From positions 248,001-312,000 of the forward strand of contig NZ_CP045720.1 in NCBI RefSeq assembly GCF_009646115.1: DNA of 64,000 bases. The letters are read 5' to 3'. The position numbers and the translations under genes are program-made. Source of the stretch: Pantoea eucalypti. GTDB taxonomy: Bacteria > Pseudomonadota > Gammaproteobacteria > Enterobacterales > Enterobacteriaceae. The notes below the pieces were generated by a model. It did no database searches. It was not told the DNA's origin and was given only the letters and a program-made list of their open reading frames with translations. This document shows positions 1 through 64,000 of this stretch, one piece after another; positions within the stretch are counted from its first letter, which is position 1, and each line of letters begins with the position of its first letter.

Positions 1-723
1 GTGAAAGATGACTGAGATGATCTCCAGCGACTGATTAAAAAACGGATTATTGGCGGCGGATAAAATCAGCGAATGCATCTGACGGTCCAGCGCAGCAAAG
101 TGGCGATAGTTGCTGGCGATGGTGTCGCGCATGGATCGGTGACGATCCAGCAGATCCCGCGCCTGCATCCAGCGCTCATCGCTGGCGGGCAGATTCAGGA
201 AGCGGCTCAGGGCGTGGGTTTCCAGCATCTCGCGCAGTTCAAACAGCTTCTCGGCATAATCCTGAGTGAATTTTTTCATGCGCCACTGACCGCGTCTCAC
301 CGGCTCCAGCAGGTCATAGCGCATAAAGCGCAGCAGAAATTCGCGCACCACAACCGGACTGACTTTCACCTGCTGCGCCAGTTGCAGCTCGCTGAAGGTG
401 TCGCCGGGCACCAGCTGCCGCTGATTGATCATATTAAAAAACATCTGCTCAAAGTGACTGGCCTGCTGCTCAATCGGCGGCGTTAAGGCGCTAAAACTGT
501 CCTCTTCGCGGGGATCACGCACGATAACGTAGGTTTGATCCACTTTATCCAGCACGCCGCACTGATGCAGATAGTGCAGGGTATGTCGCACCGTGGTCCG
601 GCTGATATTGAACATCTCCGCCAGCGCCGCCTGCGGTGGCAGGGGCGAACGAATATGTCGCTGAGCGATACTCTCCAGCATCTGGTTGATGACGTTCTGG
701 CGCAAATTCTGGCTGCGGCTCAT
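1..723 (-). CDS. lgoR: LgoR-like GntR-family regulator (C-terminus cut by window edge)
   Basis: DNA-binding regulator expected to control L-galactonate use. The ATG is the complement of 721-723 and 241 codons run unbroken to base 1, so the last part of the protein lies outside the window (E. coli LgoR/YjjM, as I recall it, is about 304 residues). The sequence closely follows LgoR: it opens MSRSQNLRQNVINQ and has one GntR-type winged helix at about residues 5-65 (RTTVRH recognition region), then a second winged-helix-like stretch at about 90-140 (VSPVVVREFL), then the start of an FCD ligand domain (ELREMLETHAL). It is divergent from lgoD, and a perfect 22-base palindrome sits 11 bases upstream of its start codon. 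The identity is firm because both neighbours match the E. coli lgoR-lgoD pair. Confidence 0.85.
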   Translation of the reverse strand, partial: MSRSQNLRQNVINQMLESIAQRHIRSPLPPQAALAEMFNISRTTVRHTLHYLHQCGVLDKVDQTYVIVRDPREEDSFSALTPPIEQQASHFEQMFFNMINQRQLVPGDTFSELQLAQQVKVSPVVVREFLLRFMRYDLLEPVRRGQWRMKKFTQDYAEKLFELREMLETHALSRFLNLPASDERWMQARDLLDRHRSMRDTIASNYRHFAALDRQMHSLILSAANNPFFNQSLEIISVIFH

Positions 724-733
724 CTGACTCTCC

Positions 734-755
734 GGTTTTTAATGCATTAAAAACC
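734..755. promoter_or_regulatory. Perfect 22-base palindrome, candidate LgoR operator
   Basis: Bases 734-744 (GGTTTTTAATG) are followed directly by their exact reverse complement at 745-755. The site lies in the 137-base lgoR/lgoD divergent gap, just upstream of lgoR. A dimeric GntR-family repressor would be expected to bind such a symmetric site and could control both genes. Position and symmetry are seen directly; binding by LgoR is inferred. Confidence 0.6.
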
Positions 756-860
756 ATTCAAAGCCCAAAAAAATCGCCGTGCTTCACACTTCCCGTAAAC
801 GAACGCTGCGCATCAGGCAGGATTCGCCGTAACTGCCTGCAGGACAACCGGAGAATCACC

Positions 861-1889
861 ATGACAACAATGAAAGCACTGGTCATCGCTGAACCACGTA
901 AGATGGTCTGGGCCACCCGCGACACCCCCACGCCTGCCGCTGGCGAGGCGCTGATTAAAATTCTCACCGCCGGAATCTGCGGCACGGATATCCACGCCTG
1001 GTCCGGCAATCAGCCGTTCTTCAGCTATCCACGGGTGCTGGGCCATGAAATCTGTGCGGAAGTGGTGGCGCTGGGTAGTGGCGCCGAGGGCTTTCAGGCA
1101 GGCCAGCGGGTGGCGTTAATGCCCTACATCTCCTGTCTGCGCTGCGACGCCTGCCAGAGTGGCAAGACCAACTGCTGTGAACAGATCTCGGTGATAGGCG
1201 TGCATCAGGATGGCGGTTTCTGCGACTACTTAAGCGTGCCGGTCAGCACGTTGCTGGCGGTGGATGAGGTGGCCCCGGAAGCGGCCGCGCTGATTGAGCC
1301 CTTTGCCATCAGCGCCCATGCGGTGCGTCGTGCAGGCATTGTGGCGGATGAGCAGGTTCTGGTGGTGGGTGCCGGACCGATTGGGCTGGGTGTCGCCGCC
1401 ATTGCCGCCGCCAGTGGCGCGCAGGTCGTGGTGGCGGACACCAGCGAATTCCGTCGCCAGCATGTCGCTGATCAGCTGGGTCTGGCGGCACTGAATCCGG
1501 CGGATGAGGCGTTTTACAGCGCGCTACGGGATCAGTTTGGTGGTCGTCTGGCGCTGAAAGTGATCGACGCCACCGGCAGCCCGGCGGCGATGAACAATGC
1601 GGTTAACCTGATGCGACACGGCGGCACAATCGTCTATGTCGGCCTGCACAAAGGCGATCTGGTTATCCCTGACAGTGAATTCCACAAAAAAGAGACCACG
1701 CTGATGGGCAGCCGCAATGCCACCCGCGAAGATTTTGATCGGGTAAGTGCACTGATGGCCAGCGGCCAGCTGCGTGCTGAAATGATGCTGAATCATCACC
1801 TGGCTTTCTCCACGCTGGATGAAACCTTTGAGTCGCAAGTCATCAATAATCGCGAACTGATCAAAGGCGTGATTCACTTCGACCGCTAA
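861..1889 (+). CDS. lgoD: L-galactonate-5-dehydrogenase (zinc-dependent alcohol dehydrogenase family)
   Basis: Cytoplasmic NAD(P)-dependent oxidation of L-galactonate to D-tagaturonate, which feeds the hexuronate pathway. The protein has 342 residues, the usual length for medium-chain zinc dehydrogenases. Catalytic-zinc ligands are visible at Cys40 (GICGTD) and His62-Glu63 (GHE). The structural-zinc cysteines are 91, 94, 97 and 105 in the CX2CX2CX7C pattern. A GAGPIG nucleotide-binding loop lies near residue 172. The stretch GTDIHAW-GNQPFFSYPRVLG matches my memory of E. coli LgoD (YjjN). A GGAG lies about 8 bases before the ATG. The gene is divergent from lgoR, with the candidate operator between them. 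No galactonate transporter is adjacent, although an MFS sugar-acid carrier lies at 12039. Confidence 0.9.
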   Translation: MTTMKALVIAEPRKMVWATRDTPTPAAGEALIKILTAGICGTDIHAWSGNQPFFSYPRVLGHEICAEVVALGSGAEGFQAGQRVALMPYISCLRCDACQSGKTNCCEQISVIGVHQDGGFCDYLSVPVSTLLAVDEVAPEAAALIEPFAISAHAVRRAGIVADEQVLVVGAGPIGLGVAAIAAASGAQVVVADTSEFRRQHVADQLGLAALNPADEAFYSALRDQFGGRLALKVIDATGSPAAMNNAVNLMRHGGTIVYVGLHKGDLVIPDSEFHKKETTLMGSRNATREDFDRVSALMASGQLRAEMMLNHHLAFSTLDETFESQVINNRELIKGVIHFDR

Positions 1890-1898
1890 CGCGGCGTT

Positions 1899-2819
1899 TC
1901 AGGGCGCGGTGAGGGTTTCAAAGAAGTGCGCCCGCACCGCGTCGGCATCCACGCCGAGCGCGATACGCTGGGCGGGCAGACCGGCAAAGGGATCATTGCG
2001 CGACGCCAGTGCGCCGAGCTTACGCACAGTCTGACCGCAGGCGATGCCCTCGGTGATGACCCGCAGCGGACTTTCAGTGAGGGTAAAGGCCTGCGGCAGT
2101 GTCAGCCACGCCACTGCCAGGGTATCGTGCAGCGCCATACCGGCAAAACCCTCCTTTGCCAGGCTGTAAGCCAGATAAGGACGACAGATAGCGCTCAGCA
2201 CCGGCTGGTTCAGACGCTGAACCTCATCACTGCTGATTAACACCTTGTGCGTGACATCCAGCGGGATGACCACCACGTTCAGTGCCGAGGCGAGCACCTG
2301 ATCGGCGGCATGCGGATCTTTCCAGATATTAAATTCGCTGAAGGGCGTCACGTTGCCGCTGTGGCCATCGGTGCCAAACGCGCCGCCCATGATCACCAGC
2401 TCTTTCACCAGCGGAATAATATCCGGCGCCTGATTAATGGCCGTGGCGATGTTGGTCAGCGGACCAATCGCCACCAAGGTGATCTGATGCGGCTGCGCCC
2501 GCACGCTGTCGATAATAAACTGCACCGCGCCTGGCGCCTCATCGCTGCAGGTGTTATCAAACGCATCGCCCAGTCCATCTTCACCGTGCAGCCGGGCGGG
2601 CGCAGAGGGCGCCAGCGCCAGCGGCCGTGAACAGCCGCGATAGACCTCCGCATTAATCGCCATTTTGTCGCAGAACAGCCGGGCATTTTTCACCGCCTGC
2701 CCCACCGCCACGTTGCCAGACACCGTGGTAATTCCCAGCAGATGCTGCGTCCGCGCCGCATAAGCCAGTGCAAAGGCATCATCCACGCCGATATCAGTAT
2801 CAAAAATCAGGGTACGCAT
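1899..2819 (-). CDS. Inosine-uridine-preferring nucleoside hydrolase family protein
   Basis: Hydrolyses the N-glycosidic bond of nucleosides, releasing base and ribose in the cytoplasm. The protein has 306 residues, typical of RihA/B/C. The N-terminal calcium-binding motif reads DTDIGVDDA at residues 7-15, with Ile in place of the common Pro; the remaining aspartates are present. Other family hallmarks are VAIGPLTNIA, VIMGGAF, EFNIWKDP, LDVTHKVL and a late HDTLAVAW histidine-aspartate. It is convergent with lgoD (9-base gap) and divergent from the riboswitch-controlled crcB. I cannot assign it to RihA, RihB or RihC, so no symbol is given. Confidence 0.88.
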   Translation of the reverse strand: MRTLIFDTDIGVDDAFALAYAARTQHLLGITTVSGNVAVGQAVKNARLFCDKMAINAEVYRGCSRPLALAPSAPARLHGEDGLGDAFDNTCSDEAPGAVQFIIDSVRAQPHQITLVAIGPLTNIATAINQAPDIIPLVKELVIMGGAFGTDGHSGNVTPFSEFNIWKDPHAADQVLASALNVVVIPLDVTHKVLISSDEVQRLNQPVLSAICRPYLAYSLAKEGFAGMALHDTLAVAWLTLPQAFTLTESPLRVITEGIACGQTVRKLGALASRNDPFAGLPAQRIALGVDADAVRAHFFETLTAP

Positions 2820-2905
2820 AGGCTCTCCGCAACAGGCTGTTAACTCTCAGCATTACCCCGCCAGCGGGCAGGGCGTCAAGCGATTCATCCGCCATGCGCA
2901 CAGGC

Positions 2906-2934
2906 TTGCCAGCCTGAAACGGGCGTCGTATTAT
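2906..2934 (+). promoter_or_regulatory. Sigma70-type promoter for the crcB transcript
   Basis: A TTGCCA element at 2906-2911 and a TATTAT element at 2929-2934 are separated by exactly 17 bases. Transcription would start near 2941, just before the fluoride aptamer at 2946, which is the expected arrangement for a riboswitch leader. Seen in sequence; activity is inferred. Confidence 0.65.
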
Positions 2935-2945
2935 CACCGGCTCAA

Positions 2946-3042
2946 GGTGATGGCGTGCCACCTTTCCCAACCGCCGGTGGGCTTTACACCGGCTGATGAC
3001 GCCTGACACTCAATCCTTTCGCGGGAGCTGAGGTGTCAGGCG
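2946..3042 (+). ncRNA. Fluoride riboswitch (crcB motif) with overlapping switching hairpin
   Basis: The aptamer spans 2946-3004. GGTG (2946-2949) can pair with CACC (2959-2962), leaving the conserved ATG joint. GGCGT (2952-2956) can pair with ACGCC (2999-3003). A CCGGTG/CACCGG hairpin fills the middle (2974-2979 with 2987-2992), followed by the hallmark CTGATGACGCCT. The last strand is reused: CGCCTGACAC (3000-3009) is perfectly complementary to 3033-3042, forming an alternative hairpin that cannot coexist with the aptamer stem. Fluoride binding would therefore block that hairpin and allow crcB expression. No strong T-run follows the hairpin, so the exact off mechanism (termination or other) is uncertain. 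Confidence 0.88.
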
Positions 3043-3101
3043 CAGTTTATCTCTGCCTTTCCCCCCTCAGCCCGGCATTACTCTGTTATCAGGAGCAACA
3101 C

Positions 3102-3479
3102 ATGTTTAAACCGTTACTGGCTGTGATGATCGGCGGCTCTGCCGGCTGTGTACTGCGCTGGCTGTTCTCGATGCGTTTTAATGCGCTCTTTCCTAATCTG
3201 CCGCCCGGCACGCTGCTGGTGAATCTGATCGGCGGGCTGGTGATCGGCGGCGCAATGGCCTGGTTTGTGCGCCATCCCGACGTGGACCCGATCTGGAAAC
3301 TGCTGATCGTCACCGGACTCTGTGGCGGCCTGACAACATTCTCCTCGTTTACTGCGGAATTAATGGGTCTGCTTCAGACCGGAAAATATATGTGGGCGAT
3401 GGCCAGCGCGCTGGTGCATGTGATTGGCTCACTGCTGATGGCGTTTGCGGGTTTTGCGCTGGTCACGCTGCTGGGCTGA
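3102..3479 (+). CDS. crcB: Fluoride-exporting channel CrcB (Fluc)
   Basis: Inner-membrane dual-topology dimeric channel that lets fluoride leave the cell. The protein has 125 residues with four hydrophobic segments, close to E. coli CrcB in length. Family signatures are LLVNLIGG, the asparagine-bearing second helix, GLCGGLTTFSSF in helix 3, and a GS-rich last helix. I chose ATG 3102 because AGGAG lies 6 bases upstream and it matches the E. coli start; an in-frame ATG at 3033 falls inside the riboswitch switching hairpin and is rejected. The fluoride riboswitch directly upstream gives independent support for function. Confidence 0.95.
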   Translation: MFKPLLAVMIGGSAGCVLRWLFSMRFNALFPNLPPGTLLVNLIGGLVIGGAMAWFVRHPDVDPIWKLLIVTGLCGGLTTFSSFTAELMGLLQTGKYMWAMASALVHVIGSLLMAFAGFALVTLLG

Positions 3480-3533
3480 TCTGGCTAATCGGCGCTTGTC
3501 TTAACGCTTAAGAGGTAGATACTGTTTCAGGTT

Positions 3534-3562
3534 TTACGCCCGCATGGCTATTGCGGGCGTAA
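3534..3562 (+). other. Hairpin between crcB and the isomerase gene
   Basis: An 11-base arm at 3534-3544 (TTACGCCCGCA) is perfectly repeated in reverse complement at 3552-3562 around a 7-base loop. No T-run follows on either strand. It may be a weak or Rho-assisted terminator for crcB, or a leader structure for the next gene, whose start is 45 bases downstream. Confidence 0.4.
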
Positions 3563-3606
3563 CGCTGAACGTCACCGATTATTCCGGACGATTAAGGAGC
3601 CGAGCC

Positions 3607-4422
3607 ATGCGAACCAATCCTACCTTCCTTAACCTGGTGTTGTTAAACGGTGAACCCGACCAGAAACTGCAGGCGGCGCGCGACGCCGGTTTTGATCAGG
3701 TCGAGATCTGGCGCGAGGATGTTGACGCATACGAGGGCGGTGCGGCAGCACTGGCTGAGATCAGCGCACTGAAGGGACCTGGCTTTACTAATCTGCAGGT
3801 GCTGCGCGATTTTACCGGCGCACCGGGTGCGCTACGGTGCCAGAAGCGCGAAGAGCTGCGCCAGTTTATACAGATTGCCCGGACGCTGGGCTGCGACACG
3901 ATTCAGGCACCGGCCAGCACCCGTGAAGATTGCTGCGCCGACCAGATTGATGATGACCTGCGCTGGATGGCCTCTGAAGCTGCACGCTACAACATGCGCA
4001 TTATGTATGAGCCGATGGCCTGGTGCAGCGTGGACAATACGCTGCCGCTGGCGTGGCAGCGATTGCAGCGGCTCGATCAGCCCAATATCGGGCTGGTGGT
4101 GGATCTTTTCCATATCTGCGCACTGGGCGGTGACGCCTCGCAGCTGGACGGCATTCCTGCCGACCGTATTTATGAAGTGCAGCTGTGTGATATGGCCGCG
4201 GTTCCCGCGCAGGATAAGCAGAGCCTGATGGCGATGGCAAAACACCATCGTCAGTTGCCCGGCGATGGCATTATTGATGTTGAACGCTTCGTCGATAAGC
4301 TGAAAAGTGCGGGCTATCAGGGGCCGGTGGGCATCGAAGTCTTTAATGATACGCTGAAACGCCTGCCGCCCGACGTCGCAGCACGTCATGCCTGGCAGGC
4401 GTTAAACCGCTACTGGGGTTAA
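3607..4422 (+). CDS. Sugar phosphate isomerase/epimerase family protein (AP endonuclease 2 TIM barrel)
   Basis: Probable cytoplasmic metal-dependent isomerase or epimerase of the xylose-isomerase-like TIM-barrel superfamily; the substrate is unknown. The protein has 271 residues from ATG 3607, which has AGGAG about 8 bases upstream; a longer in-frame reading from 3544 runs through the hairpin and lacks a ribosome site. Metal-ligand candidates are the Glu in MYEPMAW, the Asp and His in VVDLFHI, and the Glu in GIEVFND near the C-terminus, the usual places in this fold. The C-terminal ends overlap the convergent esterase gene by 4 bases. No kinase, dehydrogenase or transporter is linked, so the pathway cannot be named. 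Confidence 0.75.
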   Translation: MRTNPTFLNLVLLNGEPDQKLQAARDAGFDQVEIWREDVDAYEGGAAALAEISALKGPGFTNLQVLRDFTGAPGALRCQKREELRQFIQIARTLGCDTIQAPASTREDCCADQIDDDLRWMASEAARYNMRIMYEPMAWCSVDNTLPLAWQRLQRLDQPNIGLVVDLFHICALGGDASQLDGIPADRIYEVQLCDMAAVPAQDKQSLMAMAKHHRQLPGDGIIDVERFVDKLKSAGYQGPVGIEVFNDTLKRLPPDVAARHAWQALNRYWG

Positions 4423-5027
4423 TCCTGTAAACACTGGCCGATAAATCCGGCGGCGTGCATAGCACCCTGAGCGGAAATAGTGTGGCCGGTGGCGGGTTCA
4501 AAGCGCGCGTCGACCGGCACCAGTGCGGCCCGGAGTCGTGCTGCGGCAGATTCGCTCTCCTGCCACGGGATCACCTCATCGGCCTGACCGTGAATCAGCA
4601 GCGCGGGCACATGAGCCTGCGGGGTTAATTCACCGTCAACCGCCAGACGCCCGGAAAAGGCGACCACGCCAGCCAGCGGATAACGGCCTGACGCCAGGGC
4701 ATCCAGTGCCATGATCGACCCCTGCGAGAAGCCGACCAGCACCACATCCTGCCAGCGTTCCGCGAAGCCGTGCTGCGCGATAATCTCGCTAAGGGTTGCA
4801 TCAAATGCCGCCCGCGCTGCCCGAACACGGGCAGGCCTGTTCTCAGGTGTGATGTCCGCCAGGCTGAACCACTGCCAGCCAAAACCACCGGGAAAACGTT
4901 CAGGCGCATTGGGAGAGGCAAAAATCACATCCGGCAACAGCGTCGCCCAGTGACGGCCAATCGGTGCCAGATCGTCGCCGTTACTGCCCACGCCATGCAG
5001 AAAAATTACCAGTGCTTTTGCCATCAT
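4419..5027 (-). CDS. Phospholipase/carboxylesterase-type alpha/beta hydrolase
   Basis: Small cytoplasmic serine hydrolase of 202 residues in the carboxylesterase / dienelactone-hydrolase-like group, resembling E. coli YpfH in arrangement. The catalytic triad is readable: Ser101 in GFSQGS, Asp150 in HGQADEVIP and His182 in TGHTIS. The oxyanion-hole region is LHGVGSNG at residues 10-17. No signal peptide is visible. The start has two adjacent Met codons, so it may be one residue shorter. It overlaps the convergent isomerase gene by 4 bases, and a same-strand glutathione transferase gene lies 20 bases upstream of its start, so the two may be cotranscribed. Substrate unknown. Confidence 0.82.
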   Translation of the reverse strand: MMAKALVIFLHGVGSNGDDLAPIGRHWATLLPDVIFASPNAPERFPGGFGWQWFSLADITPENRPARVRAARAAFDATLSEIIAQHGFAERWQDVVLVGFSQGSIMALDALASGRYPLAGVVAFSGRLAVDGELTPQAHVPALLIHGQADEVIPWQESESAAARLRAALVPVDARFEPATGHTISAQGAMHAAGFIGQCLQD

Positions 5028-5047
5028 TGCTCCTTTAGCTTATGCCC

Positions 5048-5989
5048 TTACAAATTGTATTCACTCATATCCGGGCCAGCCGGAACAATCCCGTTCGGAT
5101 TCAGCGCCTTGATCGAGTAATAACCCTGTTTGATGTGATCGATACTGACCGTCTCACGTACGCCGGAGACCGATAACATGCTCTTAAGATAGCGATTCAG
5201 CAGCGTATAGTCGCGTATCCGGCGCAGGTTGCATTTGAACAGGCCATGGTAGGCGGCGTCAAAGCGAATCAGCGTCACGAACAGGCGAATATCGGATTCA
5301 GTCAGCCGTTCTCCCAGCAGGAAGGTGCGACCATCGCTGAGCAGGGCTTCCAGTTCATCGAGCTGGCTAAAGACGTCATTAAATGCCTGCTGATAGCTGA
5401 GGGCGGTGGTGGCGAAGCCAGCACGATAAACACCGTTATTCAGGCGCGGATAGAGATTCTCATTCAGCGCGTCAATCTCCTGGCGCAGCGCGGCGGGATA
5501 GAGATCGATGCGGTTATCGGCCAGATCGCCAAAGCCGCTGTTGAACATGCGCACAATGTCAGCGGACTCATTATTGACGATGGTGCCGGTCTTCTTGTCC
5601 CACAGCACCGGCACGGTGGCGCGGCCGGTGTAATCGGGCGCGACACGGGTATAGATTTCATGCAGATATTGCGCGTTATTCAGCGGGTCCTGCTGTGCGC
5701 CGGGAAACGTGCCGAAGCGCCAGCCCTGAGCCCCGAGCTGCGGCTCAACCACCGTGACACTAATCATTGACTCCAGCCCTTTGAGTTTGCGGGCCATCAG
5801 CGCACGTGACGCCCACGGGCAGATCAGCGCCACATAGAGGTGGTAACGATCCGGTTCGGCGGCGAATTCAGTCGAGCCATCGCTACTGATAAAGTGCCGG
5901 AAACCGGATGTCTGGCGAACAAATCCGCCCTGTTTATCGGTAGCCTGCACCGGATGCCAGTCACTACTCCATTTGCCTTCTACTAACAT
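5048..5989 (-). CDS. Xi-class glutathione S-transferase (glutathionyl-hydroquinone reductase family)
   Basis: Reduces glutathionyl-hydroquinones or quinone adducts using glutathione in the cytoplasm. The protein has 313 residues, the usual size of the YqjG/Xi class. The catalytic cysteine is Cys57 in the class-defining CPWA motif, preceded by RYHLYVALI. TVPVLWDKK and NNESADIVRMFN form the glutathione-binding thioredoxin half, and LTESDIRLFVTLIRFD with an FKCN patch marks the helical half. It is similar to but clearly diverged from E. coli YqjG, so it may be a second paralogue; I leave the symbol empty. A LysR regulator gene on the same strand ends about 100 bases upstream. Confidence 0.9.
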   Translation of the reverse strand: MLVEGKWSSDWHPVQATDKQGGFVRQTSGFRHFISSDGSTEFAAEPDRYHLYVALICPWASRALMARKLKGLESMISVTVVEPQLGAQGWRFGTFPGAQQDPLNNAQYLHEIYTRVAPDYTGRATVPVLWDKKTGTIVNNESADIVRMFNSGFGDLADNRIDLYPAALRQEIDALNENLYPRLNNGVYRAGFATTALSYQQAFNDVFSQLDELEALLSDGRTFLLGERLTESDIRLFVTLIRFDAAYHGLFKCNLRRIRDYTLLNRYLKSMLSVSGVRETVSIDHIKQGYYSIKALNPNGIVPAGPDMSEYNL

Positions 5990-6087
5990 CGCGCAACTCC
6001 TCTGTGGTGAGAGAAGTAGCTTAACTGATGACTAAACGACTGATAATCGGGTCTGTAAGACAATGATTTCTTCCAATATGGAAGAAA

Positions 6088-6993
6088 TCACGCCAGTGGA
6101 GCGTGCGTGAAGTGCGTCACCAGGAAGTCGATGAGCAGGCGTGCCCGATGTGGCAGATGACGGGCCGGCGGATAAACCGCAAACAAGCCTAGCGGTGGCG
6201 TCTCAAAGTTTTCCAGCAGCCGGACAATCTCCCCACGTTGCAACGCCGGGGCCGCAATAAAACCGGGCAAACGCGCAATGCCCAGACCGGCGATGGTGGC
6301 CTGCAGACAGGCTTCAGTATTGGCGAAGCGCAAACGTCCACGCACCGGCACGGTCACAATTTCACTGCTGCCGTCCCCGCTGGTAAACGGCCAGTGCCAG
6401 GGATCGCGAAAATTGGTGTCGATAATGCACTGATGCTGTGCCATGTCACGCCAGTGCTGCGGCGTGCCGAACTGCTCCAGATAGACCGGTGATGCGGCGA
6501 TACGCACATGTACTTCGCTCAGCTTGCGCGCCACCAGGCTGCTGTCGCTGAGCGTGCCGATGCGGATCGCCATATCAAAACCTTCATCGACGATGTTCAC
6601 GGCCCGGTCTGAAAAGCTGACATCCAGCTCAATCAACGGATAGCGGCGGGCAAACGCCACCAGCACCTGAGACAATACCGCCGTGCCAAAGGAGCCGGGT
6701 GCGCTGATTTTCAGCCTGCCGGTGGGCGTCGTCGCACTTTCACGCACGCTGGCATCCAGCGCCTCAAAGGCATCGAGCAGATTCTTCACCCGCTCATAAT
6801 AGCTGCGTCCGACATCGGTGGGCGACAGCGCGCGCGTGCTGCGCTTAAACAGCTGCACGCCGAGCTGCTGCTCCAGCTTTGAAACCAGTTTTGATGCCTG
6901 ACTGCTGCTGGTGCCGAGACGCAACGCCGCGGCAGAAAAGCTGCCGGTTTCCAGCACCGTGACAAACATCCGGTCACAATCGAGTCGATCCAT
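6088..6993 (-). CDS. LysR-family transcriptional regulator
   Basis: Transcription factor of 301 residues with an N-terminal winged helix-turn-helix (residues about 5-62, with GSFSAAALRLGTSSSQASK and the LEQQLGVQLFKRSTR signature) and a periplasmic-binding-protein-like effector domain (RLKISAPGSFG onward). ATG 6993 is chosen because AGGA lies 7 bases upstream and the protein then begins at the usual LysR position; an in-frame start at 7056 would add an unlikely 21-residue leader. The subgroup looks like the CrgA/YafC type. It lies on the same strand as the glutathione transferase downstream and is divergent from the FemAB-like gene at 7135, so either could be its target. Confidence 0.88.
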   Translation of the reverse strand: MDRLDCDRMFVTVLETGSFSAAALRLGTSSSQASKLVSKLEQQLGVQLFKRSTRALSPTDVGRSYYERVKNLLDAFEALDASVRESATTPTGRLKISAPGSFGTAVLSQVLVAFARRYPLIELDVSFSDRAVNIVDEGFDMAIRIGTLSDSSLVARKLSEVHVRIAASPVYLEQFGTPQHWRDMAQHQCIIDTNFRDPWHWPFTSGDGSSEIVTVPVRGRLRFANTEACLQATIAGLGIARLPGFIAAPALQRGEIVRLLENFETPPLGLFAVYPPARHLPHRARLLIDFLVTHFTHAPLA

Positions 6994-7134
6994 GGCGAAG
7001 TCCTGAGGAGGTAAAGTCGCAGTATAGGGGCTGTGGCCAGGCGATGCAGCCTTCACTTTGCGTGCCTTAACCCTTTCGCTGGCGCGGAAAACCTGCTTGA
7101 CTGATTCTCTGCCCGACGTTCACTGGAGTATTTC

Positions 7135-8259
7135 ATGTCGCTGATTCACCTGACGTCACTGGCGGAGATTCCGGCCGCCGAGTGGGATGCGCTGTTGCCT
7201 GATGACCAGCCATTTTTGCGCCACGCCTTTCTGCTGACGCTGGAAGAGAGTGGCAGCGTACGGTTTGAGGCGGGCTGGCAGCCTGACCATCTGCTGTGGC
7301 GGGAAGAGGGCGTGACCCGCGCCGCGCTGCCGGGCTACCGTAAACGACATTCACAGGGCGAATATGTCTTTGATCATGCCTGGGCGGATGCCAGCCAGCG
7401 CGCCGGCATCCGCTACTACCCGAAATGGCTGGGCGCGATACCCTTCAGCCCGGTCACCGGTGCACGCCTGCTGGGAGAAGCCTCTGCCGCGTCTCAGCTG
7501 GTTTCAGCCCTGCCTGAAAGCCTGTTGCAGCAGGGCCTAAGCGGCGCGCACATCAACTTTACCGATGCACAGGCTAACGCGCTGCTGGCCGATCAGCCCG
7601 ACTGGCTCTTGCGGCTCGGTTGTCAGTATCACTGGCATAACCGTGGCTACCGTGATTTTCAGGATTTCCTGGACACGCTGATGTCGCGCAAGCGCAAACA
7701 GCTGCGTAAAGAGCGTGAACAGGTGGCGCAGAGCGGTTTTGTGTTTGACCGCTATCGCGGTGATGAGCTGCGCGAAGATCAGTGGGATTTTGTCTACACC
7801 TGTTACGCTAACACTTATGCGGTGCGCGGTCAGCGGCCCTATCTGACGCGCGACTTCTTCAGTCTGCTGGCGGAACGAATGCCGCAGAATATTGTGGTGG
7901 TGATCGCCCGCTTACAGCAGCAACCGGCGGCAATGGCTTTTTATCTGCGGGACAGCCACTCGCTCTATGGCCGCTACTGGGGCTGCCTGGCGGAGTTCGA
8001 CCGGCTGCACTTCGAAACCTGTTTCTATCAGGGAATGGATTTAGCCCTGGATGAAGGGCTGACGCGATTTGATGCGGGTGCGCAGGGCGAGCACAAGCTG
8101 GTGCGCGGCTTTGAGCCGCAGATTACCCACTCCTGGCACTATCTGCTGCATCCCGGCCTGCGCGATGCCGTGGCCGATTTTCTGGTGCAGGAGCGGGAAG
8201 GCGTGCGCGGCTGGGCGGAAGAAGCACGCGACGCCTTACCCTATCGACGCGGCGATTAA
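7135..8259 (+). CDS. FemAB-like / GNAT-fold protein (DUF482 family)
   Basis: Protein of 374 residues matching the DUF482 (peptidogalycan biosynthesis, FemAB-like) family, which carries a GNAT-type acyltransferase fold. Recognisable stretches are HAFLLTLEESGS near the N-terminus, YPKWLGAIPFSPVTG at about 100, SRKRKQLRKERE near 185, and RYWGCLAEFDRLHFETCFYQGM near 285, followed by FDAGAQGEHKL. The family is common in proteobacteria but lacks a well-established reaction. TGGAG lies about 8 bases before the ATG. No signal peptide is seen. Its 3' end overlaps the convergent ABC exporter gene by 4 bases. Confidence 0.8.
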   Translation: MSLIHLTSLAEIPAAEWDALLPDDQPFLRHAFLLTLEESGSVRFEAGWQPDHLLWREEGVTRAALPGYRKRHSQGEYVFDHAWADASQRAGIRYYPKWLGAIPFSPVTGARLLGEASAASQLVSALPESLLQQGLSGAHINFTDAQANALLADQPDWLLRLGCQYHWHNRGYRDFQDFLDTLMSRKRKQLRKEREQVAQSGFVFDRYRGDELREDQWDFVYTCYANTYAVRGQRPYLTRDFFSLLAERMPQNIVVVIARLQQQPAAMAFYLRDSHSLYGRYWGCLAEFDRLHFETCFYQGMDLALDEGLTRFDAGAQGEHKLVRGFEPQITHSWHYLLHPGLRDAVADFLVQEREGVRGWAEEARDALPYRRGD

Positions 8260-10088
8260 TCGATGCCGACAAAGCCACCGGTCTGATGCTGCCACAGACG
8301 GGCATACAGACCGTTCTGCGCCAGCAGCTCGTGATGGCTGCCCATCTCAGCAATACCGCCTTTATCCAGCACCACCAGTCGATCCATCTTCGCGATGGTC
8401 GACAGGCGGTGTGCAATCGCAATAACGGTTTTGCCCTGCATCAGTGACTCCAGGCTCTCCTGAATCGCCGCTTCCACTTCGGAGTCCAGCGCCGAGGTGG
8501 CCTCATCCATGATCAGCACCGGCGCATCTTTCAGTAGCACGCGGGCAATCGCCACACGCTGACGCTGACCACCCGACAGTTTCACGCCACGCTCCCCCAC
8601 GTGTGCATCCAGCCCGGTGCGGCCCAGTGAATCGGAGAGTAGCGGAATAAACTCATCGGCGCGGGCGCGGTGAATCGCAAGCTGTAATTCCTCCTCGCTG
8701 GCGTCAGGGCGACCATAGAGCAGGTTTTCCCGAATCGAACGGTGCAGCAGCGAGGTGTCCTGCGTAATCATGCCAATCTGGCTACGGAGGCTCTCCTGCG
8801 TCACCGCGGCGATATCCTGATCGTCGATCACAATCCGCCCACCGTTCAGGTCATAAAGACGCAGCAGCAGGTTCACTAACGTCGATTTACCGGCCCCCGA
8901 AGGACCAATCAGACCAATCTTCTCGCCCGGCTTAATGTCGAGATTAAAGCCGTTAATCACCTGACGGCCACCGCCATAGTCAAAGCGCACATCCTCGAAT
9001 CGGATGTTGCCGCGCGTCACCTTAAGCTGTTTAGCCTGCGGCGCATCCTGCACGCTCAGCGGCTGCGCAATGGTTTTCAGGCCATCCTGAACCGTACCGA
9101 TATTTTCGAAAATGCCGTTGACCACCCACATGATCCAGCCAGACATATTGACCAGGCGGATGACCAGACCGGTCGACAGCGCAATAGCGCCGACGCTAAT
9201 CAGCGACTGGCTCCACAACCACAGCGCCAGCGCGGATGTAGAGACAATCAGCAGGCCGTTCAGTGCTGACAGCGTCAGATCCATGCTGGTGACCATGCGA
9301 CCAGCGTGCTGAGTTTTTTCCGTCTGCTCCTGCATCGCCTCACGCGCATACTTACGCTCCAGATCGCTGTGGGCGAACAGCTTGATGGTGGCAATATTGG
9401 TATAGCCATCAACAATGGTGCCCATCAGCTTCGAACGCGATTCTGAAGAGACCACCGAACGGGCTTTGACGCGGGGCACAAAGAAACGCAGCGAGGCGCT
9501 GTAAGCGACCATCCATATAATCAGTGGGATCATCAGCCGCCAGTCGGCATCCGCAAACAACACCAGCGACGTCACGGCGTAGATCAGCACGTGCCAGATA
9601 GCGTCCACCAGCTGCACCGCGGAATCACGCAGTGAACTGCCGGTCAGCATGATGCGCTGGGCGATACGACCTGCAAAATCGTTCTGGAAGAAGTTAAGGC
9701 TCTGGCGCAGCACATAGTTGTGATTCTGCCAGCGGATCAGGTTGGTCATGCCCGGGCTGATGCTCTGGTGAACCAGCATGTCGTGCAGGGCGATAAAAAT
9801 CGGCCGCAGAATCAGCGCCACTGCTCCCATCCACAGGAGTATCGGCCAGTTATCCTGAAACAGGCTGGCGGGTGTGGAGTGGTTCACCATATCGATAATC
9901 CGGCTCAGATAGCTGAACAGCGACACTTCGATCAGCGCTGACGCCAGCCCCACCACCAGCAGTGCTGCGAAACTGGGCCAGACCTGGCGCAGGTAGTAGA
10001 GGTAAAACGACCAGACCGTTGAGGGCGGTGAATCGGTGGGTGCATCATGAAATATATTGATAAAACGCTCAAAACGACGATACAACAT
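8256..10088 (-). CDS. ABC exporter, fused permease and ATPase (multidrug/lipid type)
   Basis: Homodimeric inner-membrane ABC exporter half-transporter of 610 residues. The N-terminal part (about 30-320) carries six transmembrane segments; the C-terminal ATPase has Walker A GPSGAGKST at 395-403, signature LSGGQRQR at about 504, Walker B VLIMDEATSALD at about 524, and the H-loop AHRLS near 560. The arrangement is that of type IV exporters such as MsbA and the multidrug ABC group; the substrate is not evident. A coupling segment RIAQRIMLTGSSLRDS lies near 145-160. It is divergent from the acetyltransferase at 10161 and overlaps the convergent FemAB-like gene by 4 bases. Confidence 0.9.
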   Translation of the reverse strand: MLYRRFERFINIFHDAPTDSPPSTVWSFYLYYLRQVWPSFAALLVVGLASALIEVSLFSYLSRIIDMVNHSTPASLFQDNWPILLWMGAVALILRPIFIALHDMLVHQSISPGMTNLIRWQNHNYVLRQSLNFFQNDFAGRIAQRIMLTGSSLRDSAVQLVDAIWHVLIYAVTSLVLFADADWRLMIPLIIWMVAYSASLRFFVPRVKARSVVSSESRSKLMGTIVDGYTNIATIKLFAHSDLERKYAREAMQEQTEKTQHAGRMVTSMDLTLSALNGLLIVSTSALALWLWSQSLISVGAIALSTGLVIRLVNMSGWIMWVVNGIFENIGTVQDGLKTIAQPLSVQDAPQAKQLKVTRGNIRFEDVRFDYGGGRQVINGFNLDIKPGEKIGLIGPSGAGKSTLVNLLLRLYDLNGGRIVIDDQDIAAVTQESLRSQIGMITQDTSLLHRSIRENLLYGRPDASEEELQLAIHRARADEFIPLLSDSLGRTGLDAHVGERGVKLSGGQRQRVAIARVLLKDAPVLIMDEATSALDSEVEAAIQESLESLMQGKTVIAIAHRLSTIAKMDRLVVLDKGGIAEMGSHHELLAQNGLYARLWQHQTGGFVGID

Positions 10089-10160
10089 AGCGATACTCTT
10101 TCCGTCCGGTAAAGAGCTACAGCTTAGTGCATGAACCCCGTTCGGCTAAAAGGAGAAAAT

Positions 10161-10661
10161 ATGGAAATCATTATTCGGGCACGGGAACCGCAGGATGCCG
10201 CCGCCTATCAGCGCCTCTACAGTCATCCCGATGTCTATCCCTGGACACTGCAACTGCCGTTTCCCAGCGTTGCGACCTGGGAGAAAAAAATTGCCCGAAT
10301 GGACGCCGAGGGGTTTATCGCCTTTGTGGCAGAAATTGATGGTGAGCTGGTGGGTGAGCTGACGCTGTTTGTCGATAACAAGCCGCGCACCCGCCACTGC
10401 ATCAGTTTTGGACTGGGCGTGCATCCCGATTTCGGCGGTCGCGGGGTCGGTGAGCGGCTGATTCGCACCGCAATGGACTACTCCCGCAACTGGCTGGGCA
10501 TTACCCGTATGGAGCTGGAGGTGTTTCACGACAACGAACGGGCGCTGCGGCTCTATGAGCGGCTGGGCTTTGAGCGTGAAGGGGTGATGCGGCAGGCGGC
10601 ACTCCGCGACGGTCAGCTGCGCGACGTGGTGATGATGGCGAAGCTGCTGCACGAGAAGTGA
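10161..10661 (+). CDS. GNAT-family N-acetyltransferase (YhhY/AaaT-like)
   Basis: Acetyl-CoA-dependent N-acetyltransferase of 166 residues. It resembles E. coli YhhY (AaaT, an amino-acid N-acetyltransferase): the N-terminal IIIRAREPQDA, then HPDVYPWTLQLPFPS, the central GLGVHPDFGGRGVGERLI acetyl-CoA pyrophosphate loop (R/Q-x-x-G-x-G/A type), and the C-terminal ELEVFHDNERALRLYERLGFEREG. ATG 10161 is chosen because AGGAG lies 5 bases upstream; an in-frame ATG at 10131 lacks one. The cytoplasmic substrate is probably an amino acid or small amine, by analogy only. Confidence 0.85.
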   Translation: MEIIIRAREPQDAAAYQRLYSHPDVYPWTLQLPFPSVATWEKKIARMDAEGFIAFVAEIDGELVGELTLFVDNKPRTRHCISFGLGVHPDFGGRGVGERLIRTAMDYSRNWLGITRMELEVFHDNERALRLYERLGFEREGVMRQAALRDGQLRDVVMMAKLLHEK

Positions 10662-10665
10662 TAAC

Positions 10666-10689
10666 CGGAGCGGCATCACGGCCGCTCCG
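10666..10689. terminator. Stem-loop between convergent genes
   Basis: CGGAGCGGC (10666-10674) and GCCGCTCCG (10681-10689) form a perfect 9-base stem with a 6-base loop between the acetyltransferase stop and the binding-protein stop. There is no clear T-run, so it is a terminator-like structure rather than a proven one. Confidence 0.45.
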
Positions 10690-10696
10690 TGTTGCA

Positions 10697-11614
10697 TTAC
10701 GGATTTTTATTGCTGTAGTGCTGCATATTCTGCTTCGTTACCAGCTCAAACGGGATCCACTGGTGAGAATCTACCTTCTGGCCTTTGATCATCTGCTGCG
10801 CCACTTCAACCGATTTTTTGCCCTGACCCACGGCATCCTGGAACACGGTTACGGCCAGTTTACCGCTGGCCAGCGCTTTCAGGCCATCCGGCGTGGCATC
10901 AATCCCGCCCACCAGAATGGTTTTCTTCGGCTTCGCCTGAGCAATGGCCATCGTGGCGCCAATTGCCATTTCGTCGTTGTTCGCGGCGACAATATCGATA
11001 TCCTCACCGTTCGACAGCCAGTTGAGCATTAAATCCATCCCCTCATTGCGCGCATAGTTAGCGGTCTGCTTCAGCACCACTTTCATATTGGGATACTTCG
11101 CCACCACCTGCTCCACATCTTTGGTGCGCTGAAGCGCGCCCGCATCGCTGAGGTTGCCGATCATGATGGCGACGTTGCCACGGTAACCGGCCTGCTTTGC
11201 CAGCGCTTCCATCTGCAACGTGCCTGACTCGCGCTCGTCAGAGCCAACAAACACCACGCCTGGCGGCAGGGTTTTATCGCCCGGTGAGCGGTTAACATAG
11301 ACCAGTGGAATATGGGCCTGCTGCGCCAGTTTTGTCAGGGCTGGCGTACTGGCAGAGTCCACCGGGTCGACAATAATCGCATCCACCCCGGCGCTGATAA
11401 AGCTCTGCACCTGATCGGTCTGACGCCCTACGTCGCCACGTGCATCTTCGAACTGCGCCTCCAGCTGGCGCACTTTAGCCTCTTTCTCAATCGACTGGCG
11501 GATGATAGTCAGGAAGTTCTGGTCGAAATAGGCCATCGAGACACCTATCTTCTCAGCCAGCGCCGGTGTTGAAAGAGAGAGCAGACAGAGTAATGCCCAT
11601 GCATGTTTTTTCAT
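10697..11614 (-). CDS. Periplasmic sugar-binding protein (type 1 / RbsB-like), orphan
   Basis: Secreted substrate-binding protein of 305 residues with a clear signal peptide (MKKHAWALL..., cleavage predicted after ALA at residue 20). It belongs to the ribose/galactose/inositol type-1 periplasmic family: IGVSMAYFDQNFLTII, VDAIIVDPVDS, VFVGSDERESG, ANNDEMAIGA and VGGIDATPDGL are the usual landmarks of the two-lobed fold. These proteins feed CUT2 ABC importers or act as chemoreceptor ligands. No ATPase or permease of that type lies in the window, so it is an orphan here. Ligand unknown; a monosaccharide or cyclitol is most likely from family membership. Confidence 0.87.
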   Translation of the reverse strand: MKKHAWALLCLLSLSTPALAEKIGVSMAYFDQNFLTIIRQSIEKEAKVRQLEAQFEDARGDVGRQTDQVQSFISAGVDAIIVDPVDSASTPALTKLAQQAHIPLVYVNRSPGDKTLPPGVVFVGSDERESGTLQMEALAKQAGYRGNVAIMIGNLSDAGALQRTKDVEQVVAKYPNMKVVLKQTANYARNEGMDLMLNWLSNGEDIDIVAANNDEMAIGATMAIAQAKPKKTILVGGIDATPDGLKALASGKLAVTVFQDAVGQGKKSVEVAQQMIKGQKVDSHQWIPFELVTKQNMQHYSNKNP

Positions 11615-12038
11615 TAGAGGCTCCCGAGGTTACCGGATGGGATGGAATGGAATTTTCATTTATTATAAAAATGGAAAAGCAGGATCATTTGCAGATTAGA
11701 AACTGCTATCAGGTTTGACAACCGGTCCTTTTCACTCTTGCTAGCGCCGCCACATTTTGTCGTGAAATCGCCTCCTCATAGCGGTCAGCGCGAGGGAAAT
11801 CCCCGACCTGGTGCACACTCTGCAGTAGTGAGCCGCAGCTTTTCGCGCTTTTGTGCAGTGCCGCACGGGCAGTTGTGAGGATTGTCAGAAAACCGTTTAA
11901 TCGGGCCAGACGATCCTGACATCTGCACAGTGACCCATCGTTAGCCTCCTATCTATATTTCCAGAAGCGGGAATTCTCAGCGTTATTCCTGAAAAAAACC
12001 TCGTGGTGCAACCTGCCGCTTTTTAAGGAATTCAGCTC
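11615..12038. other. Gene-free divergent region
   Basis: 424 bases separate the binding-protein gene (minus) from the MFS gene (plus). I see no credible open frame. The part next to the binding protein is A+T-rich (11640-11690) and probably holds its promoter. The only specific site noticed is the CRP-like box at 11874-11889. Confidence 0.6.
11874..11889. promoter_or_regulatory. Candidate CRP box upstream of the MFS gene
   Basis: TGTGA, six bases, TCAGA at 11874-11889 matches the CRP consensus TGTGA-N6-TCACA at nine of ten positions. It lies about 150 bases before the MFS start, consistent with catabolite control of a sugar-acid transporter. Match by eye only. Confidence 0.4.
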
Positions 12039-13430
12039 ATGCCTAAAGAACAAACGCCTCAACGGACGACCCATGTCCGCATCGGGATCCTCTGCCTGAT
12101 CCTGTTTCTGTCGGTTGTGGCTTACGCCGACCGTTCGATCCTCTCGATCTCCGGGTCGGCAATCAAAGAGGAGTTCGGTCTGTCAGCGATCCAGCTGGGA
12201 TTGATCCTCTCTGCTTTCAGCTGGGCCTATGTCATCGGTCAGATTCCTGGCGGACTGTTGCTTGACCGCTTCGGGGCCAAAAAAGTGTATGGCGTTACAC
12301 TGGCGCTCTGGTCAGTTTCAACGCTGGCGATGGGATTTGTGGGCGAGTTCTCCAGCGGCATGACCGGCGCGCTGATGCTGATGTTTGGACTGCGCTTTAT
12401 GCTGGGACTCATAGAGGCACCCAGCTTTCCCGCTAATGCGCGCGTGGTCATTATGTGGTTTCCGGGCGCAGAACGGGGACGGGCATCATCGCTGTTCAGC
12501 TCGGCGCAATATTTTGCTGTCGCTATCTTCTCGCCGCTTTCAGGCTGGCTGGTCTCGCGCTTTGGCTGGGAATGGCCATTCTTTGTGCTGGGCGGCATCG
12601 GTCTGGTGGCGGTCCTGGTCTGGGCGGCCTGGATGCGCGAGCCACGTAACCACCCCGGCGTATCGGAAAGTGAATTGCGCCACATTGTCGACGGTGGCGC
12701 GCTGGTGGATATCGATGCGGCGCAGACGCTGAAAGCACGACCACCGGTCAGCAAAGCGATGTTCAGAAAGCTGCTCACCAATCGCATGCTCTGGTGCGCC
12801 TATCTCGGTCAGTACTGCATCATTGCGCTCAGCTACTTCTTTATTACCTGGTTTCCAATCTATCTGGTGCAGGCGCGCGGCATGAACATCATGGAAGCGG
12901 GATTCGCCACTATTGCGCCAGCGCTGTTCGGTTTTCTGGGCGGCATCAGTGGCGGTTACCTGTCAGACAAGTTAATCGCCCGAGGCTGGAGCGTCTCCTG
13001 GGCGCGTAAAACGCCCTATATCGTCGGCATGCTGATGGCGTCCAGCCTGGTGCTGGCAGCGATCATTCCTGGTAACGGCGGCATCATCGCCATTATGTCC
13101 TTCGCCTTTTTTGGCAAAGGCATCGCGGCTGGCGCAGGCACCTGGACGGTGATCAGTGATACCGCACCCAAAGAGGCGGTGGGTCTGGCGGGGTCCATTT
13201 TTAACGGCATCGGCAATATTGCCGGTTTCACCACGCCGCTGCTGTTCGGCATCATCGTTGGGCTGACCGGTAGCTACAGCATTGGACTGGCGTTTGTGGC
13301 GGCACACTGCGTGGTCGCGGCGCTGCTGTTCCTGCTGGTGATGGGGCCGATTGAACGCGTCGGCGAAGAGACCGGACGCCCGGCATCATTTAACAATCAG
13401 GAGAAAGAAGATGGCATTAAAGCAATGTAA
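12039..13430 (+). CDS. MFS transporter, anion:cation symporter type (GudP/GarP-like)
   Basis: Inner-membrane carrier of 463 residues with 12 predicted membrane segments, in the ACS family that includes the glucarate/galactarate carriers GudP and GarP and the hexuronate carrier ExuT. Characteristic features are AYADRSILSI in helix 1, the QLGLILSAFSWAYVIGQIPGGLLLDRFGAKK block (helix 2 to the cytoplasmic loop), LGLIEAPSFPANARVV, and a YFFITWFPIYL segment opening the second half. Transport of a sugar acid with protons is likely, though the exact substrate is not shown. The stop codon overlaps the start of a broken dehydrogenase gene (13411), implying an ancestral operon of uptake plus oxidation or reduction. 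Confidence 0.85.
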   Translation: MPKEQTPQRTTHVRIGILCLILFLSVVAYADRSILSISGSAIKEEFGLSAIQLGLILSAFSWAYVIGQIPGGLLLDRFGAKKVYGVTLALWSVSTLAMGFVGEFSSGMTGALMLMFGLRFMLGLIEAPSFPANARVVIMWFPGAERGRASSLFSSAQYFAVAIFSPLSGWLVSRFGWEWPFFVLGGIGLVAVLVWAAWMREPRNHPGVSESELRHIVDGGALVDIDAAQTLKARPPVSKAMFRKLLTNRMLWCAYLGQYCIIALSYFFITWFPIYLVQARGMNIMEAGFATIAPALFGFLGGISGGYLSDKLIARGWSVSWARKTPYIVGMLMASSLVLAAIIPGNGGIIAIMSFAFFGKGIAAGAGTWTVISDTAPKEAVGLAGSIFNGIGNIAGFTTPLLFGIIVGLTGSYSIGLAFVAAHCVVAALLFLLVMGPIERVGEETGRPASFNNQEKEDGIKAM

Positions 13431-13536
13431 AGTGCTGAACAAAGGGAAATTTCTGCCACCGCAGCTGATTGAGAATATCGAAAAAACGTTTACTGTGTTT
13501 CGGTTGGGCTGGCGGGATCTAAAGAAAGGCCCTTAG
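13411..13536 (+). pseudogene. N-terminal remnant of a 2-hydroxyacid dehydrogenase-like gene
   Basis: An ATG at 13411, with AGGAG at 13399-13403 seven bases away, opens a 41-codon frame that overlaps the MFS gene by 20 bases, as expected for the second gene of an operon. About 32 codons (KVLNKGKFLPPQLIE, KTFTVFRL) read like the start of a D-isomer-specific 2-hydroxyacid dehydrogenase (normally about 310 residues). The similarity then ends in GWRDLKKGP and a stop. The sequence after about 13500 belongs to the A+T-rich toxin cassette, so I infer that insertion or deletion removed the rest. The ancestral function is a moderate-confidence guess from a short stretch. Confidence 0.5.
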
Positions 13537-13543
13537 TTGGGCC
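13521..13543 (-). terminator. Terminator downstream of the immunity-type gene
   Basis: Read on the minus strand, GGCCC, a six-base loop and GGGCC (13528-13543) are followed by TTTCTTT. It sits just past the stop of the minus-strand gene at 13552. It also overlaps the end of the dehydrogenase remnant, marking the cassette edge. Confidence 0.6.
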
Positions 13544-13551
13544 ATTAACTG

Positions 13552-13941
13552 TTAAGGTAAAAGCAGTCCAAAGATAGCAAATAAGATATAGCATGAGGTA
13601 GCGGCAAACCAAAAAAAAGAATAAATCTTCATCCAGGGAGATATCTTCTGTTTATTATTTTCAAAGAAATCATAGCCAGAATCATTGATGGCAAGGTAGC
13701 TTATTTTCTGTCTGCGACTTAATTTTATGAAAAACCGTAAAACCGGAAAAACTCCGAAGAAGCCAGTCGTATAATAAAAGGAGCAGGGGCCGGGGAAATT
13801 ATATTTCTCTCTGTAAGAAGAGACCAGGTTATAATAATCCTGTCGTTTGATTAAATATATTATAAGCGACAGAATCAGAAGGCCGCATCCCAGCCCACCA
13901 AAAAATAATGAAGTACCAGCCAGCAATTTATTAGTTATCAT
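13552..13941 (-). CDS. Small three-helix membrane protein, probable immunity protein
   Basis: Protein of 129 residues, unrecognised by sequence. Three hydrophobic segments are plain: about residues 4-27 (LLAGTSLFFGGLGCGLLIL), 48-68 and 100-125, which predicts an inner-membrane protein. ATG 13941 is preferred over an in-frame TTG at 13953. The start lies inside the last codons of the upstream toxin-like gene, an 11-base overlap that suggests translational coupling. Small membrane proteins encoded directly behind pore-forming toxins are typically immunity proteins, and that is my inference here. Base composition is A+T-rich like its partner and unlike the flanking genes. Confidence 0.6.
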   Translation of the reverse strand: MITNKLLAGTSLFFGGLGCGLLILSLIIYLIKRQDYYNLVSSYREKYNFPGPCSFYYTTGFFGVFPVLRFFIKLSRRQKISYLAINDSGYDFFENNKQKISPWMKIYSFFWFAATSCYILFAIFGLLLP

Positions 13942-14908
13942 AATATTCTGCAACTTTATTAATTATAGTTTCGACGCCTGAACTACCTGCAATACCACCG
14001 GCGACCGACCCTACAACTGCACATGCAACACCACCAGCGCCCGCTGTTGCTATTCCAATAGCCGCACAGCCAGCTAACGCGGCAGAGCTGCCCCAAACAC
14101 CACCCAACATCCCTCCACCTGTAGTGAGAGCAAACTTTGAGTAGTCTTTAACGGCAATCTTCCCACATTCATCCTCGCGCCCTTTGCTGCATGCATCAAC
14201 CACATCATTAGTCGTGCCTGCAAAAGCGAATCCAATCCCGATGAGTCCGCCAGTCTTTAAATAACGCGCAGCTCTGGCTGCATTACCGACATAGTATGAA
14301 TACCCTGGAATGCCACCTATTCCAACAGTAGACCATTCATGCACTATCGAGCGGCTGGAGAGATTTAATGCGCGCTTCATATTGTCATACTGCTGGAATT
14401 TTACAGTATACCGTGCAAGGGATTTTAACAGCGGCTTATTGACCAGCTCTTTAAGCTGCTGTAATAGCTGATTGCGTTCAACAAAGAACTGCTGGCCTAT
14501 CAGAGAACCCTGCGTGCGGAACTGATTCTGGAAGCTGACTTCGATTTTTTTCAGAGTTTGTTCAATAGCATTAAAATATTTTTCACCCGCATCTCCTGGA
14601 GTGCTAAAAATCTTGTCTCCAGCACCTGTCAGTGCGGCAATCGTTCCATAATGTTTTTGCATAAAACTGGCGTCATCGTCGTTCACACCAATCAATGCCG
14701 CATTAGTTTTATTCTTAGCCTGACGGAGCGTTGTTAGCAACTGCATTGTAAGCTGAGGGGATGTATCGGAGTCAGCCACAATCAGGATTTGCCCTGGCTT
14801 AAGATACGGCGTATCTGCATTAAGTTTCATAAACAGGCTGGTAGCGGGTGAACGTGTATCTCTGAACAGTTCCCGCGCCTGATATTCAAGTGTTCCGGGA
14901 CATTCCAC
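13931..14908 (-). CDS. Putative pore-forming antibacterial toxin with LysM-like N-terminus; 5' end possibly frameshifted
   Basis: Protein of 325 residues from GTG 14908. Residues 12-45 look like a LysM-type module (SLFMKLN, then PYLKPGQILIVAD). A helical middle (110-190) follows. The C-terminal part has a hydrophobic segment at 218-232 and a long Gly/Ala-rich hydrophobic stretch at 259-312 of glycine-zipper type, as in membrane-inserting effectors of type VI or contact systems. The downstream overlapping gene is a likely immunity protein. The frame upstream of GTG 14908 meets a stop after seven codons, but an ATG at 14942 with GGAG upstream reads MAKNLAP into a run of six G (plus strand 14921-14926); removing one base joins it to GYCVVECPGTLEY. 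So the gene may be frameshifted. No VgrG, PAAR or Hcp gene is near. Confidence 0.55.
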   Translation of the reverse strand: MECPGTLEYQARELFRDTRSPATSLFMKLNADTPYLKPGQILIVADSDTSPQLTMQLLTTLRQAKNKTNAALIGVNDDDASFMQKHYGTIAALTGAGDKIFSTPGDAGEKYFNAIEQTLKKIEVSFQNQFRTQGSLIGQQFFVERNQLLQQLKELVNKPLLKSLARYTVKFQQYDNMKRALNLSSRSIVHEWSTVGIGGIPGYSYYVGNAARAARYLKTGGLIGIGFAFAGTTNDVVDACSKGREDECGKIAVKDYSKFALTTGGGMLGGVWGSSAALAGCAAIGIATAGAGGVACAVVGSVAGGIAGSSGVETIINKVAEYYDN

Positions 14909-14942
14909 TACACAATATCCGGGGGGCTAAGTTCTTCGCCAT

Positions 14943-15379
14943 GCATCCATTCTCCGTCATTTAAAACAGGGTTATGATCCTATTATTAGTACCATTGGTA
15001 AGTAAAAAATATGCGTCATAAATATAAATAATTCTATTGAGTTACGCAAAAACTATTGTTTAGGGTTACGAGTGGTTTCGTTACACTGACTGAGAGTGTT
15101 CGAATCTTTACTCTTGCACTCAAGACGATCCATCAAGTCATAAATAATCCGTTTAACGATCTGGCTGTTAAGGGAAAATCCATAATCTTCCATGGATGAT
15201 TATGGATTTGTTGTCCCGCTCAGTCTGGACCTGAACAACGATTTATCGTTCTGTCTGAAGAGTTCGCCTCTCCTCTGACCGCTCTCCCGACCCCAGACTT
15301 CGCACAAAACAGCCTGAAGAAAATCAGCCCGGCTGCCGATATCACCTTATCCCAACCGTTAATGTTAAGGAGTGATAGC
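14943..15379. other. Gene-free A+T-rich flank of the toxin cassette
   Basis: 437 bases with no credible gene between the toxin-like gene and the HD-GYP gene. Bases 14955-15070 are strongly A+T-rich and probably contain the toxin promoter. A 12-base inverted repeat lies at 15176-15209. Composition returns to that of the host genome from about 15220. Confidence 0.6.
15176..15209. repeat. Inverted repeat with 12-base arms
   Basis: AAATCCATAATC (15176-15187) and its exact reverse complement (15198-15209) flank a ten-base loop that itself contains the palindrome TCCATGGA. It could be an operator, a stem-loop or the scar of an insertion; no target duplication was evident to me. Confidence 0.6.
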
Positions 15380-16546
15380 GTGATTAAGCTGATTACCATT
15401 GATGAGTTGCGCCCGGGGATGTTTATCCACAAGCTGGAAGTCTGGTGGATAAAAGAGCAGCGCATTCATAATCAGATGCTGATCACCGATCCACGACAAA
15501 TTGCCACGCTACGCAGCGAAGGGATCCGCCAGCTCTGGATCGACCTCGATCGATCGGTTCAGACGCCGATCGCCACCACGGTCGCAAAAAGAACCATTGG
15601 CCGCACTCCGTTTTTTCAGGAAATGGATCAGGCGCAGCAGATCTTTCAGCAGGGCAAACCGAAAGTGCGGGCGATGTTCAACGAAGCGCGGCTGGGTAAC
15701 GGCCTGAAGCTCGATTATATGATGGACCTGGTGGATGAAATCGCCGGATCGATCACGCGTGAACCCTCCGCCATGCTGAGCGTGGCGCGGCTGAAAAATC
15801 ATGATGACTACACCTATCTGCACTCTATGGCGGTCTGCGGGCTGATGATTGCGCTGGGTAAAAAACTCGGGCTGGATGAGCAGCAGCTGCGCCGGGTGGG
15901 CATGGGCGGTTTACTGCATGATGTCGGCAAAGCGGCTGTGCCACTGGCGATCCTGAACAAAGCGGGCAAGCTGACTGAAGAGGAGTTCAGGGTGATGCGT
16001 GAGCATCCGGTGGTCGGCACGCAGATGCTGATAGAGGCCAACGCTGACGACGATCTGCTCGATATCGCTCTTCATCATCATGAAAAATATGATGGCAGCG
16101 GCTATCCGCACCGCCTGAAAGGCGAGGCGATTTCGTTCTACGCCCGAATGGCGGCGGTGTGTGATGTCTATGATGCCGTCACCTCGACCCGCTCCTATCG
16201 CAACGGCTGGACGCCAGCAGAGGCGATGCATCAGATGCTGAGCTGGCGCGGGCATTTCGACCCTGCACTACTGCACACCTTCGTCAGAACCATTGGTATC
16301 TATCCGGTGGGATCGCTGGTGCGTCTGGCCTCTGGCCGGGTGGCGTTAGTGGTGAAAGCGGGTGAGAAATCGCTGATGCGTCCCTGTGTGCACGTTTTCT
16401 GGTCGCTGCACGCTCAGCGTGAAGTGAAACCGGAAGAGCTCGACCTCGGCGACAGCTTCTGCACCGACAGCATTGTCGGTGCAGAAGACAGCAAGCTGTG
16501 GGGTAACGTCGATCTTAATCGTATCTGGGCGCTGGAAGTCGCCTGA
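15380..16546 (+). CDS. HD-GYP domain cyclic-di-GMP phosphodiesterase
   Basis: Probable c-di-GMP phosphodiesterase of 388 residues. An N-terminal DUF3391-like domain (residues about 1-110, opening IKLITIDELRPGMFIHKLEVWW) precedes the HD-GYP domain. HDVGK lies at residue 180 and HHHEKYDGSGYP at 232, so both the metal-binding His-Asp pair and the GYP motif are intact. The domain is followed by a C-terminal extension. GTG 15380 is chosen because AAGGAG ends seven bases upstream; an in-frame ATG at 15362 has no ribosome site. It ends 108 bases before kdpF, with its stop directly before the KdpE-type operator. Confidence 0.9.
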   Translation: MIKLITIDELRPGMFIHKLEVWWIKEQRIHNQMLITDPRQIATLRSEGIRQLWIDLDRSVQTPIATTVAKRTIGRTPFFQEMDQAQQIFQQGKPKVRAMFNEARLGNGLKLDYMMDLVDEIAGSITREPSAMLSVARLKNHDDYTYLHSMAVCGLMIALGKKLGLDEQQLRRVGMGGLLHDVGKAAVPLAILNKAGKLTEEEFRVMREHPVVGTQMLIEANADDDLLDIALHHHEKYDGSGYPHRLKGEAISFYARMAAVCDVYDAVTSTRSYRNGWTPAEAMHQMLSWRGHFDPALLHTFVRTIGIYPVGSLVRLASGRVALVVKAGEKSLMRPCVHVFWSLHAQREVKPEELDLGDSFCTDSIVGAEDSKLWGNVDLNRIWALEVA

Positions 16547-16553
16547 TTTTTCG

Positions 16554-16580
16554 CCATTTTTACACTATTTTTACGCCCGC
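16554..16580 (+). promoter_or_regulatory. KdpE-type operator of the kdpFABC promoter
   Basis: The stretch ATTTTTACAC-TATTTTTACG followed by CCCGCCCG is nearly the same as the KdpE-binding region of the E. coli kdpFABC promoter as I remember it (two T-rich half sites before CCCGCCCG). It lies about 75-100 bases before kdpF. This implies K+ limitation control by KdpD/KdpE although kdpE itself is not in the window. Confidence 0.7.
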
Positions 16581-16654
16581 CCGCTGCATTTTAACCCCGT
16601 CTTTATACGCCTCCGCGCAAGCTAAGCCATAAATCCAATCCTCTGGAGGTTCCT

Positions 16655-16744
16655 GTGAGCGTGGGCGTAATAACCGGCATTGTGCTGGTGGTGTTGTTAC
16701 TGGGCTATCTGATCTATGCCCTGTTAAATGCGGAGGCCTTCTGA
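16655..16744 (+). CDS. kdpF: KdpF, small membrane subunit of the Kdp potassium pump
   Basis: A 29-residue single-span peptide that stabilises the KdpABC complex in the inner membrane. GTG 16655 follows TGGAGG by about seven bases. The sequence [18 protein letters not shown] ends in NAEAF and matches E. coli KdpF nearly residue for residue, including length. Its stop codon TGA overlaps the ATG of kdpA. Easily missed because of its size and GTG start. Confidence 0.93.
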
Positions 16745-18432
16745 TGGCGGCCAATGCTTTTTTACTCATCGCATTTTATCTGGTGCTGCTGATGGTACTG
16801 GCGCAGCCGCTCGGACGGGGTCTGGCCTCGTTAGTGGCGGACAAGCCGGTGTTTACCCGCCTGGAAACGCCACTGTGGCGACTGCTGGGCGCGCAGGCGT
16901 CGGACATGCGCTGGCCGCACTACCTGCTGGCGATTCTGCTGTTCAACGCGCTGGGTTTCGTGGTGCTGCTGGCTATGCTGCTGCTGCAGGGCTCGCTGCC
17001 GCTGAATCCTCAGCAGCTGCCTGGCCTGAGCTGGCATCTGGCGCTGAACACTGCCGTGAGCTTCGTGACCAACACCAACTGGCAGGCTTACAGTGGCGAA
17101 AGCACCCTGAGCTATTTCAGTCAGATGGTGGGCCTGACGGTGCAGAACTTCCTCTCTGCCGCGACCGGTATCGCCGTGGCCTTTGCGCTGATCCGTGGCT
17201 TCGCCAATCGCAGCTCTGCGACCCTGGGTAACGCCTGGCGCGATCTGACCCGCATCACGCTCTACGTCTTACTGCCGATCAGCCTGCTGATGGCGCTGTT
17301 TTTTGTCAGTCAGGGCAGCATCCAGAACTTCTCGCCTTATCACAGCTTCTCCACGCTGGAAGGCGTGCAGCAGACGCTGTCGATGGGACCGGTGGCGTCG
17401 CAGGAAGCGATCAAAATGCTGGGCACCAACGGCGGTGGCTTCTTTAACGCCAACTCCTCCCATCCGTTTGAGAACCCGACGGTGCTGACGAATCTGGTGC
17501 AGATGCTGAGCATCTTCCTGATCCCGGCAGCGCTCTGCTTCGCATTTGGCGAAAGCGTGCGTGACCGTCGTCAGGGCCACATGCTGCTGTGGGCGATGAC
17601 GCTGATGTTTGTGGCGGCGGTATCGGTCGTGATGTGGGCCGAGCTGCAGGGCAACCCGCACTTCCTCCAGCTGGGTGCCGACAGCGCCATCAACATGGAA
17701 GGTAAAGAGACACGCTTTGGCATCCTTAACAGCAGCCTGTTCGCGGTCATTACCACTTCTGCCTCCTGCGGTGCGGTGAATGCCATGCATGACTCCTTTA
17801 CCGCGCTGGGCGGCATGGTGCCGATGTGGCTGATGCAGCTGGGCGAGGTGGTATTTGGCGGTGTTGGTGCCGGCCTCTACGGCATGCTGCTGTTTGTACT
17901 GCTGGCGGTCTTTATTGCCGGACTGATGATTGGCCGTACCCCGGAGTTCCTGGGTAAAAAAGTCGATGTGTGGGAAATGAAAATGACCGCACTGGCGATT
18001 CTGGTTACCCCGGCGCTGGTGCTGATTGGCACTGCACTGGCGATGATGACCGACGCCGGGCGCAGCGCGATGGCAAACCCGGGCATCCACGGCTTCAGTG
18101 AAGTGCTCTATGCGGTCTCTTCGGCTTCCAATAACAACGGCAGTGCCTTTGCCGGACTGAGTGCCAACACGCCGTTCTGGAACCTGTTACTGGCTGTCTG
18201 CATGCTGCTGGGTCGCTTCGGCATCATCATTCCGGTGATGGCAATCGCCGGTGCGATGGCGGTGAAAAAAGTGCAGCCGGTGGGTAACGGCACGCTGCCA
18301 ACCCACGGTCCGCTGTTTATTGCACTGCTGATCGGCACGGTGCTGCTGGTGGGTGCACTGACCTTTATTCCTGCTCTGGCGCTGGGCCCGGTGGCTGAGC
18401 ATCTGCAACTTGTTCAGGGACAATCCTCATGA
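16744..18432 (+). CDS. kdpA: Potassium-transporting ATPase, K+-channel subunit KdpA
   Basis: Inner-membrane subunit that selects and binds K+ in the high-affinity Kdp P-type ATPase. 562 residues, close to E. coli KdpA (557). The four pore-loop selectivity regions are intact: [30 protein letters not shown] and [10 protein letters not shown]. Strongly hydrophobic with about ten membrane segments, ending in [17 protein letters not shown]. Starts in the kdpF stop (TGATG) and overlaps kdpB by 4 bases, showing tight operon coupling. Confidence 0.97.
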
Positions 18433-20477
18433 GTCGTCAACAACAGGCGTTATTTGACGCAGCCCTGCTGCGTACCTCGGCCTGGGATGCGGTAAAAAAG
18501 CTCGATCCCCGGGTGCAGTTCCGTAACCCGGTGATGTTTGTGGTCTACCTCGGCAGCATCCTGACCACGCTGCTGGCGCTGGCCATGCTGACCGGACGCA
18601 TCAGCGGCAGCGCCAGCTTTACCGGATCGATTGCGGTCTGGCTCTGGTTCACCGTGCTGTTCGCCAACCTGGCGGAGGCACTGGCAGAAGGGCGCAGTAA
18701 GGCCCAGGCAAGCAGCCTGAAAGGCGTCAAAAAGACCAGCTTTGCCAAAAAACTCTCAGCGGCGCGCTATGGTGCCGAGTGGCAGCAGGTCAGTGCCGAT
18801 GCGCTGCGCAAAGGCGATGCGGTGCTGGTAGAAGCGGGCGATATCATTCCCTGTGACGGTGAAGTGATGGAGGGCGGTGCCTCAGTGGATGAGAGCGCCA
18901 TTACCGGTGAATCTGCACCGGTTATTCGTGAGTCAGGGGGTGACTTTGCTTCCGTGACGGGCGGTACGCGTATTCTCTCTGACTGGCTGGTGATCACCTG
19001 TAGCGCCAACCCGGGCGAAACCTTCCTTGACCGGATGATCGCCATGGTGGAAGGCGCAAAACGCCGCAAAACGCCAAATGAGATCGCCCTGACCATCCTG
19101 CTGGTATCACTGACCATCGTGTTCCTGCTGGCGACCGTGACGCTCTGGCCGTTCTCGGCATGGGGCGGCACACCGGTCAGCGTCACGGTACTGGTGGCAC
19201 TGCTGGTCTGTCTGATCCCGACCACTATCGGCGGCCTGCTGTCGGCGATTGGCGTGGCGGGGATGAGCCGGATGCTGGGTGCAAACGTCATCGCGACCAG
19301 CGGTCGTGCGGTGGAAGCCGCAGGGGATGTGGATGTGCTGATGCTGGACAAAACCGGCACCATCACGCTGGGTAACCGTCAGGCGACCCAGTTCCTGCCC
19401 GCGCCAGGCGTCAGCGAAGAGCAGCTGGCGGACGCCGCGCAGCTCGCCTCGCTGGCCGATGAGACGCCGGAAGGCCGCAGCATCGTGGTACTGGCGAAAC
19501 AGCGATTTAACCTGCGTGAACGCGATCTCAGCAGCATGGACGCCAGCTTTATTCCGTTCTCAGCCCAGACCCGCATGAGTGGCGTGAATGTGCAGGACCG
19601 GCTGATCCGCAAAGGTGCGGTCGATGCGGTACGTCGCCATATCGAAGCGAACCATGGCCGTTTCCCTGCGGAAGTGAATGCGCAGGTGGAAGAGGTAGCA
19701 CGCAGTGGCGGTACGCCGCTGGTGGTGTCAGAGGGCGCGAACGTGCTGGGCGTGGTGGCGCTGAAAGATATCGTGAAAGGCGGCATCAAAGAGCGTTTTG
19801 CCGAGCTGCGCAAAATGGGTATCAAAACGGTGATGATCACCGGTGATAACCCGCTGACCGCCGCAGCGATTGCCGCAGAAGCGGGCGTGGATGACTTCCT
19901 GTCAGAGGCCACACCAGAAGCCAAACTGGCGCTGATCCGCCAGTATCAGGCCGAAGGCCGTTTAGTGGCGATGACCGGCGACGGCACCAACGATGCACCA
20001 GCACTGGCGCAGGCGGATGTGGCGGTGGCGATGAACTCCGGGACCCAGGCGGCGAAAGAGGCGGGCAACATGGTCGACCTCGACTCTAACCCGACCAAGC
20101 TGCTGGAAGTGGTGCACATCGGTAAACAGATGCTGATGACGCGCGGTTCGCTGACCACCTTCAGTATTGCCAACGACGTGGCGAAATATTTCGCCATTAT
20201 CCCGGCGGCGTTTGCGGCGACCTATCCGCAGCTCAACATGCTTAACGTGATGCAGCTGCACTCGCCCGCCAGCGCAATCCTGTCGGCGGTGATCTTTAAC
20301 GCCCTGGTGATTGTCTTCCTGATCCCGCTGGCCCTGAAAGGCGTCAGCTACCGCCCACTGAGCGCCGCTGCGCTGCTGCGCCGCAACCTGCTGATTTATG
20401 GTCTGGGTGGCCTGCTGGTGCCGTTTGTCGGCATCAAAGCGATCGATCTGCTGTTAGTGTTTTCAGGCATGGCCTGA
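18429..20477 (+). CDS. kdpB: Potassium-transporting P-type ATPase catalytic subunit KdpB
   Basis: Catalytic subunit that hydrolyses ATP to drive K+ uptake through KdpA. 682 residues, the same as E. coli. The phosphorylated aspartate is Asp307 in DKTGT. The actuator loop has TGES, the nucleotide domain has the usual KGA segment, and the hinge has [16 protein letters not shown]. The N-terminal half has the [12 protein letters not shown] ion-path motif. ATG overlaps the kdpA stop by 4 bases; kdpC follows after 10 bases. Confidence 0.97.
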
Positions 20478-20487
20478 GGAGAGAAAA

Positions 20488-21054
20488 ATGAGTCAGTTAC
20501 GTCCGGCAATTTTACTGTTGTTGCTGCTTACGCTTGTCACCGGCGTGGTTTATCCTTTGCTTACTACTGGTCTGGCGCAATGGCTGTTTCCGTCCCAGTC
20601 CAGCGGCTCGCTACTGGAGGAAGATGGCGTGGCGCGCGGGTCAGCACTGATTGGCCAGAATTTTACCCAGCCCAACTATTTCTGGGGCCGCCCTTCAGCC
20701 ACAGGCGATAAACCCTATAACCCGCTCTCCTCAGGCGGCAGCAACCTGGCCGCCAGCAATCCGGCGCTGGATAAAGCGGTAGCCGATCGCGTCGCTGCGC
20801 TGCGGGCCGCGAACCCGCAGGCACCGGCTGCCGTGCCGGTCGAGCTGGTCACTGCCTCAGCCAGCGGGCTGGACCCGGATATTTCGCCGGAGGCCGCGCG
20901 CTGGCAGGCGCCGCGTGTCGCCGCCAGCCGCAAAGTGCCGGTGGCGCAGGTCGAGGCGCTGATTGAAAAGATGACGCATCGTCAACTGATGCCATTCCTC
21001 GGCACACCGACGATCAACGTGTTGCAGCTGAATATGGCGCTCAACGAACTGTAA
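20488..21054 (+). CDS. kdpC: Potassium-transporting ATPase subunit KdpC
   Basis: Single-span inner-membrane subunit with a periplasmic domain, needed for assembly and ATP affinity of the Kdp pump. 188 residues, with an N-terminal membrane helix ([18 protein letters not shown]), then the conserved [32 protein letters not shown] and the C-terminal [23 protein letters not shown] precedes the ATG. Followed by kdpD after 16 bases. Confidence 0.96.
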
Positions 21055-21070
21055 TGGTGTTAAGGAAGCG

Positions 21071-23746
21071 ATGAACCACGAACCCCAGCGTCCCGATCCC
21101 GACGCGCTGCTGCAGGCTAATCGCGAAACGCATCGCGGACAGCTGAAAATTTACTTTGGTGCCTGTGCTGGCGTGGGCAAAACCTACGCCATGCTGCAGG
21201 AGGCACAGCGGCTGCGTGCGCAGGGTCTGGATGTGCTGATCGGCGTGGTAGAGACCCACGAACGGCCGGAAACCGCACAGCTGCTGACAGGATTAACCCT
21301 GCTGCCGCGTCGCGCCACCGGCCGTTCGCGTCATGCAGAGTTTGATCTCGATGCCGCGCTGGCCCGCCATCCTGCCGTCATCCTGATGGATGAGCTGGCG
21401 CACACCAACGTTAAGGGCTCGCGCCATCCCAAGCGCTGGCAGGATATTGAGGAGCTGCTGGAAGCGGGCATCGACGTCCTGACCACCGTCAACGTGCAGC
21501 ATCTTGAGAGCCTCAACGATGTGGTCGGCGGCGTCACCGGCATTCAGGTGCGCGAAACCGTGCCCGATCCCTTTTTTGACAGTGCCGACGAAGTGGTGCT
21601 GGTCGATCTGCCGCCTGACGATCTGCGCCAGCGATTGAAAGAGGGCAAAGTTTATATTGGCGATCGTGCTGAGCGCGCCATCGAAAACTTTTTCCGTAAA
21701 GGTAATCTCTTCGCCCTGCGTGAGCTGGCGCTGCGCCGCACCGCCGATCGGGTAGACGATCAGATGCGCGCCTGGCGCGATCAGCAGGGACGGGAGCGCG
21801 TCTGGCACACCCGCGACGCTATTCTGCTCTGTATTGGCGACGACAGCGGCAGTGAAAAGCTGGTGCGCACCGCAGCCCGCCTGGCGGCGCGACTGGGCAG
21901 CGAATGGCACGCGGTCTATGTTGAAACGCCCCGGCTCAACCGGCTGCCGGAAGCACGGCGACGGGCCATCCTGCGCACATTACAGCTGGCACAGGAGCTG
22001 GGCGCGGAAACCGCCACCCTTTCTGAACCGGATGAAGCGGAAGCGGTGCTGGGTTATGCCCGCGAACACAATCTGGGCAAAATCGTCACGGGCCGTCGCC
22101 CACTCCGGCGCTGGCGGCGTGACAGTTTTGCTGAACGACTGGGCCAGCTTGGCCCGGATCTCGATTTGCTGGTCGTGGCGCTGGATGAGCCACTGAAAGA
22201 TGCGCCGCATCCGCTGCCGGATGGTCGTGTTAACAGCGAAAAATGGCGCATTCAGCTGCGCGGCGTGATGATGGCGCTGGTGCTCTGCATCCTGGTGACC
22301 GCAGCCGGGCAATCGGTGCTGATCAATTTCGATCCCGCCAACTGCGTGATGATCTACCTGCTGGCGGTGGTGATCGTGGCACTACGCTATGGCCGCTGGC
22401 CGTCGGTGATCGCCACGGTGATAAATATCTTCGCCTTCGACCTCTTCTTTGTGGCCCCCACCGGCACGGTGGCGGTCTCCGACCTGCAATACCTGGTGAC
22501 CTTTGGCGTGATGCTGGCGGTCGGCGTGATTGTCGGGAATCTTACGGCAGGCGTGCGCTATCAGGCGCGGGTGGCGCGCTACCGCGAGCAGCGGGCGCGT
22601 CAGCTCTATGAGATGGCGAAATCGCTGGGCAGTGCGTTGACACCGCAGGATATCGCCGCCACCAGCCAGCGTGTGCTCGACGCCACGCTACAGGCGCGCT
22701 GCCTGCTGCTGCTGCCCGATGAGCAGGGCGAGCTGAAAGCGGTGGGCGATGCGTTACCGGCCAGCGAGCCGGATCGCGCGATTGCTAAATGGAGTTACAG
22801 CAAAGGCCAGCCTGCAGGCGCGGGCACCGATACCTTACCGGCAGTGCCTTATCAGATCCTGCCGCTGAAAAGCGGCGCGCAGTGCCGGGGATTACTGGTG
22901 GTGGAGCCGCAGAACCTGCGTCAGCTGATGATTCCTGAGCAGCAGCGGCTGGTGGAAACCTTTACGGTGCTGATCGCCAATGCCCTGGAGCGGATGGCGC
23001 TGTCTCACAGCGAGGCAGCGTCCCGTCTCTCAGCGGAGCGTGAACAGCTGCGCAATGCGTTGCTGTCGGCGCTGTCACACGACCTGCGCACCCCGCTGAC
23101 CGTACTGTTTGGTCAGGCAGAAATGCTGATGCTTGACCTGGCCAGTGACAACTCAAAATATGTGCCGCAGGCCAGCCAGATTCGCGAGCAGACGCTCAGC
23201 ACCATCCGGCTGGTGAGCAACATGCTGGATATGGCGCGCATTCAGTCGGGCGGCCTCAATCTGCGGGAAGAGTGGCTGGCGCTGGAAGAGGTGATTGGTG
23301 GGGCATTGAGCAGCATGGCACCCTCGCTCAAGGGGCATGAGGTCCAGCTCGACCTGCCGGATGACATCGTGCTGATCAAAGGGGACAGCACGCTGCTGGA
23401 GCGGGTTTTCACTAACCTGATAGAGAACAGCCTGAAGTATGCCGGTAATAGCGCGCCACGCGGCATCCGCGCCTGGCGTGCAGCATCACGACTGGAAATT
23501 GCGGTCTGGGATGGCGGACCCGGCATTGCCGAAGAGGATTTAACCCGGATATTCGATAAGTTCTGGCGCGGCAATAAAGAGTCGGCGGTGCCGGGCGTCG
23601 GGCTGGGTCTGGCGATCTGTAAAACCATTATCGAAAGCCATGGCGGCCAGATCTGGGCCGAAAACCGGCCCGAAGGTGGCGCGGCATTTCGTCTCTCGCT
23701 GCCGCTGCCGCCCGCCCCTGAAATTTCTGACGAAGGGCTGAAATAA
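21071..23746 (+). CDS. kdpD: Sensor histidine kinase KdpD
   Basis: Membrane sensor kinase for K+ limitation and turgor, 891 residues (E. coli 894). Domains in order: the cytoplasmic KdpD domain with Walker A GACAGVGKTYAML at about 30-42, a Usp domain (about 250-370), four close membrane helices (about 400-500), a GAF-like domain, a dimerisation domain with the phospho-accepting His670 (ALSHDLRTPLT), and an ATPase domain ending in GVGLGLAICKTII. The reading frame is intact. The usual partner kdpE, which overlaps kdpD in E. coli, is absent: after the stop there are only 54 bases to yqhA. Confidence 0.96.
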   Translation: MNHEPQRPDPDALLQANRETHRGQLKIYFGACAGVGKTYAMLQEAQRLRAQGLDVLIGVVETHERPETAQLLTGLTLLPRRATGRSRHAEFDLDAALARHPAVILMDELAHTNVKGSRHPKRWQDIEELLEAGIDVLTTVNVQHLESLNDVVGGVTGIQVRETVPDPFFDSADEVVLVDLPPDDLRQRLKEGKVYIGDRAERAIENFFRKGNLFALRELALRRTADRVDDQMRAWRDQQGRERVWHTRDAILLCIGDDSGSEKLVRTAARLAARLGSEWHAVYVETPRLNRLPEARRRAILRTLQLAQELGAETATLSEPDEAEAVLGYAREHNLGKIVTGRRPLRRWRRDSFAERLGQLGPDLDLLVVALDEPLKDAPHPLPDGRVNSEKWRIQLRGVMMALVLCILVTAAGQSVLINFDPANCVMIYLLAVVIVALRYGRWPSVIATVINIFAFDLFFVAPTGTVAVSDLQYLVTFGVMLAVGVIVGNLTAGVRYQARVARYREQRARQLYEMAKSLGSALTPQDIAATSQRVLDATLQARCLLLLPDEQGELKAVGDALPASEPDRAIAKWSYSKGQPAGAGTDTLPAVPYQILPLKSGAQCRGLLVVEPQNLRQLMIPEQQRLVETFTVLIANALERMALSHSEAASRLSAEREQLRNALLSALSHDLRTPLTVLFGQAEMLMLDLASDNSKYVPQASQIREQTLSTIRLVSNMLDMARIQSGGLNLREEWLALEEVIGGALSSMAPSLKGHEVQLDLPDDIVLIKGDSTLLERVFTNLIENSLKYAGNSAPRGIRAWRAASRLEIAVWDGGPGIAEEDLTRIFDKFWRGNKESAVPGVGLGLAICKTIIESHGGQIWAENRPEGGAAFRLSLPLPPAPEISDEGLK

Positions 23747-23800
23747 CTTCACAGTGGATCAGTTATACTGCCGGTCCTGTTTGATTATTCGTGGGATTGT

Positions 23801-24298
23801 ATGGAACGTTTTACCGAAAACCTGATGTATGCATCGCGCTGGTTGCTGGCTCCGGTTTACATTGGACTTTCGCTGGGATTACTGGCGCTGACCATTAAAT
23901 TTTTCCAGGAAATTTTCCACCTGCTGCCCAACATTTTCAGCATTGCGGAAAACGATCTGATTCTTCTGCTGCTCTCACTGGTGGATATGACGCTGGTTGG
24001 CGGCCTGCTGGTGATGGTAATGCTGTCGGGTTATGAGAACTTCATCTCTAAACTCGACATCGACGAAGACAAAGAGAAGCTGAGCTGGCTGGGCAAGATG
24101 GACTCCGGCTCGCTGAAAAACAAAGTCGCTGCCTCCATCGTTGCCATCTCGTCGATTCACCTGCTGCGGGTGTTCATGGAAGCGCGTAATGTCGAAAACG
24201 ACAAACTCATGTGGTACGTGATTATCCACCTGACCTTTGTGCTCTCTGCCTTTGTGATGGGCTGGCTGGACAAAATGTCGCGCTACGATAAAAAGTAA
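23801..24298 (+). CDS. yqhA: UPF0114 family membrane protein YqhA
   Basis: Inner-membrane protein of 165 residues with four membrane segments and no proven function. [39 protein letters not shown] and [20 protein letters not shown] match E. coli YqhA (164 residues) almost throughout, so the identity is firm. It stands 54 bases after kdpD on the same strand; a TATACT at 23764 could be its own -10 element. In E. coli it is not next to kdp, so the neighbourhood has been rearranged. Confidence 0.95.
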
Positions 24299-24312
24299 AA
24301 TATCCCCCTGGT

Positions 24313-24330
24313 GGCCCGCTGACGCGGGCC
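24313..24330. terminator. Stem-loop between yqhA and the LysR gene
   Basis: GGCCCGC (24313-24319) and GCGGGCC (24324-24330) pair perfectly around TGAC between two convergent genes. A T-rich tail is weak (TCTGCGTT), so termination strength is uncertain. Confidence 0.5.
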
Positions 24331-24336
24331 TCTGCG

Positions 24337-25305
24337 TTATCCTTTCCGATCTGTTTTCCCTGAACGACCTGCTGGCTGCGACGCCGGACGCGTGCCCGCC
24401 AGTTGCGGCATCACCTCTTTAATCATCGCAAAAAAGTGTTGCAGCCTGGCCGGGTAGTAACTCGCCCAGGGATAAGTCAGCCACACCGGCAGCGGTGGTG
24501 CCTGCCACGCAGGCACCAGCTGAACCAGGTCGCCATCGGCTAAATCTTCCTGTACCGCCCAGGAGGAGACAATTGCCGCACCCATGCCCGCCAGCGCCGC
24601 TTTGCGCACCGCATATAAACTGTCACTGCTCAGCCGTGGCGTAATCGCCAGATTCACCGGCTGGCCATCGTCAATCTTTTGCAATGCCACTTCGTTACGG
24701 TAAAAACTGGTGAGGGCCAGCCATGGCAGATCACGCAGCTGTTCAATCTGCGCTATGGGCGGATACTGTGCCAGCAGGTGCGGGGCCGCCACCACAATGC
24801 GCGGCACTTCGGCCAGCAGAACCGCCACCACCGAGGGATCGGTTGGCGCACCGACCTGAATGGCGCAGTCGACATTCTCGGCCATAAAGTCGGGCGTGCG
24901 ATCGTTCAGCATCCACTCAATATTGAGCCGGGGATAGCGATGCAGATAGTCCACCAGTGGGGCGATCAGCTGATCCTGGCCAAAGGCGTGCGGGGCACGA
25001 ACCCGCAGTGTACCGACCGGATCGGCACTGGCGCCGGTCAGCTCATCTTCCAGCGTATGCCAGGTCGCCAGCAACTGCCGTGCCTGGGCGTAGCAGCGTT
25101 CACCATCATCGGTGAGTTTCAGCGCATGCGTGGTGCGCAGGATCAGCTTCAGCCCCAGCCGCTGCTCAAGGGTCTGCAGCCGACGACTGACGGTAGGTTG
25201 TGTCGTACCCAGCTGGGCCGCGGCGGCCGATAAGCTGCCACTCTCGACGATACGGATAAAGGTCTGCATCAGGTCGATGCGATCGCTACTGTTAGGATTG
25301 TTCAT
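24337..25305 (-). CDS. LysR-family transcriptional regulator
   Basis: Transcription factor of 322 residues with an N-terminal helix-turn-helix (GSLSAAAAQLGTTQPTVSRR, LEQRLGLKLILRTTHAL) and a LysR substrate domain (GTLRVRAPHAFGQDQLI onward). I prefer ATG 25305 over an in-frame GTG at 25314. It is divergent from the MFS exporter gene at 25399 with a 93-base gap, the classic layout for a LysR regulator controlling its neighbour, probably a drug or metabolite efflux pump. The C-terminus is Ser/Arg/Lys-rich and longer than usual. Effector unknown. Confidence 0.87.
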   Translation of the reverse strand: MNNPNSSDRIDLMQTFIRIVESGSLSAAAAQLGTTQPTVSRRLQTLEQRLGLKLILRTTHALKLTDDGERCYAQARQLLATWHTLEDELTGASADPVGTLRVRAPHAFGQDQLIAPLVDYLHRYPRLNIEWMLNDRTPDFMAENVDCAIQVGAPTDPSVVAVLLAEVPRIVVAAPHLLAQYPPIAQIEQLRDLPWLALTSFYRNEVALQKIDDGQPVNLAITPRLSSDSLYAVRKAALAGMGAAIVSSWAVQEDLADGDLVQLVPAWQAPPLPVWLTYPWASYYPARLQHFFAMIKEVMPQLAGTRPASQPAGRSGKTDRKG

Positions 25306-25398
25306 ACGTACCACGCATAACGGTTTTGCCTGATATCAGTCTACCGCGTATAACCGCGATGCGCTTTAATGGTTGTACGAAATGAAGAGGATTACAGC

Positions 25399-26601
25399 AT
25401 GTCAGCCATATCAACCCAGACTCAAAATGAATCGCTCTCCACACCGCTGGTGTTTACCCTGGCCGCGGGTGCCGGACTCAGCGTTGCGTCGATTTACTAC
25501 AGCCAGCCGATGCTGGATATCATCAGCAAACAGTTTAACGCAGGCATTGGCGCAGTCGGTATGGTGCCGATGCTGACCCAGGCGGGCTATGCACTGGGTA
25601 TTCTGCTGCTGGCGCCACTGGGCGATCGTCATGACCGTCGCACCATTATCTTTATCAAGGGCTTACTGCTGGTGGCAGCGCTGCTGCTGTGTGGTTTTTC
25701 CGGTGGGCTCAGCGCGCTGCTGATTGCCAGTTTTATCACCGGCCTGACGGCTACGGTGGCGCAGGATATTGTGCCTGCATCGGCGGCGCTGGCCCCGGAA
25801 CGCAGCCGGGGTAAAACGGTCGGCACGGTGATGACCGGGCTGCTGGTTGGCATCCTCTTGTCGCGGGTGGTCAGTGGGGTGGTGGCGGAGTATTTCGGCT
25901 GGCGCACCATGTATATGATTGCCGCGCTGGCGGTGCTGCTGATTACGCTGACGCTGTGGCGTGTGCTGCCGCGCTTCACACCGGGTACCTCGGTAAGCTA
26001 CCCGCGCCTGCTGCTGTCGCTGGTGCATCTGTGGCGTCACCACCAGACGCTGCGCCGGGCCGCGCTGGCGCAGGGTCTGCTGTCAGTGGCCTTCAGCGCC
26101 TTCTGGTCGACACTGGCGTTAATGCTTAGCGACCGCTTTCATCTGGACAGTGCCGTTGCCGGAGCCTTTGGTTTAGCCGGTGCAGCGGGCGCCATGGCGG
26201 CACCGCTGGCGGGCAGTTTTGCTGACCGCATTGGTCCGGCAAGGGTCACGCAGGCGGGTGCCGCGCTGGTAACGATCTCTTTTGCGCTGATGTTCCTGCT
26301 GCCATTACTGCCCATGCCGGCGCAGCTGGCGCTGATAGTCGTCTGTACTATCGGCTTTGATTTAGGCGTACAGGCCACGCTGGTGGCGCATCAGACGCTG
26401 GTCTACGGCCTGGCCCCGGAAGCACGTAGTCGCCTTAATGCGCTGCTGTTTACCGTGGTGTTTATCGGTATGGCGACCGGTGCGGCGCTGGGCAGTCTGG
26501 CGCTGGCACACTGGGGCTGGAATGGCGTGGTTGCACTCGCCACCATAGCTGGTGCAGCCGCTGTCGCGGTCCGCTTCGCCAGTCGTCACCTGAAAAACTG
26601 A
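25399..26601 (+). CDS. MFS efflux transporter (DHA-type)
   Basis: Inner-membrane carrier of 400 residues with 12 hydrophobic segments. The N-terminal ASIYYSQPMLDIISKQF, the loop LGDRHDRRTII (motif A, G-D-R-x-x-R-R) and the later FADRIGPARV indicate a drug:H+ antiporter-like MFS protein of the YnfM/YgaY kind. ATG 25399 is chosen because GAAGAGG lies eight bases upstream; an in-frame ATG at 25369 has none. Divergent LysR regulator at 24337-25305 is the likely controller. Substrate unknown. Confidence 0.85.
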   Translation: MSAISTQTQNESLSTPLVFTLAAGAGLSVASIYYSQPMLDIISKQFNAGIGAVGMVPMLTQAGYALGILLLAPLGDRHDRRTIIFIKGLLLVAALLLCGFSGGLSALLIASFITGLTATVAQDIVPASAALAPERSRGKTVGTVMTGLLVGILLSRVVSGVVAEYFGWRTMYMIAALAVLLITLTLWRVLPRFTPGTSVSYPRLLLSLVHLWRHHQTLRRAALAQGLLSVAFSAFWSTLALMLSDRFHLDSAVAGAFGLAGAAGAMAAPLAGSFADRIGPARVTQAGAALVTISFALMFLLPLLPMPAQLALIVVCTIGFDLGVQATLVAHQTLVYGLAPEARSRLNALLFTVVFIGMATGAALGSLALAHWGWNGVVALATIAGAAAVAVRFASRHLKN

Positions 26602-26662
26602 CACCTCGCCCGTCAAAAAATGTGCCAGGCTTATTCATAAACCCGAAATATTCTGGAGTGTT

Positions 26663-28009
26663 ATGAACTTTTTAGCCTGGACAGCAGCGACGGGCGGCCT
26701 CCTGCTGCTGATGTCGCTGGCTTCCGGTTGGATTCACCGGGGGCCAGTCACCTCATTTGGCCTGTTTCTGATCGCGGGTATGCTGTGCGGCCCGTGGGGA
26801 TTTGATGTTATCCACCTTGATATCGTTACCCATTCCGAAGCCGTGGCCCACATCACTGAAATCACCATGGCAGCCTCGCTGTTTATCACCGGTCTCAAGC
26901 TGCGTCAGCCGCTGCAGAACAACTGCTGGCACACCGGGCTGAAGCTGGCCTTTCCCGCCATGCTGCTCACCGTCGCCGCGATGACCCTGCTGGCACACTT
27001 CCTTGTGGGATTAGACTGGCCGATTGCGCTGGCGTTTGGGGCGATTGTCGCACCCACCGATCCGGTGCTGGCGAGCTTAATCTCGGTCAATGATGCGCAG
27101 GATGATGACTCGCTGCGTGTGGCAATATCCAGCGAGGCGGGCATGAACGACGGCTCCGCATTACCACTGCTGATGCTGGCGCTGCTGCTGTTCAATGGCG
27201 AAAGCCTGAATGGCGCGATGCTGGCGCACTGGGGCGCGGTCGAAGTGCTCTGGGCGATTGGCGGCGGTCTTATCATCGGTTTTGTGCTGGGGCAGTTGAT
27301 CGGCATGCTGGCGACCCGACTGCGCAATGCCAATGGCGATGTCGCACCCAATGATTTTCTGGCGCTGGCGCTGATAGCACTGAGTTATTCACTGGTGGAG
27401 TGGCTGGGTGCTTCCGGCTTCCTGGCTGCCTTTGCCGCCGGGCTGGGATTACGCCGCGCAGAACTGGGCGTGTTCCGTCGTCATCAGCCGGATGATCTCT
27501 CTGACGACGAGCGGATATTGCCCTCTGAGGCGCTGGTGAATCCTAACATGCGTCTGGCGCATCAGGGCGGCACGAATATGGTCAAATCGATTGGGTTTGT
27601 AGTAGGCGACGCCCTCTCTTTTGGCGATACTATTGAACGTTTACTGGCGGCTGGCATGATGGTGGTGCTGGGCGTCACACTGGCGCAGCACTGGAACATC
27701 TACGGCGTGCTGATTGGCCTGGTGCTGTTTGCGGTGGTGCGACCGCTGGCCGTCTGGCTGGTAACAATGCGAGCCGGACTGCCGCTGGGGCAGCGTCTGC
27801 TGATTGGCTGGCTGGGCATCCGGGGGATTGGCAGTCTGAACTACATCGCCTATGCCTGGACGCACGGGATGCAAGGCCCGCAGATGGAAATTATGACCAA
27901 TATGGCGTTAACGCTGGTGGTCTGCAGCGTGGTGGTTCACGGCACCACCGTGACGCCGCTGCTGAACTGGCGTCAGAAGCGCCTCGAAGCCCTTCAGCGC
28001 AAGGTTTAA
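26663..28009 (+). CDS. CPA1-family Na+/H+ (or K+/H+) antiporter, NhaP-like
   Basis: Inner-membrane cation:proton antiporter of 448 residues with about 12 membrane segments. The ion-binding region reads VAPTDPVLAS followed by EAGMNDGSALP, the paired Asp motifs of the CPA1 (NhaP) group. GIRGIGSLNYIAY near the C-terminus is another family landmark. It lacks the long cytoplasmic tail of some NhaP2 proteins. The small secreted-protein gene 22 bases downstream, ahead of a shared terminator, is probably cotranscribed. It helps pH or salt homeostasis, by family. Confidence 0.9.
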   Translation: MNFLAWTAATGGLLLLMSLASGWIHRGPVTSFGLFLIAGMLCGPWGFDVIHLDIVTHSEAVAHITEITMAASLFITGLKLRQPLQNNCWHTGLKLAFPAMLLTVAAMTLLAHFLVGLDWPIALAFGAIVAPTDPVLASLISVNDAQDDDSLRVAISSEAGMNDGSALPLLMLALLLFNGESLNGAMLAHWGAVEVLWAIGGGLIIGFVLGQLIGMLATRLRNANGDVAPNDFLALALIALSYSLVEWLGASGFLAAFAAGLGLRRAELGVFRRHQPDDLSDDERILPSEALVNPNMRLAHQGGTNMVKSIGFVVGDALSFGDTIERLLAAGMMVVLGVTLAQHWNIYGVLIGLVLFAVVRPLAVWLVTMRAGLPLGQRLLIGWLGIRGIGSLNYIAYAWTHGMQGPQMEIMTNMALTLVVCSVVVHGTTVTPLLNWRQKRLEALQRKV

Positions 28010-28031
28010 CCCGAACGAACAGGAGTTAAGA

Positions 28032-28376
28032 ATGAAAGTAACTCAGATAGTGCTGCTGAGTATCCTCGCCACCGGCAGCGCGCTGGCGGCGGATGACACT
28101 GACACTGAGCAGAATGTTTACGCCAGTCAGTTATGCCACATCGTCAGCGGCGAGAAAAAGGTCGCCACTGCAGATCATTACGTTGAGCAGATGAAATCGA
28201 CCGTGGCGGGCGGCCAGTCACCGTCGGCGATGAATCAGCCCGAATTCGACGAAGAGTCTGCGCGTGAAGTGGCCAGTGCCTGGCTGCAACTGGGGGACGA
28301 TGAGCGTGCCAAACTGCGCGTCAACGAACAGCAGTGTGAACAGGCCGTGATGGCGCAGTTCCAGCAGGAAGATTAA
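28032..28376 (+). CDS. Small periplasmic protein of unknown function
   Basis: 114 residues beginning with a clear signal peptide (MKVTQIVLLSILATGSALA, cleavage after residue 19). The mature part is acidic and hydrophilic, with two cysteines (in SQLCHIV and EQQCEQA) that could form a disulfide. AGGAG precedes the ATG by about six bases. I do not recognise the family. It follows the antiporter gene by 22 bases and is closed by a strong terminator, so the two probably form one transcript; a role linked to cation/proton exchange is only a guess. Confidence 0.75.
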   Translation: MKVTQIVLLSILATGSALAADDTDTEQNVYASQLCHIVSGEKKVATADHYVEQMKSTVAGGQSPSAMNQPEFDEESAREVASAWLQLGDDERAKLRVNEQQCEQAVMAQFQQED

Positions 28377-28392
28377 CCAGACGGAATGAAAT

Positions 28393-28420
28393 AAAACGCG
28401 CCTGCCGGGCGCGTTTTTTT
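28393..28420 (+). terminator. Rho-independent terminator after the antiporter operon
   Basis: CGCGCC (28397-28402) pairs with GGCGCG (28408-28413), preceded by AAAA and followed by seven T. It ends the antiporter/small-protein transcript 17 bases past the last stop codon. Confidence 0.9.
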
Positions 28421-28543
28421 ATGGCTTTTCAGGGGCTGTTGCGTACATAATCGCCAGCCAGTGCACCAGACTTGCATTTGTTCATACTTCTTTAGCCTAC
28501 CGCAACGGTTTGCTGACATTTCGGGCTTCACACAACAGGCATT

Positions 28544-29476
28544 ATGATTACGCGTCGACGCTTTATTCTCGGCACGGGAGCGCTCGGGCTCTCCATGACC
28601 ACCGGCAAATTATTTGCCCGCGATGACATTATTCCCCTCTGGCCGGATGATCCGCCCGGCGGCGGCGGCCCATCCGGCCAGTTAAATATTAACAGCACCG
28701 GTTCCTGGTCAAATATCGTCAGTCCGGCCATTCAGCGCTTTAAACCGGAAAACCCCAATGGTGAAGCCGTATTAATCGCTGCAGGCGGCGGTTATCGCTG
28801 GATCGGTATGGGCCGCGAAGCCTGGCCGGTGGCGCGCTGGCTCAATGCCAGTGGCTATACCGCCTATGTGCTCAGCTACCGGTTGCCGCATGAGAAGTGG
28901 CAGGCGGGACGGCTGGCACCGCTGCAGGATGCGCAGCGTGCCATCCGGCTGGTGCGATCTTTTGAGCGCAAAGTGCATGCACTGGGCTTCTCGGCAGGTG
29001 GACATCTGCTGGGATTGGCGGCAGCGCGGCCAGATTTTGCATCGTATCCGGCCATCGATCCGCTGGATGAAGTGGTGCCGAAAGTCGACAGTGTTGGCCT
29101 GATCTATCCGGTTATTACCCTGGAAGCGCCTTATCAGCACACTAATACCCATCTGATGATGGTCGGCAAAAATGCCACGCCGCAGGATGAGGCGAACTGG
29201 TCAGTGCAGAACTATGTCACCCGGCAATATCCGCCCACGTTTCTGGCGCAGGCCGAGGACGATCACACCTCAAATCCGTTTAACACCGAGCTGATGCGCG
29301 ACACCTGTCGCCGCAACCGCGTGCCGGTTGAGCTGATTCAAATCAGCAAAGGCGGACATGGATTTGGTCTTGGCAAGGCGGGCACGCCCGCGGCGTTATG
29401 GGATCAGGCGTATGTTAAGTGGCTGGAAAACCTCCGTCAGGTTGCATACCTGGGCATGCACGACTCATCCCTGTAA
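28544..29476 (+). CDS. Tat-exported alpha/beta hydrolase (acetyl-esterase/lipase-like)
   Basis: Exported hydrolase of 310 residues. The N-terminus MITRRRFILGTGALGLSM has the twin-arginine pattern (RRRFI followed by a hydrophobic run), so folded export to the periplasm is expected. The mature part resembles the acetyl-xylan-esterase/BD-FAE group: GGGYRWIGMGREAWPVARWL, SYRLPHEKW, catalytic Ser in GFSAGGH, Asp in AEDDHTSNP and His in GGHGFG. A Gly/Pro-rich linker (DDPPGGGGPSG) follows the signal. It probably removes acetyl or related ester groups from carbohydrate; the substrate is not shown. Confidence 0.85.
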   Translation: MITRRRFILGTGALGLSMTTGKLFARDDIIPLWPDDPPGGGGPSGQLNINSTGSWSNIVSPAIQRFKPENPNGEAVLIAAGGGYRWIGMGREAWPVARWLNASGYTAYVLSYRLPHEKWQAGRLAPLQDAQRAIRLVRSFERKVHALGFSAGGHLLGLAAARPDFASYPAIDPLDEVVPKVDSVGLIYPVITLEAPYQHTNTHLMMVGKNATPQDEANWSVQNYVTRQYPPTFLAQAEDDHTSNPFNTELMRDTCRRNRVPVELIQISKGGHGFGLGKAGTPAALWDQAYVKWLENLRQVAYLGMHDSSL

Positions 29477-29498
29477 CCCTTCCCCTTGCGACTGACGT

Positions 29499-29521
29499 AA
29501 AAAAAGCCGGCATTCGCCGGC
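29499..29521 (-). terminator. Rho-independent terminator of the porin gene
   Basis: Read on the minus strand, GCCGGC, a four-base loop and GCCGGC (29506-29521) are followed by seven T. It lies 73 bases past the porin stop; it may also serve the convergent hydrolase gene. Confidence 0.85.
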
Positions 29522-29593
29522 CTCGCGACAGTAGCGATTTTCAGGATTGAAGCGACACAGGTTAAAGCTTGTGTGCAGGCAGAGGCCGCCTGA

Positions 29594-30673
29594 TTAAAAC
29601 TGATAGGTCAGGCCCATAGCGATACTGTCTTTCGTCGAAATGCCGGTGGCACGCGTAAAGTCGTTTTCCTTCAGCAGGTTAATGCGATAGTCCACGTAGG
29701 TCAGCATGTTCTTGTTGAAATAGTAATAGGTGCCCACCGCAATATATTTCTGCATCGTCTGACTGCCCCCGGCAAAATTTCCTGCGCCCTGCAGGTTTTC
29801 GCCACGCTGCGTGACAAAACCGACTGAAGGGCGCAAACCGTTCAGGAACTGGTACTGCGCAATTGCCTCAACGTTATGGGTTTTGTCAGCGACCTGTGCC
29901 AGCTGTCCATAAGGCGTAACGTCACTGGCTTCGCCATACATGGCGGCCAGATAGATCTGGCTGGCATCATATTTTGCAGAGGTTACCCAGGCGGTGGCAT
30001 CGTCTCCCTGACCGTCAGCTTGCTGAGTCAGCGTCCGTTTTGCTTTCATCCCTGCCGCCGCAATGCTCAGTCCATCGGTAATGTTGTAAGTCAGGCCAGC
30101 ACCGTAACCATCCCCGTTAGCCAGTCTGGCGGTTGCGCGGTCATTTTTCCCTTGATACTGCAGGGTTAGATTTAATCCACCCCACTCCGGAGAGTGCCAG
30201 GTCGCGAGGCCGGTTGAGCGTTTTGACAGGAAGTTATCGTTAGTGGTCATGGTGCCGGAACCGTAGACCGGTGCCATATCCGTATAGGCGGAGGCGGTAT
30301 ACAGTACCCCAAAGCTACGGCCATAATCGAACGAGCCGAAGTCGACCATTTTCAGACCTGCAAAGCCTAAACGTGTGGCATTCCCCGTTTGCGCGTCGCT
30401 ACCGCCTTCACTGTGATTCAGCTGGAAATTGTATTCCCATTGACCATAACCGGTAAGCTGATCATTAATTTGCGTCTCACCTTTAAAACCCAGGCGTGCA
30501 TAAGAGTTGTCGCCATCTTCTGCAATATTATCTGAGAAAACATGGCGCGCATCGACTTTACCGTACAGGTCGAGCTTATTTCCATCTTTATTATAAATTC
30601 CAGCGGAGCATGCAGAGAATGAGACCATAAAAAACATTGCATACGGCGCGGCTGTTTTTATTTTATTGTGCAT
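29594..30673 (-). CDS. General outer-membrane porin (OmpC/OmpF/PhoE family)
   Basis: Trimeric 16-strand outer-membrane porin of 359 residues. After a signal peptide (about 24 residues) the mature start GIYNKDGNKLDLYGKVDARH is the enterobacterial porin signature; further marks are SYARLGFKGETQI, GQWEYNF, RLGFAGLK, FGSFDYGRS and the terminal aromatic MGLTYQF. The constriction loop reads PVYGSGTMTTNDN, unlike the PEFGGDT of OmpC/F, so pore selectivity may differ. AAGGG lies eight bases before the ATG. It is the last gene of the minus-strand phosphodiester cluster, but a 197-base gap suggests its own promoter. Confidence 0.9.
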   Translation of the reverse strand: MHNKIKTAAPYAMFFMVSFSACSAGIYNKDGNKLDLYGKVDARHVFSDNIAEDGDNSYARLGFKGETQINDQLTGYGQWEYNFQLNHSEGGSDAQTGNATRLGFAGLKMVDFGSFDYGRSFGVLYTASAYTDMAPVYGSGTMTTNDNFLSKRSTGLATWHSPEWGGLNLTLQYQGKNDRATARLANGDGYGAGLTYNITDGLSIAAAGMKAKRTLTQQADGQGDDATAWVTSAKYDASQIYLAAMYGEASDVTPYGQLAQVADKTHNVEAIAQYQFLNGLRPSVGFVTQRGENLQGAGNFAGGSQTMQKYIAVGTYYYFNKNMLTYVDYRINLLKENDFTRATGISTKDSIAMGLTYQF

Positions 30674-30786
30674 ATCATCTGCCCTTTTCAGTTAGCTGAA
30701 GCATGAGGAGGTTACCGCTCAGGACGGTATTTATTTCAATCTCACATTCGTATTGTTTAATCGCTAAATCATGAAATGGTGATATC

Positions 30787-30805
30787 GGCCATAAAGGTTA
30801 TGGCC
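30787..30805. repeat. Perfect short inverted repeat upstream of the porin gene
   Basis: GGCCATAA (30787-30794) and TTATGGCC (30798-30805) flank AGG, followed on the plus strand by ATTTTTTAT. On the plus strand this looks like a terminator but no plus-strand gene ends here. It could be an operator in the porin promoter or stop antisense transcription. Confidence 0.5.
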
Positions 30806-30870
30806 ATTTTTTATAATGACTTTCCCTGGTGTTATTACATTCTGGTAGCGTATTTCCTGGTGATTTTTTA

Positions 30871-31617
30871 TTAAAAGGCTAAGTCAGGTATATCGCTTAA
30901 TACGGTTTGCGCGCCCGCATCAATATATTTTCGGGCAAGAACCGGGTCATTGATCGTGGCAATCGCGAATTCAATACCTGAACGGGCCAGTCGCGCCAGG
31001 TCTTCGTCTGTCGCGAAGTCACCCAGGAAATGCAGGATCTGGCAACCTGTTCTGGCGAGAAGCGCCGCGGGGTCTTTCGGCGGGACGCAAACCGCCAGCC
31101 CGCGGGGTACGTCAGGCATAAGCCGTGCGGCAACCTGCAGCGAAATCTCAGAAAAACTGCTGATGAATAATTTCTTCTCGCTTGCTGGCCACAGTGATTT
31201 CAACTGAGCGATCGCAATCTCCGCCGTCTCCACTTCCTGCCCGGAGGTGGGTTTGATTTCCAGTTGTAGCCCGACGCCTTTATCCAGTACAAAGCCGACT
31301 GTTTCAGCCAGTGTAGGCACTTTAACGCCCCTGAAAAGGTGGCCGTAACATACGCCAGCCTCCAGCGACCGGATCTCATCCAGGGTCAGATTCGCCACAT
31401 AGCCTTTGCCATTCGTTGTCCTGTTTACGGAATCGTCATGAATAATGACCGGGTGCATATCTTTGGTGAGTTTGACATCCACCTCTATCCACGTTGCGCC
31501 GTGTTCCACCGCCGCCAGAAACGAAGGTAGCGTGTTTTCCGGTGCCAGTAGCGGTGCTCCCCGATGGGCAATCAGACGGGAGTTCACTACACGTGCAGGG
31601 TGTTTTTGGGTCGACAT
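30871..31617 (-). CDS. Glycerophosphodiester phosphodiesterase (UgpQ-like)
   Basis: Cytoplasmic enzyme of 248 residues that splits glycerophosphodiesters into an alcohol and a phosphomonoester (commonly sn-glycerol 3-phosphate). The GDPD TIM-barrel motifs are intact: His18-Arg19 (AHRGA), Glu27-Asn28, metal ligands Glu45 and Asp47 (IEVDVKLTKD) and catalytic His60 (IIHDDSVNRTTNG). QLEIKP and the late NDPVLARKYIDAG are also typical. No signal peptide, so the substrate must be imported; the ABC importer genes lie directly upstream (37-base gap to the binding-protein gene). Not called ugpQ because the ugp locus is different. Confidence 0.92.
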   Translation of the reverse strand: MSTQKHPARVVNSRLIAHRGAPLLAPENTLPSFLAAVEHGATWIEVDVKLTKDMHPVIIHDDSVNRTTNGKGYVANLTLDEIRSLEAGVCYGHLFRGVKVPTLAETVGFVLDKGVGLQLEIKPTSGQEVETAEIAIAQLKSLWPASEKKLFISSFSEISLQVAARLMPDVPRGLAVCVPPKDPAALLARTGCQILHFLGDFATDEDLARLARSGIEFAIATINDPVLARKYIDAGAQTVLSDIPDLAF

Positions 31618-31654
31618 TATTGGCGTTACCTTCTGTTAGGGTTATATCGCAGGT

Positions 31655-32758
31655 CTACCTGAGCAAAACCTGGTTAGAAAATTCGGTTCTGACTTCATCA
31701 CCCAGCGGTTTAGGCATGAACTGGGTGCCATGGATACGCTCTTTGCTGTTAATCAGTCCGGCATCACGATTTACGTCTTTGTTTTGAGGCGTAATGCCAT
31801 AAACCTGCTGAAACAGCCGTTGGGTGGTGGGCAGCGTCAGCCAGTGGATAAACAGCAACGCTGCCGCTTTATGGGGGGCGTTTACAGGTATCGCCACCAT
31901 ATTTCCGCCGCCGGGCATGCCGAAATCGGGGATATAGAGCCGGATCGTTTTCGGGACTTCACCGTGGTTTTCTAATCCCACCAGATAATCTTCCCAGGCG
32001 GGGACCAGCAGGAATTCACCGCTGACCAGCCGGGTGACGCTGTCGGCGTTGGAGGCCGTAATGATGTAGTTGGGGCGCTGCTGTTTGAACCAGTTCCAGG
32101 CCGGCTGCAGAGCCGTCAGGCTTTTTAGATCCGCATCGCCTTTCGTGAAATCAAAACCCGGTACCCGTGTGCGCGTCACCGATTCAATAAAGGCCGGGCC
32201 GGATCCGCCGTTTTCAACGTTGAAGCCAAACTCCTGACGATGACGCTGCAGAAAGGCCGTAATCTGCGGCAATGTTCGCGGTAACTCACTTTCTTTCAGG
32301 CGGCGCGAATCGTAGGCCAGACCGGTCTGGTTGCCCCAAAATGCCACGCCATAGCCTTTACTGTCCGTTCCCTCAATGGTGTAGTTCAGGGTTTTGCCTG
32401 CCGGCAGCAGTGTATTAATCGGGCCAAAAAACGTTTTCTGAGGTGATACGGTCCCGAATGCCCCGCCGCCAATCGAAAACAGATCAATGTCACCCGTATC
32501 CCGTCCCCGGTCTGCCATGAGTTTATTAATATTACCCTGTAGTGTGCCTTCAGACAGGGTAACGTTAATACCGTACTGTTTTTCAAACAGGCTGACCTGC
32601 TCTTTTAAACGGTCCTGGTAATACCATTGATACCAGGTTAATTCCCCTTCTTTTTTCGCCTGTTCGACAATCTGTTCCCAGTTCATCGTAGTTAAATCCT
32701 GAGCCTGGCTACAGAAAGCCCCGGCCAGCAATAATATTGCAGCAACGAATCTGAACAT
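31655..32758 (-). CDS. Extracellular solute-binding protein of an ABC importer (family 1)
   Basis: Periplasmic binding protein of 367 residues with a signal peptide (MFRFVAAILLLAGAFCSQAQ). It belongs to the broad polyamine/iron/phosphonate/hexose-phosphate binding class: ELTWYQWYYQDRLKEQVSLFEKQYG, GDIDLFSIGGG, AWEDYLVGL and HKAAALLFIHWLTLPTTQRLFQ are typical landmarks. ATG 32758 is preferred over an in-frame TTG at 32770, having GGGG six bases upstream. Its ligand cannot be read from sequence; the linked phosphodiesterase and phosphatase genes suggest a phosphorylated small molecule. Confidence 0.85.
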   Translation of the reverse strand: MFRFVAAILLLAGAFCSQAQDLTTMNWEQIVEQAKKEGELTWYQWYYQDRLKEQVSLFEKQYGINVTLSEGTLQGNINKLMADRGRDTGDIDLFSIGGGAFGTVSPQKTFFGPINTLLPAGKTLNYTIEGTDSKGYGVAFWGNQTGLAYDSRRLKESELPRTLPQITAFLQRHRQEFGFNVENGGSGPAFIESVTRTRVPGFDFTKGDADLKSLTALQPAWNWFKQQRPNYIITASNADSVTRLVSGEFLLVPAWEDYLVGLENHGEVPKTIRLYIPDFGMPGGGNMVAIPVNAPHKAAALLFIHWLTLPTTQRLFQQVYGITPQNKDVNRDAGLINSKERIHGTQFMPKPLGDEVRTEFSNQVLLR

Positions 32759-32789
32759 ATGTTTCCCCAATAACGCGAATTAAAGACTG

Positions 32790-33626
32790 TCAGCCTTTTC
32801 CTGCAAAGGCGGCGACAGGATTTCTTGTCAGTAATTTTTCTGCAATCAGCATTAAAATGACATTTGGCACAACCAGCATTAAAGAAATGACCGCCGCATT
32901 GGGTCGAATAAAGTTATAACCCAGATAAGAATAGAGAATGGCCGGGACGGTAATAAAATCGGGTGAGCCAACAATGAAACTTATGGCGAACTCTTCTATT
33001 GATAACGTAAAAACAATAATTAGTGCGGCAAATATTCCCGGCCTGATGGTGGGCAGGCAGGCGACTAAAAAACGGTTTATCACCGAAGCGCCCATATCCC
33101 GTGCCGCATCAAGCGTGTCCTGGCGTATCTGCGAACACGACAGGGTGAGAATGCGCACGGCATAAGGCATCAGGATAATAATATGCCCCAGCAAAATGCC
33201 GCCAAACCGGCTGTGAATGCCCGCCACGTTAAGCAACATGGAAAAAAACAGTGCCACGACAAAGCCCGGAACGATAAGCGGCAATAAGATCGCATTCTGT
33301 AAAAAATGTTTGCCCGTAAACGACATTCTGCCAAACGCCCACGCGGCAGGCAGAGACAGCATCAGCGTGCAGACCGAGACGGTTGCCGCCAGTAAATAGC
33401 TGTTCCTGAGCGCCTGCGGTAACGCGGTCGTGGTCCAGACTTCCACCCAACGGCCCAGTGAGACAACCGGCGGCAGCGCATCTGGCCATGCCCACGGATG
33501 GGTTTTATCGACCAGTGACCACAGGACGGTCAACATAAAGGGAATGACCAGCCACAGCATAAACAGGGCGGTGATAATGATCATCATGACGATTCGCAGC
33601 GGGGATAAGGTCTCTCTGGCTTTCAT
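32790..33626 (-). CDS. ABC importer permease (PotC-like)
   Basis: Inner-membrane permease of 278 residues with six hydrophobic segments. The EAA loop that docks to the ATPase reads DAARDMGASVINRFLVACLPTIRPG near residues 175-200. ATG 33626 overlaps the upstream permease stop in ATGA, giving firm support for this start over an in-frame position at 33656. Together with the next permease it forms the heterodimeric channel of the importer. Confidence 0.92.
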   Translation of the reverse strand: MKARETLSPLRIVMMIIITALFMLWLVIPFMLTVLWSLVDKTHPWAWPDALPPVVSLGRWVEVWTTTALPQALRNSYLLAATVSVCTLMLSLPAAWAFGRMSFTGKHFLQNAILLPLIVPGFVVALFFSMLLNVAGIHSRFGGILLGHIIILMPYAVRILTLSCSQIRQDTLDAARDMGASVINRFLVACLPTIRPGIFAALIIVFTLSIEEFAISFIVGSPDFITVPAILYSYLGYNFIRPNAAVISLMLVVPNVILMLIAEKLLTRNPVAAFAGKG

Positions 33627-34492
33627 GATCGCTGTTCTCCGGCTTGTTGTAGCCACTTCGCCAGGGCGGCAAGCACGACTGCACCGACAAAAGCCGCCAG
33701 CATTAAAATCACGGCGACAACCGCGGCAAGATTCCAGCCCTGGGCGCTGATTTCGGGGAAGCGCAGCATGTATTGCGAAAGAGAGAACACGCTGGTCGGC
33801 CCCGCAACGACCTGGAATGAAAAGTCACCTAATGCACCGATGAAAATCAGCACCAGCGACACCTGAACGGACTTGATAGATAAAGGCAGAATGATCTGTA
33901 ACAGCCGGGCAGCTCTGCCGGCACCCAAATCCCGCGCGGCATTAAAAATTTCGTCACCAATCGCGCGCAGGCTGCCGGTAATAATCAGCAGCGCATAGGG
34001 AAGCTGTTTCCAGACCTGCAAAATAATCACGCCCGTTCCCCAGCGGTCATTTTGCATCCTGATGGGGTGAGAGATGATCCCCAGTTTAAGTAACCCCAGG
34101 TTAATAAAACCCTGCCACGAAATCAGATTGATAAACAGCAGCGCGGCAACCAGTCCGTGCACCATCAGCGGGGCTTTAAGCAAACCGCCCATCAGCATTG
34201 AGCCGGGAAAGGGTTTTCTCAGCCACAGTGCCAGCGGGAGCGCCAGCGCGACGGACAGAACGGCACTGATGACGCCAATTTTGAGTGAATAGCCTGTCGC
34301 GCGCCAAAGCTGACTGTCGTTCAGGATGGTTTGCCAGTACTGAAGTGTGAAATGCGCCGGCGCGCCAAAATTAAACAGACCAACGGACTGCGCCAGCGCC
34401 ATGATGACAATCAGCACCAGCGTCAGCACGACCGGCGCGACGGCAGGCAAAACCAGCAGCCAGCTAAGCCTGTTGCGGTTGCGCATTTTCAT
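33623..34492 (-). CDS. ABC importer permease (PotB-like)
   Basis: Inner-membrane permease of 289 residues with six hydrophobic segments and an EAA loop NAARDLGAGRAARLLQIILPLSIKS near residue 190. The start ATG overlaps the ATPase stop (ATGA), and its own stop overlaps the next permease start in the same way, so ATPase and permeases are translationally coupled. The arrangement ATPase, permease, permease, binding protein follows the potABCD order. Confidence 0.92.
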   Translation of the reverse strand: MKMRNRNRLSWLLVLPAVAPVVLTLVLIVIMALAQSVGLFNFGAPAHFTLQYWQTILNDSQLWRATGYSLKIGVISAVLSVALALPLALWLRKPFPGSMLMGGLLKAPLMVHGLVAALLFINLISWQGFINLGLLKLGIISHPIRMQNDRWGTGVIILQVWKQLPYALLIITGSLRAIGDEIFNAARDLGAGRAARLLQIILPLSIKSVQVSLVLIFIGALGDFSFQVVAGPTSVFSLSQYMLRFPEISAQGWNLAAVVAVILMLAAFVGAVVLAALAKWLQQAGEQRS

Positions 34493-35571
34493 GAACAGCT
34501 TTCCTGTAAAAAACGGATTCTGTCTGGCGCAATGGAGAAGTTAACCCGATCACCTTCCTGTATGGTGTTTTTGCCGACTAACTGGATACACCACTGATAG
34601 TCTGTTTCTTCATGCCCAATCGGATGAACCTGGAGTTCAGAAATATTGCCAAGAAAACTCACGGCACCGATCTCAAAAGCCCGGGTGTTTTTCCCCGTAT
34701 CCTGTTCGCTCAGCAGGGCATCCTCAGGACGCCAGAAGGTATAGACCTTGTCCGAGACGGGCGGCTGGTGACTGTGTATTTCCATTTCGCCCATGACACA
34801 CGCAATACGATAAATACCGCTGCTGCTATCTCCGTCCAGTACGCGGGCTTCCATCACGTTAGCCTGACCGACAAAACCGGCGACAAAGCGGTTTATCGGG
34901 GAATAATAGATCTCATCCGGCGTACCGATTTGTTCGATCTTTCCGGCATTCATGACCACCACAACGTCAGACATCGACAGGGCTTCTGCACGGTCATGGG
35001 TAACATAAATGGCGGTAAATCCATGGGAGCGCTGAAGCTGTCTGATCTCCAGTCGTACCTTGTCCCGTAATTTGGCATCCAGATTTGACAGCGGCTCATC
35101 AAACAACACGATTTCCGGACGCACGGCCAGCGCTCTGGCAAGCGCCACGCGCTGCTGCTGACCGCCGGATAACTGCGCCGGCAGTTTAGGCAAATGCGCA
35201 TTGAGTGATACCTGAGCAGCGGTCTGCGCTACGCGATCGTGAATATCCGTTTTTGCCATCTTCATCTGCCTGAGGCCAAAACCGATATTTTCAGCAACGG
35301 AAAGGTGAGGAAAAAGCGCATAGGACTGAAAGCACATCGCCGTGTCGCGATGTTCAGGTTTGACATGATGCATGTCCTGCTGGTGGATCAGTACTTCGCC
35401 ACTATCAAGACTGTAAAAGCCGGCAATGACTTTAAGCAGCGTGGTTTTGCCACAGCCAGAGGGGCCAAGCAGGGAAACAAATTGCCCTTTTTTGGCCTGC
35501 AGTGAAATGCCGTTCAGCGCGACAAAATCGTCAAATGTCAGCATGGCATTGTGGATTTCTAGCGTGTTCAC
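34489..35571 (-). CDS. ABC importer ATPase (PotA-like, with TOBE domain)
   Basis: ATP-hydrolysing subunit of 360 residues. Walker A GPSGCGKTT near residue 36, Q-loop CFQSYALFP, signature LSGGQQQRVALARAL, Walker B IVLFDEPLSNLD and H-loop YVTHDRAEAL are all intact; a C-terminal TOBE-type regulatory domain follows (WRPEDALL, then IRFLQES). I choose GTG 35571 (sequence opening NTLEIHNAMLTFDDF) because GGAG lies about nine bases upstream and this fits family length; an in-frame ATG at 35625 would add 18 residues. Confidence 0.9.
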   Translation of the reverse strand: MNTLEIHNAMLTFDDFVALNGISLQAKKGQFVSLLGPSGCGKTTLLKVIAGFYSLDSGEVLIHQQDMHHVKPEHRDTAMCFQSYALFPHLSVAENIGFGLRQMKMAKTDIHDRVAQTAAQVSLNAHLPKLPAQLSGGQQQRVALARALAVRPEIVLFDEPLSNLDAKLRDKVRLEIRQLQRSHGFTAIYVTHDRAEALSMSDVVVVMNAGKIEQIGTPDEIYYSPINRFVAGFVGQANVMEARVLDGDSSSGIYRIACVMGEMEIHSHQPPVSDKVYTFWRPEDALLSEQDTGKNTRAFEIGAVSFLGNISELQVHPIGHEETDYQWCIQLVGKNTIQEGDRVNFSIAPDRIRFLQESCS

Positions 35572-35880
35572 GTGGTCTGCTCCGTCATAAAATGCCAGGG
35601 ATTTCTTAATTAATGCGATGCGCATAATAATCAGGCGTAGTGAATTTAAGCAATTTCAGAGAGGTTAAGAATTTATTAAGTTTTTAAAACCTATATTTAA
35701 CAGGTTAATGTAAGGTTTATTTGAAATCGTATGTTTAACGCGCTAATTATTTTAATGCATTATGATTAATATTAAGTTCAGAGGGTTAAGATGCTCTGGC
35801 AGAGCGCGCACAGCGGGCAGGGCAGCGGGGAGACGCTGTCCTGAAATGCAGTGATAAGGTAAGTCCGGGGCAATGCGTGG
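35572..35880. other. A+T-rich leader between phosphatase and ATPase genes
   Basis: 309 bases without a gene. Bases 35660-35790 are strongly A+T-rich and probably carry a promoter for the importer operon. The palindrome TAATGCATTA at 35753-35762 shares its ATGCAT core with repeats in the regulator's upstream region (36751-36908). Confidence 0.5.
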
Positions 35881-36654
35881 TCAGGCAGGCGTAAATCGAG
35901 GATAAGGGATAAACCGGGCAGAAAGGCGGTTCATTTCGGGCGTGCCGACACTCACATGTGTGCTGCTTTTTTCCTGTGTGCCGGCAAGATGCGCATCCAG
36001 TCCCGCCGCTTTACAGAGGGCATAGCCCGCAGAAACGTCCCACATGCTGCTAAAACATTCCTGATAACCGTCGACGTAACCCAGCACGCTAAAGGTTAAA
36101 CCGACGGTGGCACAGCGATAGCGCACAACATTCCAGCCGTCGTCCCGATAGGCCTTTTCAATACAGAGCTGATGGGTGAAATCCCATGATGGACTGTCTC
36201 CAATCGCCACGGTTTTAAGCCCCCCGGCGATCACAGGCCGTTCAAAGGGTTCACCATTCAGATAAACACCTCTCTCTTTGCCGCCGCTCAGCATGAGGTT
36301 TAAAACGGGATGGACGATCACGCCCATAACCGGCTCGCCATCCTGCACATAGCCAACAGAAATCCCCCACAATGACGAGCCGCGCAGGAAGTTACTGGTC
36401 CCATCAATAGGATCAACAGACCAGTAGCTGGCGCTGAGCTCACCGCCATACTCTTCACCGATAACAGGATCCTGTGGGAAATGATCTCCCAGACGCTGCC
36501 GGATCAGATTTTCCACTTCCCGATCGGCTTCACTGAAGACATCCTGCGGCCTTTTTTCGCAGACCTCTAATTCACTCAGCTGTCTGAAATAGTCCAGAGC
36601 CAAAAGTGAAGCCTCTTGTGCGATACGTTCAGCAACCTTTAAGCGCGTTTCCAT
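35881..36654 (-). CDS. Inositol monophosphatase family protein
   Basis: Mg2+-dependent phosphomonoesterase of 257 residues, cytoplasmic. Motifs in order: DVFSEADREVE at about 38-48, GEEYGG at 66-71 (metal-binding Glu), DPIDGTSNF at 81-89 (two metal-binding Asp), and WDVSAGYAL near 205 (third Asp). The family covers inositol-1-phosphatase, histidinol phosphatase and others, so the substrate is open. Its position upstream of the importer and phosphodiesterase genes, on the same strand and facing a divergent ROK regulator, suggests it removes the last phosphate from the imported compound. Confidence 0.9.
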   Translation of the reverse strand: METRLKVAERIAQEASLLALDYFRQLSELEVCEKRPQDVFSEADREVENLIRQRLGDHFPQDPVIGEEYGGELSASYWSVDPIDGTSNFLRGSSLWGISVGYVQDGEPVMGVIVHPVLNLMLSGGKERGVYLNGEPFERPVIAGGLKTVAIGDSPSWDFTHQLCIEKAYRDDGWNVVRYRCATVGLTFSVLGYVDGYQECFSSMWDVSAGYALCKAAGLDAHLAGTQEKSSTHVSVGTPEMNRLSARFIPYPRFTPA

Positions 36655-36954
36655 TGTTTACCTGATGCATAAAAAGAAGCGTGTGTATGGAGGCAAAACC
36701 CAGTGCACAGCGAAAATACCCATCCGGACATCAGGCTCGCTTTTAATATAATGCTTACTGCATGATATTAGAGTGTCTCTCTGCTATGTTTCACTATTAT
36801 GATGCTTTTATGATCGCGATAAGCAGGGCAGGAGAGGCTGAAAATCAGCACATTTTACGAAAACATAAAGGCAGGGCCCTTTACTATTCGTCATGCATAA
36901 AAGCATGCTAGGGTATTAACAGAACCCATTATTAAATATGGTGAGGACAACGCT
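36655..36954. promoter_or_regulatory. Divergent control region of the phosphatase and ROK regulator
   Basis: 300 A+T-rich bases. Symmetric ATGC/GCAT elements recur: ATGC-N5-GCAT at 36751-36763, ATGCTTTTATG at 36802-36812, and ATGC-N6-GCAT at 36893-36906, whose right part is the inverted copy of the second. These spaced, A+T-rich dyads are plausible operators for the adjacent ROK protein. Binding is inferred. Confidence 0.5.
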
Positions 36955-38085
36955 GTGGTTCATGGATATTCCGCTGGTCATGATGTCGAACTTAATCGCA
37001 GTGAAAAACTCATTCTGGAGCTTGTCCGCCGTAACGATGGCATTTCCCGCTCCTCACTGGTTTCGCAAACCATTCTGAATCAGTCATCTGTTCACCGTAT
37101 TGTTGATACGCTGACCGAAAATGGCTTTCTCAGCCTGGGGGAATCGCCGTCCCAGGGAAGAGGCAAGCCCAGCCCGTCGTTATCACTGAATGCGAATGCA
37201 CGTTATGGTTACGGTATCTCTATTAACTCAGACAGTGTTGCCGCCAGCCTGATTAATTTCCGGGGCGGTATTACAGAATACTGCGTACTGGATACGCATC
37301 CGCGCGACCCTGCCCGTACCTTACTCAATATCAAACATCACTATCTGGATACCTTAAAACAATACGGTATTTCGCCAGAAAAAGTCTGTGGTGTGGGATA
37401 CAGCATGGCGGGCTTTCTTTATGATTCCCGAAAGTATTTCAATCCGCCTGAACCTTTAAAAAACTGGATGGGGATCGATCTGCGTCGTGAAATTACCATG
37501 TTATTTGATCGGCCGGTATGGATTGAAAATAACGCCACGACGGCGGCGCACGCTGAAGCCTTTTTAGGCGCCGGGCTGAAATACGATACGTTTGGTTATC
37601 TCTCTTTTAATTATGGATTCGGCGGTGGCATCGTGATTAACGGTAAACCGTTCCAGGGTGCATTTGGTAATGCGGGGGAGATCAGCCGTATTTTTACGCC
37701 GGAAGAGGGCAAGCTGCGGCCGGCTCTGGGGATCCTGATCGATCGGTTACGTCACGGCGGTATTGAAATTAAAGATATTCGCGATCTCAATCATAAATTC
37801 GATCCGGCCTGGCCGATTGCGCAACAGTGGGTAGAAGAGGTAACGCCAAACCTGCATCGGGCAATGGATGCCATGAATGCGGTGATCGATCCCGCGGCCA
37901 TTATATTAGGAGGCGAAATTCCCCGTAAGCTGGGCGAAATGTTCTTAGCCATGCCGCGGACGTGTTCGGGTAAACGCTGGGACATTTCTGCAGAATATCC
38001 GGATATTCTGCTAAGCGCCATTGAGGGAGACAGTTCGGCACTGGGCGCGGCACTGACGCCGTTGCGGGAAACCTATTTTAATTAA
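36955..38085 (+). CDS. ROK-family transcriptional regulator
   Basis: Regulator of 376 residues: winged helix-turn-helix at about 15-75 (SRSSLVSQTILNQSSVHRIVDTL), then a ROK sugar-kinase-like domain (GYGISINSDSVAASLINFRG; VENNATTAAHAEAFLGAG-like segment read as IENNATTAAHAEAF; GGGIVINGKPF). GTG 36955 has GAGGA eight bases upstream. The cysteine-rich zinc motif CGxxGCxE, usual after GNAGE in Mlc/NagC-type proteins, is missing here: the sequence goes on as ISRIFTPEEGK. It is divergent from the phosphatase gene and probably represses the whole minus-strand cluster until its ligand appears. Confidence 0.88.
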   Translation: MVHGYSAGHDVELNRSEKLILELVRRNDGISRSSLVSQTILNQSSVHRIVDTLTENGFLSLGESPSQGRGKPSPSLSLNANARYGYGISINSDSVAASLINFRGGITEYCVLDTHPRDPARTLLNIKHHYLDTLKQYGISPEKVCGVGYSMAGFLYDSRKYFNPPEPLKNWMGIDLRREITMLFDRPVWIENNATTAAHAEAFLGAGLKYDTFGYLSFNYGFGGGIVINGKPFQGAFGNAGEISRIFTPEEGKLRPALGILIDRLRHGGIEIKDIRDLNHKFDPAWPIAQQWVEEVTPNLHRAMDAMNAVIDPAAIILGGEIPRKLGEMFLAMPRTCSGKRWDISAEYPDILLSAIEGDSSALGAALTPLRETYFN

Positions 38086-38087
38086 GG

Positions 38088-38123
38088 CCGTTACCCGCAG
38101 AACAACGTTTCAGCGGGTAACGG
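38088..38123. terminator. Stem-loop between ROK gene and gor
   Basis: CCGTTACCCGC (38088-38098) and its exact reverse complement (38113-38123) flank a 14-base loop between two convergent genes. No T-run; probably a shared terminator-like structure. Confidence 0.5.
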
Positions 38124-38142
38124 ATGCGCATGAGGTGAGTTA

Positions 38143-39495
38143 CTAGCGCATTGTCACAAACTCTTCCGCTGCGGTCGGGTGGATCGCCACGGTGTTATCG
38201 AAGTCTTTCTTGGTCGCACCCATTTTCAGTGCCACGGCGAAGCCCTGCAGCATCTCATCCATGCCGAATCCGATGCCGTGAATACCAACAATCTTCTCAT
38301 CGGCACCCACACAGACCAGCTTCATGCGGCACGGCTGGCGATGCTGGGTGACCGCGGTGTACATGGCGGTGAACGACGATTTGTAGACCTTCACCTGGTC
38401 ATCGCCATACTGTTCGCGCGCCTGTGGCTCAGTCAGTCCCACGGTACCAATCGGTGGATGGCTGAAGACAACGGTCGGAATATTGCTGTAATCCAGATGC
38501 TCGTCCGGTTTGTTGTTAAACAGACGCTCAGAGAGACGACGGCCAGCGGCAACCGCCACCGGTGTCAGCTCAACCGCACCGGTGTTGTCACCCACAGCAT
38601 AAATGCCTGAGACATTGGTGTTCTGAAACTTGTCGACATTGATATAGCCTTTGTCGTTCAGCGCCACGCCCGCAGCTTCGATGTTGAGGTTATCGTTGGC
38701 TGGCTCACGGCCAATCGCCCAGACCAGACAATCGACAATATATTCACTGCCGTTTTCCAGCTGCAGCGTCAGGCTGCCATCGCTGTTTTTAATCACGGCT
38801 TTTGGAATGGATTCGGTGTGCAGCGCCGGGCCTTCCGTGTTCATCACTTCGACCAGCGTCTCGGTGAGCAGCGGATCGAAGCTGCGCAGTGGTGCATGTT
38901 TACGCACGAACAGGTGGGTTTCTGAGCCCAGCGCATTTACCACGCCGGCCAGCTCGACCGCGATGTAGCCCGCGCCGATCACGGCGGTGCGTTTTGGCAG
39001 GGCATCCAGCTCAAAGAAACCGTCGGAATCAATGCCGTACTCCGCGCCCGGAATATTGGGGTGAACCGGACGACCGCCGGTGGCGATCAGAATATGGTTA
39101 GCCGTAATAATCTCGCCGTTAACTTCAACGCTGTGCGCATCGACAAAGCGGGCAAAGCCTTTGATCACTTCAACCTTGTTCTTACCCAGCACGTTGTCGT
39201 AAGAGTTATGGATGCGGTCGATGTAGGCGCTGCGGTTTTTCACCAGTGTGGCCCAGTCGAAGCTATTCACCGTGGTGTCAAAGCCATAATCCGGCCCGTA
39301 GAGATGGATAGCTTCGGCGATTTGTGCAGCGTGCCACATGATTTTTTTCGGCACGCAACCCACGTTTACGCAGGTGCCGCCCAGCTCTTTTGCTTCAATC
39401 AGGGCACATTTCTGGCCATACATAGCTGCACGGTTAATTGAGGCGATGCCGCCGCTGCCGCCGCCAATGGCGAGATAGTCGAAATGTCGGGTCAT
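38143..39495 (-). CDS. gor: Glutathione reductase
   Basis: FAD- and NADPH-dependent homodimer that reduces glutathione disulfide in the cytoplasm. 450 residues from ATG 39495, the same as E. coli Gor, and near-identical to it. FAD loop GGGSGGIAS at about 11-19, redox-active pair in [18 protein letters not shown] loop [11 protein letters not shown] near 174, and the C-terminal active-site [12 protein letters not shown]. An in-frame ATG four codons earlier (39507) is rejected by comparison. Convergent with the ROK gene; the rlmJ neighbour expected from E. coli is separated by rbn and a CPBP gene. Confidence 0.97.
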
Positions 39496-39623
39496 TGAAG
39501 TATCCATCCGGTTGCATAAAAAATTGGGGTTGAGTGTAACGCTGGAGGTCGAAATGACGCAAAGTTTGCGCCTATGATTGTAATAGGGTTCTGTTTTTTC
39601 ACTCGCTTACAGGGAAGCATACC

Positions 39624-40535
39624 ATGCACCTTACTTTTCTTGGCACCGGCGGCGGTGCTCCCAGCCTGCAACGTAACGTGACCTCCATTGCTTTTACCCG
39701 CGCGCTGAGTGGTGAAACCTGGCTGTTTGACTGCGGGGAAGGCACGCAATTACAGTTTATGCGCTCGAGCCTGAAACCGGGCAAGCTGGACAAGATTTTT
39801 ATCACCCATCTGCATGGCGATCATATTTTCGGGCTGCCGGGATTACTCACCAGCCGGTCGATGGCCGGACTGACCTCACCGATGACGGTCTATGGCCCCA
39901 AAGGATTAAAGACCTTTGTTGAGACGGCGCTGTCGATCAGCGGCTCCTACACCGACTACCCGCTGAGCCTTGTTGAGATTGAGGCGGGCTGGACGCTGGA
40001 TGACGGTGAGTTTCGTATCAGTGCCTGGCCGCTGAGCCATCCGGTGGCGTGTTTTGGCTATCGCATTGAACAGCACGATAAACCCGGCTTGCTGGATGCC
40101 GCGCGGCTGAAAGCGGAAGGCGTGCCCCGTGGCCCGTGGTTCCAGCAGCTGAAGCAGGGGGAATGTGTGACGCTGGAAGATGGGCGGGTAATCAACGGCG
40201 CTGACTATCTTGGCCCGGCGACACCCGGCAAAAAGCTGGCCATTTTTGGCGATACCGCACCGACCGACGTCGCGTTGCAAATGGCGGCGGATGTTGACCT
40301 GATGGTGCATGAAACCACGCTGGAGGCGGCGATGATGGAGAAAGCCAACGGACGCGGGCACTCCACCACCCTGCAGGCCGCCGACGTGGCAAAACGCGCC
40401 GGGGCAAAGCGGCTGATCGCCACCCATTTCAGCTCCCGCTATCTGGCAAAGGACATGAGCCGCCTGCTGGCGGAGTGCCAGACGATTTTTCCCCGCACTG
40501 AGCTGGCCTCGGATCTGGCCGTATTCACTGTTTAG
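39624..40535 (+). CDS. rbn: Ribonuclease BN / RNase Z
   Basis: Zinc metallo-beta-lactamase-fold nuclease that processes tRNA 3' ends and some other RNAs. 303 residues, the short bacterial RNase Z size. Motif II is [13 protein letters not shown]; other ligands appear in [10 protein letters not shown] (His), IFGDTAP (Asp) and [14 protein letters not shown] (His). The N-terminal [16 protein letters not shown] and [12 protein letters not shown] match E. coli ElaC/Rbn. The stop overlaps the convergent CPBP gene by 4 bases. In E. coli the gene is elsewhere, so its place between gor and rlmJ is a local difference. Confidence 0.95.
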
Positions 40536-41350
40536 TGATGCAGTGCCGGATAGGTAAAGAAAAGCAGATGGGTGAGGTTAAGGGCAAAGTGCAGGGCGGT
40601 CGCCAGCCATAACCGGCCGCTCCAGTGCCACGCCAGACCGTAAATCAGCCCGGCCAGGGAGGCGAATACCACCAGCAGCACGCCGCCCTGGATATGTGCC
40701 AGCCCAAACAGCAGCGAGCAGATCAGCAGCGCGGGCATCGCTCCCAGCGACTCTCTCAGCCGCTGTTGCAGATAGCCCCGGAACAGCGCCTCTTCGGCCA
40801 GCGAGACAAAGAACAGATTCGCCAGCATAAACGCGGGCAGCCACGGTGGATTGTGAAGCTCAAATGCCAGACCACCCAGCAGCACGGCACTACACAGCAG
40901 CAGCGGCACGGCGGTGATTAACGTCAGTGCGGCAATCCACGGATAACGCGGCGGGCAGGCACGAGCGCGGAACAGCGTCGGCAGGCAGGCCAGCAGCACA
41001 AAGGGGATCAGCGCTTTATCGGCGTTGAAGGAGAAACTGAACGGCAGGCTCCGGGCACCCGTCTGCACCTCATCGACCTGGAGGGGATTGTTAAAGCCAG
41101 GGAAAAGATGGAGAAACAAGCCCAGCGAAATCAGCACCAGTAGCGCTTCGCTCAGGATTTGCTGGCGGGAACGGATCGGGTCAAAGCGGCGCAGCGCGAC
41201 CAGTGCGGCGATCCCGCCCAGCAGCGGCAAGACCGGCCAGGTCAGAACCTGATGATAAAATCCCAGCAGCGCGGCGAGCGCTAACAGCAGTAGCGCCAGC
41301 CGCCGGGCGGGTTGCAGGGCGCCCAGCGCACCTGCCAGCAGAATCCACAT
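40532..41350 (-). CDS. CPBP-family intramembrane glutamic endopeptidase
   Basis: Membrane protein of 272 residues with about eight hydrophobic segments. The CPBP (Abi/CAAX protease) motifs are intact in the C-terminal half: [16 protein letters not shown] (the Glu-Glu and Arg), [11 protein letters not shown] (His) and [10 protein letters not shown] (His and Asn). These proteases cut substrates inside or near the membrane; in bacteria some serve peptide maturation or self-immunity. The gene ends six bases before the rlmJ stop region on the same strand order (rlmJ upstream, 6-base gap), so it is probably cotranscribed with rlmJ. Target unknown. Confidence 0.85.
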
Positions 41351-41356
41351 GAGGAC

Positions 41357-42199
41357 TTATTCAGGAACGATCTGATTCACTGCATAGTGACCCGTTCCGG
41401 TCGGAACCAGTTTCTTGTGCAGCCACGGCAACAGGGTATTCATCTGATCGGCCAGCTTCCACGGTGGGTTAATCACGATCATGCCAGAGGCCGTCATGCC
41501 GCGCTGATCGCTGTCCGGACGGGCCGCCAGTTCGATCTGCAGAATATTGCGGATGCCGGTTGCTTCCAGGTCGCGCAGCATGTGTTTAATCTGCTGGCGT
41601 AACACCACCGGATACCACAGTGCAAAGACGCCGGTGCCAAAGCGTTTATGGCCTTCCTGAATGCCTTTCACTACCGCCTGGTAGTCGCTTTTCATTTCAT
41701 ATGGCGGATCAATCAACACCAGCCCGCGACGCGACGGCGGTGGCAGCTTCGATTTTAACTGCTGATAACCGTCGGCACGATCGACGCGCGCGCGGTTATC
41801 TTTGCTGAATTCGTTACGCAGCAGCGGATAGTCGCTGGAGTGCAGCTCAGTGAGTTGCAGCTTGTCATCTTCACGCAGCAGATGACGGGCGATCAGCGGC
41901 GAGCCAGGATAGTAGCGCAGCGTGCCACTACGGTTCAGCGCACGAATCGCATCAAAATAGGGCTGCAGCAATTCCGGCGCATCGGGCTGCTGCCAGATAC
42001 GTGAGATGCCTTCCAGATATTCACCGGTACGCTCGGCGTGCTCGCCGCTCAGCTGGTAGCGACCTGCGCCTGCATGGGTATCCAGGTAGAAAAACGGTTT
42101 CTCTTTCTCTTTCAGCGCCGTGATGATCAGGCTCAGAACGGTGTGCTTCAGCACGTCGGCGTGGTTGCCAGCATGGAAGCTATGGCGATAACTCAGCAT
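41357..42199 (-). CDS. rlmJ: 23S rRNA (adenine(2030)-N6)-methyltransferase RlmJ
   Basis: SAM-dependent enzyme that methylates A2030 of 23S rRNA. 280 residues, as in E. coli. N-terminal MLSYRHSFHAGNHADVLKH, FYLDTHAGAGRY SAM loop, PGSPLIARHLLR and the catalytic DPPYEMK motif near 165 are all present. Divergent from prlC with a 430-base gap; the CPBP gene follows after 6 bases. Confidence 0.96.
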   Translation of the reverse strand: MLSYRHSFHAGNHADVLKHTVLSLIITALKEKEKPFFYLDTHAGAGRYQLSGEHAERTGEYLEGISRIWQQPDAPELLQPYFDAIRALNRSGTLRYYPGSPLIARHLLREDDKLQLTELHSSDYPLLRNEFSKDNRARVDRADGYQQLKSKLPPPSRRGLVLIDPPYEMKSDYQAVVKGIQEGHKRFGTGVFALWYPVVLRQQIKHMLRDLEATGIRNILQIELAARPDSDQRGMTASGMIVINPPWKLADQMNTLLPWLHKKLVPTGTGHYAVNQIVPE

Positions 42200-42629
42200 T
42201 GTTTATCCTGTTGAATGTATAAGGTTTTAATTGATGGAAAATCAATTTATACCAATTATTACCCCACGTATTACCCACAGAACGACGCACAGCAACCGAC
42301 GCAGGAAAAGCATGAGAATCGGCGATTATATCAGGGATGACCCGCTGATGGGCCAGAAGCGTGATAACAAATCGGGATTGCAGAGTGCGGTTCAGGGTGA
42401 CGAGCTGAGTTTGCGGTTTTCAGGCGGGTAAACCGGCCGCAAAATCTGCCCGGCGCGCCCGCCAGGATTTCAGGCATCAGACAAAAGCAGGCATCTTCCG
42501 TGCGATCATCCGCGCGTTTCTTCCCCACCTCATCCTGGCTGCCATTGATTTTCGCTACACTAAGCCGCATGTTACTTAGATTGCGTTGCGCGACCCGCTG
42601 CGCCCCATACATCTCTAAAGGACTGCGCT
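42200..42629. other. Divergent gene-free region between rlmJ and prlC
   Basis: 430 bases with no convincing gene. A 66-codon frame at 42231 lacks a ribosome site and recognisable sequence. Promoters for both neighbours must lie here; a TACACT at 42554 is a possible prlC -10 element but has no clear -35. In E. coli prlC is heat-shock induced; I could not pick out a sigma32 site with confidence. Confidence 0.5.
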
Positions 42630-44672
42630 ATGACCAATCCGCTACTGACATCTTTTACGCTTCCCCCTTTTTCTGCCATCCAGCCTGAACATGTTGTTCC
42701 TGCCGTGACGGAAGTGCTGAGCCAATGCCGCGCAGAAGTCGAAAAAGTTGTGGCGCAGGGTGCGCCCTATACCTGGGATAATCTGGTTCAGCCGCTGGCG
42801 GAAACCGACGATCGTCTGAGCCGCATTTTTTCACCGGTCAGCCATCTGAATGCGGTAAAAAACAGCCCGGAACTGCGTGAAGCCTATGAGCAGACATTGC
42901 CGCTGCTCTCTGAATACAGCACCTGGGTCGGTCAGCATGAAGGCCTCTATCAGGCGTACCGCAATCTCAAAGAGGGTGATCAGTACGCGGCTCTGGATCT
43001 GGCGCAGAAGAAAGCGGTCGATAACGCCCTGCGTGATTTTGAACTCTCCGGTATTGGCCTGCCAAAAGATAAACAGCAACGCTATGGCGAAATCGCCGCG
43101 CGTCTCTCGGAGCTGGGTTCGGCTTACAGCAACAATGTGCTTGATGCCACCATGGGCTGGAACAAGCTGATCACCGATGAAAGTGAGCTGGCCGGTATGC
43201 CGGAAAGCGCCATGGCGGCAGCGAAAGCCCAGGCTGAAGCCAAAGAGCAGGACGGCTGGCTGCTGACGCTGGATATCCCAAGCTATCTGCCGGTCATGAC
43301 CTACTGCGACAACGCGGCGCTGCGTGAAGAGATGTATCGCGCCTATGCAACGCGTGCCTCCGATCAGGGTCCGAATGCCGGTAAGTGGGATAACGGACCT
43401 ATCATGGCGGAAGAGCTGGCGCTGCGTCACGAGCTGGCACAGCTGCTGGGCTTCGACTCCTACGCCGATAAATCACTGGCGACCAAAATGGCGCAAAGCC
43501 CGTCTCAGGTGATCGACTTCCTGAATGACCTGGCTGAACGCGCCCGTCCGCAGGGTGAAAAAGAGCTGGAGCAACTGCGCGCCTTCGCCCAAAAAGAGCA
43601 TGGCGTCACTGAACTGAATCCGTGGGATCTTACCTATTACGGCGAAAAGCAGAAGCAGCATCTCTATACCATCAGCGATGAGCAACTGCGTCCTTACTTC
43701 CCGGAAGAGCGTGCGGTTGCCGGTCTGTTTGAAGTGGTTAAACGCATTTATGGCATCAGTGCGAAGCAGCGTACCGACGTTGAGGTTTACCATCCGGACG
43801 TGAAGTTCTTCGATCTGTTCGATGAAACCGGCGAACTGCGCGGCAGCTTCTATCTCGATCTCTACGCCCGCGAGCACAAACGTGGCGGGGCGTGGATGGA
43901 TGACTGCGTGGGCCAGATGCGTAAAGCCGATGGCAGCCTGCAGAAGCCGGTCGCTTACCTGACCTGTAACTTTAACCGCCCGGTGAAAGGCAAACCTGCG
44001 CTGTTCACCCATGACGAAGTGATTACTCTGTTCCATGAGTTTGGTCATGGCCTGCACCACATGCTGACCCGCATCGAAGCGCCTGGCGTTTCCGGTATCA
44101 GCGGTGTGCCATGGGATGCGGTCGAACTGCCAAGCCAGTTTATGGAAAACTGGTGCTGGGAACCGGATGCGCTGGCGTTTATCTCGGGTCACTTTGAGAC
44201 TGGCGAACCGCTGCCGAAAGAACTGCTGGATAAAATGCTGGCGGCGAAGAATTACCAGGCCGCGCTGTTTATTCTGCGTCAGCTGGAATTCGGCCTGTTC
44301 GATTTCCGTCTGCACACCGAGTTTAATCCGGAGAAGGGCGCGCAGATTCTGGAAACCCTGCGCGAAGTGAAAAGCCGCGTAGCGGTCGTTCCGAGTCCGG
44401 AATGGGGCCGTTTCCCGCACGCCTTCAGCCACATCTTTGCCGGTGGTTATGCGGCGGGCTACTACAGCTATCTGTGGGCAGACGTGCTGGCGGCGGATGC
44501 TTACTCCCGCTTCGAAGAAGAGGGCATCTTCAACCGTGAAACCGGTCAATCCTTCCTGGATAACATCCTGACGCGTGGCGGTTCTGAAGAGCCGATGGAG
44601 CTGTTTAAACGCTTCCGCGGTCGTGAACCGCAACTCGATGCGATGCTGGAACACTACGGCATTCAGGGATAA
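42630..44672 (+). CDS. prlC: Oligopeptidase A
   Basis: Cytoplasmic zinc M3-family endopeptidase that degrades short peptides, including signal peptides. 680 residues, as in E. coli. The zinc motif HEFGHGLHH begins at residue 469, and the distal Glu ligand follows about 25 residues later ([11 protein letters not shown]). [11 protein letters not shown] near the N-terminus and MTRGG-like C-terminal segment [13 protein letters not shown] are typical. It is followed by rsmJ after 8 bases, the same order as in E. coli, so the two share a transcript. Confidence 0.97.
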
Positions 44673-44680
44673 GTCAGTTT

Positions 44681-45427
44681 GTGAAAATCTGTTTGCTCGA
44701 TGAATCAGGCGCCGGAGACGGCGCCTTATCACGTTTAGCGCAGCGCTGGCAGCTGGAGCACGATGAAGATGCGCTGCTGGCGCTGGTGCAGACCTCAACG
44801 CACCTGGAATTGCGTAAACGTGATGAGCCTAAGCTGGGCGGTATTTTTGTTGATTTCGTCACCGGCGCAATGGCGCATCGCCGTCGTTTCGGCGGTGGAC
44901 GCGGCGAAGCTGTCGCCAAAGCGGTCGGTATTAAAGGCGGTTATCTGCCGGATGTGGTGGATGCGACGGCAGGACTGGGGCGTGATGCGTTTGTGCTGGC
45001 GGCGCTCGGCTGCCGGGTGCGGATGCTGGAACGTCATCCGGTAGTGGCTGCCCTGCTTGAAGATGGTCTTCAGCGCGGTTATCAGGATGCGGAAATTGGC
45101 CCCTGGCTGCGCGATCGTCTGACGCTGATTCATGCGGCCAGCGCGCAGGCCCTGGGCGATATTACGCCGCAGCCAGATGTGGTCTATCTCGATCCGATGT
45201 ATCCCCATCGCCAGAAAAGTGCACTGGTGAAAAAGGAGATGCGGGTGTTTCAGTCGCTGGTCGGGCCGGATGAAGATGCGGATGCGTTACTGGAACCGGC
45301 TCGTCGACTGGCGAAAAAGCGTATTGTGGTCAAACGACCAGACTATGCACCGCCGCTGGCGGGTGTCGTGACACAGGCGGCTGTGGTCACCAAAAGCCAT
45401 CGCTTTGATATCTATCCCCCGCTCTGA
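44681..45427 (+). CDS. rsmJ: 16S rRNA (guanine(1516)-N2)-methyltransferase RsmJ
   Basis: SAM-dependent methylation of G1516 in 16S rRNA. 248 residues starting at GTG 44681. SAM loop [15 protein letters not shown] near 100, the acidic [11 protein letters not shown], and the catalytic [20 protein letters not shown] match E. coli RsmJ (YhiQ). The gene is 8 bases after prlC and ends at a bidirectional terminator. In E. coli dtpB lies between rsmJ and uspA; here it is absent. Confidence 0.95.
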
Positions 45428-45433
45428 ACGTAT

Positions 45434-45463
45434 AAAAAAAGCCGGCGTCGCGCCGGCTTTATT
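45434..45463. terminator. Bidirectional terminator between rsmJ and uspA
   Basis: GCCGGCG (45441-45447), TCG and CGCCGGC (45451-45457), with seven A before and TTTATT after, so it can terminate both convergent genes. Confidence 0.9.
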
Positions 45464-45483
45464 CATTTCGTTAAGCGTCTGAA

Positions 45484-45921
45484 TTACGCCTCGTCTTCAT
45501 CGCGCAACGGCACAATCAGCATGTCGATATGCACGGTATTGATCAACTGACGGGCTGAGGACATCAGCTTGCTCCAGAAATCCTGATGATGACCACACAC
45601 CACCAGGTCAACGTCATATTTCTTGATGGCATCAACCAGAACCTGGCCGAGGTCACCACTGCCGCTCAGTGTCTCACTGATCGGATAGCCCGCCGCATCT
45701 GACAACCCTTTCAGTGCGGCATGCGTCTCTTCAGAAATACGCTTCTGCATATCCCCTAAGTTGACATCAATCAGGCCGGTATAGAGGTCAGAATAATTCA
45801 CATCAACGTGAATCAGGGAAATTCTGGCATCGTAGGGACGCGCCAGCGAGACAGCCTTATCCACCAGCAACTGGCTTTCGGGAGAAAGGTCTACTGCAAT
45901 CAGGATGTGTTTATAAGCCAT
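45484..45921 (-). CDS. uspA: Universal stress protein A
   Basis: Cytoplasmic stress-response protein of 145 residues, induced in E. coli by growth arrest. [16 protein letters not shown] at the start, [21 protein letters not shown], and [20 protein letters not shown] near the C-terminus match E. coli UspA; as in UspA proper, the ATP-binding G-x2-G-x9-G(S/T) loop is not present. AAAGGAGT precedes the ATG. Divergent from uspB as in E. coli. Confidence 0.96.
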
Positions 45922-46335
45922 GATAAAACTCCTTTCACGAGATTAAGGATGGCATCCGGTGTTCCTGCCGCGTCACAGCTTAGCGAAGTCCCTTGCGCGA
46001 GCGGGCGATGAGCGCCACCAAAGTGTCAACCTGCGTTGCAGGTGATGATGTTGTTATAGTCTGAGTATAGCCTTCTCTCATTGTAAATGCTGCTGTTGCC
46101 GTCTGGCTTATGAATAAGATCAAGGCTATGCCAGATTTACTCGCGCTGAACGAAAATCATCGTTGGAAAAAATGTAAAGAATTCTCCTACACTGAGAAAA
46201 GGCGGTCCGGTTCGCAGCCGCTCAGGGGGTCGAAAATTTTCGCAGTCCGGAGATTCAGTGGCTGGTTTTTTCTGCAGGCGGATTCAGTGCCAGACACTGA
46301 GTCTGTTGCTGCGATTCCAGCTGGGAGGGGGGAAT
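45922..46335. other. uspA/uspB divergent regulatory region
   Basis: 414 bases with no gene. AGTATA at 46064 (TATACT on the minus strand) may be the uspA -10 element. By analogy with E. coli, uspB should have a sigma-S promoter within the last 150 bases; I see no site strong enough to mark. Confidence 0.5.
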
Positions 46336-46671
46336 ATGATCAGCACTATTGCGCTTTTCTGGGCTCTTTGTGTGGTGTGTATCGTGAATATGGCACGCTA
46401 TTTTTCATCGCTGCGCGCGCTACTGGCGGTATTACGGGGTTGTGATCCACTGCTGTATCAGTATGTCGATGGGGCGGGGTTTTTCACCTCTCACGGTCAG
46501 CCGAGTAAACAGGTGCGGCTGGTCACTTATATCTGGGCAAAACGCTATCTTGATCACCACGACGATGAGTTTATCCGGCGCTGTGAACGGGTGCGGGGAC
46601 AGTTTGTTCTGACCAGTGCGCTGTGTGGGCTGGTGGTTATCAGTCTGGTGGCGCTGGCGATCTGGCATTAA
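46336..46671 (+). CDS. uspB: Universal stress protein B
   Basis: Small inner-membrane protein of 111 residues with a hydrophobic segment at each end, linked in E. coli to stationary-phase ethanol resistance. [39 protein letters not shown] and [15 protein letters not shown] match E. coli UspB over its full length. ATG 46336 follows a GGGAGGGGGG ribosome site; in-frame codons upstream from 46258 are not needed. Same position between uspA and pitA as in E. coli. Confidence 0.96.
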
Positions 46672-46697
46672 AAAAGGGCGACTTGCGTCGCCCTTTT
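46671..46697. terminator. Bidirectional terminator between uspB and pitA
   Basis: GGGCGAC (46676-46682), a four-base loop and GTCGCCC (46687-46693), flanked by A-run before and TTTT after. Overlaps the end of uspB and serves both convergent genes. Confidence 0.85.
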
Positions 46698-46708
46698 GTC
46701 AGCTGGCA

Positions 46709-48211
46709 TCACACCAGTTTCAAGGCAATCCAGTAGAGCGAACCTGACAGCAGAATACAAACCGGCAGGGTGAAGATCCACGCCATGGCGATATTCTTGA
46801 TAGTCCGGCTCTGCAATCCGCCACCGTCGACCAGCATGGTACCGGCTACCGATGAAGAGAGGATATGCGTGGTAGAGACGGGCATGCCGGTATAGCTGGC
46901 AATACCAATCGACAGCGCTGCTGTCACCTGGGCTGACATTCCCTGCGCATAGGTCATGCCTTTTTTACCAATCTTCTCACCGATGGTGGTGGCAACACGA
47001 CGCCAGCCAATCATAGTACCGGTGCCCAGCGCCAGCGCCACGGCCACAATAATCCAGATAGGCGCGTACTCGATGGTGCCAAGCAGGTCACTTTTCAGCT
47101 TATTGAGGAAGCGTTTGTCATCTGGCGTGGTTTCCTGCAGACGGGCCGCTTTATCGGCGGTGTCTGAGATACACAGCAGCAGACGACGCATCTGACCACG
47201 CTGATCAACGGTCAGCTGATCGTAGCTCTGCAGATTGTTCAGCAACACCTGCGCACGCTGCACTGCCTGCAGTGCTCGCGCGCTGTCACAGTGAAACTCC
47301 TGCGGGCTGGTTGCCGGCACTTCTTCCGGTGTTGGCAACTTAGGCGGTGCCATCTGGATGATATGTGTCAGTGACGCGTTGTGCTGCTGGTAATACTGTT
47401 CCAGATGGTTGACGGCATCGCGGGTGCGCGTGATGTCATAACCGGAGGCATTCATATTCACGACGAAACCAGCCGGCGCCACGCCAATCAGGACCAGCAT
47501 GATCAGGCCAATGCCCTTCTGACCGTCATTCGCACCGTGCGAATAGCTCACGCCAATTGCCGAAACAATCAGGGCGATACGGGTCCAGAACGGCGGCTTT
47601 TTCTTGCCGTCGATCTTTTCGCGGTCAGCAGGCGTCATATGAATACGCGCACGCTTTTTAGTATTACTCCAGTAGCGACGCAGAATAAAGATTAACCCGC
47701 CCGCCATCACCAGGCCGACAATCGGCGACAGGATCAGAGAAAGGAAGATGTTCAGGACTTTCGGAATGTTGAGTGCATCAACTACCGAGGTTCCGCTCAT
47801 CAGGGCGTTGGTCAGACCGATACCGATAATCGCGCCGATCAGTGTATGGGAGCTGGAGGCCGGCAGACCGAGATACCAGGTGCCGAGGTTCCAGATAATC
47901 GCCGCCAGCAGCATAGAAAACACCATGGCGAGACCGTGAGCCGATCCAACATTCAGCAACAGATCGGTGGGAAGCATATGAACAATAGCGTAGGCAACAC
48001 TCAATCCACCGAGTAGTACGCCAAGGAAGTTGAATACACCCGCCATAACCACAGCAAGCTGGGCACGCATGGCACGCGTATAGATGACCGTCGCAACTGC
48101 GTTGGCCGTGTCGTGGAAACCGTTGATTGCTTCGTAAAACAATACAAACAGCAGGGCAAGAACCAATAACAGGCTAGTACTGAGGTCTAGACCAGCAAAC
48201 AGATGTAGCAT
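46709..48211 (-). CDS. pitA: Low-affinity inorganic phosphate transporter PitA
   Basis: Inner-membrane metal-phosphate:H+ symporter of 500 residues with about ten membrane segments. The duplicated PiT signatures are visible: [18 protein letters not shown] near residue 27 and the later [12 protein letters not shown], plus [16 protein letters not shown] near 450. ATG 48211 (MLHLFAGLD) is chosen by match to E. coli PitA (499 residues); the in-frame start at 48238 would add nine residues. Convergent with uspB, divergent from yhiN, as in E. coli. Confidence 0.96.
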
Positions 48212-48453
48212 AAACGTTACGCCATTTTTGGAGGACATGAACGCGGCGCATTATCCGCGACAACGTGCTGTATGGGAAAGGAAAATATAGCGCTAATTTA
48301 ACCTTTCTTCGCAGAGCGAACGGGTTACTCAGTGAAAAAGGGTTAGATATTAGTCAGATACAATATGACACATTTACGGCAATTTTTTGACGCTGGCGTC
48401 CGGGTGAGCAGATCACTACAATCTGCGCCTTTCCAGTTAAGTGAGTGAACGCA

Positions 48454-49638
48454 GTGGAACAGTTTGACGTTATCATCATTGGTGCCGGAGCCGCAGGGCT
48501 GTTCTGTGCCGCCCAGGCCGGGCAGCGCGGACTGAGCGTGTTACTGCTGGATAACGGCAAAAAGCCAGGCCGCAAGATTCTGATGTCGGGCGGTGGCCGC
48601 TGCAACTTCACCAATCTCTACACTGAACCGGCGGCGTATCTGTCGCACAATCCTCATTTCTGTAAATCCGCGCTGGCGCGTTATACCCAGTGGGATTTTA
48701 TCGATCTGGTTAATCGCCACGGTATCGCCTGGCATGAAAAAACCCTGGGCCAGCTCTTCTGTGATGACTCTGCTCAGCAAATTGTCGATCTGCTGCTGGC
48801 CGAATGTGACAAGGGCAATGTCACCCTGCGACTGCGCAGTGAAGTGCTCAGTGTTGAGCGCGATGAAAGCGGCTACACCCTGCAACTCAACGGCAGTACG
48901 GTTCAGGCGAAGAAGCTGGTGATTGCCAGTGGTGGTCTGTCGATGCCAGGCCTGGGTGCCACGCCGTTTGGCTACAAAATTGCAGAGCAATTTGGTCTGA
49001 ATGTGTATCCGACCCGGGCGGCTCTGGTGCCCTTTACGCTGCATAAGCCACTGCTGGAACAATTACAGACGCTCTCAGGCGTTGCGCTGGACACCACCAT
49101 CGATGCGCAGGATGGTACCCGCTTTAAAGAGGCGATGCTGTTCACTCACCGTGGGCTCTCCGGCCCCGCGGTACTGCAAATCTCCAGCTACTGGCTGCCC
49201 GGCGAATTCGTCACCATCGACCTGTTACCCGCTACGCCGCTTGAGGCGTTTCTGACGGCGCAGCGTGAAGCGCATCCGAATCTCAGCCTGAAAAACAGTC
49301 TGGCGAAAATCCTGCCGAAGCGTCTGGTGGAAGTATTGCAGGCACTCAAAGTGGTGCCGGATATCACCCTGAAACAGCTCAACAGCAAACAGCAAACTGA
49401 ACTGGCGCAGACGCTGCATGCCTGGCGCATTCAGCCAAACGGCACCGAGGGGTATCGCACAGCTGAAGTGACACTGGGCGGCGTAGACACCACGCAGCTC
49501 TCCTCGAAAACCATGGAGGCGCGCGCGGTGCCGGGGCTGTACTTTATTGGTGAAGTGGCCGATGTCACCGGCTGGCTGGGGGGATATAACTTCCAGTGGG
49601 CCTGGAGTTCCGCCTGGGCGTGCGCCCAGGCGTTGTAA
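48454..49638 (+). CDS. yhiN: YhiN-family FAD-dependent oxidoreductase
   Basis: Flavoprotein of 394 residues of the HI0933/BaiN-like family, cytoplasmic, reaction unsettled. FAD loop VIIIGAGAAGLFCA at the N-terminus, GKKPGRKILMSGGGRCNFTN (family signature), ASGGLSMPGLGATPFGY, and the C-terminal FIGEVADVTGWLGGYNFQWAW. GTG 48454 aligns with the E. coli start (MERFD); an in-frame GTG three codons earlier is possible. Neighbour of pitA as in E. coli. Confidence 0.93.
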   Translation: MEQFDVIIIGAGAAGLFCAAQAGQRGLSVLLLDNGKKPGRKILMSGGGRCNFTNLYTEPAAYLSHNPHFCKSALARYTQWDFIDLVNRHGIAWHEKTLGQLFCDDSAQQIVDLLLAECDKGNVTLRLRSEVLSVERDESGYTLQLNGSTVQAKKLVIASGGLSMPGLGATPFGYKIAEQFGLNVYPTRAALVPFTLHKPLLEQLQTLSGVALDTTIDAQDGTRFKEAMLFTHRGLSGPAVLQISSYWLPGEFVTIDLLPATPLEAFLTAQREAHPNLSLKNSLAKILPKRLVEVLQALKVVPDITLKQLNSKQQTELAQTLHAWRIQPNGTEGYRTAEVTLGGVDTTQLSSKTMEARAVPGLYFIGEVADVTGWLGGYNFQWAWSSAWACAQAL

Positions 49639-49645
49639 CGCGCAT

Positions 49646-50632
49646 TTACCAGCGCTGATGCACGTGCGGCGCAATCTTCTCCTGATAGATCTGCTTCAGC
49701 GCCGCCATCGTATCCTCAGAGAGTGCACCGACGTCGCTGGCGCGGGCATTGGCTTCAGCCTGCTCACGATTTTTCGCGCCAGGAATGACCACGCTGACAT
49801 CTTCGTTCATCAGGATCCAGCGCAGTGCAAACATCGCCATGGTGGTGTCGCCCGTAACAAAGCGGCGAATCTCCTCCACCGCCTCCAGTGCCACCTCATA
49901 AGGCACACCGGAGAAGGTCTCGCCTTTATCGAACGCTTCGCCATTACGGTTAAAGGTGCGATGGTCGTCAGCGGCAAACACGCTGTCGGCGCGCATTTTG
50001 CCGGTCAGCAGGCCTGAAGCCAGCGGCACACGGGCAATGATCGCCACATCACGGCGTTTCGCTTCACGCAACAGCAGTTCCGCGGGACGCTGACGGAAAA
50101 TGTTGTAAATCAGCTGAATCGACGAGACGTTTGGAAATGCCAGCGCTTTCAGGCCTTCCTCGACTTTCTCAACGGAGACGCCGTAGTGACGGATTTTTCC
50201 GGCGGCGACCATCTCATCCATCACCGCAAACACGTCCGGGTTGTAGTAGACCTCCGTCGGTGGGCAATGCAGCTGCACCAGATCCAGCGTGTCGGTCTGC
50301 AGATTTTCCCGTGAGCGATCGATAAAGGCGTTGAGGTTTTCGGCGTTGTAGCCCTCAGCCACGTGCGGTGACAGACGACGCCCCAGCTTGGTGGCCACAA
50401 ACGGGCGTTCACCGCCGCGCTGATTCAGCACCTCTGCAATAATTTTTTCGGAGCGGCCATCGCCATAGACATCGGCAGTATCAATAAAGGTGATGCCTGC
50501 ATCCAGCGCAGCATTCAGCGCGGCTTTGGCATCCTCCATGCTCACTTCTCCCCAGGTTCCGCCAATGGCCCATGCGCCAAAGCCAATTTCAGAGACGCGC
50601 TGACCGGTACGGCCCAGTGTTCGTTGTTTCAT
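49646..50632 (-). CDS. Aldo/keto reductase
   Basis: NADPH-dependent oxidoreductase of 328 residues with the AKR TIM barrel. Catalytic tetrad readable as Asp51 and Tyr56 (DTADVYGDGRSE), Lys82 (VATKLGR) and a His near 122 (QLHCPP). The C-terminal cofactor segment VVIPGAKNREQAEAN is present. It probably reduces aldehydes or ketosugars; substrate not evident. Convergent with yhiN, eight bases apart. Confidence 0.9.
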   Translation of the reverse strand: MKQRTLGRTGQRVSEIGFGAWAIGGTWGEVSMEDAKAALNAALDAGITFIDTADVYGDGRSEKIIAEVLNQRGGERPFVATKLGRRLSPHVAEGYNAENLNAFIDRSRENLQTDTLDLVQLHCPPTEVYYNPDVFAVMDEMVAAGKIRHYGVSVEKVEEGLKALAFPNVSSIQLIYNIFRQRPAELLLREAKRRDVAIIARVPLASGLLTGKMRADSVFAADDHRTFNRNGEAFDKGETFSGVPYEVALEAVEEIRRFVTGDTTMAMFALRWILMNEDVSVVIPGAKNREQAEANARASDVGALSEDTMAALKQIYQEKIAPHVHQRW

Positions 50633-50925
50633 GCAAACCTTCCTCGATGCGTTTCAGACAGGGTGACAGAAAAGGGCTAACCATTGAGCTTAGCCCTTTC
50701 CGCCGGTGAGGTGAGCCAGCGTTATTGCAGACCAGACGAGTCTGAACAGGATGTTTTTGACGGCAGGCTGCTGGTTACGTTGAAGATTTCTGCGGAAATC
50801 GGTTTTAAACAGGCGATTACCGCTTCGCTAATTTATTGATTTTAAGAAATTTCACCCGAAATTAAACAGGCGAGAGTGTCGATTCGGTCACATACTTCAC
50901 TTTTCAGGCCAACAATGGGATCGCT

Positions 50926-51123
50926 ATGTTCAAATTTATTAAGTCGGTCTTTGCCAGTCCCGATAAGTTTCTGCAGATTATGACCCGTCAGGATATCAAC
51001 GACTCAATTGCTGAAGGTGAGCGCATCATTATTGATGAGAACGGCAATATTTCAGTCAACACGCTGAGCGAGGAAGTCCACGAAGATTTTGCCCGGCACG
51101 TGAATACCTTAAAGGGAGTATAA
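50926..51123 (+). CDS. Small protein of unknown function
   Basis: 65 residues, MFKFIKSVFASPDKFLQIM at the start, acidic afterwards, with a DENGNISVN stretch; no membrane segment. Not recognised. Its stop is one base before the GTG of the following membrane-protein gene, so the pair form an operon and are probably translated together. Its size and absence of secretion signal suggest a cytoplasmic partner or regulator of that membrane protein, which is only inference. The 293 bases upstream (50633-50925) contain no other gene. Confidence 0.7.
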   Translation: MFKFIKSVFASPDKFLQIMTRQDINDSIAEGERIIIDENGNISVNTLSEEVHEDFARHVNTLKGV

Positions 51124-51124
51124 G

Positions 51125-51952
51125 GTGGGTACCGCAATATTTATGGTGTTGATGGTGAGTGGTTACTGGTACACCAGCCGCGATTTAAACAGCCGCTTTA
51201 AAATCCGTCGCTCGTCGGGCTGGGATGTCTATTTCCTGGTGGCGCTCTACGGCTGTATTTTTGTTCTGCAGGGCGTATTTGCCACCGGCATCATCTGGTT
51301 GGTACTGCTCTGTATCTCCGGCATCGCGAATGCCGTCCAGATGATCCCCGGCGTGCATCTGAAGTGGCAGGTCGAGTTTATGAACTGGAGTTTCCTGGGG
51401 ATTCAGGCACCAGTTGTGATCATGCTCGCTTTTGCCATTCTGCTCTGCCTGTATCGCTCAAACTGGGCGGGCAGTGCACGGCTGAACGTATCGGGCCGTA
51501 AAGACCTTTATCAGCAACTGTCACGCTCCAACGGCGTTGAACAACTGCTGTTTCAGTGCATGGAAGAGGGCGAACTCGCGTGGATTACGATGAAGTCGCG
51601 CCGCATTTACATCGGCATGATTCATGCCTCGACGTTTGAATATGAGAGCACTAAAAACATCGTGCTGATCCCGATGCTCAGCGGATACCGCGACAGCAAG
51701 ACGCTGAAGCTGGCGGTGGAACATAACTACAGCAAGTGGTACGCCGAGCATGACATCACGCTCGACTCGAAACCCAAAGATGCGATGTCATTCCGTAAAG
51801 TGATCATGGTTGATCAGATAGAGAGTCTGTCACTGTTCGATCCCGCCAGTGCCGCCGCACTTTCAATGGGACATCCGCAGGAAGTGGAGAAGAGTCAGGG
51901 TGGTGACGACACGGACAGCCCGGACGATAAAAGCCGCGATGCAGCGGGTTAA
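51125..51952 (+). CDS. Membrane protein of unknown function, second gene of a two-gene operon
   Basis: 275 residues from GTG 51125, with AGGGAG eight bases upstream. Two or three membrane segments lie in the first 110 residues (MVLMVSGYWY; VYFLVALYGCIFVLQGVFATGIIWLVLL split around 35-65; IQAPVVIMLAFAILLCLY near 100). The rest is cytoplasmic-looking, with KSRRIYIGMIHASTFEYES and IVLIPMLSGYRDSKTLKL reminiscent of a small beta-rich domain. The C-terminus is acidic and disordered (DDTDSPDDKS). I do not recognise the family. The gene ends 6 bases before a 45-base perfect palindrome. Confidence 0.75.
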   Translation: MGTAIFMVLMVSGYWYTSRDLNSRFKIRRSSGWDVYFLVALYGCIFVLQGVFATGIIWLVLLCISGIANAVQMIPGVHLKWQVEFMNWSFLGIQAPVVIMLAFAILLCLYRSNWAGSARLNVSGRKDLYQQLSRSNGVEQLLFQCMEEGELAWITMKSRRIYIGMIHASTFEYESTKNIVLIPMLSGYRDSKTLKLAVEHNYSKWYAEHDITLDSKPKDAMSFRKVIMVDQIESLSLFDPASAAALSMGHPQEVEKSQGGDDTDSPDDKSRDAAG

Positions 51953-51958
51953 AAGCTC

Positions 51959-52003
51959 GATCGGTTTCCCCTGATGATGTGACATCATCAGGGGAAACCG
52001 ATC
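51959..52003. repeat. 45-base palindrome with 22-base perfect arms
   Basis: Bases 51959-51980 are the exact reverse complement of 51982-52003, with a single G at the centre. In RNA from either strand it would fold into a stem of about 21 pairs with a three-base loop. It fills the 54-base gap between the convergent membrane-protein and LacI genes, so termination is likely, but no T-run follows on either strand and the perfection is unusual. Confidence 0.85.
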
Positions 52004-52006
52004 CCC

Positions 52007-53026
52007 TCACGTCATATTTTCCGCCGTAAACAACCTGAACGCGACTTTACCCGCCTGATACACATCCGGTTGAGAGCCGGTTTCCAGATGACTTAGCATC
52101 AAATCAATCGCCAGCCGGGCATGTTGTTGAGCATGCTGATCCAGGGTAAATGCCACTTCATCATTCATCAGTAGCTTACGTGTCACATCATAAAGTTCAT
52201 GAGTGATATAGGTGCATTTACCCAGCAACTGGTGGGCACGTAGTGTGTCGCTGACAACAGTATTGCCCATGCCAGTGTTGTAGACCCCTGCAATCATCTG
52301 CGACGGTTGCAGGTTGCGGGCCAGCACGCTGCGGATTGTCTCCCGCTGATCCTGACCCGACAGCACCTCACGCAGATGACGCTGGGGCGCGCGCTGCGCC
52401 ATGGCCTCCCGGAATCCGTCAATGCGCTGACGGTGGGCGCGATAATCGAAGCGGCCACTGACCATTAGAATGTCGCCGGGCTGACTCACCGTTTTACTCA
52501 TCAGTAATCCCGCCGTGCGTCCGGCCTGATACTGGTCAATGCCGACATGACATAAGCGGTCGGCATCAGGCAGATCGGTAACGATGGTAATCACCGGCAC
52601 ATTGCGGCTGCGGCACAGCGCTAGCGCCCGGTAGATGGGCGGTGAATCATGTGCAAAGACAATGATGCCGTCGCGCGTGCTGCTGCGGGCGATAATACTT
52701 TGCGCCAGCTGCTCAGGCTGTGCCTCGGCCACCAGAGTTTTATGCAGTTTCAGGCGACGATAGCCAAGCTGGCTGGCGACTTCGCTGAAATGGGTAGTAA
52801 GCTGCTGAAAAAAGGAGGAGCCGTTATTACTGAGGAACACCTCAATTTGCCAGGGATGCTGGTACTCCTCTGGCAGCAGACGCTTCAATCCCACTTCGCG
52901 CGCAGCTTTCAGGACTTTACGGCTGGTCTCCAGTGACACGCCGCCGCGTTCATTCAGCACACGATCGACCGTCGCAATCCCGACGCCCGCCATTTTTGCC
53001 ACCACCTCTAAGGTGAGCTTTTTCAT
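52007..53026 (-). CDS. LacI-family transcriptional regulator
   Basis: DNA-binding regulator of 339 residues. N-terminal LacI helix-turn-helix LTLEVVAKMAGVGIATVDRVLNERGG at 4-29, hinge helix near 40-60, then a sugar-binding-protein-like domain (DGIIVFAHDSP, HVGIDQYQAGRTAGLLMSK, GDILMVSGRFDYRAHRQRIDGF). GVGIATVDRVLN with Asp in place of the common Ser is a variant also seen in regulators of cyclitol or amino-sugar genes, from memory. It is divergent from a short-chain dehydrogenase gene, with an operator-like dyad at 53091-53108. Ligand unknown. Confidence 0.9.
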   Translation of the reverse strand: MKKLTLEVVAKMAGVGIATVDRVLNERGGVSLETSRKVLKAAREVGLKRLLPEEYQHPWQIEVFLSNNGSSFFQQLTTHFSEVASQLGYRRLKLHKTLVAEAQPEQLAQSIIARSSTRDGIIVFAHDSPPIYRALALCRSRNVPVITIVTDLPDADRLCHVGIDQYQAGRTAGLLMSKTVSQPGDILMVSGRFDYRAHRQRIDGFREAMAQRAPQRHLREVLSGQDQRETIRSVLARNLQPSQMIAGVYNTGMGNTVVSDTLRAHQLLGKCTYITHELYDVTRKLLMNDEVAFTLDQHAQQHARLAIDLMLSHLETGSQPDVYQAGKVAFRLFTAENMT

Positions 53027-53090
53027 TCAGACTCCACGGGGAAAATGGCGATTAACTGCTGCCTGCCTGACTATTTATCTCTTCTAACCG

Positions 53091-53108
53091 GTTAAAAGTA
53101 AAAGATAA
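53091..53108. promoter_or_regulatory. LacI-type operator in the divergent LacI/SDR gap
   Basis: CTTCTAACCGGTTAAAAG is an 18-base dyad with one mismatched pair and a central CG step, the hallmark of LacI-family operators. It lies 65 bases upstream of the LacI start and about 150 bases upstream of the dehydrogenase start. Confidence 0.6.
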
Positions 53109-53255
53109 AGCAATTTAATGATGGAAAACCATCATCAGCGTTGTGCCGCAAGGTTTTTACCGACCGTGCTGTCGCCACGCTAAAAAGCACAGCGGGCCGC
53201 TGTCCTGGCGGAATACCCGTTAAGCTTGTAGTGAGACAATCAACGAGGAGTGAAT

Positions 53256-53933
53256 ATGGCTCAGCAAAAAGAGGTTCTGATTATTGGTGCTTCGCGCGGT
53301 ATCGGGCTGGCGGTGGCACAGGCGTTTGCGGGTGAGGGCTGGCAGGTCACGGCTACGCATCGCAGTGGCATTCCAGAGCAGGGTAATAAGCCAGACATTC
53401 ACTGGCATGCGCTGGATATGACACACTCATCGGCGGTTCAGCAGCTTGCCAGCCAGCTCAGTGGCAAAACGTTCGATGCGATTCTGATTAACGCCGGGAT
53501 TTCCGGGCCTTCACACCAGAAGGTCTTGCAGAGTGACGATCAGGATCTGGCGCAGCTGTTCCTGACCAACGCGATAGCGCCGGTTCGCAGTGCAGAGATT
53601 TTGCTGCCGCTGTTGAAGCCGGAAGGTGTGCTGGCGCTGACCTCATCTCAGCTCGGCAGCCTGAATGAAAACCCGCAGGCGCAGATGCCGATTTATTCGG
53701 CCAGCAAAGCGGCCCTGAATATGCTGAGCCGCACACTGACTCCGGCAGTTGACGCGCAGAGCGGGACGCTGCTGACGCTGCACCCCGGCTGGGTGAAAAC
53801 AGATATGGGTGGCGAGAGTGCGCCACTGACAGCAGAAGAGAGTGCGGCCGGTATCGTCCGGCAACTGACCCACTGGCGCGGTCGTGGTGGTCATCACTAT
53901 GTCGATTACGCCGGCCAGCAGCTGCAATGGTAA
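53256..53933 (+). CDS. Short-chain dehydrogenase/reductase
   Basis: NAD(P)-dependent oxidoreductase of 225 residues with a Rossmann fold. Cofactor loop GASRGIG at 11-17, INAGISGP (NAG motif) near 80, catalytic Tyr and Lys in YSASKAALN near 150, with the serine in TSSQLGSL upstream. The form resembles E. coli-type C-factor/CsgA-like SDRs that end in GWVKTDMGG. ATG 53256 has GAGGAG five bases upstream. Substrate unknown; the divergent LacI regulator may control it. Confidence 0.9.
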   Translation: MAQQKEVLIIGASRGIGLAVAQAFAGEGWQVTATHRSGIPEQGNKPDIHWHALDMTHSSAVQQLASQLSGKTFDAILINAGISGPSHQKVLQSDDQDLAQLFLTNAIAPVRSAEILLPLLKPEGVLALTSSQLGSLNENPQAQMPIYSASKAALNMLSRTLTPAVDAQSGTLLTLHPGWVKTDMGGESAPLTAEESAAGIVRQLTHWRGRGGHHYVDYAGQQLQW

Positions 53934-53948
53934 GTTGATACGGGGCGG

Positions 53949-55337
53949 TTACGCCCCGATGTCACGTAGTGCTTTGCCTTTCATCAGGTTGCGTTCAATG
54001 TGCTCCAGCGTCACATGTTTGGTCTCGGGAACCAGCATCATCGTCAGCACGATAAACACCAGATTAAGCGCGCCGTAGAGCCAGAAGGTATTGGCATTCC
54101 CCAGCTGATCCAGCATGGTCAGGAAGGTCGCACCCACAATCATATTACCGACCCAGTTCGTGGTGGTGGAGGCGGTAATGCCGAAATCACGTCCTTTCAG
54201 CGGCTGAATTTCTGAGCAGAGCAGCCAGATGACCGGTCCGGCCGCCATCGCGAAGCCGACGATAAACATCAGCAGCATCGCAATAGCAAAGTATTTGCGG
54301 AAATCTGTTTCAACGCCAATATGCAGCAGTGTGCCCAGGACGCCCATGCCGACTGCCATCACCAGAAAACTGGTGGTGAGCATCGGCTTGCGACCCCAGC
54401 GATCAACAAAGAAAATCGCAATCAGCGTAGCCAGCATGTTGACCAGCCCGACAATCACCGTACCCCACATCTGCTCACTGGTGCTGGAGAAGCCGGCAAT
54501 ATTGAAGATTTTAGGGGCGTAATACATCACAACATTCATGCCGGTAAACTGCTGCATCACCTGCAGCAGCATGCCCAGCCATACCGCGCGGCGGAAATTA
54601 CCGTTAGAGCGGAAAAGCGACCAGCCACGCTGCTTCACCTGCAGGCTTTCACGGATCTCTTCCAGCTCCTCCCGGGCCTGTTCACTGCTGTTCCGTAGCC
54701 GATCCAGTACCCGCTGTGCTTCGTTAAAACGCCCATGTGCTGCCAGCCAGCGCGGACTGTTAGGCAGGAACAGCACGCCGATAAACAGGATCACCGCTGG
54801 GATGGCGATAACACCGAGCATCCCACGCCAGTTGCCGCTGTAGCTGAACGCGGTATCAGAGAGATAAGCCACCACGATGCCGGTGGTCAGCATCAGCTGG
54901 TACATGGAAATCATCGAACCACGAATACGTTCCGGCGCAATCTCTGCCAGGTACAATGGTGCGGTATAAGAGGCGATGCCCACCGCCAGACCCAGCATCA
55001 CGCGGGCGCAGACCAGTGACTCGACATCCGGGGAGAACGCTGACCACAGCGAGCCAATTACAAACAACGTTGCGCCTGCCAGCATACTTTTCTTGCGTCC
55101 CAGCTTTGATGACATCCAGCCCGCCGCCAGCGCACCCAGCGCCGCGCCGAACATCATTGAACTCACCACCCACTCCTGCTGATGGTTAGTTATCTGCAAA
55201 TCCTTTGCCAGAAACGGTAAGGCACCGGCAATGACACCGATATCCAGACCAAACAGCAGGCCTGACAGCGCAGCCATAAAACAGACGAACCACGTAAAAC
55301 GGTTCTGCTGACTTCCCGATTTTTTTGTCGCGACCAT
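53949..55337 (-). CDS. galP: Sugar:H+ symporter of the GalP/AraE type
   Basis: Inner-membrane MFS sugar porter of 462 residues, 12 segments. [80 protein letters not shown] and the C-terminal [19 protein letters not shown] follow E. coli GalP more closely than AraE. ATG 55337 has AAGGAG about eight bases upstream; in-frame codons to 55448 are rejected. A near-consensus CRP site lies 66-81 bases upstream of the start, fitting glucose-repressible galactose or hexose uptake. The exact sugar is inferred. Confidence 0.85.
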
Positions 55338-55402
55338 GCGAGTCTCCTTGAGGCGATTCAATGTCAATATTGTTAATGTTATGTAAACATAGTTGATGCC
55401 AG

Positions 55403-55418
55403 TGTGGTGACGATCACA
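55403..55418 (-). promoter_or_regulatory. CRP-binding site upstream of the GalP-like gene
   Basis: TGTGG, six bases, TCACA at 55403-55418 matches the CRP consensus at nine of ten positions and is symmetric out to AGTGT/ACACT (55401-55420). Its position 66-81 bases before the start codon suits activation of the symporter gene. Confidence 0.7.
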
Positions 55419-55607
55419 CTTCTGGCCATAACCCGTGCTGCACAGCATTACGCTAAAAAGAAAACATCGAAGATCAGCGGGTTGGCACTACAGGGAATAA
55501 GGGCGGATGAAGCACGATTACACCAAACGAGGCATATCAGACCCGTTTTGCAACTGACTGCTTGCAGCATTACACTGCTGCTTTTCAGCCATTGATTGAA
55601 GGTGCTT

Positions 55608-56267
55608 ATGTCTGAACCTTTCCAGCGCCAGCCGCTGCCGCTGCCGGGCGGTCATAAAAAAGTCCTGCTGCACTCCTGTTGCGCGCCCTGTTCGGGTGAA
55701 GTGATGGAAGCGATGCTGGCATCCGGTATTGAATACACCATTTATTTTTACAACCCGAATATTCACCCGCTCAAAGAGTATGAGCTGCGAAAAGAGGAGA
55801 ATATTCGCTTTGCCGAAAAATTTGGTGTGCCGTTTGTGGATGCGGACTATGACCGGGATAACTGGTTTGAGCGCGCGCGCGGGCTGGAGTGGTCACCGGA
55901 ACGGGGTGAGCGCTGCACCATGTGCTTTGATATGCGTTTTGAGCGTACGGCACTCTATGCCCATGAGAACGGCTTCCCGGTGATGACCAGTTGCCTGGGG
56001 ATCTCACGCTGGAAAGATATGAAGCAGATTAACAGCTGTGGTGTCCGCGCCGCGTCAGCATATCCGGATCTGATGTACTGGGATTTTAACTGGCGTAAAG
56101 GCGGTGGGTCTTCGCGCATGATTGAAATCAGTAAGCGCGAGAGTTTTTATCAGCAGGAATATTGTGGCTGCGTCTATTCACTGCGCGACACCAATCGTCA
56201 TCGCGTCGCCCAGGGGCGTGAGCGCATTCAGATTGGCGTGCAATATTATCAGCCGGATGAAGCCTGA
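55608..56267 (+). CDS. queH: Epoxyqueuosine reductase QueH
   Basis: Reduces epoxyqueuosine to queuosine in tRNA, the last step of queuosine synthesis; the non-homologous alternative to QueG. 219 residues from ATG 55608 (GAAGG five bases upstream). The iron-sulfur/metal cysteine motifs are intact: [10 protein letters not shown] near residue 23 and [14 protein letters not shown] near 100, plus a late [24 protein letters not shown] is a DUF208 family signature. Its stop codon abuts the stop of the convergent AraC gene with no gap. Confidence 0.93.
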
Positions 56268-56768
56268 TTAACCCCTGTCGCGGAATGGCTCAGCCTGCGT
56301 ATATTCGTGCGTGAAGTGCGTAACAGGCCGGACTGTTACGCCAGCATCCGGCTTTATACTTTCCTCACGCACAAAGCTGCATAAGGTACAGGGATGCGCT
56401 ACCTCAGCCAGCTGCTGTTTCGCCTTGTGGTTCATCTGACGTTTGCGACAGGTGCTCGGCGTGCAACCCATAATCTGTTTAAAAGAGCGGGTAAAAGATT
56501 GCTGGCTTTCAAAATGGTATTTCAGTGCCAGAGTGATAACAGGTGTCTGGCTGTTTTTTAAATCATGAATGCTGGCGTTAAGTTTTCTCTTACGAATATA
56601 ACGCGCCAGTGTTTCATTATGGTAACGGGCAAAGAGTTTCTGTAAATACCATCTGGAATAACCTGCCTTTATGGCAATATCATCAACACTCAGGCGCTGG
56701 CCAGGATTATTATTAATCCATTCAGTGACAGAGATGATTACGCTTTCATTATATTTATTTTCGCTCAT
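56268..56768 (-). CDS. Short AraC-family regulator (MarA/SoxS/RamA-like)
   Basis: DNA-binding protein of 166 residues. Two helix-turn-helix motifs fill the first 105 residues: SVDDIAIKAGYSRWYLQKLFARYH and VITLALKYHFESQQSFTRSFKQIMGCTPS, the MarA/SoxS/Rob layout with no N-terminal ligand domain. An extra C-terminal tail of about 55 residues (with HPCTLCSFVREE) is longer than in SoxS (107) or MarA (127). Such proteins usually activate efflux and stress genes; whether this one does is inference. It ends head-on against queH. Confidence 0.85.
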   Translation of the reverse strand: MSENKYNESVIISVTEWINNNPGQRLSVDDIAIKAGYSRWYLQKLFARYHNETLARYIRKRKLNASIHDLKNSQTPVITLALKYHFESQQSFTRSFKQIMGCTPSTCRKRQMNHKAKQQLAEVAHPCTLCSFVREESIKPDAGVTVRPVTHFTHEYTQAEPFRDRG

Positions 56769-57107
56769 AGCGACTCCACGGTTAAATTCATCACGAATGT
56801 GAAAAATCTACCTTAATGTTCTTATTCTTTGCGTAAACATTTTTCAGGTTTTGAGTTTTTATCTCCTGATATTATTCATCCGAACAGCCGTTTTTTATTA
56901 AATTAGATGAATTGTGATAAATCTGTTGGGAAATATAGATGATTGATATCTGGCAGATAAAAATTAAATCAGGCGCTATGCCGCTGACCACCTCCTGATG
57001 AATCCTGGCAGCCGCCGTGTTATTAACGTGATAGCACCGCCTGGCAATAGATTTTTCACAATGACATGCCAGGCTTACGACTCACCTTTAACATGGAGTA
57101 CCCCCGG
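56769..57107. other. Gene-free divergent region
   Basis: 339 bases, A+T-rich between 56800 and 56960, with no credible gene. It should hold promoters for the AraC gene (minus) and the hydrolase gene (plus). I could not identify a convincing marbox or other operator. Confidence 0.5.
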
Positions 57108-58130
57108 ATGAGCCCGACATACGCGCTGAAAAAACCGCTTGCCGCCTTGCTCACCTCGCTGGCCTTATTGGCTCATGCACCTGCCCATGCTGCGTCTGTG
57201 TATGGCGAACAGCTGGAGGGGTTTCAATATCCCTATCCTCTGCAGCATTTTGACTTTCAGTCTCAGCAGCAACCGCTGAGCATGGGCTTTATGGATGTCA
57301 AACCGGTGCAACGTGCCAACGGCAAAACCGTGGTGCTGATGCACGGTAAAAACTTCTGTGGCGCGACCTGGGAAGAGACGATTCGCGCACTGAGTCAGCA
57401 GGGATATCGCGTTATCGCGCCCGACCAGATTGGCTTCTGCAGCTCGACCAAGCCCGCCAGCTATCAATACAGTTTTCAGCAACTGGCAGAGAACACCCAT
57501 CAGCTGCTTGCACGGCTGGGAGTGGAGAAGGCGGTCATTGTCGGTCATTCAACCGGCGGGATGCTGGCAACGCGTTATGCGTTGATGTACCCGGCGCAGA
57601 CGCAGAAGCTGGTACTGGTTAACCCGATAGGGCTGGAGGACTGGAAAGCCAAAGGTGCACCGTGGCGTTCGGTGGATCAGTGGTATCAGCGCGAACTCAA
57701 ACTCAGCGCGGCGGGTATTAAGAAGTATGAACAGCAGACTTACTATGTCGGGCGCTGGAAACCTGAATATGATAAGTGGGTCGATATGCTGGCCGGACTA
57801 AACAGTGGGCCGGGCCATCAGAAGGTGGCGTGGAACTCCGCCTTAATCTACGACATGATCTTCACTCAACCGGTGTTTTATGAGTTCGGCGATCTCAGGG
57901 TGCCGACCACTCTGATAATCGGTACGTCAGATACCACGGCCATTGGCAGTGATATCGCACCGGCGGAGGTGAAAGCCCGGTTGGGTGATTATGCGGTGCT
58001 GGGAAAAGAGGCGGCTAAACGTATCCCGGGCGCGCGCTTAATTGAATTTCCTGGCATGGGGCACGCACCACAAATGGAAGATCCGGCTAAGTTTAATCAG
58101 ACGCTGCTCGACGATCTGGCCCGTCCCTGA
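57108..58130 (+). CDS. Secreted alpha/beta hydrolase
   Basis: Periplasmic hydrolase of 340 residues. A signal peptide (KKPLAALLTSLALLAHAPAHA) follows ATG 57108, which has GGAG about nine bases upstream; earlier in-frame ATGs at 57066 and 57093 would put residues before the signal. Catalytic Ser in GHSTGGMLATRYAL near 145, Asp in GTSDTTAIG region near 275, His in GMGHAPQMEDP near 320. The MHGKNFCGATWEETI oxyanion region places it near the epoxide-hydrolase / haloperoxidase-like group. Substrate unknown. Confidence 0.85.
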   Translation: MSPTYALKKPLAALLTSLALLAHAPAHAASVYGEQLEGFQYPYPLQHFDFQSQQQPLSMGFMDVKPVQRANGKTVVLMHGKNFCGATWEETIRALSQQGYRVIAPDQIGFCSSTKPASYQYSFQQLAENTHQLLARLGVEKAVIVGHSTGGMLATRYALMYPAQTQKLVLVNPIGLEDWKAKGAPWRSVDQWYQRELKLSAAGIKKYEQQTYYVGRWKPEYDKWVDMLAGLNSGPGHQKVAWNSALIYDMIFTQPVFYEFGDLRVPTTLIIGTSDTTAIGSDIAPAEVKARLGDYAVLGKEAAKRIPGARLIEFPGMGHAPQMEDPAKFNQTLLDDLARP

Positions 58131-58156
58131 CCCCTCAGGCGCTGCGGCGCCTGACC

Positions 58157-59128
58157 TTACACGGCAATGCGTTTCTGATTTTTAGTCAGATACATCTGTT
58201 TATCGCTGTCGTGCAGTAACTGTTCCAGCGATTGCGGATTGGCCGGGTCAAACTCTACCACGCCGGAAGAGAACTGCAGGCGGTAACGTCGGTTCAGGCT
58301 GACTGACTGCTGGTGCAGATAACGGTCGAACTGCATGAGCAGCGCTTCACTCTGCTGCTGCTGCAGGCCATCAAACAGCACCACAAACTCATCGCCGCCC
58401 AGGCGGGCAAACAGGTCGGAATGTTTGAACGCCACTTTCATCGCATTGGCAAAGTCCATCAGCGCGCGATCGCCTTCGCGATGGCCCAGTGTGTCATTAA
58501 TCTGCTTAAACTTATCGAGATCGAGAAAAGTCAGACAGGCGGGACGGTTTTTCCTCTGGCACTCATTAAGCACCATCTGTCCCAGCGTCATAAAACCGCG
58601 GCGATTGGTAATCTGCGTCAGTTCATCACAGGTAGCCGTCTGAAAGGCGATCAATTCCGCTTCAGCCATGGCGGCGAGATCGCGCATGGTGGCCTGATCC
58701 TCTTCATTAAACTGACGCGGCTCACGACCAATAATACAGAACGTACCCATTTTGGCACCGCCCGGCGCACGCAGCGGACAGCCCGCATAAAAGCGAATGT
58801 GTGGTTCGCCAGTCACCAGCGGATTATCGTGAAAACGTTCATCCTGTAACGCATCTTCAACGATCATGATTTCATCCTGCAGGATAGCGTGGCCGCAAAA
58901 CGAGATATTCCGTGGCGATCCGGTAGGCGTATAACCCTGTGCAGATTTAAACCACTGGTGATCTTCTTCCAGCAGGCTGACTAACGCGATAGGCACGTCA
59001 TACAGGCGGCGCGCCAGGCGAGTTAAACGATCAAATCGTTCTTCCGCTGGCGTATTCATTATGTTCAGCGCACGCAACTGCGATAAACGTTGTGCCTCGT
59101 CGGCGGCGATTTCAGGTGCTTTCATCAC
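58157..59128 (-). CDS. GAF-GGDEF diguanylate cyclase
   Basis: Probable cyclic-di-GMP synthase of 323 residues, soluble. N-terminal GAF domain (about 20-160: LYDVPIALVSLLEEDHQWFKS, ISFCGHAIL, FYAGCPL, GTFCIIG) then a GGDEF domain (about 165-320) with intact LFARLGGDEFVVLF. The inhibitory I-site, normally RxxD just upstream, reads KHSD, so product inhibition may be weak or lost. The start may be the second Met (59125). It follows hemB on the same strand after a 96-base gap. Confidence 0.9.
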   Translation of the reverse strand: MMKAPEIAADEAQRLSQLRALNIMNTPAEERFDRLTRLARRLYDVPIALVSLLEEDHQWFKSAQGYTPTGSPRNISFCGHAILQDEIMIVEDALQDERFHDNPLVTGEPHIRFYAGCPLRAPGGAKMGTFCIIGREPRQFNEEDQATMRDLAAMAEAELIAFQTATCDELTQITNRRGFMTLGQMVLNECQRKNRPACLTFLDLDKFKQINDTLGHREGDRALMDFANAMKVAFKHSDLFARLGGDEFVVLFDGLQQQQSEALLMQFDRYLHQQSVSLNRRYRLQFSSGVVEFDPANPQSLEQLLHDSDKQMYLTKNQKRIAV

Positions 59129-59224
59129 AGAGCCCTTTGGTTTTTAGCTGAAGCCAGGTTCTGGTGTGTGCCTAACAGCGAAGAAGAGCGTGATACAGCG
59201 ACCACGCTCTTTATGAGGAGGGGA

Positions 59225-60202
59225 TCAGAGCACTTTTTGTTCGGCGAGATCAAGGGCGAAATAGCTGAAAATGAGGTCGGCTCCGGCGCGTTTAATCGCA
59301 CCGAGGCTTTCCAGCACCACATTGCGCTCATCAATGGCACCGGCCTGTGCGGCAAATTTAATCATCGCGTATTCGCCACTCACCTGATAAGCCGCCAGCG
59401 GCAGTTCGGTGCGTTCGCGGATATCGCGCAGAATATCCAGATAAGCGCCTGCCGGTTTCACCATCAATGAGTCCGCGCCCTGCGCCGCATCAAGCAACGA
59501 TTCACGGATCGCTTCCCGACGGTTCATCGGGTTCATCTGGTAGGTTTTACGGTCGCCTTTCAGCGCCGTTCCGGCCGCTTCACGGAACGGGCCGTAAAAC
59601 GATGAAGCGAATTTGGTGGAATAAGACATGATGGCGGTCTGGGTGAAGCCTGCCGCATCAAGTGCGCGGCGAATCGCCTCAACCTGACCATCCATCGCCG
59701 CTGACGGGGCGATGAAGTCTGCACCGGCTGCGGCGGCAACAACGGCCTGCTTGCCCAGGTTTGCCAGGGTTGCATCGTTATCGACGCCGTGATCACAGAG
59801 CACACCACAGTGGCCGTGGCTGGTGTATTCACAGAAGCAGGTGTCAGACATCACAATCATTTCCGGTACGGTATCTTTGCAGATGCGCGACATGCGCGCC
59901 ACCAGACCGTTTTCGTTCCAGGCATCGCTGCCGGTGGCGTCGGTGTGGTGAGAAATACCGAAGGTCATCACCGAGCGGATGCCCGCTTTGGCGATGCGCT
60001 CAATCTCATAGGCGAGACGCTTTTCCGGAATTCGCATCACGCCAGGCATCGCCTGAATCGCTTTGTAATCGTCGACTTCTTCTTCAACAAAGATAGGCAG
60101 AGCCAGATCGTTCAGGCTCAGGGATGACTCCTGGAACATTTCACGCATTGAGGCGCTGGCGCGCAATCTTCTTGGGCGCTGGATAAGGGAATAATCAGAC
60201 AT
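59225..60202 (-). CDS. hemB: Delta-aminolevulinic acid dehydratase (porphobilinogen synthase)
   Basis: Joins two aminolevulinate molecules into porphobilinogen, the second step of haem synthesis; cytoplasmic octamer. About 325 residues. The zinc cysteines are in [15 protein letters not shown], the two active lysines in [15 protein letters not shown] and [18 protein letters not shown] at the start and YEMIKFAA-like [14 protein letters not shown] match E. coli HemB. I take ATG 60202 as start; ATG 60208 two codons earlier is equally possible. Confidence 0.96.
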
Positions 60203-60290
60203 TTTCATTCTTACGCAGGTGAAAAAAGTAACAACAGTTTACTCCCTTTGACCGCGAGGGATGAAGGTTTGTGTGCGGTAACAGAGAGGG

Positions 60291-60322
60291 AAAAGCGCTC
60301 TCCCGCCGGGCGACGGGAGAGC
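60291..60322 (-). terminator. Terminator of proP
   Basis: Read on the minus strand, GCTCTCCCG, an eight-base loop and CGGGAGAGC (60297-60322) are followed by GCTTTT. Lies eight bases past the proP stop and upstream of hemB. Confidence 0.8.
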
Positions 60323-60329
60323 AGAACGA

Positions 60330-61835
60330 TTACTCGTTGATATCCGGATGCTGCTGCACCAGGTTTTTACGTTTCGCTTCCAGGCGGGCGATCTCTGCAT
60401 CGATATCTTCGATTTTGTTCTCGATGTTATCGTGATGTTCCTGCAGGATTTCGCGCGCTTCTTCCATATCGGACGCAGCTGGCGTTGCACCTTTCAGTGG
60501 CTTGTTTGCCGTCTCTTTCATGGAAAGACCGGTAATCAGACCAATGATCGCCACCACCATCAGGTAGTAGGCTGGCATGTAAAGATTGTTGGTGGTTTCA
60601 ACCAGCCAGGCGGCCAGCGTTGGCGTCAGACCCGCAACCAGTACAGAGATGTTAAACGCACTGGCCAGCGCACTGTAACGGATATGGGTCGGGAACATCG
60701 CAGGCAGCGACGAGGCCATGACACCGGTAAACGAGTTAAGAATAACGGCCATCAGCAGCAGACCACCAAAAATCAGTCCCAGCACGCCACTGTTAATCAT
60801 CATAAAGGCGGGAATGGCAAAGACCAGCAGAGCGATACTGCCGATGATAACAAAGGGACGACGGCCAAAGCGGTCACTCATCATGCCGATCACAGGCTGA
60901 ACAAACAGCATACCGATCATGATAGCGATGATAATCATCACACCATGGTCTTCGCTGTAGTGCAGGTTATGCGACAGGTAACTCGGCATATACGTCAGTA
61001 ACATGTAGTAGGTGACGTTGGTGGCGATAACCAGACCGATACAGGAGAGCAGGCTGCGCCAGTGTTTGGTTGCAATTTCCTTAAACGAGACTTTCGGACC
61101 ATCCTGCAGGCCTTCGCGGTCACCCTGTTCCAGTTTGTCCACATGCTGCTGGAATGCCGGGGTCTCTTCCAGCGCATGACGCAGATAAAGGCCGATAATG
61201 CCCAGCGGCAGCGCCACGAAGAACGGCAGACGCCAGCCCCACTCAAGGAAACGTGCTTCTCCGATAACAGAAGAGATCAGCACGACCAGACCCGCACCGA
61301 GTACAAAGCCCGCAATTGAGCCAAAGTCGAGCCAGCTTCCCATAAAGCCGCGTTTGCGGTCAGGCGAATACTCCGCCACGAAGATTGAGGCGCCGGTATA
61401 TTCACCGCCCACGGAGAAGCCCTGCGCCATCTTCGCAAGCAGCAGCAGAATCGGTGCCCAGATGCCGATAGACGCATAGGACGGTATCAGGCCGATACAG
61501 AAGGTACTGACCGACATGATGATAATGGTAATGGAGAGGATTTTCTGACGACCATATTTGTCGCCCAGCATACCGAAGAAGAGGCCACCCAGCGGACGGA
61601 TCAGGAAGGGTACAGAGAAGGTTGCCAGTGCAGCAATCATCTGAATGCCGGGTGACACGTCCGGGAAGAAGACTTTACCCAGCGCATAGGCCACGAAGCC
61701 ATACACACCGAAGTCAAACCATTCCATCGCGTTACCCAGAGAGGCCGCAGTGATGGCTTTACGTAAACGAGCATCATCAATGATGGTGACATCATTGATC
61801 CCAATTGGTTTTACACGCTTCCTACGCAATTTCAT
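60330..61835 (-). CDS. proP: Osmoprotectant:H+ symporter ProP
   Basis: Inner-membrane MFS osmosensor and carrier for proline, glycine betaine and ectoine. 501 residues (E. coli 500). MEWFDFGVYGFVAYALGKVFFP in helix 1, the LGDKYGRQKIL loop, AKMAQGFSVGGEYTGASIFVAEYSPDRKRGFMGSW split across helices 4-5, and the long hydrophilic C-terminus with a heptad coiled coil (EEAREILQEHHDNIENKI region, last 45 residues) that tunes osmosensing. All match E. coli ProP. A CRP-like box lies about 180 bases upstream of the start. Confidence 0.96.
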   Translation of the reverse strand: MKLRRKRVKPIGINDVTIIDDARLRKAITAASLGNAMEWFDFGVYGFVAYALGKVFFPDVSPGIQMIAALATFSVPFLIRPLGGLFFGMLGDKYGRQKILSITIIIMSVSTFCIGLIPSYASIGIWAPILLLLAKMAQGFSVGGEYTGASIFVAEYSPDRKRGFMGSWLDFGSIAGFVLGAGLVVLISSVIGEARFLEWGWRLPFFVALPLGIIGLYLRHALEETPAFQQHVDKLEQGDREGLQDGPKVSFKEIATKHWRSLLSCIGLVIATNVTYYMLLTYMPSYLSHNLHYSEDHGVMIIIAIMIGMLFVQPVIGMMSDRFGRRPFVIIGSIALLVFAIPAFMMINSGVLGLIFGGLLLMAVILNSFTGVMASSLPAMFPTHIRYSALASAFNISVLVAGLTPTLAAWLVETTNNLYMPAYYLMVVAIIGLITGLSMKETANKPLKGATPAASDMEEAREILQEHHDNIENKIEDIDAEIARLEAKRKNLVQQHPDINE

Positions 61836-62296
61836 AGAATTACCCTGTAATGGAACACGAAAGTCCTCAACGGCGCGAGCCGTGGTAAATCGTTCAGACC
61901 GCTGCGTTGAGAAATTTAAGCATAGCCGTAATTAAGCGCTCATTACGCGCCAGCGAACACAATAATTACTGTTGTGATTATTGCAAACAGCGACAGAGTA
62001 TACCGTTTTTGTGTGATATCTGTCATGTTTGAGCTAATGCTGACCTGTTCCGGCAATCTTTATGACTGTTTAGCACCGCAAAAAAATTATCACGCTGCGT
62101 GACGACAGCCGTTTTTTTCAGCAGATTGTCTGCGCAAGTGATGTTTATTTGCGCTTAACGGGAGGGATCCCTGTCCGACGGTTCAGTGCGAAGGGTCGGG
62201 GGCTGGACATTATTCGTCGGTGAACGAGCTGGCGCAAGAGCCGCGGGTGGCAATCCCGGTTTCGGTGTCGTCCGGTTTTCGATGTGCTGCGGAGGT
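61836..62296. other. proP upstream region
   Basis: 461 bases between the proP start and the stop of the EAL gene, no gene seen. The half near proP should hold its promoters (E. coli has two, P1 under CRP and P2 under Fis/sigma-S). A frame read on the minus strand across 62155-62556 overlaps the EAL gene and is discounted. Confidence 0.5.
62012..62027 (-). promoter_or_regulatory. Candidate CRP box of proP
   Basis: TGTGA, six bases, TCATG at 62012-62027 matches the CRP consensus at eight of ten positions, 177-192 bases upstream of the proP start. E. coli proP P1 has a CRP site at a similar distance, which supports the reading. Confidence 0.45.
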
Positions 62297-63883
62297 TCAA
62301 ACGTGACACGGGTCAGCCAGCACACGCTGATCCCCCTGACGCGCCAGCCACTCTGCCAGCGATGTGTTATCCATCGGGCGGGCGTAATAAAAACCCTGAA
62401 TAAACACGACGCCGCGCTGTTGGAGATAGCAAAATTGCAGCTCCGTTTCCACACCTTCACCCAGCACCTCCAGCGCCAGACTGTGACTGAGATTGATGAT
62501 CGCATCCAGCACTGGCGTTTCGCCTTCCAGCGATTCGATAGCGTTAATGAATCCACGATCGATTTTCAGATAATCCAGCGTGAAGGTCTGTAAGTAACTC
62601 AGTGAGCAGTGGCCGGTACCAAAATCATCAATCGCAACCTTCATACCCGCATGGCGTAACTGCTCCAGCTTACGCGCCACCGCTTCACCCTCTTTAATCA
62701 GACTGCGCTCAGTCAGCTCAAGCGTAATGACAAACTGCTTATCTTTTATTTTGTCGGCGAATTGCAGCATATCGCGAACAAAATCAGGATGCTGCAGATG
62801 CTCCGCCGCCACGTTAATCGCAAGGTGAAAATGGGGATCCACCTGCCAGCTCTGCACATCCTCTGCAATCAAATCGAGCAGGTGGCGGGTCAGCGGCACA
62901 ATCATCCCTTCCGCTTCTGCTGCACCAATAAAAATATCAGGCCGAACGCCGTTACCGTCGGACGTTGTCCAGCGCAGCAGCACCTCTGCACCGCTACAGC
63001 GTTGCCGCCGGTTATCATAGACTGGCTGATAGTGCGCCCTGAACTGGCCGCAGATGATGGCCCGGCGAATCTCATCGCGCCATGAAATACGCCGTCGCAG
63101 CCAGTTCGCCGTCAGCATCATCAGCAGAACAGAAAAGATCGCCGCCATCGGCATGATAATAAAAATCACCTGGCGCCAGGCAGAGATCAGCTCAGTGGGC
63201 GAGGCAATCAGAGTGACAGAGAGCGGGTAGCGGTTTGAACGGGCCTCATAAATCAGAGGCTCAAACCAGCCGGATGCAGCAATTTGTGGGTCACCAAACG
63301 AGATGGGGGCGCCGTCGCTGAATGCCATGCTGAAATGATAGCGGTGAGTGCTGCTGATAGCGCGCATCAGATCAAGCAGATACTGGCCATCAACCACTGC
63401 CCAGAATCCCACGCCATCAGGCAGGTCACGCAAAAAAATCACGGCCGGGCGATCCGGCACACCGGAGGTGCCGGCAATTGACAGGCTCCACCAGGCTTTT
63501 CCGGTGACCGGCGCATCGCGCATGATCATATCTTTCAGTAAACCCGGCATGGTTCCATATGCTGACGAACAGCCAATTCTGTTTTCTTCAATTTTACCGA
63601 CTGCGCGGAAATAGGGATTCAGTGAGCCGATGCGCTGTAACTGATTCTGAATCTGACTGCAGGGCTGATACTGAAACTGGCGCAGCGTATTAATCATATC
63701 CCAGGCGCTGTCACTCATTCTTTCAGCCTGAGAGAGCAGGGTATTGGCTGCATTCACCTGATGCTGCTGGACGGTGTGGCGCGCATCCAGAGCAGTAAAA
63801 AAAAGGCCAATAAGCAGAGGCAGCACACCGGAGAAAATAATCACCAGCCTGGCATAGTCGCGTTTTCGTTTCAGTAGCGGCAC
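62297..63883 (-). CDS. CSS-motif EAL cyclic-di-GMP phosphodiesterase
   Basis: Membrane phosphodiesterase of 528 residues of the class with a periplasmic disulfide sensor. Membrane helices at about 12-32 and 240-262 flank a periplasmic domain bearing the CSS motif (RIGCSSAYG near 105) and a partner Cys at QYQPCSQ. The EAL domain (about 275-515) has EVLLRW for the EAL signature, NVAAEHL, ELTERSL, IDDFGTGHCSLSYL, LKIDRGF, EGVET and QGFYYARP, so all catalytic residues look intact. Related to E. coli PdeB/PdeC-type proteins. It is the last gene; 63884-64000 holds its upstream region only. Confidence 0.92.
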   Translation of the reverse strand: MPLLKRKRDYARLVIIFSGVLPLLIGLFFTALDARHTVQQHQVNAANTLLSQAERMSDSAWDMINTLRQFQYQPCSQIQNQLQRIGSLNPYFRAVGKIEENRIGCSSAYGTMPGLLKDMIMRDAPVTGKAWWSLSIAGTSGVPDRPAVIFLRDLPDGVGFWAVVDGQYLLDLMRAISSTHRYHFSMAFSDGAPISFGDPQIAASGWFEPLIYEARSNRYPLSVTLIASPTELISAWRQVIFIIMPMAAIFSVLLMMLTANWLRRRISWRDEIRRAIICGQFRAHYQPVYDNRRQRCSGAEVLLRWTTSDGNGVRPDIFIGAAEAEGMIVPLTRHLLDLIAEDVQSWQVDPHFHLAINVAAEHLQHPDFVRDMLQFADKIKDKQFVITLELTERSLIKEGEAVARKLEQLRHAGMKVAIDDFGTGHCSLSYLQTFTLDYLKIDRGFINAIESLEGETPVLDAIINLSHSLALEVLGEGVETELQFCYLQQRGVVFIQGFYYARPMDNTSLAEWLARQGDQRVLADPCHV

Positions 63884-64000
63884 CGCTGAATCCTCTGAGT
63901 ATTATTCGTTTTATGCAGGGGCTGAACAGTTGCGCAGCATAGCATTTCTCCGGGCCAGGCAGATTAGCGTTTTTGCGAGCAACAGAACTGACTCAGGTCA

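Follow-up and report, generated by a model that had tools for sequence, protein, structure and literature searches.

A chromosomal cassette of Pantoea related to a ROK-regulated operon of Ti plasmids, with a sugar phosphodiester as its candidate ligand

Agrocinopine-type opines are usually regarded as private to agrobacteria. The ugp system (UgpBAEC, UgpQ) is an ABC importer with a cytoplasmic glycerophosphodiester phosphodiesterase (GDPD) and, to our knowledge, it has neither a phosphatase of the inositol-monophosphatase (IMPase) family nor a ROK regulator. AccF cleaves agrocinopine A in the cytoplasm into sucrose and arabinose-2-phosphate (PMC4526662), and in A. vitis K306 a candidate synthase gene, acsx, is reported with accG, two accF genes and accR, for an opine that is not known (PMC7365797). 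A Nicotiana and sweet potato are reported to carry genes of the acs type (PMC10674353, PMC5606197), and xanthosan has been described as specific to Xanthomonas (PMC12807533).

Here we compare with these systems a cassette from the Pantoea eucalypti chromosome (contig NZ_CP045720.1), which lies in a stretch of 64,000 nucleotides that we call the window. Judged from its sequence, the cassette is best explained as kin, on a chromosome, to a ROK-regulated operon found close to agrocinopine-synthase-like genes on some Agrobacterium Ti plasmids; the cassette likely imports an intact agrocinopine-class sugar-phosphate-sugar diester, which the GDPD would cleave and the IMPase dephosphorylate; we put the probability of this reading at roughly 0.7.

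Layout of the cassette in Pantoea

The cassette (29428..38143) is a presence/absence unit flanked by a PaeX-like gene and gor. Matches to the window in four cassette-free Pantoea run up to 29427 and resume at 38144, and gor and the PaeX-like gene adjoin in these four of the 15 cassette-free Pantoea examined; for P. allii (L008), a gor match was not found in the stretch fetched. A megablast search against E. coli genomes gave zero matches. GC content is 50.9% in 29594-38085, compared with 55.6% for the window. The block was found again in other genomes, which argues that its grouping is more than chance.

All eight open reading frames of the initial annotation held in coordinates and strand, and the gene families proposed there were borne out for every part by profile matches: Porin_1 (6e-103), GDPD (3e-37), SBP_bac_8 (4e-22), BPD_transp_1 for both permeases, ABC_tran (2e-35), Inositol_P (2e-38) and ROK. 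The regulator (36955..38085, plus strand), with a winged-helix N terminus, is divergent from the other genes, which lie on the minus strand with the IMPase gene first and the porin gene last. These encode an AccG-like IMPase-family phosphatase (35881..36654), an ABC ATPase (34489..35625), permease A (33623..34492), permease B (32790..33656, likely start ATG 33626), a periplasmic solute-binding protein (SBP; 31655..32758), assigned from its profile match and its relatives, a GDPD-family phosphodiesterase (30871..31617), in which a signal peptide is not evident by inspection, and an outer-membrane porin (29594..30673), which is OmpC/PhoE-like with scores under the OmpC and PhoE cut-offs. The porin is kept at the same position in the Pantoea copies, and on a plasmid of Pantoea sp. 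Nvir a porin gene (66% identity) likewise lies 3' of the GDPD gene.

GTG 35571, rather than the ATG 35625 of the open reading frame, is probably the start of the ATPase, because family matches start near residue 20 and a likely regulator site covers 35609-35629. The importer genes had been described as overlapping by ATGA, which stands for the ATPase and permease A (34489-34492); for permeases B and A it is conditional on a start at the internal ATG 33626. The gaps between the IMPase and ATPase genes (255 bp) and between the GDPD and porin genes (198 bp) leave space for additional promoters. A pattern scan placed a terminator-like stem-loop, with a 9-pair stem and a T run, 3' of the porin gene (29503..29524, minus strand), as a consensus match alone.

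Relatives of the cassette and a common operator

A search of 72,556 plasmid records for relatives placed Ti/opine plasmids of Agrobacterium at or near the top, the same plasmids for all four proteins, with identities of 48-56% for the SBP, 59-60% for the GDPD, 42-44% for the IMPase and 51-54% for ROK. One Pantoea plasmid outranks them for SBP, GDPD and ROK, and one rhizobial megaplasmid ranks among them. Rhizobia and other Enterobacterales, as well as the Ti/opine plasmids, have a related block. We define the core as the 18 loci, among those fetched, with an SBP identity of at least 47%; it includes five of 12 Agrobacterium plasmid records, and two more were inspected by annotation only, making seven Agrobacterium stretches in all. 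The identity tables and trees exclude L007, L012, L070 and L072 (a duplicate), and also GDPD rows failing the length or score filter (including L056, L059, L068 and L069); the ROK and SBP trees are quick ones without bootstrap, and tree roots are midpoints.

The GDPD and SBP genes adjoin in all 18 core loci, a ROK gene is present in 17 and a close IMPase in 13. The initial annotation's view of a ROK-regulated importer tied to a GDPD-family and often to an IMPase-family enzyme was supported, and the expectation that importer, GDPD and phosphatase are conserved together was upheld for the GDPD and in part for the phosphatase. One cassette (L071) has no IMPase gene, the gene of P. stewartii (L012) is split, and near the Nvir plasmid copy there is none; among the rhizobial loci there is none in L073, a distant one in L010 and just a 32% relative in L074. 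The SBP is 47-64% identical to Nvir, Ti, Rhizobium and Prodigiosinella-group proteins and, Pantoea chromosomes excluded, identities reach 56-76% to the GDPDs of other core operons and 49-65% to the regulators of related ones. The GDPD residues H18, R19, E45, D47, H60 and E120, which we take to be catalytic, are invariant across 16 core rows. In the tree the cassette GDPD falls in a group separate from the AccF clade (identity about 31-34%). The IMPase clusters with those of other ROK operons and next with AccG (95/92; 38-40% identity), apart from the four other IMPase-family proteins of the genome.

The predicted ROK operator, TATNATGCNNNNNGCATNATA (36747..36767), is the sole perfect match in the genome to a 21-bp palindrome pattern. 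All 13 core promoter regions scanned, which represent two classes, have a site with at most two mismatches in 16 positions; just nine of these regions test the pattern, since it was drawn after palindromes had been seen in Pantoea, L057, L087 and L020 (among the nine, L023 is almost identical to L019). Only 0-1 of 300 shuffles were equally good for the core regions. Such a site was found in none of nine outgroup regions (seven of the 18 outer loci, L083 and pTiC58 acc, with L058 and L060-L069 left out), in all of which the best sites have 4-6 mismatches. A second operator-like palindrome (35609..35629, 2/16 mismatches) lies 5' of the likely ATPase start and recurs with two mismatches at the corresponding position in all six other Pantoea chromosomal copies scanned. 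The left half of the first operator is the TATAAT of the top-scoring promoter-like site, which is oriented towards the ROK gene; the promoter scan gave 8 sites, where shuffled sequences led to an expectation of 10.0, so that the operator alone supports claims about promoters.

What the importer may carry

The best NCBIfam model for the ATPase is PhnT2, and for the ATPase and permeases together the nearest models by score are PhnT2/PhnU2, PotA and one for a molybdate-type permease; iron and polyamine binders are among the SBP relatives with solved structures. These scores would suit an importer of a generic kind, for iron, polyamines or 2-aminoethylphosphonate, beside which the enzymes lie by chance, but all the listed NCBIfam matches are under cut-off, and a neighbourhood in which the GDPD adjoins the SBP throughout the core and the operator is shared does not fit. 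We therefore rejected this reading as scarcely credible. A PDB profile search with the SBP gave one distant iron binder as its sole match at 1e-10, and a structural reading of the binding pocket was dropped, the AlphaFold2 model (7 alignment rows) being unusable at pLDDT 42 and pTM 0.43.

Ti/opine operons continue into a Na/Pi cotransporter gene, often gtfA (sucrose phosphorylase), and traR, an arrangement also seen at pTiC58 acc/arc. The three proteins encoded on pTi_CFBP2407 share 86, 81 and 88% identity with their pTiC58 counterparts; none of the three genes was found at the window's cassette or at the Pantoea copies searched. Sucrose phosphorylase occurs in five of the seven Agrobacterium stretches, aldose 1-epimerase in two and alpha-galactosidase in one, which points to a putative sugar-phosphate-sugar ligand over glycerophospho-compounds. 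Four of the seven stretches inspected have an agrocinopine-synthase-like gene close to the operon, and the other three show none. In three of the four it adjoins the ROK gene (in one as two annotated pieces), and on pTiAF3.44 it is about 6 kb from the operon with IS66 genes between. Three of 134 records are at least 89% identical to this synthase-like gene, and all three carry the operon. A search for a pTi_CFBP2407-like synthase, run without a positive control, found none in 60 Pantoea genomes, this one included, and a make-and-eat system complete within Pantoea was rejected on that ground.

The initial annotation had favoured a common plant glycerophosphodiester such as glycerophosphoinositol, from which the GDPD would free inositol or glycerol phosphate and the IMPase make inositol. 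The GDPD does retain the canonical residues and scores best, under cut-off, with a UgpQ-type model, and the IMPase family includes inositol monophosphatases. However, the Ti block is tied to synthase-like and sucrose phosphorylase genes, the IMPase is AccG-like rather than SuhB-like, and an inositol gene was neither annotated in the Ti stretches inspected nor present among the cassette proteins. This ligand thus found no support, and we consider it improbable.

For an agrocinopine-class ligand, a class suggested by the relatives, we predict the import of whole two-sugar phosphodiesters. The porin would pass the diester across the outer membrane, and the SBP and ABC transporter would bring it in intact. 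The GDPD likely splits it in the cytoplasm, as AccF does agrocinopine A, which would release a free sugar, for example sucrose, together with a sugar phosphate on which the phosphatase may act. ROK would occupy the palindrome and keep both its own gene and the operon repressed, and binding of the sugar phosphate or of the sugar would end the repression. Counting against the agrocinopine-class reading are the GDPD identity to AccF of about 31-34%, an importer that is not of the AccA-E type, the patchy IMPase, a Pantoea cassette without Na/Pi cotransporter, gtfA or traR, and the negative results for a synthase gene in three Agrobacterium stretches and in the 60 Pantoea genomes. At the cut-offs used, SBP relatives also turned up in 11 genomes out of 345 in the order and in nine out of 346 in the rhizobial family, and a GDPD was not seen in seven of the 18 outer loci, so that the natural ligand may be a non-opine.

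It is also conceivable, if somewhat unlikely, that the ligand is a sugar phosphodiester natural to plants or microbes, that Ti plasmids borrowed the module and that Pantoea never meets opines through it; the ligand class would be the same and its source another. No synthase match was seen in the fetched loci of the rhizobial copies, at least one of them megaplasmid-borne, or of the copy on the chromosome of Prodigiosinella. In seven outer loci an importer of this family, though a distant one, has a ROK gene and the gene of an AccF-like GDPD nearby. Against this, no such compound was identified in this analysis, and both the operator and the GDPD group tie Ti plasmids closely to Pantoea.

We propose tentatively, and with less than even confidence, that Pantoea carries an 'opine raider' cassette, a mobile ROK-controlled module that takes up private sugar phosphodiesters made in plants by T-DNA acs/acsX enzymes, by naturally transgenic plants or by AvrBs2-like effectors. 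An unrelated bacterium would then feed on another's engineered nutrient, one regulator-operator pair in Gamma- and Alphaproteobacteria would mean one inducer chemistry across classes, and the cassette would mark out an undescribed acsX opine together with its uptake system. A chromosomal relative in plant-associated enterobacteria would turn such nutrients into public goods, and a common plant bacterium would likely be feeding on nutrients that other bacteria induce plants to produce for their private use, which would bear on the microbiota of crown galls, naturally transgenic plants and lesions. On a practical matter, the importer, enzyme pair and operator would offer a tractable means of identifying the acsX product.

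Comparison with known systems

The ugp system has another binding-protein model, and the UgpQ-like GDPD of this genome sits at a separate locus, 32% identical to the cassette GDPD and its distant neighbour in the tree. With UgpC and UgpA under cut-off, no UgpB match for the SBP and a neighbourhood that does not fit, a ugp reading was rejected, in agreement with the initial annotation.

The AvrBs2-XanT-XanP xanthosan system of Xanthomonas treats a sugar phosphodiester as a private nutrient, as the cassette is predicted to do, and likewise has a ROK gene in its cluster, but it differs in its TonB-dependent uptake, its 2H phosphoesterase and its own synthase delivered as an effector (PMC12807533). 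A ligand that is xanthosan itself, or a galactose-phosphate diester akin to it and produced by an enzyme of the AvrBs2 type, would overlap with the agrocinopine-class reading. In its favour, AvrBs2 is the sole NCBIfam match, far under cut-off, of the two T-DNA synthases scanned, and genes for aldose 1-epimerase and alpha-galactosidase are present in one Ti-type operon. Neither the XanT-type transporter family nor the XanP-type phosphoesterase family is among the cassette proteins, however, and we hold this ligand to be very improbable.

The acc/arc region of pTiC58 (AccR, AccA-E, AccF, AccG) likewise joins a GDPD-family phosphodiesterase and an AccG-type phosphatase to an ABC importer, and to this extent the view that no named system has such a gene set could not be maintained. 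It differs in its Opp-type importer, its DeoR-type AccR and its GDPD clade, whereas the cassette has ROK and a non-Opp importer; blastp at 1e-3 gave no match between the window's SBP and AccA or between ROK and AccR. A closer relative is the ROK-type operon of Ti/opine plasmids (pTi_CFBP2407, pAvCG412, pTiAg57, pAtAG67, the A. vitis F2/5 plasmids and pTiAF3.44). That operon is carried on plasmids, has its IMPase gene 3' of the GDPD gene, has no annotated porin and includes the Na/Pi cotransporter, often sucrose phosphorylase, and traR, whereas the Pantoea cassette has the IMPase first, the porin last and no traR. The two share the importer type, a divergent ROK gene, the order ATPase, permease, permease, SBP and GDPD, an IMPase and one operator.

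The cassette as a unit in Pantoea genomes

The eight genes of the initial annotation were borne out in both position and named family: a porin, a glycerophosphodiester phosphodiesterase family enzyme (GDPD), a binding protein (SBP), two permeases, an ATPase and an inositol-monophosphatase family enzyme (IMPase) on the minus strand, facing a divergent ROK regulator gene, together at about 29,428-38,143. Two small changes to the gene calls concern likely starts, the ATG at 33626 for permease B and the GTG at 35571 for the ATPase. The window was assigned to Pantoea: the SBP shares 94-96% identity with its counterparts in P. ananatis, P. allii, P. anthophila and Pantoea sp. WMus005, and for gor (glutathione reductase), which adjoins the cassette, the values are 98% (WMus005), 96% (P. 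anthophila) and 92% (P. ananatis).

With the SBP as query at 1e-40, matches were observed in 9 of 60 Pantoea genomes, the window's own included: six with an intact copy (94-100%), one with a copy in two pieces and two with only a 35-36% relative. In 15 cassette-free Pantoea, the 12.3-13.6 kb stretches starting at gor held none of the cassette genes; gor and a PaeX-like gene abut in four, and in the remainder extra genes lie between the two or the PaeX-like gene lies beyond the stretch. The intergenic regions of four cassette-free genomes align with the window up to 29427 and again from 38144, and GC content is 50.9% for the cassette vs 55.6% for the window. Since the cassette proteins are closer to those of P. 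ananatis (93-98% identical) than the flanking proteins are (Gor 92, PaeX-like 84, antiporter 79%), the comparison suggests that the block moved between species. The porin is a member of this block, and one is also found 3' of the GDPD gene on a plasmid of Pantoea sp. Nvir. In the P. stewartii locus, the IMPase and SBP genes are each split in two (L012, 5105-5876 and 9001-10283), and the GDPD and ROK proteins match at full length.

Relatives on Agrobacterium opine plasmids

The initial annotation had proposed a phosphodiester uptake and catabolism system; the system is real and the kind of chemistry was right, and what it missed was the kinship with agrocinopine-type systems such as that of pTiC58 (acc; AccR, AccA-E, AccF, AccG). 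Judged from sequence, the cassette is a predicted agrocinopine-like uptake and breakdown module on an enterobacterial chromosome. A tblastn search of 72,556 plasmid records with the SBP gave matches in 164, ranked with Pantoea sp. Nvir first; ten Agrobacterium plasmids (52-56%) come next, followed by one rhizobial megaplasmid (50%) and then by two further Agrobacterium plasmids (48%). Searches with GDPD, IMPase and ROK returned the same plasmids.

Operon contents were counted in 7 of the 12 matching Agrobacterium records. All seven have ROK, ATPase, SBP, GDPD, IMPase, a Na/Pi cotransporter and traR; five also have an annotated sucrose phosphorylase, two an aldose 1-epimerase and one an alpha-galactosidase. 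An agrocinopine-synthase-like gene is located close to the ROK-type operon in four of the seven inspected stretches, with none in the other three. It adjoins ROK in pTi_CFBP2407 and pAvCG412, where it is annotated as 'agrocinopine synthase', and in pTiAg57 (annotated as two pieces); on pTiAF3.44 it is separated from the operon by ~6 kb containing IS66 genes, and is 44% identical to the pTi_CFBP2407 synthase. The latter is ~60% identical to the pTiC58-type synthase, Acs, and has a match of at least 89% in only 3 of 134 records, all three of which carry the ROK-type operon. Because the Na/Pi cotransporter, GtfA and TraR of pTi_CFBP2407 match those flanking acc on pTiC58 (86, 81 and 88% identical), the ROK-type operon is taken, by its neighbours, to occupy on these plasmids the place of acc on pTiC58. 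In A. vitis K306, a candidate synthase gene, acsx, is reported together with accG, two accF genes and accR, with no opine assigned to it (PMC7365797). A further ROK-SBP-ATPase-permease-permease-GDPD-IMPase operon, with a different gene order and no operator, is present on an A. larrymoorei plasmid (L083, 3717-10777).

In the trees, the cassette GDPD groups with core-operon GDPDs (56-76% identical outside Pantoea chromosomes); a branch with support 81/94 separates it from this genome's UgpQ (32%) and from AccF (31%). The cassette IMPase groups with the IMPases of ROK operons (85/97), which join AccG (95/92), apart from this genome's four other IMPase-family genes. In both the GDPD tree (95/91) and the IMPase tree (95/95) the Prodigiosinella group joins Ti plasmids rather than Pantoea, which makes transfer of the module between classes likely. 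The Prodigiosinella IMPase (L011, 10978-11718) has WN near the C-terminal end of the catalytic region, vs WD in the other alignment rows shown.

Distribution and predicted operator

Outside Agrobacterium, the full set including the IMPase was found in Prodigiosinella and two other genomes of the window's family, and the set without a close IMPase in Rhizobium sp. C1 and two more genomes of its family. Among the 18 fetched core loci (SBP at least 47% identical), GDPD follows SBP in all, and ROK is present in 17 (the Nvir gene lies elsewhere on its plasmid, ~15 kb away). Thirteen of the loci also have a close IMPase, if one split copy is included. All 17 core ROK proteins fall in one clade (SH-aLRT 96). 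On the Nvir plasmid a GntR gene adjoins the operon (L021, 5753-13361), which lacks the IMPase; the ATPase gene and the distant ROK gene (L087, 5258-6598) each have operator-like sites upstream. Similar ORFs of ~518 aa adjoin the IMPase in two relatives (L056, 12163-13722; L057, 6432-7988).

Of the 18 outer loci (SBP 34-45%), 16 have ROK and 11 have a GDPD-family match, which is partial in two; pTiC58 AccF is the best GDPD match for seven (29-32%, nearly full length). The seven loci outside those 11 show no GDPD, which argues against a strict rule. Three loci of the same order and another family (L065-L067) combine ROK, an ABC importer and an AccF-like GDPD; given the small genomes (2.0-2.3 Mb), we suspect animal-associated bacteria, for which a plant opine would be an improbable ligand. 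A few Pantoea (L068, L069, L070) have a distant second importer of the same family (SBP 34-37%), and in L068 and L069 ROK and AccF-like GDPD genes accompany it.

Between the ROK gene and the operon lies the palindrome TATNATGCNNNNNGCATNATA, a predicted operator. Its pattern was written with 4 of 13 core regions in view and 9 not, and all 13 tested have at most 2 mismatches in 16 positions, scores equalled by at most 1 in 300 dinucleotide shuffles; nine outgroup regions, including that before pTiC58 accR, show 4-6 mismatches. The window contains one perfect site, the sole perfect one in the genome, and a second operator-like site with 2 mismatches upstream of the ATPase; genome-wide, there are 14 sites at up to 2 mismatches vs 7 for the reversed pattern. 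By inference, the shared regulator-operator pair argues for an inducer of one kind.

Proposed diester catabolism and known systems

Agrocinopine A is reported to be imported whole via AccA-E and cleaved by AccF to sucrose and arabinose-2-phosphate, the effector of AccR (PMC4526662). By analogy with acc, a sugar-phosphate-sugar diester would enter through the porin, SBP and ABC transporter and be cleaved by the GDPD, which has no evident signal peptide, and the product would then be dephosphorylated. Two T-DNA synthases that were scanned match the model of AvrBs2, far below its cut-off. This effector family is described as converting UDP-galactose to the galactose-phosphate diester xanthosan, its cluster includes a ROK gene whose loss left virulence unchanged, and the authors suggested that diesters of this kind may serve widely as a nutrient strategy (PMC12807533). 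Such diesters may also be present outside galls, because an acs gene of one naturally transgenic Nicotiana, when expressed in E. coli, is reported to yield agrocinopine A (PMC10674353).

In a searched literature sparse in subscription papers, we found neither a link between Pantoea and agrocinopine uptake nor a description of a ROK-regulated agrocinopine system. One text that contains 'agrocinopine' names Pantoea for auxin genes (PMC10410297). In a source on crown-gall opportunists whose text lacks the words 'Pantoea' and 'ROK', all genomes analysed, including Pseudomonas and Rahnella, are reported to have opine catabolism gene families (PMC10745273). Compared with the agrocinopine system, the cassette has another importer and another regulator.
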